From the IMG/VR virus record IMGVR_UViG_3300036398_000104, positions 1 through 32,435 of that record: 32,435 nucleotides of DNA. One strand, written 5' to 3'. The notes below the pieces were generated by a model. It was not told the origin of the DNA. It saw only the letters and a program-made list of their open reading frames with translations, and did no database searches. This DNA is from a virus. Made by a program: the position numbers and the translations under genes. Shown here piece after piece: positions 1-32,435 of the stretch (position 1 is its first letter; each line of letters opens with the position of its first letter).

Positions 1-1444
1 CAGCCTGAGCATTTGCCGCTGCAATGGCTGCTTGTCTTTCTGCTTCTGCTCGTGCTGCTGCTTGGCGTGATGCTTCTTCTTCAGCAAGTTTATTTTGAAC
101 AACAGAGTTTGCTGCTGATACTGCTGAATTCATATTTTCTATTGCAGGAGAAACTAGGTCCATCGCTTGATTTGCTGCGTTTGTAGCATATGCTAAATTA
201 GCAATAGCACTTGTAGCAATTGCATTTTTTAAATTATATGTGATAGTTGCAGAGTTTGCTTGCTGTGTGGCTAATGTTTTTTCAGACAGAGCGGTATTTT
301 TAATTGTAGTTAAACTATTTAACTCAGCAGTTTCTTCTTGAACTATAGTCTGTTGAGCAGAAATTTGAGACTGTAGATCTGCATTTCCAACAGAAGTCAT
401 TGGTTGAACTGCTTGGCCAGTGACTGGTCTTACACCAGTTCTTGGACCACCATATAGCCCACTAGTATTACCAGCAATTGTTGCAGTTGCTGTCCACTCA
501 CCAGAGTTTGGATTTACTATCATAAACAAATCTGTATTTGTTATTGCTCCATTACCATCGCCAAACCTTCTTAGGTCCCAAGATATTGCAAGAGTATTAG
601 ATGTAGTAGTTACGATAATATCTGCACCATTGCCATTACTCATATAGTCTGATTGAAATACATAAATACCAGCAATTGATGGCCAATCATGATATGTCCA
701 GTCTGGTGCGCCAAATGTTAATGCTGATTTAGAGGTTACATATAATTGACTATTGCTACCTTGTCCCTCATAAACCGTATTTCCTAATTTAATATCAAAT
801 GGAGTCTCAATCCTTGTAGAAGCATCCCACATAGGAGGTAGCATAGTTGTGCTTATTATATTTGTATCGATAACCTCTGGTGCTACATATCCAGGAGTAG
901 TGTATGTCATAGAATTTGAAGGGGTATTTTGTAATGCTGTAAGTTCAGATGTTTCGGCATTGACTACAACTGTTTGTGAGTCTACTGCAGATTGAGCAAT
1001 GTTTAATGCTGATGTTTTTATTTGAAGAGTAGCAGTGGCTGTTTCTAAATTAGATATGGCTATATTTTTTTCTGCTATAGCAACTGCTGTTGAGGTTTCT
1101 GCCTGCTCTTTGTGTGCTATAGCCACAGTTGCACTATCAACAACTGATTTAGCCTGTAGTATAGACTCTTCAGCAATAGCGATAGTTGCTGTTATAGTCT
1201 CTGTAGGGCTTGTAATGGCTTGAGCGTCTATCTTTACCTCTGCCGTCGTTGTTTCAGCCTGAGCAATAGCAGCAGTTGCTGACTCTATAGTTTGTGCTAC
1301 CACTGTGGCAGTATCTATTATGGGTTGGTTAGTTGTTGCTAGTTGTATGGTTTCTTCAGCATGTGCTTTTTCTGTTGGGGACAACAAGGTCCACATAAGC
1401 AGTAATAATGCTATTAAACTTAGTCTAATTAAAAACTTTTTAAT
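1..1444 (-). CDS. Large secreted coiled-coil/beta-domain protein, C-terminus cut by window edge
   Basis: An open frame runs from about 1444 to the window edge (481 codons and one extra base), so the protein continues past base 1. It starts with a basic stretch (IKKFLIRLS), a hydrophobic core (LIALLLLMWTLL) and an AHA-EE-like cleavage site, which is a Sec signal peptide. Residues of about 40-170 are Ala/Thr/Ile/Glu-rich and likely coiled coil. A central region of about 180-310 has Trp/Gly/Asp-rich beta-type sequence (TPFDIKLGN, LTFGAPDWTYHDWP, AISWDLRRFGDG). A second Ala/Gln/Glu-rich helical region follows to the edge (AARAEAERQAAIAAANA). The start is uncertain: a stop lies in frame at 1460-1462 and there is no ATG before the signal peptide. 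An ATT at 1442-1444 has AAAGGA five bases upstream. The gene follows its own terminator and promoter. Function unknown; the export signal and beta domain suggest a host-surface or adhesion role. Confidence is high that it is coding, low for function. Confidence 0.8.
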   Translation of the reverse strand, partial: MKKFLIRLSLIALLLLMWTLLSPTEKAHAEETIQLATTNQPIIDTATVVAQTIESATAAIAQAETTTAEVKIDAQAITSPTETITATIAIAEESILQAKSVVDSATVAIAHKEQAETSTAVAIAEKNIAISNLETATATLQIKTSALNIAQSAVDSQTVVVNAETSELTALQNTPSNSMTYTTPGYVAPEVIDTNIISTTMLPPMWDASTRIETPFDIKLGNTVYEGQGSNSQLYVTSKSALTFGAPDWTYHDWPSIAGIYVFQSDYMSNGNGADIIVTTTSNTLAISWDLRRFGDGNGAITNTDLFMIVNPNSGEWTATATIAGNTSGLYGGPRTGVRPVTGQAVQPMTSVGNADLQSQISAQQTIVQEETAELNSLTTIKNTALSEKTLATQQANSATITYNLKNAIATSAIANLAYATNAANQAMDLVSPAIENMNSAVSAANSVVQNKLAEEEASRQAAARAEAERQAAIAAANAQA

Positions 1445-1470
1445 TTGGGGTCCTTTACGTTAGCCCCCAT
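1429..1470 (-). other. 13-codon ORF overlapping the start of the secreted gene; leader peptide or out-of-frame N-terminus
   Basis: An ATG lies 13 bases after the TATAAT box and opens the short frame MGANVKDPKLKSF, ending TAA at 1429-1431. It is one base out of phase with the secreted gene. Adding one A to the A5 run at 1437-1441 would join the two and give a conventional n-region (MGANVKDPKLKKFLIRLS). It could be a leaderless leader peptide, the true N-terminus reached by a -1 slip at the A-run, or a sign of a one-base indel in the assembly. The sequence alone cannot decide. Confidence 0.4.
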
Positions 1471-1483
1471 ATCTAACAAGACT

Positions 1484-1492
1484 ATTATATCA
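1484..1492 (-). promoter_or_regulatory. Extended -10 promoter for the secreted gene
   Basis: The minus strand reads TGATATAAT: a perfect TATAAT preceded by the TGn extension. I see no good -35, which extended -10 promoters often lack. Transcription should start near 1477, directly downstream of the terminator at 1505-1534, so the secreted gene is probably a separate transcription unit. The ATG at 1468-1470 would have almost no leader. The whole non-coding gap 1445-1552 is accounted for by this promoter and that terminator. Confidence 0.6.
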
Positions 1493-1504
1493 TTTTTATG
1501 CAAT

Positions 1505-1534
1505 AAAAAAGAGGGTAGAAATTAATCTACCCTC
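1505..1534 (-). terminator. Intrinsic terminator after the S-layer-like gene
   Basis: A perfect 9-bp stem (GAGGGTAGA with TCTACCCTC) and a 6-base loop are followed on the minus strand by six T's at 1510-1505. It lies 18 bases past the stop of the gene at 1553-3154. On the plus strand the stem is followed only by a weaker AATTTTTAT, so some bidirectional activity is possible. Confidence 0.9.
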
Positions 1535-1552
1535 AATTTTTATAAGGAGTTT

Positions 1553-3154
1553 TTAAGCCTTAACCTTTTTCTGAATCTTAAGTACCAAGTTTGTTAATGT
1601 AACAATCAGGGTACGTAGAGAAGCAATTGTTGCTGTTAAAGCAGCAATTTGTGTAAGTGCAATTGTAGCAGAACTTACCACTGTTGCTGACGCAGATACT
1701 TCCACCTGTCCAGCAGTTGGTAGTAATGATCCACCCTTTGCAGTAACCTTAATAGCACCCTCTACTGCTGGCATAAATACTTTGTAAATCTTTACACCGT
1801 TAGCGTCTGTTGTTACAGATGTTGCAGTTAAAGTATCGCTACTTGAACCAAATGCATAGTTTGTTAAAATTCCACCATCTGTTAATACGTTTGTATTAGT
1901 TTTTCCAGATAGAACCAATCCGCTTGCATCAAGAACTGATAATGTAATTGTTGCAGCCTCACCTGGTGCATATGTTGTTTTATCAAAAGCAACCTTTACA
2001 GATGATGCAGTTCCTTCTACACGAACAGTTACTGTATCAGCAGCAATTGTTCCACTTTTTACAACAATTCCAGCCTTACCAGTTACAACACCAGTAAGTG
2101 GAAATAGTGCTTCACCATTTACGATTGAAGCAGTTGTTGCAGAGTTATTAACTATAGATAATGTGTCTGATGTTGCTGAAAGTGTTCCAGCACCAACCTT
2201 TATACCATTTGAATCATAAGCAATTGCAGAAATAGCATCAGCGTTTGATCCTGTAGCAATTACAGGCTTCTTAACAGTAGTTACTACCTTAGCAATATCG
2301 CCATAAAATGTTATAGACTCTGTTCCAAGTACTACACCTGATTGTGTTGTAATTGTAATTGTTCCTACTCCAGATGTACCGTCAGCAAATATACCAATAT
2401 AGTTGCCACCAGCAACTGAAATTGAGCGACCAAGTGCTGAAATTGTTGCATGGTTTGAACCAGTACCAACAAGACCAGATCCTGAAACTGTTGCTGTCAA
2501 AGACTCTGAAACAGAAGTTCCAGCAGCATTCTTTTGTGTTACAACAATAATTGCTGCAGCATCAGAAGACACTGTCTTTGGAGCAAAAACAGTTGCGTCA
2601 GCAGTTGCTGTAATTGTTTCTCCAGAGTTAATAATAGATGTTGACTTTGATGCAGATGCTTTAATATCTGCTGCATTAACTACAACTGACCACAGAACAG
2701 CAGAAGAGTTTAATGTTCCTCCGCCACCCTTTACAGATGGAGTTAGTTTAATAACATAAGTTCCAGCAACCGTTGGGTTTACTAGGCTTACATTTAACTT
2801 TGTAGATACTGAAGTAAGAGCATTTACTGATGAAGAAACATCAGCCGAATATGCATCTGCTGCTACAGCAACTACAGCGCTAGTTGTTTCTTTTACAGAC
2901 AAAGTTGCTAATTTAGCAGCGCCTGTCGGAAGACTTACAACTGATGAAGTTACTGTTAAAGTATCTCCAGTATTACCTGCCAAAAAAGACAACGTTGCTA
3001 CTGCCGTTGCAGTCTCACCTGTTGAAATAGTGCTTGACACTGTATCAATAGTAAGAGAGTCTGCATTGTGCACAGCATTTGCCTGAGTTGCAGTTAAGGT
3101 GCTAATAGACAAGGCTGCAGCCATGACTAAAGCGATTTTCTTAAATGAATTCAT
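1553..3154 (-). CDS. S-layer-like exported surface protein (533 aa)
   Basis: The N-terminus is a textbook Sec signal peptide: basic MNSFKK, hydrophobic IALVMAAALSIS, and an ANA cleavage site near residue 27. The mature protein is rich in Ala, Thr, Val and Ser and poor in charge, with repeated beta-strand segments that look like bacterial Ig-like (Big/invasin-type) modules, for example around residues 385-485 (VKVAFDKTTYAPGEAATITLS). The last 40 residues change character to a hydrophobic heptad-like helix ending in a basic tail (LKIQKKVKA), plausibly the cell-wall or lattice anchor. The start is well supported by AAGGAGAAG just ahead of the ATG. The gene lies 16 bases after the terminase stop and ends in an intrinsic terminator. 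It resembles host surface-layer proteins more than virion proteins, so acquisition from a host is likely. Possible roles are altering the host surface, blocking superinfection, or decorating the virion; none is shown. Confidence 0.75.
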   Translation of the reverse strand: MNSFKKIALVMAAALSISTLTATQANAVHNADSLTIDTVSSTISTGETATAVATLSFLAGNTGDTLTVTSSVVSLPTGAAKLATLSVKETTSAVVAVAADAYSADVSSSVNALTSVSTKLNVSLVNPTVAGTYVIKLTPSVKGGGGTLNSSAVLWSVVVNAADIKASASKSTSIINSGETITATADATVFAPKTVSSDAAAIIVVTQKNAAGTSVSESLTATVSGSGLVGTGSNHATISALGRSISVAGGNYIGIFADGTSGVGTITITTQSGVVLGTESITFYGDIAKVVTTVKKPVIATGSNADAISAIAYDSNGIKVGAGTLSATSDTLSIVNNSATTASIVNGEALFPLTGVVTGKAGIVVKSGTIAADTVTVRVEGTASSVKVAFDKTTYAPGEAATITLSVLDASGLVLSGKTNTNVLTDGGILTNYAFGSSSDTLTATSVTTDANGVKIYKVFMPAVEGAIKVTAKGGSLLPTAGQVEVSASATVVSSATIALTQIAALTATIASLRTLIVTLTNLVLKIQKKVKA

Positions 3155-3170
3155 TCTTCTCCTTATTAGT

Positions 3171-4955
3171 TTATATTAAGTTTAGTTTATCCAGGAAATC
3201 CTTAACATCGTTAGGCATTTCCCGATTATCTAATTCTACCATACGTTGCTGTTTATCTGCAAGTTTTGTTGCAGAACTCCAGGTGTGAACTTCTATTTCT
3301 GTGTTATTAGTCTTTGTTGTATGAGAAATTGCCCCAAATACCGCTCCACAAACCGCATCAGCCAAGTCTTTAGATTTTTTGCGTGGATGGTCAACCCTAT
3401 TACCCTTCATTATTTTTAATTCTGACATTTCTTCTAATAGGATGGGGATCATAGGAATAGCAACACGCTCTTCATAAATCATCATTGCCAAGTCTTCATA
3501 ATGTTTTTTAGCAACTGACACAGTCTCTGTTCTAATTCCAACAGCCTGCAATTCATTTTGGATGTCAAAGGATTGCCATCTATCAAAAGAAACCATTCCA
3601 ATATTAAAACCTTCTCTGCGTAAGTTAATGATCCATTGTTTTACTTCTGATAAATTTACTGGTCCTTCTGCTCTTGGCTCCCACCAAGCCACAGCATCAA
3701 CAACAACTATTGGTGCTACTTGCTCATAATCTTTAATAACCTGAATATTAACCCATTTATCTACGTGGGCAATTGCTACTGCACACTTATCGTGTTTTTG
3801 TGCAAGGTCAGCATGAATGTAATAAATTTTTTCTGGATCTGCCTTAAAGGTTTCATCAAACCTTCTAAAAGAGTCTAGTGGATTTCTTGTATTCATGCAT
3901 TTTTCTAATTTTTCTTTTTGTTTAAAAAATGCATCTGAAGCAAAGGTTGGTACGCAGGCAAAACGCATCATTGCATCGCCCAAATCTGTATAAAATGCTA
4001 ATTTAAAATCATCTATTTTACGAGTAGGATTTACTTCCCATGTAGGTCTTTTTAGTGCTAATATTTTTGGTACCTTGTATGAAATAATTTCATCTTCTTC
4101 CCAACTAATTTCAAACTGATTGTTTATGTCATTGTGTGGTAAGTCCTCGTTCATAATAAAGGTGTGTTTTTTTTCTATTGTTTGTTTTTCTGCAATTACA
4201 TCATCATATCTTTTGGAAATAAAGTCTCCTTGGTATCGTGGGAAAGATAATAAAACTACTTTACCAAGATCTGGAAAACGAGAATCAACAGATCCACGAA
4301 ACGCTTTGTAAATATTTTCTGCAGTTTTACCTTGTTCGTTTCCAGTGCCAACCTCAGATGCAAAACCAGAAATTTCATCAAGAACTGCAAGTAAAAGGTT
4401 TAATCCTTCATGCGACTCTCTTTCAGAGTGACCAGAATAAACTGTTACAGACTTATCAAAGTCAATTGAGTCTGCTTTAGCATTATACTTTCCAGCAAAC
4501 CATGGCGATCTTTCAATTTTACTTTTAAAACCTTTAAAAAAAACATTTTTTGCTTGTTGTGCGTTAATTGCAACGTTAATTAAATCTATTGCGTCTCCAC
4601 TTGGCTTTCCAAAATATCTGGCTGGATCCTTAAGGCATAACAATTTATATACTATATAAGCACAAGCAACAGTAGAAGTAAAATCTTTGCCAGATCCTTT
4701 TCCTAGTTGTAAAATAATTTCATTTTTTGTATATTTATTATAATATCTTGAACCCTCTACAGAACCATATATATCCTGTAAATCTTCTTTTTTGTATATT
4801 TGACTCATTGCTTCTACAATGTCATATTGAATAGATGATAGTGGTGGTTGACCTAAATAATCAGAAGATTCTACAAATGTTTTTACGTCTACTGGCTTTT
4901 CTTCAAATTGGTTTTCTTTTAATACTTCAATAAAGTCATTGAACATTGTGGACAA
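3171..4955 (-). CDS. terL: Terminase large subunit (594 aa)
   Basis: This is the packaging motor that translocates phage DNA into the prohead and cuts it. The N-terminal ATPase half carries a Walker-A-like LGKGSGKD at about residues 84-91 and a Walker B with catalytic acid (LLLAVLDE) at about 187-194. The C-terminal half has RNase-H-fold nuclease features: IHADLAQKHDKCAVAIAH with its Asp near residue 378, SFDRWQ further on, and DLADAVCGAV with its Asp near 540. Length is typical for the family. The first codon taken here is TTG, 12 bases after an AAGGAG; an in-frame ATG at 4944-4946 is an alternative start giving three residues fewer. The gene overlaps the small-subunit gene by 20 bases, as expected for a coupled pair. 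It lies after the replication genes, not at the head of the virion genes. Confidence 0.95.
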   Translation of the reverse strand: MSTMFNDFIEVLKENQFEEKPVDVKTFVESSDYLGQPPLSSIQYDIVEAMSQIYKKEDLQDIYGSVEGSRYYNKYTKNEIILQLGKGSGKDFTSTVACAYIVYKLLCLKDPARYFGKPSGDAIDLINVAINAQQAKNVFFKGFKSKIERSPWFAGKYNAKADSIDFDKSVTVYSGHSERESHEGLNLLLAVLDEISGFASEVGTGNEQGKTAENIYKAFRGSVDSRFPDLGKVVLLSFPRYQGDFISKRYDDVIAEKQTIEKKHTFIMNEDLPHNDINNQFEISWEEDEIISYKVPKILALKRPTWEVNPTRKIDDFKLAFYTDLGDAMMRFACVPTFASDAFFKQKEKLEKCMNTRNPLDSFRRFDETFKADPEKIYYIHADLAQKHDKCAVAIAHVDKWVNIQVIKDYEQVAPIVVVDAVAWWEPRAEGPVNLSEVKQWIINLRREGFNIGMVSFDRWQSFDIQNELQAVGIRTETVSVAKKHYEDLAMMIYEERVAIPMIPILLEEMSELKIMKGNRVDHPRKKSKDLADAVCGAVFGAISHTTKTNNTEIEVHTWSSATKLADKQQRMVELDNREMPNDVKDFLDKLNLI

Positions 4956-5472
4956 TTGTAATCACTTCTCCTTCTTTAGCAATTTCAGATAGGCGATGCA
5001 TAATTAAATCACGAATCTCTGGATGCTCAGAAGCAACATCTCTAAGAATTTCAATAAGAACTTCCTGCTTACGTTCAATTTGAACCATCTCTTCTGCAAG
5101 TTCTTTATTTTCTAACAATCCTGCTTTTTGTAACATTTCAATTCTAGATTTTTCAATATCCATTACAAGTTTAATTGCCTGAGTTTTAGCACTAAGGTTA
5201 TTTGTCATTGACGCTTCATCAATAACCTCGTAAGATTTTGTAATTAATTTACTATAATGTGCATCTGCACCAGCAAGTGCCTCTTTTGCACGAGCACGTA
5301 TAGCATCATTAGCAGATGCCATAACCTTCCATTCATTAATCAATGAAACAACACGAGTTCTTGGCATATCTAAATCTTTAGAAATTTTTGTTGGATCTTG
5401 TCCTTTAAGATATTCTGCAACTACCTTGTTTACTTCATCAAGGTGATTTACTAAGTCTGACTCAGTTGACAT
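4936..5472 (-). CDS. terS: Probable terminase small subunit (178 aa)
   Basis: The small subunit recognises the packaging site and hands DNA to the large subunit. Residues of about 18-48 form a likely helix-turn-helix (VAEYLKGQDPTKISKDLDMP, then RTRVVSLINEW). The rest is helical and rich in Lys, Glu and Ile (about 55-165), which suits the oligomerisation helices of small terminases. It lies immediately upstream of, and overlaps, the large-subunit gene. A GAGGG motif precedes the ATG by about eight bases. It overlaps the DUF3310 gene by 11 bases. The assignment rests on the HTH, the size and the position; small terminases diverge quickly, so sequence evidence alone is modest. Confidence 0.75.
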   Translation of the reverse strand: MSTESDLVNHLDEVNKVVAEYLKGQDPTKISKDLDMPRTRVVSLINEWKVMASANDAIRARAKEALAGADAHYSKLITKSYEVIDEASMTNNLSAKTQAIKLVMDIEKSRIEMLQKAGLLENKELAEEMVQIERKQEVLIEILRDVASEHPEIRDLIMHRLSEIAKEGEVITIVHNVQ

Positions 5473-5707
5473 TATACTTACCCTCTAGTCTATTAATTTC
5501 ATCTTTAATATAAAAAATTGCTTTTTCTAAATCTTGTATTGTTTTGGCTTCGTCTTTTAATCCTGCTCTCCACAAATATTTAAAAGCATTTCCTATATTA
5601 AAGTTTCTATGTCTAGTAATTTGTATGCACTCTACGCCACTTGGATCAGTTGTATAATGTACTGGGTGATTAACTTGATCAACTGTGATATGCAAGTTGT
5701 TACTCAT
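5462..5707 (-). CDS. DUF3310 family phage protein (81 aa)
   Basis: The sequence matches the DUF3310 pattern well: VNHPVHYT near the N-terminus, GVECIQITRH, then FNIGNAFKYLWRAGLK and a C-terminal helix (DLEKAIFYIKDEINRLE). This small family is very common in phages and is sometimes called nucleotide-kinase-like, but no activity is firmly established. I prefer the ATG at 5705-5707 because GGAAG sits nine bases upstream; the ATG at 5714-5716 (three more residues) has that motif almost touching it. The gene overlaps the small membrane-protein gene upstream and terS downstream, so it is part of a coupled run. Confidence 0.85.
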   Translation of the reverse strand: MSNNLHITVDQVNHPVHYTTDPSGVECIQITRHRNFNIGNAFKYLWRAGLKDEAKTIQDLEKAIFYIKDEINRLEGKYNVN

Positions 5708-5825
5708 TCTTATCATCTTCCATGCTTAATGCTTCTGGTAATACTTTTAGCGCTGTTAATACATACGTAATTCCAACTGCACTAGCAAGACCAAATGCTA
5801 TTAGTATTTTCTGCGTTTTACTCAT
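5700..5825 (-). CDS. Small single-pass membrane protein (41 aa)
   Basis: The frame remains open further upstream, but the start at 5823-5825 is much better: AAGGAAATC precedes it, and the longer version would add a Cys/Trp-rich stretch that lies inside the neighbouring HTH gene. The 41-aa product is MSKTQK, one hydrophobic segment (ILIAFGLASAVGITYVLTAL), then an acidic tail ending MEDDKNE, so a single membrane helix with the short basic N-terminus probably inside. The start overlaps the stop of the HTH gene (ATGA arrangement) and its end overlaps the start of the DUF3310 gene. Function unknown; holin-like or membrane-anchor roles are possible, but a single helix this short does not decide it. 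Confidence 0.6.
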   Translation of the reverse strand: MSKTQKILIAFGLASAVGITYVLTALKVLPEALSMEDDKNE

Positions 5826-5977
5826 CGTTTTGATTTCCTTAATCCAAATTTTGCAAGGTATACATAGATTGTTTCTACGCTTGCCCCACATTCCTTAGCA
5901 ATATCTTCTGGAGATTTTTTATCCATAAGATATCTCTTACGAAGCCAAACCTCTGACTTATATAGTTTACCACTCAT
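5822..5977 (-). CDS. Small helix-turn-helix protein (51 aa)
   Basis: This gene fills what would otherwise be a gap of about 155 bases. The product begins MSGKLYKSEVWLRKRYLMD, and the second half is a clear HTH: KSPEDIAKECGAS, then VETIYVYLAKFGLRK as recognition helix, with a basic end (KSKR). The pattern resembles the short HTH units found in resolvases and at the ends of homing endonucleases, here standing alone. The ATG is four bases after the stop of the 215-aa gene and no strong ribosome binding site is visible, so translation is probably coupled. Its stop overlaps the next ATG (ATGA), which supports that it is really translated. Likely a small DNA-binding regulator; target unknown. Confidence 0.7.
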   Translation of the reverse strand: MSGKLYKSEVWLRKRYLMDKKSPEDIAKECGASVETIYVYLAKFGLRKSKR

Positions 5978-5981
5978 AAGA

Positions 5982-6629
5982 TTATTTGTCAATTTCTTCA
6001 TTATTTATATCATAATGATAACTATCTGAATCTTCAGTTATCCATTTAGAAGCATCTTCTACATCCCACTTCCTAGTATTAATAAGCCTATTAATTATAG
6101 GTTTTCCAGGTTTAGTAGTAAATGATGGCTCTAATAAAAATACCCTGTTATTTGGCTGTATAGCAAAATTACCGTCATCTCTTTGTATCACATGACCACA
6201 TTTATGTTGACCTGGATTTTCTGAATATCCATCATCAAGTCTATTAGAATCAGGATTGTGCCAATCAAGGGTAAAAAGGTATTTACCAGAAACTTTTGTT
6301 TTAGTCCTATCCATATAATTTATACTCATGTTTGCAAGGTTTGCAAATTTAGTTACAGTAACAAATGGACTAAAAGAATTCCATAAAACAAGATTATGTA
6401 TGTCTTCTTCTGGAACATCTGGTTTAGTACAAAAAGCATTAATAGGCATTCTCCACCATATACCGCCATCTTCCATTAAAAAATGAAACAATGGACTACG
6501 ATTTTGAACACTAGCCACACCAAAAATTACACAAGGAAAATATTGATCATGGCTATCTATCTGATCTCTTAAAAAGTTTCCACGCACATAACACTCTATG
6601 GGTGGAATGTTTGCATTTAATTCTGGCAT
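5982..6629 (-). CDS. Phage protein of unknown function (215 aa)
   Basis: I do not recognise the family with confidence. The protein is soluble, with no signal peptide or membrane helix, and rich in aromatic residues, Asn and Asp: PPIECYVRGNFLRD near the N-terminus, VIFGVASVQNRSPLFHFL, EDGGIWWRMPINAFC, then LDWHNPDSNRLDDGYS and GNFAIQPNNRVFLLEPSFT. This mixed alpha/beta, Trp-rich composition looks like a compact metabolic or DNA-processing protein, but I see no clear catalytic motif. The gene starts on the last base of the RuvC-like gene's stop (TAATG arrangement) and ends just before the small HTH gene, so it is in the recombination/packaging run. Coding is certain; function is open. Confidence 0.75.
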   Translation of the reverse strand: MPELNANIPPIECYVRGNFLRDQIDSHDQYFPCVIFGVASVQNRSPLFHFLMEDGGIWWRMPINAFCTKPDVPEEDIHNLVLWNSFSPFVTVTKFANLANMSINYMDRTKTKVSGKYLFTLDWHNPDSNRLDDGYSENPGQHKCGHVIQRDDGNFAIQPNNRVFLLEPSFTTKPGKPIINRLINTRKWDVEDASKWITEDSDSYHYDINNEEIDK

Positions 6630-7201
6630 TATTTTTCTCCTATAGCCTTATCCCAATTATTAATAGCCCAGTGACCGATACCACAAGCGTCAGCAACGTC
6701 ATTATCGTTAATGCTTTTATCATATATAATTTCAATTAATTTTATAGTCCTTTCTTTTCTAAACTGTCTTTCAAAAGATTTATACCAAGATAGTGACTTT
6801 CCTGGATTCTTAGACCTAATTAACAGTTGTTCTTCTTTTGTTAATTTTTTATTTCCTAAATAATTTTGCCATGTTATTGGAGACACTTTCCCAATAGTAC
6901 GAATACCAGATTGTCCTGCAGCCCCTAAAAGAGCCCCCTGAACAAGTGCTAGGTCAGCAGCAGTTTTTGGACTGTTCATAAAAACAGTATGCTCAATAAC
7001 AATGGCGTCTACATTTACTATATGCTCAAATAAAGACTTTGATTTTCTACCAGCATCTATTACTTTTTCATAAATATCTTTACCTTCAAAATTAATCTTA
7101 CCAAATTCTTTTAGATGTTCTCCATGAAATGTTGCATAGGCAAGACTATTTGTGCTTGCATCAATAGAACACACTTTTTCTGGCTGACTATTCTTGTTCA
7201 T
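6629..7201 (-). CDS. RuvC-like Holliday junction resolvase (190 aa)
   Basis: The protein has the RNase-H-fold layout of RuvC. The first catalytic Asp is D14 in CSIDASTNS, a catalytic Glu is E70 in AIVIEHTVF, and the C-terminal acids are D168 and D171 in NDNDVADACGIGHWA. Between them is the Ala/Gly-rich helix region (LALVQGALLGAAG). Length is close to bacterial RuvC (about 170-190 aa). RuvC cuts four-way junctions; in phages such enzymes resolve branched replication products before packaging, which fits the terminase genes downstream. The gene is coupled to its neighbours: its start lies inside the zinc-finger gene and its stop touches the next start. All catalytic acids appear present. Confidence 0.85.
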   Translation of the reverse strand: MNKNSQPEKVCSIDASTNSLAYATFHGEHLKEFGKINFEGKDIYEKVIDAGRKSKSLFEHIVNVDAIVIEHTVFMNSPKTAADLALVQGALLGAAGQSGIRTIGKVSPITWQNYLGNKKLTKEEQLLIRSKNPGKSLSWYKSFERQFRKERTIKLIEIIYDKSINDNDVADACGIGHWAINNWDKAIGEK

Positions 7202-7478
7202 AATTAAAAAATCCTTTTATTTCTTTTAACATTTTATCTACTTCTTTTTTACTTACATTACAACTAGAACAAAATCCAGAGTCATTGTAAATAGATAGTT
7301 GTTGGCCACAACCACCAAAACATTTTCTAACTTTTCCAATTCTTTTTTGTCTACGAGTTAAATTATATCTTTCTACAATTTTATCTTTTGTTGCAGATGA
7401 TCGACATTCAGCACTGCAATAAATTTGATAAGTTACTTTAGGAGTAAATACTTTATTACACCTTTCACAAAGTTTCAA
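7188..7478 (-). CDS. Small protein with two zinc-binding motifs (96 aa)
   Basis: The N-terminus carries a CxxC...CxxxC finger (CERCNKVFTPK, then YCSAECR), a type often found at the front of phage DNA-binding proteins. A second cluster follows around residues 53-75 (CFGGCGQ, FCSSC). Between them is a basic linker (NLTRRQKRIGKVRK). The C-terminus is helical (KKEVDKMLKEIKGFF). The start codon is TTG at 7476-7478 with GGAGGGG just upstream; no ATG is available there. It overlaps both the Cas4-like gene (14 bases) and the RuvC-like gene. Nucleic-acid binding or acting as partner to one of those nucleases is plausible but not shown. Confidence 0.7.
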   Translation of the reverse strand: MKLCERCNKVFTPKVTYQIYCSAECRSSATKDKIVERYNLTRRQKRIGKVRKCFGGCGQQLSIYNDSGFCSSCNVSKKEVDKMLKEIKGFFNYEQE

Positions 7479-8280
7479 TCAACCCCTCCATGGATTTGAT
7501 TTTAAGAACACCAGTGCCTGCATCATCACATGTCGCTTTAATTGGACATGTCTTACATATTTTTGAGTTAGCACGGTAGTTTTTAACTGGAAGTGTACGA
7601 TCTAACCAAGCCTTTCGGACTTCACGCATCCATTGAAAAGCATTATCAATCCATTCACGGTAATTATCATCTACTTCAATAGGTAAGACTAAGAGTTCAT
7701 GATTATTTTTATTTTCATAAATAAGAACTCCCTTCTTTTTTCCAAGTATCTTCATATAAATTAATAATTGAATTAAGTGACCAGTTTTAGGCTTCATAGA
7801 ATTTTTACGATACTCAAAACCTTCATTAAGCATTGTCTTGATTTCTCCAACAATTTCTTCGCCTTCCCAATCAAGCATGGCATCTCCATAACCAAAGATT
7901 GGTGGATCATCATATCTAATTTTAAACTCTGTTGTTGGATTTCCATCATCATCTTTATAAATTTTGGCAACTCCAGCACCTATCATTGCGTCTTGAATTC
8001 TGGCATGTGATAGTGTTCCTGCAGTCATATTTGCAGCACCGTAAGCATCAGCGTTATCTTCAAATGTAGCACCATCAAAGGCTAAATACCAATATCGTGG
8101 ACACTCCCCATGGCTATAAGCAATAGTCGATGGGGCAAAAGTTTTCTTTGTCTGAAACTTTGGACCACGGTTAACAATATAACCAGATTTAATTTTTTCA
8201 ATTAATGCATCTGAATCAATAATTGTACTTTTCTTAGAAACACTTTTAAGCATAACTTGCTGTAATAAACTCTTTGTCAT
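7465..8280 (-). CDS. Cas4/RecB-like PD-(D/E)XK exonuclease with iron-sulphur cysteines (271 aa)
   Basis: The nuclease core is clear: H92 in TLSHARIQDA, D133 in FGYGDAMLDW, E146 and K148 in IVGEIKTM, and Q171 in HLIQLLIY. Four cysteines are placed as in Cas4 and AddB: C60 in GECPRYWY, and C242, C245 and C251 in ICKTCPIKATC, fit to hold a 4Fe-4S cluster. Cas4-like phage enzymes are ssDNA exonucleases thought to act in recombination or DNA end processing. No CRISPR array or other cas gene is visible here, so a CRISPR role is not suggested. The start has AAAGGGAT ahead of it, and an extended -10 promoter lies just upstream at 8302-8310, so this gene probably opens a transcription unit. Confidence 0.88.
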   Translation of the reverse strand: MTKSLLQQVMLKSVSKKSTIIDSDALIEKIKSGYIVNRGPKFQTKKTFAPSTIAYSHGECPRYWYLAFDGATFEDNADAYGAANMTAGTLSHARIQDAMIGAGVAKIYKDDDGNPTTEFKIRYDDPPIFGYGDAMLDWEGEEIVGEIKTMLNEGFEYRKNSMKPKTGHLIQLLIYMKILGKKKGVLIYENKNNHELLVLPIEVDDNYREWIDNAFQWMREVRKAWLDRTLPVKNYRANSKICKTCPIKATCDDAGTGVLKIKSMEGLIETL

Positions 8281-8301
8281 TTTATCCCTTTGTTTTATAT
8301 A

Positions 8302-8310
8302 AGTATACCA
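8302..8310 (-). promoter_or_regulatory. Extended -10 promoter before the Cas4-like gene
   Basis: The minus strand reads TGGTATACT in the 32-base gap between two genes: TGn followed by TATACT, five of six matches to the consensus. The start would be near 8295, giving a leader of about 14 bases that contains AAAGGGAT. It would let the recombination and packaging genes be transcribed apart from the replication run. Confidence 0.5.
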
Positions 8311-8312
8311 GG

Positions 8313-8630
8313 TTAGCGAATTATGTACTTAAGTGCTGATACCAGGTCTTTAATTGATTCTGCTGCTGTAAAATAAATATTTTTCTTTGCTCTATCAGAC
8401 TTATCTACGTTTGCCATCCATGTGGCTCTAAATGACATTTTTGCTGCAATTGCCTGTAGTCTAACTATTTCAACAGTAGCAACATTTAAAGGAACATCTG
8501 GTTTAATAATTAACTTAGCAATCATTGTTAAAGCAATTGTTAACTCTTCATCTTTCATGTAGTCAGCAATTTCTGTTAAACCATTAACCATATCTAATGT
8601 TGTACTATTTGCCTGTGCTTGTTCTGTCAT
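8313..8630 (-). CDS. Small helical phage protein of unknown function (105 aa)
   Basis: The protein looks all-helical, without Cys and without membrane segments: MVNGLTEIADYMKDEELTIA, then LTMIAKLIIKPDVPLNVATV, VRLQAIAAKMSFRATWM, and a C-terminal SIKDLVSALKYIIR. It starts with AAAGGAAT just upstream of the ATG and one base after the resolvase-like gene, so it belongs to the replication run. I see no enzymatic motif. The size and helical character would fit a small adaptor or accessory protein to one of the DNA enzymes on either side, but that is inferred only from position. Confidence 0.65.
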   Translation of the reverse strand: MTEQAQANSTTLDMVNGLTEIADYMKDEELTIALTMIAKLIIKPDVPLNVATVEIVRLQAIAAKMSFRATWMANVDKSDRAKKNIYFTAAESIKDLVSALKYIIR

Positions 8631-8631
8631 T

Positions 8632-8922
8632 TTATTCCTTTTCTGTTAATTGTTCTAATAAATCCATTTCAATTATAGCAAGCCTTACCTTTGTGTTACC
8701 CTCTCCTAAAATTATAATAATGGCTGGAGACTTATCCGTTCCTGATTTTATTGAATCAGTTACAGCCTTAGCCCATACATCTTTATTTAATGTAAAAGAT
8801 TTACTAACCTCTTTAAAGTCTACGACAAAACTTCTCCATGTTGCATCACCCTTCTGATTGTTACGACCAGAATTTTTATGTTGCTTAGCCCCAATTCTTT
8901 TAGATTCGCTACGCTCACTCAT
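8632..8922 (-). CDS. PD-(D/E)XK protein resembling phage Holliday junction resolvases (96 aa)
   Basis: The layout matches a compact phage nuclease family often annotated as Holliday junction resolvase: an N-terminal acidic/basic helix (SERSESKRIGAK), a Gly/Asn-rich turn leading to KGD at residues 24-26, then DFK at 35-37 as the (D/E)xK element, followed by the family's typical KSFTL and a Trp at residue 50. A hydrophobic strand follows (SPAIIIIL). The expected acids are present. It is short but complete. Translation overlaps the end of the upstream zinc-ribbon gene (ATGA-type overlap of eight bases). With the RuvC-like gene at 6629-7201 the phage would carry two different junction-cutting candidates. 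I am fairly sure of the fold, less of the substrate. Confidence 0.6.
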   Translation of the reverse strand: MSERSESKRIGAKQHKNSGRNNQKGDATWRSFVVDFKEVSKSFTLNKDVWAKAVTDSIKSGTDKSPAIIIILGEGNTKVRLAIIEMDLLEQLTEKE

Positions 8923-9097
8923 TAGAAAAATCTTTTTTCTTTCTTTTTGGTGGTATTAAACCTATTTTTGATATATGTTTTTGAGAACACATCCACGTTG
9001 CTTCTCCAGTTTCTCTCCAATACCTTAATGACAACACTTGTTCTTGGCACGTTTTGCATGGAAACTTTCCTGGATATACTGTAAAGTCTTTAGACAT
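8915..9097 (-). CDS. Small zinc-ribbon protein (60 aa)
   Basis: The 60-aa product has FPCKTCQEQV at the front and TWMCSQKH in the middle, giving a CxxC plus Cys/His set that could bind one zinc ion. The C-terminus is strongly basic (PPKRKKKDF), fitting nucleic-acid contact. The gene overlaps recA's end and the resolvase-like gene's start by eight bases each, so it is coupled to both. No strong ribosome binding site is visible. A role in binding DNA or bridging RecA to other enzymes is only a guess. Confidence 0.6.
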   Translation of the reverse strand: MSKDFTVYPGKFPCKTCQEQVLSLRYWRETGEATWMCSQKHISKIGLIPPKRKKKDFSNE

Positions 9098-10103
9098 TCT
9101 TCAACTTATCTTTTAGTTGTTGCTGTAAATCTAGGTCTTCTTTAATTCGATTTACTATTCCGTCTCTTCCCTGAACTTTAGTACCATCATCAAGTTGATA
9201 CCATGCGCCAGTTCTATTTACTAAACCTATTGATTCAGCCGTATCAACAAGATCACCAATAGTGTCAAGACCAATATCATCTCCACGGAAATAAAAATCG
9301 TATTCTCCAGATTGGAATCCAGGAGACGTTTTAGAAAATTGTAACTCCCAACGAATCTTTCTACCAATTTTTTCTTCAATAAGTTTATCGCCAACCTTAA
9401 TCTTACCTTTAATAGCCTGATTGTCAGACTCAGAGGAAAACAACTTAATAATGCAAGATGAATAAAATTTAGTAGCCTGACCACCAGAAGGCTGTTGGCT
9501 AGTATACATAGCACTAATATTATTACGACTCTGACTAATAAGAACTAAAAGAGTTGGTTTAACTTTATTGTTTGCATAGTTAAGCATTTTCCAAGCATTG
9601 CTAAAATCACGAGACTCTGCTCCAATTTGTTTTGTATTTTCTAAAGCCTTCATTTCATCTGTATCTTTTTCAAAATATATTGCGGGTAGCATAGAGGTAA
9701 TTGAATCAACTACGATTAAATCTACGCCAGCATTCATTAATCCGACACCTACATCAACCATATCGCTAATAGTACGTGCTTGTGAATAGATTAACTTTGA
9801 TGGATCTACCCCAAGTTGTTTAGCCCAATCTTCAGAGTATGACATTTCTGAATCAATCCAAGCACAAACCTTTCCTTCTTTTTGTGCAAGAGCAATCATT
9901 TGTAAACACATGGATGACTTTGCTGATGACTTACTACCCCAAATAAGAACTTGTCTACCGTATGGCAAGCCACCACCTAATGCACGATTAAGACCAAAAC
10001 TTGGTGTTGGCTGATAATCAAAAGTAACACCTTCTCCTGTGCCCAACCTTTTACGTATTCTAGGATCTAGTTGTGACAAGACATCTTCTATACTAACTGA
10101 CAT
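9090..10103 (-). CDS. recA: RecA-family recombinase (337 aa)
   Basis: RecA forms filaments on ssDNA and promotes homologous pairing. Visible features: Walker A GSKSSAKSS at residues 56-64, the VCAWIDSEMSYSEDWAKQLG stretch that follows it in RecA proteins, Walker B DLIVVDS at 128-134, then SQSRNNISAMYTSQQPSGGQ where loop L2 and the switch region lie. The usual N-terminal helical part is very short and the C-terminus ends in a charged helix (LQQQLKDKLKNV), so it is a compact phage type. A GGAGGA lies just before the ATG, inside the end of dnaE, with an 11-base overlap. The position next to DnaE and ssDNA-binding genes supports a role in phage replication by recombination. Confidence 0.93.
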   Translation of the reverse strand: MSVSIEDVLSQLDPRIRKRLGTGEGVTFDYQPTPSFGLNRALGGGLPYGRQVLIWGSKSSAKSSMCLQMIALAQKEGKVCAWIDSEMSYSEDWAKQLGVDPSKLIYSQARTISDMVDVGVGLMNAGVDLIVVDSITSMLPAIYFEKDTDEMKALENTKQIGAESRDFSNAWKMLNYANNKVKPTLLVLISQSRNNISAMYTSQQPSGGQATKFYSSCIIKLFSSESDNQAIKGKIKVGDKLIEEKIGRKIRWELQFSKTSPGFQSGEYDFYFRGDDIGLDTIGDLVDTAESIGLVNRTGAWYQLDDGTKVQGRDGIVNRIKEDLDLQQQLKDKLKNV

Positions 10104-13100
10104 TTACATCCTCCATTATAACTGTTCCATCTTTGGTTTTACCAAAACTAAATTTGTACGACTTACCTTCTTCGATATGCATATATGCTTTTGCAAATGA
10201 TGTTGGAAATACTGTAACAGAATGTAGATCTCTTGTTGTGTCTGCAAGTGTTAAAGAAGCCATTTTTTTACCAGTTTTTGTTATTCTTGGTTTAAAAGAA
10301 ACAACAAACATTTCCTCATCTTTATATGGCAGTTGTTTATATCCTAAAAATTTAACCAAAGCGTTTGAAGATCCTTTTATTTCATCAACAGGAATTGCAG
10401 AAACAATCCTGTTATCATTAGCAAGAACCAAGTAAGTACGACCCGTCTCAATAGTTGTTGCTTCATCGTCAAATATACCAACAGACCCACTCTTGTCCAA
10501 AATTTCAACTCTTGACCATCCTTTTCCTCGTTTAATTGATTTTATCATACCAAGCAAAATGTACGATCCTTTTTCTTCAAAAGATTCTATGTCTTGAATA
10601 AAAGCGTAATAGTGAGATGGAATTGTTATATTAAATTCTGGAAGATTTAAATACTCATAAATGTTTTCTTTAATCTCTAAATCATTTCTAGGATTATCAG
10701 GAAAGGTCGCTGCACCAATAACCCTTAATGCCTGTAATGCACGACTATTTACTCCATTTCCTTTTGTAAAGGTAAACTCTTCAAGTTCTTTGTATGAATT
10801 GAACGGTCTTGCTGCTATATACTTTTCTGCAATGTTGGTTGAAATATACTTAATGCCAGTTAAACCAAATCTTATTCCTTTACCTTCAATCTTAAAGTCA
10901 AAGTCTGAATCATTGATATGTGGCAATTTAATTGAAATACCCATTCGCTTTGCTTCAATTAAGTATTCTGTTCTGCCGTCCTTATCTTTTTCATTTTTAA
11001 GAAGGGCAAACATAAATTCAAGAGGGTAGTAATATTTTAACCACGCCGTCCAATATGAGAGCGTAGAGTAAGCAACCGCATGAGACTTGTTGAACGAGTA
11101 TCCCGCATGCGCTTCAAAGTCATGCCATAAATCACGAGCCTGATTGGGACTAATATAGGCAGAAGCACCAGTAACGAATTGCTCTTTGTATACATCAAAT
11201 TCCTTAGCATCCTTTTTCTTGCCAATGATTTTTCTAACTTTATCTGCCTCTGACATGGACATACCGCCAAGGTGTACGCATGCCTGCATAACTTGCTCCT
11301 GGTAAAGAACGCACCCATAGGTATCCTCCGTATATGGCTTTAATATCTGATGTAAATATGATACAGCCTGTTTTCCATGTTTACGAGCAATATAATCTTT
11401 TCCAATAGTATTCATTGCACCTGGACGAACAAGAGCATTAGATGCTGCAAGTTCATTAAAATTCTTTACTCCCATTTTAACTAAAAGGTTTGTATATGGC
11501 GTTGCTTCACATTGAAATACTCCCTTTGTATATCCGTCAGAAAGCATTTCGTAAACCTTTGGATCTGCTATATCAATAGATAGTAAATTTATTTCTTCAT
11601 AGTGATTTTGCTTAATCATTGCTACTGCATCTTGAATTACGCTTAGTGTTTTTAATCCAAGTGCATCAATTTTAATAAGACCAATTTTTTCAGCCTCTTC
11701 CATGTCAACACCAACGACTGGAATGCGGTTATCAGATCCAGGAGAAGAACGAGTTTCCAACGGCGCAAACCTAAAGATTGGATCTTTGCTAGTAACAACT
11801 CCTGCAGCGTGAATACCAGTACCCCTAATACGACCACGTAATTGTTCTCCATATATCTCTACCTCTGGATATTTCTCACGGAACTCCCGTGTTGTTTTTG
11901 AAGTGCAATACTCATCCCAAGTATCAACTAATTTTAAAACCTTATTAACATCTGTCAATGGAATGTTTAAAACTCTTGCAACATCTCTTACGACACCTTT
12001 ATCTTTAAACTCTAAAAATGTTGCAATAGATGCAACGTGTCTATATTGTCTAACTAAATAATCTTTTACTTCATCACGTCGTGTATCTTGAATGTCTGTG
12101 TCAATATCAGGAAAGTCATTACGTTCAGGGTTAATAAAACGGAAAAACAGTAAACCATGTTGTAGTGGGTCTATGTCTGTGATACCAAGTGTGTAGCAAA
12201 CCAAAGAACCAGCAGATGATCCACGACCTGGACCAACCAATATGTTTTCTTTTTTAGCCCAGTTAATCATGTTTTGAACTACAAGGAAATATGGTGCAAA
12301 CTTTTTATCTTTAATGATCTGCAACTCTTCCTCTAATCTTAGTTCATAAGAATCATTGCCAACCCAAGAGGACGTAAGTTTCATATTTTCAAGTGAGGTA
12401 AAAGCAAGATCTCTTAACTCTTTGTCTGGGTTTTTGTATTGAACTGGCAGAAGGTTTAGGCCATCCTTAATGTCATAGTCTTCTACTGTATCTGCTAGTA
12501 GTTGTGTATTTGAGTATATGTCTTCTCTATCAATACCCTGCAATTCCATAGCAGATTTAATTTCTTCATAAGATAATAGGTGAATGTCAAACTTATTAAA
12601 TGTAATTTGTCTGTCTTCTCCATAAAGATAATCTAATCTTTCCATCATATTTGTTTTTTTCTTAGACTTTTCATATGATGAATCTTTATTAATTTTTGCA
12701 TGGGTATTTAAAAGCAATTTAAATTCTTGAATCTCTCTCTGAGAGGTATCTGAATGATGACAGTCTGGTGTAACTATAGCCTTTATATTAAACTCGTCTG
12801 CAAGTTCAAGCAAAGACTTATTGATCTCTGAAGTATTGTGTGGCATAACTTCAATATAATAATTGCTACCAAAATTATCTTTAAACCATTTAATGTGTTT
12901 TTTAGCAAGTGCAAACTCTTGCTCTTCTAATGCTTTAACAATTACACTACTTGGACAGGCAGAAGTAACAATGATACCTTCTTTGTATTTTTCTAGTATT
13001 GCAAAGTCAAACCTTGGTTTTTTAAAAAACCCGTCGGTCCATGCAATTTCACTAATTTTATTAAGGTTTTCTAAACCTTTTTGGTTCTTGGCTAGAAGGA

Positions 13101-13380
13101 TAATGTGATTGTAAACAAGATCTTGTTGACCTTCTCTTTCAGACTTATCTCTTTTATCGGATATGTCTAAACACATGTATCCTTCTAAACCTAGAATTGG
13201 CTTAATACCTTTTTCTTTTGCAGAACGATACAACTCTCTGTGACCAGAGAGCGTACCGTGATCTGTAATTGCTAAGGCAGTCATACCCAACTTGCTAGCA
13301 CGGTCTACATACTCTTGTGGAGTTGCTATGCCGTCAAATAGGGAGTAGTGAGTATGAACATGTAAGCCTACATAGTTCAT
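10093..13380 (-). CDS. dnaE: DNA polymerase III alpha subunit, DnaE type with PHP domain (1095 aa)
   Basis: This is the replicative polymerase. The N-terminal PHP domain, about residues 1-270, has its metal-binding motifs (HVHTHYSLFDG, ITDHGTLSG, PILGLEGYM, PDCHHSD) and looks intact, so it may keep exonuclease activity. The C-family polymerase core holds GPGRGSSAGS near residue 385 and the catalytic FPDIDTDIQ near 420-427. A helix-hairpin-helix region and a C-terminal OB-fold (SYILLGMIKSIKRGKGWSRV) follow. At 1095 aa it is slightly shorter than bacterial DnaE. I see no separate epsilon-type proofreading gene in the window. The ATG follows directly after two tandem stops (TAATAG) of the upstream gene, with no clear ribosome binding site, which suggests reinitiation. 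Confidence 0.96.
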   Translation of the reverse strand: MNYVGLHVHTHYSLFDGIATPQEYVDRASKLGMTALAITDHGTLSGHRELYRSAKEKGIKPILGLEGYMCLDISDKRDKSEREGQQDLVYNHIILLAKNQKGLENLNKISEIAWTDGFFKKPRFDFAILEKYKEGIIVTSACPSSVIVKALEEQEFALAKKHIKWFKDNFGSNYYIEVMPHNTSEINKSLLELADEFNIKAIVTPDCHHSDTSQREIQEFKLLLNTHAKINKDSSYEKSKKKTNMMERLDYLYGEDRQITFNKFDIHLLSYEEIKSAMELQGIDREDIYSNTQLLADTVEDYDIKDGLNLLPVQYKNPDKELRDLAFTSLENMKLTSSWVGNDSYELRLEEELQIIKDKKFAPYFLVVQNMINWAKKENILVGPGRGSSAGSLVCYTLGITDIDPLQHGLLFFRFINPERNDFPDIDTDIQDTRRDEVKDYLVRQYRHVASIATFLEFKDKGVVRDVARVLNIPLTDVNKVLKLVDTWDEYCTSKTTREFREKYPEVEIYGEQLRGRIRGTGIHAAGVVTSKDPIFRFAPLETRSSPGSDNRIPVVGVDMEEAEKIGLIKIDALGLKTLSVIQDAVAMIKQNHYEEINLLSIDIADPKVYEMLSDGYTKGVFQCEATPYTNLLVKMGVKNFNELAASNALVRPGAMNTIGKDYIARKHGKQAVSYLHQILKPYTEDTYGCVLYQEQVMQACVHLGGMSMSEADKVRKIIGKKKDAKEFDVYKEQFVTGASAYISPNQARDLWHDFEAHAGYSFNKSHAVAYSTLSYWTAWLKYYYPLEFMFALLKNEKDKDGRTEYLIEAKRMGISIKLPHINDSDFDFKIEGKGIRFGLTGIKYISTNIAEKYIAARPFNSYKELEEFTFTKGNGVNSRALQALRVIGAATFPDNPRNDLEIKENIYEYLNLPEFNITIPSHYYAFIQDIESFEEKGSYILLGMIKSIKRGKGWSRVEILDKSGSVGIFDDEATTIETGRTYLVLANDNRIVSAIPVDEIKGSSNALVKFLGYKQLPYKDEEMFVVSFKPRITKTGKKMASLTLADTTRDLHSVTVFPTSFAKAYMHIEEGKSYKFSFGKTKDGTVIMEDVNVS

Positions 13381-13383
13381 CTA

Positions 13384-14040
13384 TTACCAGTCTACGTTAG
13401 TAGCAGATGAAGTTGTTGGGCCATCAAACCCAAGATAAAATGCTTCTTGTTCAGCATAAGGAATTTTCTTTAATGCTAATTCAAGAGCATAAGGCTTAAT
13501 TTCTGCCCAGTTAAATGGCTCTGTGTCTGGTGCTCCTGGAATGGTTGTATAACTTGTTTCAGTACCCTGCCCATTGCGCTTAACTTTCCAGACTACGTTT
13601 GATATGCTACCTGTTTCAAGAGCATACTCACGAAGTGTATTAAATGCTGATTGCTTGCTAACACCCATTGACCAAATAGCCACATATGGTGCTTCAATGC
13701 CATCGTCTACTAGAACATTGCAGTAAAAGCGAAGACGTGCTCTCCAGCCAGCCTTCATATCTTTACGATGCATTTCTTCTGCCCAGTCACGACCTTCTGA
13801 TTCCATTGTATCTACAGCCTTACGCTTATAGTCTTTTGGATTTGTATGTTCTTTAACAACAAGAGCAAGACCACGATCTGGACTGTAGTTTGCAGAGTCT
13901 TCATCTAACTCTTCAATGAAACGGATTTTTACTGATTGACCATCGGCAAGTTTAAGCCATCTTACCTTTGGTGAGTTTTCATCATATTTTGGCTTGTCGA
14001 GCAGGGCATTTATATTCTTGAGTCCCTTTATAACGCTCAT
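13384..14040 (-). CDS. Probable gp32-like ssDNA-binding protein (218 aa)
   Basis: The gene sits between primase and polymerase genes. The N-terminal part resembles phage gp32-type proteins: a short lead (MSVIKGLKNINALLDKPKY), then VRWLKLADGQSVKIRFIEEL as first OB-fold strands, a basic middle (KDYKRKAVD), and the strand pair RLRFYCNVLVDDG plus APYVAIWSMGVSKQSAFNTL that matches the late OB-fold of that family. There is no clear zinc-binding set of Cys/His, unlike T4 gp32. An acidic C-terminal tail is weak (ATNVDW). AAGGAG precedes the ATG. In phage replication it would coat single strands and bind polymerase and helicase. The assignment is by recall of the family pattern and by position. Confidence 0.6.
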   Translation of the reverse strand: MSVIKGLKNINALLDKPKYDENSPKVRWLKLADGQSVKIRFIEELDEDSANYSPDRGLALVVKEHTNPKDYKRKAVDTMESEGRDWAEEMHRKDMKAGWRARLRFYCNVLVDDGIEAPYVAIWSMGVSKQSAFNTLREYALETGSISNVVWKVKRNGQGTETSYTTIPGAPDTEPFNWAEIKPYALELALKKIPYAEQEAFYLGFDGPTTSSATNVDW

Positions 14041-14065
14041 ATTTTTCTCCTTCGTTTTGTTATTT

Positions 14066-14989
14066 TTAGTTTAACATAGAAGATATAGATTTGTCAAACT
14101 GAAACTCAATGTTTCTAATTGCCTGATCATCCATATCACCTATATCTTTATATTTTTTATCTATGTTAATTACGCTGACTAATGAACCAAGTTTTTCAAT
14201 TAACTTATCTTTCATTATTAGACCAGCCTCATCGTTGTCTGCAACAAGTACAACATTATTGAAGTACTTTTCTAACAGTTTAATCTGCGATGCAGATACG
14301 TTAGCCCCCAGTGTTGCAACTGCTGGGAATCCTATTTGGTCTAGCCTTATAGCATCAAAAGATGACTCAACTACATAAACAAGACTAGAACTTTTAACTC
14401 TATGTAAATTAAATAATATCTTACCCTTTGGAAGTCCTGGAGTATTTTTAAATTCCTTGCCTTCAACAGATCTACCAACAAAACCAATTGTCATTCCGTC
14501 TGGTGAGTGAACTGGAATAGTAACCATGTCTTGTTTTTCTGAATATCCCAAAGCAAATTTTTTGATTGACTCTTCAGTAATAAACCTGCTAGCATAGTAT
14601 CTTGTTGCTCTTGGGAGTTCAAGTGCACTGTTGTTTAATCTTTTAATTAATACTTCATCATATTGAACAAAGTCTGGTGGAGCATACATGGCTTTATTAA
14701 TTACGCTCTCAATATTGGTTTCAGTTTCTTTACTTTTTATATATCTTGCTGCTTCAAAATATGTTCTGCCAGTTACAAACATAACAAACTCTTCAAGACT
14801 TTTTGTAGTTTGACAACTAAAACAAAAAAACAAACCACTATCTTTTGCAATTTCTGCAGCAGGAGTTCTTGTGTTATTGTGATACGGGCAATAGATAATA
14901 AAGTCATTACTAAATTCTGTTTCTATGTCAGTTCCAGCACCGTTAAGAACTCTTTGTATTTGTTCTTTACTATAAATATTACTTGGCAT
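14066..14989 (-). CDS. DnaG-like primase with CHC2 zinc finger and TOPRIM domain (307 aa)
   Basis: It makes RNA primers for replication. The zinc finger has C34, H37, C56 and C59 (IIYCPYHNNT ... FFCFSCQ), the CHC2 arrangement. A linker region with helices leads to the TOPRIM domain, about residues 195-265, with the catalytic Glu in VYVVESSFDAIRL and the DxD in VLVADNDEAG. Length is shorter than bacterial DnaG because the helicase-binding C-terminus is reduced. I start at 14987-14989 (MPSNIYSKEQ): AAGGA lies about eight bases upstream, and the longer frame to 15025 adds a hydrophobic run (VIIVIRITK) inside the helicase gene that looks spurious. It overlaps the helicase stop by 11 bases. Confidence 0.9.
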   Translation of the reverse strand: MPSNIYSKEQIQRVLNGAGTDIETEFSNDFIIYCPYHNNTRTPAAEIAKDSGLFFCFSCQTTKSLEEFVMFVTGRTYFEAARYIKSKETETNIESVINKAMYAPPDFVQYDEVLIKRLNNSALELPRATRYYASRFITEESIKKFALGYSEKQDMVTIPVHSPDGMTIGFVGRSVEGKEFKNTPGLPKGKILFNLHRVKSSSLVYVVESSFDAIRLDQIGFPAVATLGANVSASQIKLLEKYFNNVVLVADNDEAGLIMKDKLIEKLGSLVSVINIDKKYKDIGDMDDQAIRNIEFQFDKSISSMLN

Positions 14990-16202
14990 CTTCGTAATCC
15001 TTATAACGATAATAACCTTTGTCAAAATCTACCTGCACTAAAAAATCTCCCATAAAACCATTTCTATTTTTTCTAAATACGCACTCAATAATATCACTAT
15101 TAGTAGCACGACCAAGGGCCATTACCCAGTCAGCATCATATGCAATCTGTCTAGACCAAGCAGTTTGACCAAGTGTAGGAGCACTGCTCAAGTCTTTAAC
15201 ATCATCGGGAGTAGCAGATGAGATAGCAATAATAGGCACCTCTTCGCTAATAGCCATAAGTTTAAGTTCTCGTGAAAGATTTTTCATACGTACTGTTTCA
15301 TTGTCAGACTTTTGATTAGGAGACATTAACTGTAGGTAATCAACAATAACAAAGTCTGGTTTATATTGATCAATCTTTCCACGAATTACAGAAGGATTAA
15401 CTTCTCCACCGTTATCATTTGAAATAATATGAAACTCTGGCCTGCCTTCAACTTTATTTTTGTGCCAATTTTTTAACATGTCAAGTTCAACTTCTCCATT
15501 GCTGAGTTTACGATGAGACCAAACACCTTCACCCATAATTGCAAATACACGATTACGAACTTCTGTTTCTGACATTTCAAGAGAAATAATTAAGGGAGAT
15601 TTGCCTTGCTTCCATGCTTGAACAGCAAAGTATAAAGCCATCCAAGACTTACCAATGCCAGGGTAGGCTAGAAATACTCCAAGTTGTCCTGGCATAATTC
15701 CAGAAGGTAGGTAATTATCAAATCCTGGAAGGTTAGTTTTAATACCAATTTGACCAGTTTCTTTTTGTAATTTAATCTTTTCAAAGTACGCTATTGCAGA
15801 TTCTAAGTCGGTTGCATCAATATCACGAATAGCAGATGTGTTTTTCTTTAACTCAGAGGTTTTTGTAATAAGTCCATTAAGGGCTTCTGCGCCATGACCA
15901 GTCTGCACTTCACTTGCTGCAGATCTTAAAATATCTTTTAAACTATCATTTAAATACTCTACTTGTAATTCATCAAGATGATGTTTAGTAGCACCAACAT
16001 TTTCTACTGGCTGAAAATCTCTAAACTTTTCTACTACTAGGGACGTTGGTGGAACCGTGCTATTGTTATCAAAGTATAAACGAATAAAGTTCCAGACATC
16101 GTTATGCGTTCTAAGAAGATTTTCTACGTTTGCTTGTAGCAAAACATGCATTTGTTTATCTTGTAATAAAGCCGAAATAACTTTTGCTTCTGTATTATTC
16201 AC
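14979..16202 (-). CDS. Replicative DnaB-like helicase (407 aa)
   Basis: This is a RecA-fold helicase of the DnaB type. The N-terminal domain (about 1-130) is helical, with AKVISALLQDKQMHVLL at its front. The motor has Walker A LAYPGIGKSW near residue 180, SLEMSETEVRNRVFAI just after it, and Walker B FVIVDYLQLMSP near residue 290, followed by SRELKLMAISEEVPIIAISS. The arginine-finger region near the end (ECVFRKNRNG) is visible. The start is GTG at 16200-16202 with AAGGTGG upstream, overlapping the preceding gene's stop by eight bases. It is coupled to the primase gene downstream, which gives a helicase-primase pair in order. Confidence 0.92.
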   Translation of the reverse strand: MNNTEAKVISALLQDKQMHVLLQANVENLLRTHNDVWNFIRLYFDNNSTVPPTSLVVEKFRDFQPVENVGATKHHLDELQVEYLNDSLKDILRSAASEVQTGHGAEALNGLITKTSELKKNTSAIRDIDATDLESAIAYFEKIKLQKETGQIGIKTNLPGFDNYLPSGIMPGQLGVFLAYPGIGKSWMALYFAVQAWKQGKSPLIISLEMSETEVRNRVFAIMGEGVWSHRKLSNGEVELDMLKNWHKNKVEGRPEFHIISNDNGGEVNPSVIRGKIDQYKPDFVIVDYLQLMSPNQKSDNETVRMKNLSRELKLMAISEEVPIIAISSATPDDVKDLSSAPTLGQTAWSRQIAYDADWVMALGRATNSDIIECVFRKNRNGFMGDFLVQVDFDKGYYRYKDYEDAK

Positions 16203-16503
16203 TAAGCCACCTTCTTGCTAATTTCCTGCGCTCTGATCTTTCTTCAATGTCTTTCTTTAACTCTAGTTTACTATTAATAATTTTTTCTGCATTATATGCA
16301 AAGTAGTTCCAACTAGGCTCTTGTGCAATACTAAAATAATATTCAAGTAAATCATAACATTCAGAAATACCATAAGATTCTATAAGTGCATCAGAAGACC
16401 ATTGCTCTACGTTTAAATTTAAAGATGGCTTTTGCTCGTATCTTGCTGTGTGCAATTTACTATACCTGCTAAGCAAAGCCATACGGTCTTTGCGTTCAGC
16501 CAT
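16195..16503 (-). CDS. Small protein upstream of helicase, possible loader or accessory (102 aa)
   Basis: I do not recognise the family. The protein is helical and charged, with an N-terminal basic helix (MALLSRYSKLHTARYEQ), a central region rich in Tyr and Ser (ISECYDLLEYYFSIAQEP, WNYFAYNAEKI), and a C-terminal charged helix (ELKKDIEERSERRKLARRW). There is no Walker motif, so it is not an ATPase loader of the DnaC type. It is read just before the helicase and overlaps its GTG start, and its own ATG overlaps the upstream stop (TAATG). The position would suit a helicase partner, but that is only context. Confidence 0.65.
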   Translation of the reverse strand: MAERKDRMALLSRYSKLHTARYEQKPSLNLNVEQWSSDALIESYGISECYDLLEYYFSIAQEPSWNYFAYNAEKIINSKLELKKDIEERSERRKLARRWLSE

Positions 16504-16715
16504 TAATTTGTATCGTCAGCCTCTAGTTGTGCTTCTTTAATTTTTTCTGTTAATTTGTCTTCAACAAATTTATAAACCCTGTCAAAGGCTTGATTATCAT
16601 CTTCATTGCTACGCTTTGAATCGACCACTCCTAGGTCAATTCTTAGTGACTGGAAGTTACCCAAGTTAAGAGTATATCCTAGCGTTACTGATACTTTTGT
16701 ATTTTCGTTTTCCAT
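16503..16715 (-). CDS. Small phage protein of unknown function (70 aa)
   Basis: The product starts MENENTKVSVTLGYTLNLGN and continues with beta-type sequence (FQSLRIDLGVVDSK), then an acidic helix (AFDRVYKFVEDKLTEKIKE). The start at 16713-16715 is favoured because AAAGGTGGGG lies a few bases upstream; an ATG at 16775 would add 20 residues inside the neighbouring HTH gene and has no such site. The stop overlaps the ATG of the 102-aa gene. It looks like a small beta-plus-helix protein of the sort common in phage replication operons. I cannot name a family or function. Confidence 0.65.
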   Translation of the reverse strand: MENENTKVSVTLGYTLNLGNFQSLRIDLGVVDSKRSNEDDNQAFDRVYKFVEDKLTEKIKEAQLEADDTN

Positions 16716-16734
16716 TACCCCACCTTTTCTTGTT

Positions 16735-17277
16735 TTAAATATTTTCTGACCAGATTGGGATATATCTTCCGTCATCTGTTCTTGTATATGTAAGTATACC
16801 TTTTCCCATTCGTCGTGTCAACTCTTGATTTGTTGGCGTCATATTATTTGTTATTAATCCATCTTTTCTTGGTTGTCCGATATGTATAGATGCCAGTATA
16901 TCACGAATTACCTGGACTGCGCTTTCTGAATAATATGATCTTATTTGCCATCCTGTTTGACCATTTAATTTTGATCCTATTGGTGAAGGAATAATACCCT
17001 TTTTTATTAGTGTTGGCATATACTTTCTATGACGATTAATTAATCTAGCAGTCTCAGCAACCGTATAAGCCTTTTCTCTATTTTTTCTAAAATCGGTACG
17101 CAAACAAGTTTCAATTCTATCTTTAGTAATATTATATACTGAAACTAATCCAGTAGATCTAGAACTATGATATAGCCTTACCAAATCTCCGTTAAGAAAC
17201 CATATTTTTTTGCTTCCTTTTATTACAGAGTCGTTATTGTAAATTTCGCTCTCAATAATTCCTTTTCTAGTAACCAT
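16735..17277 (-). CDS. MerR/excisionase-like helix-turn-helix protein (180 aa)
   Basis: The middle of the protein, about residues 88-145, contains an excisionase/MerR-like winged HTH: KAYTVAETARLINRHRKYMP as HTH, then LIKKGIIPSPIG and GWQIRSYYSESAVQVIRDIL as wing and following helix. The first 80 residues look like an added beta-type domain (KKIWFLNGDLVRLYH, TGLVSVYNITKDRIE). The last part is basic (ELTRRMGKGILTYTR). GGAGAGGG lies just before the ATG. It overlaps the zinc-ribbon gene upstream by 55 bases, the longest overlap here, so the exact start is a little open. It heads the replication genes and is a candidate transcription regulator or origin-binding protein. Confidence 0.75.
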   Translation of the reverse strand: MVTRKGIIESEIYNNDSVIKGSKKIWFLNGDLVRLYHSSRSTGLVSVYNITKDRIETCLRTDFRKNREKAYTVAETARLINRHRKYMPTLIKKGIIPSPIGSKLNGQTGWQIRSYYSESAVQVIRDILASIHIGQPRKDGLITNNMTPTNQELTRRMGKGILTYTRTDDGRYIPIWSENI

Positions 17278-17414
17278 CTACCCTCTCCGCTTTCCATAGG
17301 TGGGTGAAAAAATTTTCTAGTGCCACATCTAATGCAGTATATTTCTATATGTTGGGTGTTTGTATATTGTCTATCAACAAACAAACGACCAGTACATTTT
17401 TTACAAAAAAGCAT
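17223..17414 (-). CDS. Small zinc-ribbon protein (63 aa)
   Basis: A clean zinc ribbon fills the first half: MLFCKKCTGRLFVDR, then IEIYCIRCGTRKF, two CxxC pairs about 22 residues apart. The rest is charged (GRWLLEKELLRAKF). The ATG has no clear ribosome binding site. It overlaps the HTH gene by 55 bases, in another frame, but the two CxxC pairs make it unlikely to be a chance frame. Being first in the replication run, it may bind DNA or a host protein; nothing more can be said. Confidence 0.6.
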   Translation of the reverse strand: MLFCKKCTGRLFVDRQYTNTQHIEIYCIRCGTRKFFHPPMESGEGRWLLEKELLRAKFTITTL

Positions 17415-17423
17415 AAATAATTT

Positions 17424-17867
17424 TTAGTTTGGAATGCCAACGGCAATTAGATTAACAGCAAGAGACAAGTTTCCAGATGCTCCAAACCTTACAAACCCAT
17501 CAACTTTAGAGGTAGTTGGTTTTTGTAAAACAACTGTAACGTTTTGACCAGCCTCAGTATTTCCAATGTTTAATGCTGTTGCTGTAACTATTGGTGGGAA
17601 TTTAAAATCATTTTGAAATGAATAAGTAAATGCTCTTTCGTTGCCCGCACTTACAATGCTATTTGTAAAAATTTCTACATATCCACCAACAACTCTTGCA
17701 TTTGATGTTTTTATAGTTTCTTTAATTGATGGACCATTATCAATGCTTGTAAAATTGTATGCTGCAGAAGAAATCTCTGTAGATAAATCATTAATAGTTT
17801 TAGCCAACTCATAGATATATGTAACATCTAGTGGTTGCCCACGTTCTGGTAGCGGTATTTTTGCCAT
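17424..17867 (-). CDS. Probable tail fibre/receptor-contact protein (147 aa)
   Basis: The start is firm: AGGAGG five bases ahead of the ATG. The N-terminal part is helical (VTYIYELAKTINDLSTEI), which would suit a trimerising stalk. The C-terminal half is beta-rich and has the look of small fibre heads: FTYSFQNDFKFPPIVTATAL, then VTVVLQKP and VDGFVRFGASGNLSLAVNLI. That pattern recurs at the ends of short phage fibres. It follows the tail-tip genes and is preceded by its own extended -10 promoter. The function is inferred from composition and position. Confidence 0.6.
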   Translation of the reverse strand: MAKIPLPERGQPLDVTYIYELAKTINDLSTEISSAAYNFTSIDNGPSIKETIKTSNARVVGGYVEIFTNSIVSAGNERAFTYSFQNDFKFPPIVTATALNIGNTEAGQNVTVVLQKPTTSKVDGFVRFGASGNLSLAVNLIAVGIPN

Positions 17868-17882
17868 TGTTCCTCCTATTTA

Positions 17883-17891
17883 ATTATACCA
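17883..17891 (-). promoter_or_regulatory. Extended -10 promoter at the tail/replication boundary
   Basis: The minus strand reads TGGTATAAT: TGn plus a perfect TATAAT. The TAA stop of the upstream tail gene lies inside it. The transcript would start only a few bases before AGGAGG, giving a leader of about ten bases. It would drive the fibre-like gene and the replication genes behind it independently of the tail operon. Confidence 0.55.
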
Positions 17892-18306
17892 AAGAAACTA
17901 TACTTGATTCAAATATAGTTAATTCAGCATTTCGTACTTTGTTAATACCTTCAACCTGTATGGCTACTCTAACATTTGTTGTGCCAGTATTAATAAAACT
18001 ATATGTGTGAATTGGAGAAGTTCCATGATATGCATAACTACCCCCATCAAATTTTACAAAAATATCGTATTTTGGCCTAGTATTTTCATCCCCCCAAATA
18101 ACTGTAGAAGTATTTCCGCTAACAATTAATTCACCATCAACCTCTTCAACTTCTGGAGCGGTTGCTAAGAATATTGGAGACCAATGAGAGTATCTGTTTT
18201 TATCTTCAGAAATAACTCTGTATCTTATAGAATATTCGTTATTATCTCCTACAGGTGGTAGTTGACTTTTAGGAATAGTTAATTTTTTAATACCTGCGTC
18301 AGACAT
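17884..18306 (-). CDS. Minor tail protein, fibronectin-III-like (140 aa)
   Basis: The sequence has a beta-sandwich rhythm: YSIRYRVISEDKNRYSHWSP in the first module resembles fibronectin type III strands, followed by a linker (APEVEEVDG) and a second beta module (STVIWGDENTRPKYDIFVKF and VRVAIQVEG). Such domains are common on phage tail tips and fibres, where they mediate weak carbohydrate or surface contacts. The ATG overlaps the preceding stop (TAATG) and the gene is in the tail-tip run. There is no catalytic motif. Confidence 0.65.
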   Translation of the reverse strand: MSDAGIKKLTIPKSQLPPVGDNNEYSIRYRVISEDKNRYSHWSPIFLATAPEVEEVDGELIVSGNTSTVIWGDENTRPKYDIFVKFDGGSYAYHGTSPIHTYSFINTGTTNVRVAIQVEGINKVRNAELTIFESSIVSLV

Positions 18307-19460
18307 TAAGAGACGCCAACTGTAAATCTAAATTCTATATAATTACTAGTATTAGGAGACTTTATAACTGTTTCTGCATTGTTATTTTTAACAAGGGCGT
18401 ATCCAGTTAACCCATAAAGTGGATTAACAGTTTGAGTATTTTCTAATCTCATAGCATCCAAAGCGACATAATAATCTTCTGATGGGTTTCCATTATCTAT
18501 AACAGAGGCATAAATTTTAACGACTGTTACTGCATCCCAAGTAAAGTTTGCGCTTGTATATAGTTCTTGTAGTTCTTTTGATACAACAAAATACCTATTT
18601 GTTTCAAAATCTTGACTTGATTCTGTATTTCCAGAATCTGCATGATTTATTTCTGTTTCAAACCTTGCAAACTCTCCAGAGCCAGCATCTGTTGATGAGA
18701 AGTCTACCAAAACTCTAATTGTGTCTGGAATTGCAAAAGAGTTTCCATCTTTATTTATTAAAGAAAATGCTAATCTCAACTCATCTTTAGGAGAGTTTCT
18801 ACTAAAATCAACTTGTGGTCCAGTTAAATGTATATGGTTTGATCCTGATTCGACTACAAAATGATCTTCTGTTGGACCACTTTCTTCGCTAATTGTTAAA
18901 TCTGCTTCATCACCTCTAATTAAAATCATATTATTTAAAAATCTAGATCTTTCATATCTACTTGCACGAGATGTTTTAAAAAATATTGAGTTATCGGCAT
19001 TTGTTTGAAAAACTGTATCTGCAACTGCAATAATATTATCATCCTCTTCATTATCTAATGGCGCTATGAAAGGAAGAATTTCAGTAGCAGCAGCAGCGGT
19101 ATGGTGTTGCCAATTTTCTCCAGCAGTAAAAGCAAAGACTGTTTTACTATCATATGCACCAGCAGATGGATTTGATCCAGCAGAGTATAAGCCTACTTCT
19201 GATATTTCATATCTTTCCTCTGTTGGTAATTCTGCTGTTAAAACAATTTTATCAATACCGTTTTCTTTTACAAATCCTCTTGAAGAAATAGGAACACGAA
19301 ACATTTCAAAATCAAGATTTGTTTTAAGAGAAAAATCACCTTGTGTATCTGCGGTATCTAATGGAATTGGACCACAGCCAACAGCAATATATGAAGCATA
19401 GGCTGGAGACTGACCAAGCAGGTATTTACCAATAATGGACTTTCCAGCATCAGTTATCAT
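18306..19460 (-). CDS. Tail-tip/baseplate structural protein (384 aa)
   Basis: The N-terminal 120 residues look like a baseplate-type domain: MITDAGKSIIGKYLLGQSPA, then YIAVGCGP, FRVPISSRGF and KIVLTAELPTEERYEISEVG. That layout, a phage tail-collar or baseplate-wedge-like start, is typical of proteins that attach fibres. The following 260 residues are beta-rich, with LIRGDEADLTI, DELRLAFSLINKDGN and VTVVKIYASVIDNG, probably one or two jelly-roll modules. The start overlaps the upstream gene's stop by four bases (ATGA). The exact role (fibre anchor or fibre) is open. Confidence 0.65.
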   Translation of the reverse strand: MITDAGKSIIGKYLLGQSPAYASYIAVGCGPIPLDTADTQGDFSLKTNLDFEMFRVPISSRGFVKENGIDKIVLTAELPTEERYEISEVGLYSAGSNPSAGAYDSKTVFAFTAGENWQHHTAAAATEILPFIAPLDNEEDDNIIAVADTVFQTNADNSIFFKTSRASRYERSRFLNNMILIRGDEADLTISEESGPTEDHFVVESGSNHIHLTGPQVDFSRNSPKDELRLAFSLINKDGNSFAIPDTIRVLVDFSSTDAGSGEFARFETEINHADSGNTESSQDFETNRYFVVSKELQELYTSANFTWDAVTVVKIYASVIDNGNPSEDYYVALDAMRLENTQTVNPLYGLTGYALVKNNNAETVIKSPNTSNYIEFRFTVGVS

Positions 19461-19966
19461 GATTCATTCCCGTCAAATTGTATAGTATATATTGTACCAC
19501 TGGTGCTTAATTGAACCTCAAGTTGTTCATCATTGTTTAAACCAACAGCCTCTATTACTAAGTTGCCAGAGTTGTCAACATAAACGTTAGTACCATTTAA
19601 TCCATTACCCTCATTTGGAGTTTTTTGATCAAATCTAATTGAAAATCCAGAAAAATATTTGTCTGAGGTTTTTTGTAATCCTAAAATGTTATTTGAATTA
19701 TAAGATTGTTGTATTGATCTAATATTTTTTATTGGCTGATAAGATATATTTTGACCATTGATTGTGTCATTTCTTGTTATATTAATTAACTCTTGTCCAC
19801 CAATATTTTCAAATATTAAATCAGCCATTTGTTCTGTTGGGACTGAGTCGTCATCAAACAATACGATGTCTGGTGTAGCGGTTTTAATTAAGTTTACATT
19901 AGAAGATGAAAGCATTTGATTGATGCTTAATGGTGTATTGGGTGTAGGTGATAGGCTGTTTGACAT
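19457..19966 (-). CDS. Tail-associated protein of unknown function (169 aa)
   Basis: No named family is recognised. The protein is rich in Asn, Ser and Thr, with an unstructured N-terminus (MSNSLSPTPNTPLSINQML), an acidic stretch (DIVLFDDDSVPTEQMADLIF) and a beta-type C-terminal half (VYVDNSGNLVIEAVGL, TSGTIYTIQFDG). GAGGT lies upstream of the ATG. It is between the large hub protein and the baseplate-like gene, with overlaps of a few bases at its end, so it is almost certainly part of the tail tip. Composition suggests a structural adaptor. Confidence 0.6.
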   Translation of the reverse strand: MSNSLSPTPNTPLSINQMLSSSNVNLIKTATPDIVLFDDDSVPTEQMADLIFENIGGQELINITRNDTINGQNISYQPIKNIRSIQQSYNSNNILGLQKTSDKYFSGFSIRFDQKTPNEGNGLNGTNVYVDNSGNLVIEAVGLNNDEQLEVQLSTSGTIYTIQFDGNES

Positions 19967-19967
19967 T

Positions 19968-22900
19968 TTATACCTCGCTTAAATAAACGGTCATATCTGG
20001 ACCATTGGAGTTTCTTGAGTAGTCAATATTATATACTACAAACCTATCAGTTTCAGGAGATACTAGATCTAAGTTATCTGAATTTTTATAATTAATTGTT
20101 ACAATATCTCCTAACTGCAATGTTGGCATAGCAAATAATTTTAATCCTATAGATTTTTTGGGAGTCATAACTTTATTAATAATCCATCCCATTAATGCCT
20201 CTGCATCATCCTGTGTTTGTATATAAGGAGTATTTATTGAAAATTCGTTTTTACCATAAATTAATCTACTTAACTTAATTTGATCATATTTATCTTTTTC
20301 AATTAATGGAGAATAAGTTAATGAGTTACCTTGAAACGGTGGGTCTGAAAGGTTACCACGTTTTTTAAAATATTCATCAACAGATAATTCATGGGTGGTA
20401 TCTTGTGTAAATGCAATACCTTGAATTCTTAAATAATTTCCAGTTGTTTCATCTAGGTTAATTGCTGAATCTGTTGAGTTAAAAATTAAAAATTCTGCCC
20501 CGTAAGAGTCTGCATAGAATCCAGATGTAGTGTAACTTTTAATTCTATTAAATGTTGGAGATAGTTGAGCATAAAGTGCTGGGTATGCACGATCATACTT
20601 AATATTAAAATATGCACACTCACGCATAATTGACCCAAATTCTTCAAAATACATATTATATTGTGGTGGTTGTTGAGCACTAATTCCAGATAAATAAGTT
20701 GATTGAATAATTCCGCTCATAGCATATTTTCTAAATGATTCATTAATGCTAACTTCTTTATTGTTAAACGCAGAAGACAAAGTTTCTCCTACTAAAGCGC
20801 TAGAGTTTTGAGAGTAGTTTTCTGATAAAGCATAAATATTTTCAAACATACATCTTGAAGATCCACGGGTAAACAAGGCCATATTGTTGTAAATTGGAAG
20901 TGGATCTGGATCATCTACCACCTGAATTATTTGATTGTTAATGTATAAGAAAAATCTTCTAGTGCTTCCTATATCCTGATATTCTACCGATAAATCATAT
21001 ACTGTTGAATTTTCTTCTCCAGAAACTCTATACTGTCCAGCAAATTTTCCATCATCTACTAAAATTTTGCTAAGACCTCCCCATAGTTTTATTGGAATTG
21101 CATCGGATAGCAAACTATCTTTTTTAATTTTATAAAACACTATATTATTAATTGATATATTGGATTGATTGTTTTTATCTAAATTTAAATATGACTCAAC
21201 ATTATTTTCTGTTAAAGCAATAATTTCAAAATAATATCCATTATTTGTTTCTGGATTTAGCATTACTGCTAGCCCGCCAGAGCCTCCTCCAATGCTTATG
21301 CTTTGGTTTGGCTGAACACCACTAACTTGATAATATGGCATGCTTCCAATTGGTGTTTGACTTCTAGTTTCACTATTTTCAACTTTTCCTACTAATCTAA
21401 TTCTTGTTCCAAAATGTTTATATGCGCTATCTAAATTTTTATAAACATAAGAAACAAAGTCAATTGGTATTTCTGTAGTTTTAAAAGATGGCCCATTCAT
21501 AATTAAAGCAGAAGATTGAATAGTTCCAGACTGAGTTGACTTTAAATTGTTTACTTCTGTTTCTGTAGAATAACTAGTAGCCATACTATTCTTAATAATA
21601 CTATTCCTAGATGTTCTTTTTGCTAAAGTATTGTCAATTCCTGCTGGTCCAACTATTGTTGCTGGTAAAGTGGGGTTAACTTCTGTTGTAAAAAGGTATT
21701 GTGATTTCATGTTGCATCCACGAACATTGTCATTGTTAGACCAATAAGAATTTATTCCAGCGAAATGTGGCGCAACCTGTGTGCCAAATTGACCACGACC
21801 ATGCTCATAAACTGCTCCTGGTTGTAATCTTGTAATGCCATCAACTGATTCATAATATGGTGTTGAAAAAATACGAATTAATCCAGTTGGATATATTTTT
21901 CCATTAAATGGAAGCGATGCAAAATATTTTTGATATTCTTGATTATTTGAAATCCAAACGTTTCCAGTTCCAGTAATATTAAATTGTGCTGCATCATATC
22001 TAATTATTTCACCATTAGAATATAGGTAGCCCTGATATCTTGTTAACCAGTATACGTTTTCTCCAATGTCAATAATATTATTTGTCACTACTCCACCAAC
22101 TACCGTTGGCAATTCAATAGACAAGTCAGAGTTTAATGGCATTGCCCCTAAAACATAATTGCCTTGTTTTGATGCTAACTCATTTACAGTTTTTGTTGAA
22201 TTAGTTCCAGATACTTCCCATAACAGAACTGGTTTATATATCCATGTTTTTTCTTTATCAATCATAGAGGACTGTCTAATAGATCCGTAGGATCTTTGAA
22301 TATACCTGGCTGTATAGTTTATTTTTCCATCATTAAATATTTTTTTATCTTCGCTACTTATAGCAATAATATTGGGTATAGTAGATGTTGTTTGATTTTC
22401 AATAATACCTAAAGAAGATTGATTATTATTTCCAAGCAACTGTATGTCAGTGTTTCTCATATCTTCTGTTGGCATTAAGTAGTCTTTGCTCATTACTATA
22501 AAATTATTATATTCATCAAAAAACATTGCTGTTTGTGTTGATATTGCAAGTTGATTTAATACCTCTGCAACATTTTGATCTGGAGCAATAAAAAAGTAAG
22601 GAATAATTGGATCGTTTTCGTTTTCAATTCTTTTAAATGAGTAGTTAGTAAAACCAATATAATCAAGCAATAGAGATATAGCATAACTTAATGACACTTC
22701 TGTAACGAGCATTCTTGGAGCAGGCATTGATTCTAAAAAGAAATAAAAATCTCTTAATTCTAAAGTTAATGTTCCAGCAGTTACATCTGATTGTGGCATT
22801 CCTTCTGAGTATAAAGTTTTTATTGGTACAAAATAATCTGAACCTACTACATTTAATACTTGCTCGTAAAAATTAAATTTAATATTTTTTCTTAAATAAC

Positions 22901-24284
22901 TGCTAATAATACTATTTAAATTATTGGGATTAAAGGCTTGCTCAGTATCAAATATGGAAATAGATCCAGTAGATGCTAACAATTGACCGACTGGTAAAGA
23001 GGTGTTACCAATATCAGAAAGAGACTTTTTTACTTTGTATTCAATAACATCATCTGATATATCTACCACTAATCTAGGAGACATTTCGATTAAGTCAAAA
23101 GTAGACTCATTTTTATTCATTAACTCTACAACAATTCTAATACCACGAATATATTCAAACTCTCTGTACTTAGTCTCTGCACTAACTGGATCAATAAAAC
23201 CTATTGGAGATGCAATATTTTTAACAAAATTAGTTTGTGAAACAATTGATTCAGAGCCAAGTTTCCAACCATAATCTGGTGTGAATGTTTCGTAAGTAGA
23301 TAAATTGTCATTCCAAACATAAAAAGATCCTATGCTTGATTCGTTTTGTCTAACTAAATATGCATACCCATTTACAGATGATTCTGGAAGAAGAGTTTCA
23401 GAAGAGTAAGTTTCTGCAAACACAAAATTATTAACAAAACGATCTGGAATTATTAAGCCATACTCTAACTCCACATAACCATCTGGTTGAATTATTTCGC
23501 TACCATCTGCCCTTGTTGAATTTTCATTAAAAGAATAAGCATCTACCCAATTATTATTTTTTAGATACTGGATTTTCCATCTTTTTGGTGTTGTTTTATT
23601 AGCATCTCCATAAAGTGGGTCTGGGGTCGTTGATGAAAAACTAATAAGATTAGTTAAGTCTACGCTTCCGACGTTAGTTTGCACCTTAACTACAATTCTA
23701 TTGGCTGGAACGTTTTCTTTGTATACTACAAAAGGAACTGCATCGTCTATGTAAAATAAACCATTTAAGATATTTCTTGCAATTCCACGCTCTACGTTGT
23801 TTTCTTTTCTATATGAGTTCCAGTATTTAAATTGATCATATCTAGAAGACATATAGTATCTTGGTCTTTGTGCTAAAAATGCTCCAGAGTTTGCTAGATA
23901 TTGTTTATTATTATAAAAAAATAAAGGTTTGTTGATTCCTGATCTTGGTCTAAATGGTTTTAGGCAGTCTTCTAATGAATATAATAACTTTCGTTTTTGT
24001 TCTATAGATGTAAATTGTTGAGGCAAGTCTTGATTATCTACCCCGCCATCTATAGATATTTCAGAGTCTGTTGCATCTGTATAGTAATCGCCTTCGTCTA
24101 ATTGATCAAAAGATAATGGCAATGTTCTATATTTTATTTCTGACCCAATTGGTCTGTACCTGTAATTACCAACATAAAAAATATTATCTGGCATGTTCAT
24201 GTTCCACTCAGCAGTAACTAAAGATTTTGTTTGAATTGTTGCTGATGTTTCAAAGTGAGTTTTTAATGCTTCGCTAACAAACAA
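19968..24284 (-). CDS. Large tail-tip/baseplate hub protein (1438 aa)
   Basis: The position after the tape measure and Dit-like genes is that of the tail-associated hub protein (Tal/gp27-like). The middle (about residues 530-600) has a hub-type stretch: IAPDQNVAEVLNQLAISTQ, TAMFFDEYNNFIVMSKDYL. The C-terminus ends with the β-barrel typical of such proteins (LQLGDIVTINYKN, FVVYNIDYSRN). Between them, about 890-1150, is an inserted LamG/concanavalin-like jelly roll (GYYFEIIALTEN, YDLSVEYQDIGSTRRFFLYI, NNMALFTRGSSRCMFENIYA), a fold often used to bind sugars. The start is TTG at 24282-24284 with AGAGG a few bases upstream. It is much longer than simple hubs, so it may combine hub and adhesin. I see no peptidase or lysozyme motif. 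Confidence 0.8.
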   Translation of the reverse strand: MFVSEALKTHFETSATIQTKSLVTAEWNMNMPDNIFYVGNYRYRPIGSEIKYRTLPLSFDQLDEGDYYTDATDSEISIDGGVDNQDLPQQFTSIEQKRKLLYSLEDCLKPFRPRSGINKPLFFYNNKQYLANSGAFLAQRPRYYMSSRYDQFKYWNSYRKENNVERGIARNILNGLFYIDDAVPFVVYKENVPANRIVVKVQTNVGSVDLTNLISFSSTTPDPLYGDANKTTPKRWKIQYLKNNNWVDAYSFNENSTRADGSEIIQPDGYVELEYGLIIPDRFVNNFVFAETYSSETLLPESSVNGYAYLVRQNESSIGSFYVWNDNLSTYETFTPDYGWKLGSESIVSQTNFVKNIASPIGFIDPVSAETKYREFEYIRGIRIVVELMNKNESTFDLIEMSPRLVVDISDDVIEYKVKKSLSDIGNTSLPVGQLLASTGSISIFDTEQAFNPNNLNSIISSYLRKNIKFNFYEQVLNVVGSDYFVPIKTLYSEGMPQSDVTAGTLTLELRDFYFFLESMPAPRMLVTEVSLSYAISLLLDYIGFTNYSFKRIENENDPIIPYFFIAPDQNVAEVLNQLAISTQTAMFFDEYNNFIVMSKDYLMPTEDMRNTDIQLLGNNNQSSLGIIENQTTSTIPNIIAISSEDKKIFNDGKINYTARYIQRSYGSIRQSSMIDKEKTWIYKPVLLWEVSGTNSTKTVNELASKQGNYVLGAMPLNSDLSIELPTVVGGVVTNNIIDIGENVYWLTRYQGYLYSNGEIIRYDAAQFNITGTGNVWISNNQEYQKYFASLPFNGKIYPTGLIRIFSTPYYESVDGITRLQPGAVYEHGRGQFGTQVAPHFAGINSYWSNNDNVRGCNMKSQYLFTTEVNPTLPATIVGPAGIDNTLAKRTSRNSIIKNSMATSYSTETEVNNLKSTQSGTIQSSALIMNGPSFKTTEIPIDFVSYVYKNLDSAYKHFGTRIRLVGKVENSETRSQTPIGSMPYYQVSGVQPNQSISIGGGSGGLAVMLNPETNNGYYFEIIALTENNVESYLNLDKNNQSNISINNIVFYKIKKDSLLSDAIPIKLWGGLSKILVDDGKFAGQYRVSGEENSTVYDLSVEYQDIGSTRRFFLYINNQIIQVVDDPDPLPIYNNMALFTRGSSRCMFENIYALSENYSQNSSALVGETLSSAFNNKEVSINESFRKYAMSGIIQSTYLSGISAQQPPQYNMYFEEFGSIMRECAYFNIKYDRAYPALYAQLSPTFNRIKSYTTSGFYADSYGAEFLIFNSTDSAINLDETTGNYLRIQGIAFTQDTTHELSVDEYFKKRGNLSDPPFQGNSLTYSPLIEKDKYDQIKLSRLIYGKNEFSINTPYIQTQDDAEALMGWIINKVMTPKKSIGLKLFAMPTLQLGDIVTINYKNSDNLDLVSPETDRFVVYNIDYSRNSNGPDMTVYLSEV

Positions 24285-24285
24285 G

Positions 24286-24927
24286 TTAGACCTCTTCCAG
24301 TGTTACCGAAATATTCCAAAGATCGTGATTTGTTGCCCCACGTTTAACAACACTGTAATTAAAATCAGAAAAATACACTTGTATAATTTGGTTGTATTGA
24401 GCAAGATGTCCAAAAGATGCGTTGGTAATTTCTCCGTTAACTGGAAAGTTTTTATATTTATCGTATGCTAAAAACATCCAAAATGGACCTTGATGATTTT
24501 CGTACCAGTCTAATATTTCTACTCCACCTGCTCCGCCATCTGAAGTAAATTCTCCAGTTGTATTTTTATTTGGTGAAAAGCCAGTTGAACCAAAGTCTGC
24601 TAACTCAGAATAAGCACGGGATGGTAAATTATTCCAAGATACTGACATAGTTAATTTATCTGCAATATGATAAGACCTCATCCTACCATTAATAGTTCTT
24701 TCACGTTTTTCAATTCTCTCAGTATTAAAAGACATATCGCTTCTGTTGTGATCTGACAACATTAAAAATTGATCAACGCCACCTGCGGTAAGGGCTGGAT
24801 CTGCCCCTATTTCTTGTCCAGTTGGCACGTAAAGACCGTCTACTAGGGTTCCAGCATTCTCTGACCAAAGAATTCCTTGTGGTCTCTGATATCGCTTTCT
24901 GCCTAAAACGTATGCTGCGGTTGCCAT
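24286..24927 (-). CDS. Minor tail protein in the distal-tail (Dit) position (213 aa)
   Basis: It lies directly between the tape measure and hub genes, where siphophages carry the distal tail protein. The sequence is mostly beta, with a Tyr/Arg-rich N-terminus (AAYVLGRKRYQRPQGILW), FNTERIEKRERTINGRMRSY, KLTMSVSWNNLPS, then WYENHQGPFWMFLAY and a C-terminal IIQVYFSDFNYSVVKRG ... DLWNISVTLEEV. The ending is a typical strand pair of tail-ring proteins. AGAGGGG precedes the ATG, which overlaps the tape measure stop by one base. I recognise no exact Dit signature, so the name rests on position and size. Confidence 0.7.
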   Translation of the reverse strand: MATAAYVLGRKRYQRPQGILWSENAGTLVDGLYVPTGQEIGADPALTAGGVDQFLMLSDHNRSDMSFNTERIEKRERTINGRMRSYHIADKLTMSVSWNNLPSRAYSELADFGSTGFSPNKNTTGEFTSDGGAGGVEILDWYENHQGPFWMFLAYDKYKNFPVNGEITNASFGHLAQYNQIIQVYFSDFNYSVVKRGATNHDLWNISVTLEEV

Positions 24928-27900
24928 TATGCCCCTCTTTGAGTTTTAATTCTTTGATTGTCAATTTGTTTAATCTGTGTCATAACAGTCCTTGCAATAT
25001 CGTTTGGATTTGCATCAGATTTAACATTAACATTTAGACTATAATTATACACTGAAGACCCACCGTAAGAGCCATCATTTATTTTATTAAGATTATTTAC
25101 TCCAAATGATTCAACAGCATTTTTACGAACAACAAATTCTCCAGGGGTAAGCATTGCTGGAATTGTATCAGTGCCTTTAGAGTATCCTCCAGCAACGTAA
25201 TATTTAGGAACCATCCCACCTTTGGCCAGATAGCCCCACCATGGTTCTTCTTTTGCTGATTGTCTACCGAGTCTTGGATCAACACCAGATTCAAATGGAT
25301 CTATTGGTGTTGTAAAACTGGCTGCCGTACTTATACCTGTTATTTTTTTTGCTAATGGAGTTTTAAATGCACTTGCTGCTGATTTAGCAACTTCGTCTAA
25401 AGCCCGTTTTAATGCATTTGTATCACCAAGTGCTCCTCTTAAAGCATTAGTTAAAAATGAATCACTTTTAATATTTATGTTTTCATTTTGTGCAAGGTCT
25501 AAAGCCTTAACTGCTTCATCTATTTGCGATTTTGTTAAACCTAAATATTTAATTTCTTCTTTTCTTTTTTCAATTGTTTTTTCTAATGCAAACTTCATTT
25601 CATTTTGAGCATTAATATTTTTTTGAATAGCATCTTTTTGAAGATTAAGTGGTTCTATTTGGTTGTTTTGAATGGTAGCAATATCAAGTTGTAATTGCTT
25701 GTTTTCTTTTTCTAATGCATTTCTACCAAGTAGATTAATTCTTGAATCTCGTGATGTTGTTAAAGCACCTTGCATTCTTTCATTAATAAATGCTGCCTGT
25801 CTTGATCTTGCTTCTTGGGCAATTACTGCAGCAGCAGAAATATCTCCACGAGATAATGCATCTGCAAGAGTTAATTTTTCTTTTTCAGAAGCAGCAATTT
25901 CATCATTGATATCTCTAATTTTATTTAATGCATCAATTTGTAAGTTATATCTTTCATTAATTTCATCTTCTTTAATTGCTATTTGATCTATTAAGTATGC
26001 ATTCGATTTAATTTTTGCTTCAATTGGACTAATTGCTGTTTCTGTAATTGAATCAATCTGTTTATTTATGTTTTTTAATAAATCTTCTTGTCTTTCTAGT
26101 TCATCATTATATGCTTTAAGTTTTGGAGCATTTTGCATATCAATTAACTGCTCTTGAAGTTGTATATATTCTTGTGCTTGTTTTAATACATCAAGTTGTG
26201 TTTTTGTTTTTTTTGTTTCTGTATTGTTTAAATCTTTAAATGAATTATTTAATGACTTATTTGCAAGTTCTTGTAGTTTGGTTGCGTCAGCAATTGCTCT
26301 TCTAATGTCAGCCTCTATAGCACCTTTTCTTATTTGATCTTCGGCAGATGTCGGATTATCTGCAGCAATTCTTAAAGCACCTAGTGCTGCCATTGAGACT
26401 GTGGCTCCAACGGCTGCTGCCTGTAGAAGTAATATTTTAGTTTTAACATCATTTATCTGCATAGCATTTTTAGCAAGTTCTGAGTCCATTTGATTTAATG
26501 CTGCATTTAATAATAAAGTTTGTTGTCTTGCATTTGGAATTTGTGTTATTAAAGTATCCATTGTTTTAGCAAATGTTGAATTAAACTTTTCTCCACTTAT
26601 TACTCCATTTTTAAACATTCCAGATAATCCATTAAGATATGTTTTAAACATTGCTCCTGTATTGTTTAACTCTGCTTCTATTTTTTTACCAGGAACTAGT
26701 TTTGAATACCATCTTCCATCTGCTTCTAAAACCATTTGTCTTTCAAGATTGTCACTAATAAATTTGGGTAATGCTGAAAACTTGCTGCCAAGTTCAGTTT
26801 GTAATTCCGTGTTTAATGCGTCTACATCAATATCTCTAAAATCAATCTTTAAACTTGTTTTTCCAGCCTCTTCTTGAATTCCTCTAAGTATTAAAGAAAC
26901 TTGTTCTTTAGAAAATCCTTTTCCAAGCAATTCTTGACCTCTTGTTTTTAATGCTGTTGCAGCATCAGTATCTGATAATTTTGAAACAGCCTCTATTGTA
27001 GATGCAAATTCTTTAAATGTGTCTGATGCTTTAAATTTATCTAATGACTCTCTTGTATTTTTATCAAGAATTAGTTGTGGTTTAGTACTCTCTAGTCCAG
27101 TTTTTGTAGGAACTACTCCAAAATACTCACCTAAACTTTCAACTTGTTTTGTGCTATTTTTTATAGCATCGCCAAATGCTTCTAATTGTTTTCTTTCTTT
27201 TTCTCTTTGTGAATTAACAAATTTAATAATTGCTATGCCAGCGGTTAGCGCTAAGGCAGCACCGCCGAATGCAAATTTAAACTTACCTATAAAACCAAGC
27301 AAACTTTTTGGAAGTATTTGTAATATGCTAGAAAATGCAAATGCTACTCCGCTAATTTTAAAAATAGCCTCTGATAGTTTTCCTAAATTTCCACCAGCCA
27401 TTGAAGCAATACCAGCAAAAGATGTTAAAGCAAATGTGCCACCCATAATTTTACTATTTAAATTGCCTAATTTTTGAGAAGATGTCGTTAATAATTGTGA
27501 TTGTTTTTGTTGTTGAATATTTAAAAGATTTTCTCTGTTAATTCTTGCCTTTTCCGTTATTTGTGACAATGGAATTCCTGCTGACTTGGGTGCATTTGAT
27601 GCTACATAACCTGGTTGTCCTGGTGCTCTAAATGGAACATTTCTAACTCCACCAACTGCAGCGTTAGCCAAAGTCGTCCCTACTCTTGCCACATCATCTT
27701 GTCTATCTGTCATTCCAACTTCTAAACCACGGGCAATGTCTTGTCCAATTTTTATTGTTTTTCTAGATGGAGAAAATGTTTGTGCTTCTTTTTCTGTAGC
27801 CTCAATTGCAGATCTTGCACTCTGTATTCCAAGTTTTTTAGATAATGTTGCATTTCTTTTTTCTAACTCTACTCTTGCTTTTATTTGTTTTTCTGGTGAA

Positions 27901-30725
27901 AGTCCTAAAACTCCTCCAGCAAGAGGTCTTATTCCTCCAGCAATTACTCTTTCTTCTGGGACTACATGTGCTCTGGTCAGTTTTTCTGATGTGTCTAATG
28001 GCAACATTCCTGTAACCCTTTTAATACCCGTTTGGAATCTTTTTGCTTTTCCAGTTCTTACACTTCTTGGTGCAGCCCTTACAACATTTCCACTTTCATC
28101 AACATCTACTCCAGGTACTCTAACATTTCCTCCAGAAATTATATCTGCATCTGTAGGATATGCAAAAGAACTGATACCTTTTGCCATTCCTGCTCCAGTA
28201 GGACCAGTTGCAGAAAGTTTAGATAATATCTTTTCAATTTCTTTTTTTCTTTTTTCAAATAATTGACTTATATGGCTTGCAGACTTTCCAGTTTTAGACA
28301 TTTCATTTGCAGCAGTTCTTAATTCTGTAGTTATTTGTTCTGTGTATGGAGAAACTTCATCTGCCATTTCTAGAATTTTTTGTTTAGTTAATCTCATGTT
28401 GCCTTCAATTGCGCCAGCCTGTACTGCTGTATTTCTTAGAGATTGTGAAAATCCTTTAGTTTCTAAAAATTCTGGAGACATTCCAAAACCACCTGGTTTG
28501 TTTCCTGGAGCAAACATTGTATATGGTGCTAGATTTCTTTCTTGTCCTCCATAAAGACTGCTTACTCCATCTTTATATCCAGGAATATTTCCAGCAACCA
28601 TACCCTGAATTAACGGTGCATATTTTTTGGCAAATTCTGCTGGAATAACTGCTTCTCCTGGAGATAGCATTGCTGGAACAATGTCTCCCGCTCCTTTTGG
28701 TCCAGGGACTGAAACGATACCACTTGCTAATTTTTTTGGACTTCTTCCTGGCATCATCATTCCAGGATTATTAAACATGAACGATTGACCTGCTCTAGTA
28801 GCACTTTGATATGCTGCAATTAATTTTTGAAGTTCTGCTGTTTCAGCAGTAAACTGTTGTGTTAATCTTGCGTGTGATTGATCTAGTGAGTGTGCTGCTG
28901 CTGCTGCTTCTAGTTGTTCACTATTTAAATATTGAGTTTGTTGACCTAAGATTTCTGATTGACCGCTTAATCTCAAATATCCCTGTCTTAATATCATTGC
29001 ACCTTTGACTGCGTTAGCCAACAAGTTAGCCAATAAACCAAAAGTCATTAAGAATATAGGTCCAACAGCACCTATTCCAACTGTTAATACTGTAATTAAT
29101 CTTTTAGTTCCTGCTGAAAGATTTCCAAATTTTTCTAATACTCCACCGACAAACTCTAGAATTGGAGTTGCTGCCTCTAAAAATGCTTGACCTACTGGAA
29201 CTAAGGCTAATTTTAAATCTTCTACTGTTTTCTTAAATTTATTCATTGCAGAATCTGCAGTCATTCCTAATTCTTGTTCAGATAAACTTGATAATTCTTC
29301 AACAGAAGAATTTGCTAAAGAAAGAACACGAGCAGCCTGATTTCCTTCTTTTGTTACGTTAGCAAACAATGTTGACAAACGAGCAAACTGGAACTTACCA
29401 AACATTTGTTCAATAGCCTGTGCTCTATTTAATGGATCTAATTCATTGAGTGCCTCAGCAAATTCAATAACGGTTGCTTTAAGGTCACCTTTATTTTTTA
29501 CAACAATCTCTCTAGCATTAATTCCAAAAGACTGAAGCATTTCAGATGCTCTGCCAGTAGGATTAATTAATGCAGCAAGACCAGATTTAAGTGCGTTAGC
29601 CCCTTCTGATGCATTAATTCCGCCCTCTTTCATTGCTGCTATAAAGAATGTTAAATCTTTTACATCTCCACCTAGTTGTTGAATAACTGGAGCAACTTTT
29701 GGAATTGCAATAGTGATATCATCAAGTGATACAACTGTTTGGTTTTCTACTGCGTTAAGAAAGTCAATTGACTGTGCAAGTTTATCTGAAGACATTCCAA
29801 AAGCATTTTGCAAAGAAATGGTTGTTTCAAGTGCTTGCTGACTATCAATTTGACCAAGAATAGATAGTCGTGTCGCTTCTGTTGTCTGACGTTGAAGGTC
29901 TAATCCAGAAAAACCTGCTGCTGCTGCTTCTGCAGCCAATCCAACAGTCGTTGAAACTGCAACACCATACTGGGTAAATGCTTTTCCAAGTTGTGTTATA
30001 TTATCTAGGGCTTCTTGTGTTTCTTCTTTTGGTGTAAATAAATCTCCGTAAACTTTTTTAAATTTGATGGCTTGTGCTTCCATCTCCATAAATGTTTTTG
30101 TTGCTGCTGCTCCTACTGCCATAAGTGGAAGCGTAAAACCAACCATCAACTGGCGACCAGCCCACTGTGTATTTTTACCAAAGTTTAATAAATTGGTAGA
30201 TCCTTGCTTCATTAATTGATTAAATAATGCTTGTTTCTGTGCGGCTATGGATATTTTTGTACCAAGATCTTGCATATTAAGGCTGGTGGGTCTAATAGCA
30301 ATTGCTTCCATTGCTCCACTAGCATTACGACCCATTTTAATATATTGAGTTTGTAGTGTTTTTACACGTTCTTCTGATACCTTGCCAATTGTGTCAAACT
30401 CAGATTTAAATAATCTTCCAAATGTTTTTGTGGATGCTCCAGCATAGCGGAAATACTCCCGCATTGAAAATTTATTTTTTTCTAAAGAATTGGTAAAAGT
30501 TTCTGCACTTGTTTTAACTGTTCTAAGTTCTGCAGAAAAAGCACCAATAGAGTTAATACTACTAAGTAAATTTTTCTGCAGAGATCTTTGAGAAAGTGCT
30601 GCTGATTCGCTAGACCTAGCGATAGAAGAGTGAAACTGAGATATCTGTCTTTGTAAAGCCTTTAACTGTGCTAACGCTGCAGACGTATCTATACTGACGC
30701 CAATATTAGCATTAACATCAGCCAT
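24927..30725 (-). CDS. Tape measure protein (1932 aa)
   Basis: The largest gene of the window sets tail length and is threaded through the tail tube. Residues 1-200 are helical; about 215-450 match the TP901-type tail tape measure domain (KFKKVYGDLFTPKEE, GLAAEAAAAGFSGLDLQRQT, LSILGQIDSQQALETTISLQ, FFIAAMKEGGINASEGANAL). Hydrophobic stretches lie near 540-590 and 1080-1165 (AFGGAALALTAGIAIIKF), fit for membrane passage of DNA at ejection. A long coiled-coil region, rich in Gln, Lys and Glu, spans about 1480-1760. The motif PAMLSPGEAVIP near 680 recurs as PAMLTPGEFVVR near 1855, which is usual for this family. AAAGGTG precedes the ATG. No muralytic motif was seen. The estimated tail length is near 290 nm. 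Confidence 0.95.
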   Translation of the reverse strand: MADVNANIGVSIDTSAALAQLKALQRQISQFHSSIARSSESAALSQRSLQKNLLSSINSIGAFSAELRTVKTSAETFTNSLEKNKFSMREYFRYAGASTKTFGRLFKSEFDTIGKVSEERVKTLQTQYIKMGRNASGAMEAIAIRPTSLNMQDLGTKISIAAQKQALFNQLMKQGSTNLLNFGKNTQWAGRQLMVGFTLPLMAVGAAATKTFMEMEAQAIKFKKVYGDLFTPKEETQEALDNITQLGKAFTQYGVAVSTTVGLAAEAAAAGFSGLDLQRQTTEATRLSILGQIDSQQALETTISLQNAFGMSSDKLAQSIDFLNAVENQTVVSLDDITIAIPKVAPVIQQLGGDVKDLTFFIAAMKEGGINASEGANALKSGLAALINPTGRASEMLQSFGINAREIVVKNKGDLKATVIEFAEALNELDPLNRAQAIEQMFGKFQFARLSTLFANVTKEGNQAARVLSLANSSVEELSSLSEQELGMTADSAMNKFKKTVEDLKLALVPVGQAFLEAATPILEFVGGVLEKFGNLSAGTKRLITVLTVGIGAVGPIFLMTFGLLANLLANAVKGAMILRQGYLRLSGQSEILGQQTQYLNSEQLEAAAAAHSLDQSHARLTQQFTAETAELQKLIAAYQSATRAGQSFMFNNPGMMMPGRSPKKLASGIVSVPGPKGAGDIVPAMLSPGEAVIPAEFAKKYAPLIQGMVAGNIPGYKDGVSSLYGGQERNLAPYTMFAPGNKPGGFGMSPEFLETKGFSQSLRNTAVQAGAIEGNMRLTKQKILEMADEVSPYTEQITTELRTAANEMSKTGKSASHISQLFEKRKKEIEKILSKLSATGPTGAGMAKGISSFAYPTDADIISGGNVRVPGVDVDESGNVVRAAPRSVRTGKAKRFQTGIKRVTGMLPLDTSEKLTRAHVVPEERVIAGGIRPLAGGVLGLSPEKQIKARVELEKRNATLSKKLGIQSARSAIEATEKEAQTFSPSRKTIKIGQDIARGLEVGMTDRQDDVARVGTTLANAAVGGVRNVPFRAPGQPGYVASNAPKSAGIPLSQITEKARINRENLLNIQQQKQSQLLTTSSQKLGNLNSKIMGGTFALTSFAGIASMAGGNLGKLSEAIFKISGVAFAFSSILQILPKSLLGFIGKFKFAFGGAALALTAGIAIIKFVNSQREKERKQLEAFGDAIKNSTKQVESLGEYFGVVPTKTGLESTKPQLILDKNTRESLDKFKASDTFKEFASTIEAVSKLSDTDAATALKTRGQELLGKGFSKEQVSLILRGIQEEAGKTSLKIDFRDIDVDALNTELQTELGSKFSALPKFISDNLERQMVLEADGRWYSKLVPGKKIEAELNNTGAMFKTYLNGLSGMFKNGVISGEKFNSTFAKTMDTLITQIPNARQQTLLLNAALNQMDSELAKNAMQINDVKTKILLLQAAAVGATVSMAALGALRIAADNPTSAEDQIRKGAIEADIRRAIADATKLQELANKSLNNSFKDLNNTETKKTKTQLDVLKQAQEYIQLQEQLIDMQNAPKLKAYNDELERQEDLLKNINKQIDSITETAISPIEAKIKSNAYLIDQIAIKEDEINERYNLQIDALNKIRDINDEIAASEKEKLTLADALSRGDISAAAVIAQEARSRQAAFINERMQGALTTSRDSRINLLGRNALEKENKQLQLDIATIQNNQIEPLNLQKDAIQKNINAQNEMKFALEKTIEKRKEEIKYLGLTKSQIDEAVKALDLAQNENINIKSDSFLTNALRGALGDTNALKRALDEVAKSAASAFKTPLAKKITGISTAASFTTPIDPFESGVDPRLGRQSAKEEPWWGYLAKGGMVPKYYVAGGYSKGTDTIPAMLTPGEFVVRKNAVESFGVNNLNKINDGSYGGSSVYNYSLNVNVKSDANPNDIARTVMTQIKQIDNQRIKTQRGA

Positions 30726-30750
30726 TTATCACACCTTTTCTAATATATAA

Positions 30751-31074
30751 TTATGCCTGTGAATTAAGAATGTCTGTAACAGATGACAAGTTAATGCCAG
30801 ATGCTGCTTCAACAATTTTATACACAGTTGGAAGATCTAAAAGATCTTCTAGTTTTTGAATGTCTCCAGCCAATTCTGGCTTGTATTGCTCCATAGCAAT
30901 TTGTACACACTCAATCAGAAGAGTCATTGATTTCTCATTATCTTCTGCAACCTTAGCCACCCCTTCAAACTTCTTCATAAATGGACGAAGAAGAGAGATT
31001 TTTAGCGGGCGAACTGTTATTTTTGTTCCATCAATGAGGGTGACTTGTTCAGCCTCATGCGTGGTTGTCGCCAT
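30751..31074 (-). CDS. Tail assembly chaperone, short paralogue (107 aa)
   Basis: It is a chaperone-type protein acting on the tape measure during tail building. It starts MATTTHEAEQVTLIDGTKI and continues with PLKISLLRPFMKKFEGV, LLIECVQIAMEQYKPELAG and LEDLLDLPTVYKIVEAASGI. Compared by eye it is about 40% identical over some 94 positions to the first part of the gene at 31116-31811, and stops where that protein continues into its second domain. It thus corresponds to the G form of classic G/GT pairs, but as its own gene. GGAGG lies before the ATG and a TGCTATAAT promoter before that. Only 25 bases separate it from the tape measure, so there is no room for a T domain after it. Confidence 0.8.
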   Translation of the reverse strand: MATTTHEAEQVTLIDGTKITVRPLKISLLRPFMKKFEGVAKVAEDNEKSMTLLIECVQIAMEQYKPELAGDIQKLEDLLDLPTVYKIVEAASGINLSSVTDILNSQA

Positions 31075-31098
31075 TATTTCCTCCTATAGGTTATGTCA

Positions 31099-31107
31099 AT
31101 TATAGCA
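31099..31107 (-). promoter_or_regulatory. Extended -10 promoter between the two chaperone genes
   Basis: The minus strand reads TGCTATAAT: TGn with a perfect TATAAT, in the 41-base gap between the long and short chaperone genes. No clear -35 is visible. The start would be near 31092, giving a short leader with GGAGG. It could raise the short form (and the tape measure) above the long form. Confidence 0.55.
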
Positions 31108-31115
31108 TAAAGAGG

Positions 31116-31811
31116 TTATTTTGTTAGATCTTCGTAATCCAAACCCATCCCTATGCCAAACCCTGCTTTTTGTGCATTTACACCTTGTAAGGCTAAGACA
31201 TCATTGCTATCTTTTGTTGCGCCTTTACTAAATACTCTGGCTTTCATATCTTCCCATTCTTTTTGACCCTTGTTTTTATTTGTTTCCCCGTCTAAATCTA
31301 CGCCTTGAATTGCAGCCAAAAATTTCTTTTCTGTATAATCTAACTCTCGGCTTACTTCTAAGGTTGCCATTAATTCTGGCATTGATAAAGAAGTTTCTAA
31401 TTCTTGATAATCTTTCCATATACCTAGTAAAAATACTTCAGACTCTAGTTTGGCTAAGTCAAGATTTTCCCATGTCTGCCCGCTGTCTATTGCTTGATCT
31501 TTAACTGGCTCTTGTGACTTTTTATTAATACGTATTCCAGCAGCAATATCTAAAATATCATAAATTGTTGGCATATCTATATTATCTTCAACATCTTTAA
31601 CGGTACCCGCAATTTTAGGATAATATTGTTTCATACATACTCTGACACACTCTACCAATACGCCAATTGCTTCATCATCATGTTTAGTATTTTTAATGTT
31701 ATCAAATGTTATCATAAAATCACGAAGATATTTTATTTTTAATGGTATTATTTCTAATTCTGTACCATCAAATAAATAAACCACTTTGCTTTTATATATT
31801 GTAGTTGCCAT
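31116..31811 (-). CDS. Tail assembly chaperone, long form with G- and T-like domains (231 aa)
   Basis: The first 95 residues are paralogous to the 107-aa neighbour: VVYLFDGTELEIIPLKIKYL, VLVECVRVCMKQYYPKIAG, DNIDMPTIYDILDIAAGI. After a polar linker (KKSQEPVKDQ) comes a second domain like the T half of GT proteins: LAKLESEVFLLGIWKDYQEL, SMPELMATLEVSRELDYTEK, KFLAAIQGVDLDG, ending GFGIGMGLDYEDL. Both halves are in one continuous frame, so no ribosomal frameshift is needed to make the long form. No strong ribosome binding site precedes the ATG; TGATAGAAT lies nine bases upstream, so the message may be nearly leaderless. It follows the terminator of the major tail gene. Confidence 0.8.
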   Translation of the reverse strand: MATTIYKSKVVYLFDGTELEIIPLKIKYLRDFMITFDNIKNTKHDDEAIGVLVECVRVCMKQYYPKIAGTVKDVEDNIDMPTIYDILDIAAGIRINKKSQEPVKDQAIDSGQTWENLDLAKLESEVFLLGIWKDYQELETSLSMPELMATLEVSRELDYTEKKFLAAIQGVDLDGETNKNKGQKEWEDMKARVFSKGATKDSNDVLALQGVNAQKAGFGIGMGLDYEDLTK

Positions 31812-31820
31812 ATAAAATCT

Positions 31821-31829
31821 ATTCTATCA
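31821..31829 (-). promoter_or_regulatory. Candidate extended -10 promoter before the long chaperone gene
   Basis: TGATAGAAT on the minus strand is TGn plus TAGAAT (five of six consensus positions), directly after the U-tract of the terminator at 31831-31864. The transcript would start two to five bases before the ATG, which is leaderless or nearly so, a common mode in Actinobacteria with a TANNNT box close to the start. Weaker than the motif at 31099-31107. Confidence 0.4.
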
Positions 31830-31830
31830 T

Positions 31831-31864
31831 AAAACAACAAAGCCCACATCCGAAGACATGGGCT
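31831..31864 (-). terminator. Intrinsic terminator with UUCG tetraloop after the major tail gene
   Basis: On the minus strand AGCCCATGTC, TTCG, GATGTGGGCT form a ten-pair stem (two G-U pairs) closed by a C(UUCG)G tetraloop, an unusually stable loop, followed by TTGTTGTTTT. It lies 20 bases after the major tail stop. It would separate the abundant major tail transcript from the chaperone and tape measure genes, which are needed in small amounts. Confidence 0.9.
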
Positions 31865-31883
31865 ATGTAGAATAGTTAAACTA

Positions 31884-32435
31884 TTAAGATAATAATTCTC
31901 CGAAGGTACGATCAACGATCTTACCGTATGAGCCTGAAGTATCTTCTGGTAATAAACGGAATGATACTTCAAACATTGAAGCCTCATCACGCTTTGCTGA
32001 AACTGTTACGTTTTCAATTGACAAAGCACGGTATGCTGTATAAACACGTTCCACGAATGGAGAGTCAATACAATCACCTGTACCAGGTCCTACTGCAACA
32101 ATTCCACGCTCTACTGGACATTCACCGATATCTCCTGCAGATAGGTTTAAAACCTGTCCTGCGTTAGATGCCTTTGATCCAGATAGTTCATCTGAGTTAA
32201 ATGCTAGAGCCAAAAGAAGATTCTCAAGGGTAGCCTCAGCAAAAGCAGTTGCAAGATTTACTTGCATGCCCTGCTTGTAAAGTTTAGCAACGTCAAGAAT
32301 TTGGTCAACCTGTACTTCACCGAAGTCTGGTTGGAACTGTAATTCAAGACCGTTCATGGTGTAACCTACGTTTGTATAACCTGCATCATCAGCAAGGGTT
32401 TCCTTGAATGATTCTTCAGTATCAAAACTTTCCAG
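31884..32435 (-). CDS. Major tail protein, N-terminus outside the window (183 aa seen)
   Basis: The frame is open to the window edge, so the first part of the protein is missing. The visible part begins LESFDTEESFKETLADDAGY and has GLELQFQPDFGEVQVDQILD, then AKLYKQGMQVNLATAFAEAT and LENLLLALAFN. This is the pattern of actinophage tail tube subunits: a strand, an acidic linker, the VDQ motif and the AEATLENLL helix. The C-terminal half is beta (ALSIENVTVSAKRDEASMFE, VSFRLLPED). Tail tube proteins stack in rings to form the tube. The position upstream of the chaperones and tape measure is canonical, and a strong terminator follows it. Confidence 0.85.
   Translation of the reverse strand: MESFDTEESFKETLADDAGYTNVGYTMNGLELQFQPDFGEVQVDQILDVAKLYKQGMQVNLATAFAEATLENLLLALAFNSDELSGSKASNAGQVLNLSAGDIGECPVERGIVAVGPGTGDCIDSPFVERVYTAYRALSIENVTVSAKRDEASMFEVSFRLLPEDTSGSYGKIVDRTFGELLS

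Follow-up and report, generated by a model that had tools for sequence, protein, structure and literature searches.

In phage lambda, the tape measure protein is bound by G and the tube protein by the T domain of GT, the molar ratio being 30:1, and wide conservation of the frameshift behind the G/GT pair is described for long-tailed dsDNA phages (PMC5009743, in its available part). A locus near one end of a virus record of 32,435 bases (IMGVR_UViG_3300036398_000104; hereafter the window, i.e., the whole stretch of DNA analysed; GC content 32–35%; truncated at least on the side where a tail gene is cut) raises the question of how a phage obtains the short and the long form when G and T share a single frame and a second, G-like gene follows them.

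Gene order and homology of the two proteins

On the minus strand, the order of transcription is a tail-tube-like gene (31884..32435; cut by the end of the window, which holds 183 aa of it), a gene for a protein of 231 aa (31116..31811), a gene for a protein of 107 aa (30751..31074) and the tape measure gene (24927..30725; 1932 aa), the first lying directly upstream of the 231-aa gene and the last directly downstream of the 107-aa gene. Both middle reading frames, each opening with an ATG, had been picked out by the first-pass annotation and are genuine, at these coordinates and on this strand. The tape measure gene matches Pfam PhageMin_Tail (E 1e-26) and phrog_10030 (E 8.2e-106). The tail-tube-like protein matches phrog_2175 (“protein with Ig domain”, E 6.2e-29), a family whose BillNye member is noted as a major tail protein, and both its position and its similarity are those of the genes annotated as major tail protein in the phages Coruscant and Angela. 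As in loci of the G/GT type, both candidate chaperone genes are thus flanked by the major tail protein and tape measure genes.

The 107-aa protein (hereafter the short protein) is 41% identical to residues 1–97 of the 231-aa (long) protein (E = 6.0e-24 when the record of the window itself was searched), so that the earlier estimate, made by eye, of about 40% over the first 95 residues only was accurate. When 36 long and 36 short sequences, from representative regions thinned below 82% identity, were compared with hhalign, the match (probability 99.9, E = 3.8e-34, 99 columns) did not extend beyond residue ~100 of the long protein. The two window proteins both match phrog_10504, a family with no assigned function (E 3.1e-21 and 3.5e-21), as do all 36 short representatives, and a second PHROG match, to phrog_10474 over residues 131–223, is found in the long protein only. 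The long gene accordingly encodes, in one frame, a G domain (residues ~1–97), a linker (~98–113) and a T domain (~114–231), and the short gene a G domain only: as in the G/GT type, the N-terminal domain is common to the short and long products and the T domain is added in the long one. Moreover, the G protein of relatives in which G and T lie in two frames (hereafter frameshift relatives) aligns with both the long and the short proteins, the short profile being alignable with the frameshift G profile over nearly the full length of the short protein, while the T part of the long protein aligns with the −1-frame T ORF of the same relatives. As judged from these alignments, the long/short similarity is homology and not chance, and the proposal that both proteins belong to one family is borne out by the profile search and by the frameshift G.

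The C-terminal end of the long protein (31116–31187) is rich in glycine and strongly conserved (AQKAGFGIGMGLxYE), with many invariant columns among 36 sequences, and part of it falls under pLDDT 50 in the predicted model; this end of T is perhaps a contact with the tube protein.

From synteny, homology and weak fold matches, we infer that both genes encode the tail assembly chaperones of the phage. Their homologues are annotated as such in Streptomyces phages, and phrog_1932 (tail assembly chaperone) is weakly matched by 3 of the 36 short proteins, at E 0.0013 for the best of them, and at E 0.05 by the short protein of the window. The two window proteins have no Pfam match above cut-offs and no NCBIfam match, a PDB sequence search returned nothing below E 0.2, and a Foldseek search of the predicted models against the PDB nothing below E 1. 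The models themselves (mean pLDDT 76 for the long protein; low confidence, pLDDT 68, for the short one) have a beta-hairpin and four helices in common at matching residues. Against BFVD, the two best matches of the long model are unnamed; among the named ones, a tail assembly chaperone of an uncultured phage (E 4.1e-4) and the chaperone of Kitkat (E 2.2e-3) rank highest. With VIA-align, the HK97 chaperone 2ob9 aligns over residues 1–95 of the short model (Z 4.2, rmsd 5.0, 8% identity, 88 residues); no other phage tail chaperone figures in the 50 PDB matches listed, where 2ob9 stands among unrelated rows and with a Z within the range of unrelated helical matches. The blanks in Pfam, NCBIfam and the PDB would also suit two paralogues of some other function that chance to precede the tape measure gene, but the position of the genes, the two-domain G/T partition, the homology to annotated Streptomyces-phage chaperones and the fact that the named viral fold matches are tail assembly chaperones make this extremely improbable.

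Fused and frameshifted arrangements among related phages

Related loci were gathered by viral scans, three of which supplied the best 80 loci each and thereby favour near relatives; as many loci repeat one contig, distinct regions were counted. Before counting, we discarded loci that broke off before the short gene was complete, those whose upstream stretch fell short of 40, 60 or 110 nt, those in which no start codon lay close to the aligned start, G domains interrupted by a stop and, for the trees, near-identical rows. The number of distinct fused regions, which were selected as single open frames, rose from 98 to 133 and then to 143 as sets and start rules changed. Altogether, at least 143 distinct regions have a fused GT and a separate G, and at least 54 have G and T in two frames. 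In the first set (at least 254 loci, repeats included, made of IMG/VR contigs plus three phage records, L163–L165, with L001–L002 excluded), the complete order M-GT-G-P was found in 214/254 and G and T lay in two frames in 14 loci, while two further scans added at least 85 loci, 24 of them complete fused and 47 complete frameshift. The remaining loci of the two sets are of the frameshift type or miss a gene at one end of the stretch; for the M-GT type (8/254 and 3/85), the lengths indicate that the stretch ends soon after the long gene. Because a single-frame GT with a separate G recurs in 143 distinct regions, an assembly or frameshift error was rejected as an explanation of the arrangement.

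A search with the short protein over the full length of nine long virus records gave two matches in each of the six fused records and one in each of the three frameshift records, in agreement with the first reading of the two window genes as duplicates. Among 50,697 phage records, the long protein matched 130 (127 Streptomyces and three Rhodococcus phages) and the short protein 124 places in 124 Streptomyces records, hence one detectable G per phage record. The annotation of Rhodococcus phage Dorin gives a single G gene together with a chaperone joined from two pieces. In the Stanwilliamsviridae phages of Streptomyces (Coruscant, Angela, BillNye), the G (36–40% identity) and T domains are homologous to those of the window and occupy the same slot (order major tail protein, G, T, tape measure), but there is a single G gene, with T in its −1 frame. 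The nearest frameshift relatives are uncultured (most of L288–L307 and L317–L331, plus L340); their T domain is 59–62% identical to the fused T (five loci), and they likewise differ from the window by a single G gene followed by T in the −1 frame, with the heptamer CCCAAA(T/C). A fused GT with a separate G is shared by a large group of phages, all uncultured and probably actinobacterial, the latter term being used because, for the terminase, the eight best matches listed fall in Streptomyces phages (54% over 594 aa); in a host search, the long-gene profile matched 102 stretches of a genome collection, none of which was confirmed.

The T ORF lies at −1 of G in each of the 54 distinct unfused regions, an arrangement that points to programmed frameshifting in these relatives. 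In 41/54, the slippery heptamer, read as C CCA AA(T/C), falls within an NDPN motif close to where the overlap begins; the remaining 13 comprise Dorin and 12 Streptomyces-type regions (L163, L164, L166–L175) with CCCGGAA at that place, every frameshift region outside this set, Dorin excepted, having CCCAAA(T/C). In the window's long gene, T is in frame with G, and the lambda-type feature of an other-frame T overlapping G with a slippery site is missing. One might still suppose that the long gene makes the short form by a cryptic frameshift or an internal stop, leaving the 107-aa gene to serve otherwise, as stops follow soon after the junction in both other frames (by eye) and the window has an A-rich stretch, AATAAAAAGTCA, at residues 96–99. 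Yet CCCAAA(T/C) is in frame within codons 85–125 in only 1/143 fused long genes, and CCCAAA in any frame of nt 255–375 in 2/143; no XXXYYYZ heptamer at all occurs within codons 85–125 in 125 of the 143, and no single one in more than four of the rest. Synonymous variation at the G/T junction (0.41–0.57 per 11-codon window, against a mean of 0.47, in the 36 representatives) does not dip, so that no hidden signal shows there. We therefore regard a cryptic frameshift or internal stop as very unlikely, and the distribution of the heptamer between unfused and fused regions sustains the earlier suggestion that two genes replace frameshifting here. Remnants of a frameshift site in the long gene were also considered and rejected, there being neither a shared heptamer nor synonymous constraint.

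At the old frameshift site, the linker (residues ~98–114, 31470–31520) has conserved residues of its own (V103, Q106, A107, S110) and is mostly predicted to be helical, for which reason the joint of the fusion may itself be under selection.

For the phylogenetic trees, we placed the roots on L332–L341, the least similar frameshift loci, and left out Dorin, of whose T part only 58 residues aligned to the window. In the G tree so rooted (101 columns, 86 rows; bootstrap not settled), the long clade (98/95) and the short clade (99/98) are both nested among frameshift phages, and an earlier tree with 8 frameshift G rows recovered the same three groups, with the long one at 94/78. Under this chosen root, two-gene coding would be derived and, by parsimony, would have arisen once. 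A simple local duplication fits poorly at one point: the G of the nearest frameshift relatives (L298/L318/L324/L331) groups with the short clade (99/93) and not outside long and short together. A tree in which long and short are constrained together is 9.7 log-likelihood units worse and is not rejected (p-AU 0.335). Either the duplication is older than the split and the long copy was lost in these relatives, or the faster long clade was drawn outwards, or the long G was exchanged.

Two histories other than local duplication followed by fusion have to be weighed at this point. The fused GT, or its G domain, might have come from another phage by recombination, as the place of the long clade outside the grouping of short clade and nearest frameshift G would suggest. 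Against this, the fused phages and these relatives form one clade both in the T tree and in the tree of the tape measure N-terminus (SH-aLRT 100 in each, the internal order being resolved in neither and the latter carrying a long-branch warning), a single origin of long and short is not rejected, and the long clade, which sits on a long branch, can be drawn outwards by it; we consider such an import unlikely. The second history is a reversal, in which a fused ancestor gave rise to the nearest frameshift phages and these regained frameshifting: in a quick T tree, their T does fall among the fused ones (SH-aLRT 94, not starred), and their place is left open by the tape measure tree. Holding the fused T together is not rejected, however (p-AU 0.455), and a regain would have to recreate the heptamer, since the least similar frameshift phages have the same heptamer at the NDPN site as the nearest ones. 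We hold the reversal to be highly improbable. Duplication and fusion being the preferred course, their order may be glimpsed from TP901-1, in which G and T fixed in frame, with no separate short gene, give normal-looking, non-infectious particles (PMC4493119, in its available part): a fusion should need a separate short gene, which therefore probably preceded it.

Median pairwise dN/dS is 0.24 for the long G, 0.11 for T and 0.14 for the short gene, which indicates purifying selection on all parts. Identity is higher in the short protein than in the long G in 500 of the 630 pairs of representatives, while in matched pairs, which are not independent, the short gene has the lower dN/dS in 53/108. 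As regards the idea that duplication left each copy free to diverge, long G and short do form two clades, but the matched dN/dS comparisons do not show either copy to be the more constrained.

Start signals of the long and short genes

The two genes have different start signals, a difference absent from the first-pass annotation and, in our view, the most informative part of the locus. Between the tail-tube-like and long genes lies a hairpin resembling an intrinsic terminator, with a T-rich tract (31831..31864, minus strand, by eye). The stretch before the long gene folds with z < −2 in 36/36 representatives (median −5.6), as does the hairpin stretch before the frameshift G (14/14), whereas no terminator-like fold precedes the short gene at that threshold (0/36). 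An extended −10-like element, TGATAGAAT (31821..31829, minus strand), ends 9 nt before the ATG of the long gene. The pattern TGnTAnnnT stands 4–10 nt before the long ATG in 33/36 representatives (shuffles: mean 0.64, maximum 4) and in 124/143 fused regions, the stricter TGnTAnAAT in 23/36 representatives, and among the 27 gene starts of the window the long gene alone has TGnTAnnnT at this distance. As TGnTAnAAT is no commoner in the window than expected by chance (14 against 14.0), the case for the −10 elements has to be made from where they lie and how well they are conserved; upstream of the tape measure gene, this pattern was found in 0/99 distinct 60-nt stretches.

Nineteen of the 143 long genes lack TGnTAnnnT at 4–10 nt. 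Of 14 such exceptions examined, five keep TATACT near the ATG without the TG, and nine (L122, L124, L126, L199, L202, L203, L210, L233 and L237) have a −10 some 14–20 nt upstream, before a G-rich weak site; the latter are possibly intermediates between leadered and leaderless starts.

The short gene is preceded by a consensus extended −10 element, TGCTATAAT (31099..31107, minus strand), which ends 24 nt before its ATG, and by a Shine-Dalgarno site, AGGAGG (31080..31085, minus strand). TGnTATAAT occurs 11–35 nt before the short ATG in 138/143 regions and before 35/36 representatives (shuffles: mean 0.10, maximum 1). No Shine-Dalgarno site precedes the window's long gene: the energy of the anti-Shine-Dalgarno duplex is −10.2 for the short gene versus −2.9 for the long gene, values identical to the medians of the 143 regions, and energies of −8 or below are reached by 143/143 short genes versus 2/143 long genes, the match being stronger in the short than in the long gene in 142/143 regions. 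The G genes of frameshift phages resemble the short gene, with duplex energies of −8 or below in 53/54 (the exception being Dorin, at −3.4), TGnTATAAT in 12/14 and TGnTAnnnT in 14/14. In the nearest frameshift relatives, the start module is that of the short gene (TGnTATAAT and a strong Shine-Dalgarno match in 25/25 distinct regions), and the Stanwilliamsviridae phages also have a hairpin, an extended −10 and a Shine-Dalgarno site before G. Comparison with these relatives suggests that the short gene retains the ancestral start module, i.e., a consensus extended −10 followed by AGGAGG.

Before the long gene, the commonest spacings from the −10 to the ATG are 6–9 nt. Transcription usually starts 6–7 nt after the −10, so that the long message would begin 0–3 nt before the ATG, and translation of GT is predicted to be leaderless or nearly so. 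Leaderless initiation is common in mycobacteria and is described as comparable in robustness to leadered initiation (PMC4633059, in its available part), which makes a leaderless GT plausible in an actinobacterial host and also means that a low output of GT would have to depend, in addition, on the strength of the promoter or the number of transcripts.

Elsewhere in the window, the gene at 17424–17867 (region 17424–17891) has a start module like that of the short chaperone gene, with TGGTATAAT ending 15 nt upstream plus AGGAGG; it is perhaps another highly expressed late gene.

A proposed two-gene route to the short and long chaperones

We think it probable that two neighbouring genes, each with its own start signals, make the short and long chaperones of this phage in place of an ancestral frameshift. 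Homology, synteny, an arrangement that is constant in many relatives, the absence of the slippery site and the differences in signals are the observations on which this proposal builds. The short protein (G) would coat the tape measure protein, while the long one (GT) would join the coat by its G domain and recruit tail-tube subunits by its T domain. The ancestor would have had one gene giving both forms by −1 frameshifting, as in the relatives, mostly at CCCAAA(T/C); this unit would then have been duplicated, one copy becoming the in-frame GT fusion with loss of the slippery site and the other the dedicated short gene.

The ratio of G to GT would from then on be set by promoter and mode of initiation. 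Placed behind the terminator-like hairpin, the GT gene would be transcribed from its own variant −10 near the ATG, giving a leaderless or nearly leaderless mRNA. As no terminator-like fold precedes the short gene, the long transcript would run on through it, so that G would draw on two transcripts and GT on a single one. The short gene would supply the bulk of G, and GT subunits, in smaller number, would come from the long gene by way of a separate and probably leaderless transcript. That the short form is the more abundant, as already guessed in the first-pass annotation, finds only indirect support, from the Shine-Dalgarno and extended −10 signals. The full form of this scheme, in which two nested transcription units (a leaderless mRNA for the scarce long protein and a Shine-Dalgarno-led message, carried on two transcripts, for the abundant short one) fix the stoichiometry for which most siphophages rely on a slippery codon, is put forward tentatively, at slightly less than an even chance.

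A further reading, compatible with the main one, is that the two proteins are specialised paralogues with different partners and do not plainly replace the two frameshift products; they could, for instance, bind different parts of the tape measure protein, or the two types of G could form an obligate hetero-oligomer. The long G and the short protein are indeed only ~40% identical, fall in separate clades and differ in their lists of invariant positions. On the other hand, gene order, the partition of the T domain and the start signals are as expected for a plain short/long pair, and the short profile follows that of the frameshift G over nearly its whole length. We see in such specialisation a real but lesser possibility.

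The two-gene principle is already known from T4-like phages, which are contractile, and the novelty that the first-pass annotation had implied must be narrowed to that extent. Some T4-like phages have one short and one longer fused chaperone gene, with no frameshifting (PMC10885494, citing Vladimirov et al. 2022, in the available part of the former). A separate short gene and a long fusion gene are what we find here too, the likeness being one of description only, and the present case differs in having a frameshifting sister group at hand. With gpG/gpGT of lambda and TP901-1, the window has the two-form logic in common, i.e., a G on the tape measure and a T recruiting the tube protein (PMC5009743 and PMC4493119, available parts), but those phages use one gene with −1 frameshifting, and the likeness drawn here is one of logic. 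In 342 actinophage genomes, two unjoined chaperone genes have been reported, which the authors suspect to be mostly the result of incomplete annotation (PMC10885494, same part). In a literature search covering titles and the openings of abstracts, with subscription journals thinly represented, we found no two-gene chaperones of siphophages and no leaderless GT, and the available parts of PMC4982279, PMC5679792, PMC12859696, PMC13325033 and PMC12846349 do not describe such a chaperone pair. As far as the literature searched shows, what is new is a siphophage-like lineage that combines the two-gene solution with frameshifting sister phages, loss of the slippery site and divergent start signals.

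For annotation, these results are a hint that a GT fused in one frame, with a G-like ORF and its Shine-Dalgarno site behind it, is not necessarily a frameshift error. The paralogues could also help to separate the residues of G that are particular to the bulk coat from those particular to the rare GT subunit. Finally, a clade that abandoned the frameshift, next to a sister clade that keeps it and to distant relatives with the same slippery site, amounts to a natural experiment, on which one could test whether frameshifting serves to fix the ratio of the two forms, to pair G and GT co-translationally, or merely to keep the coding compact.
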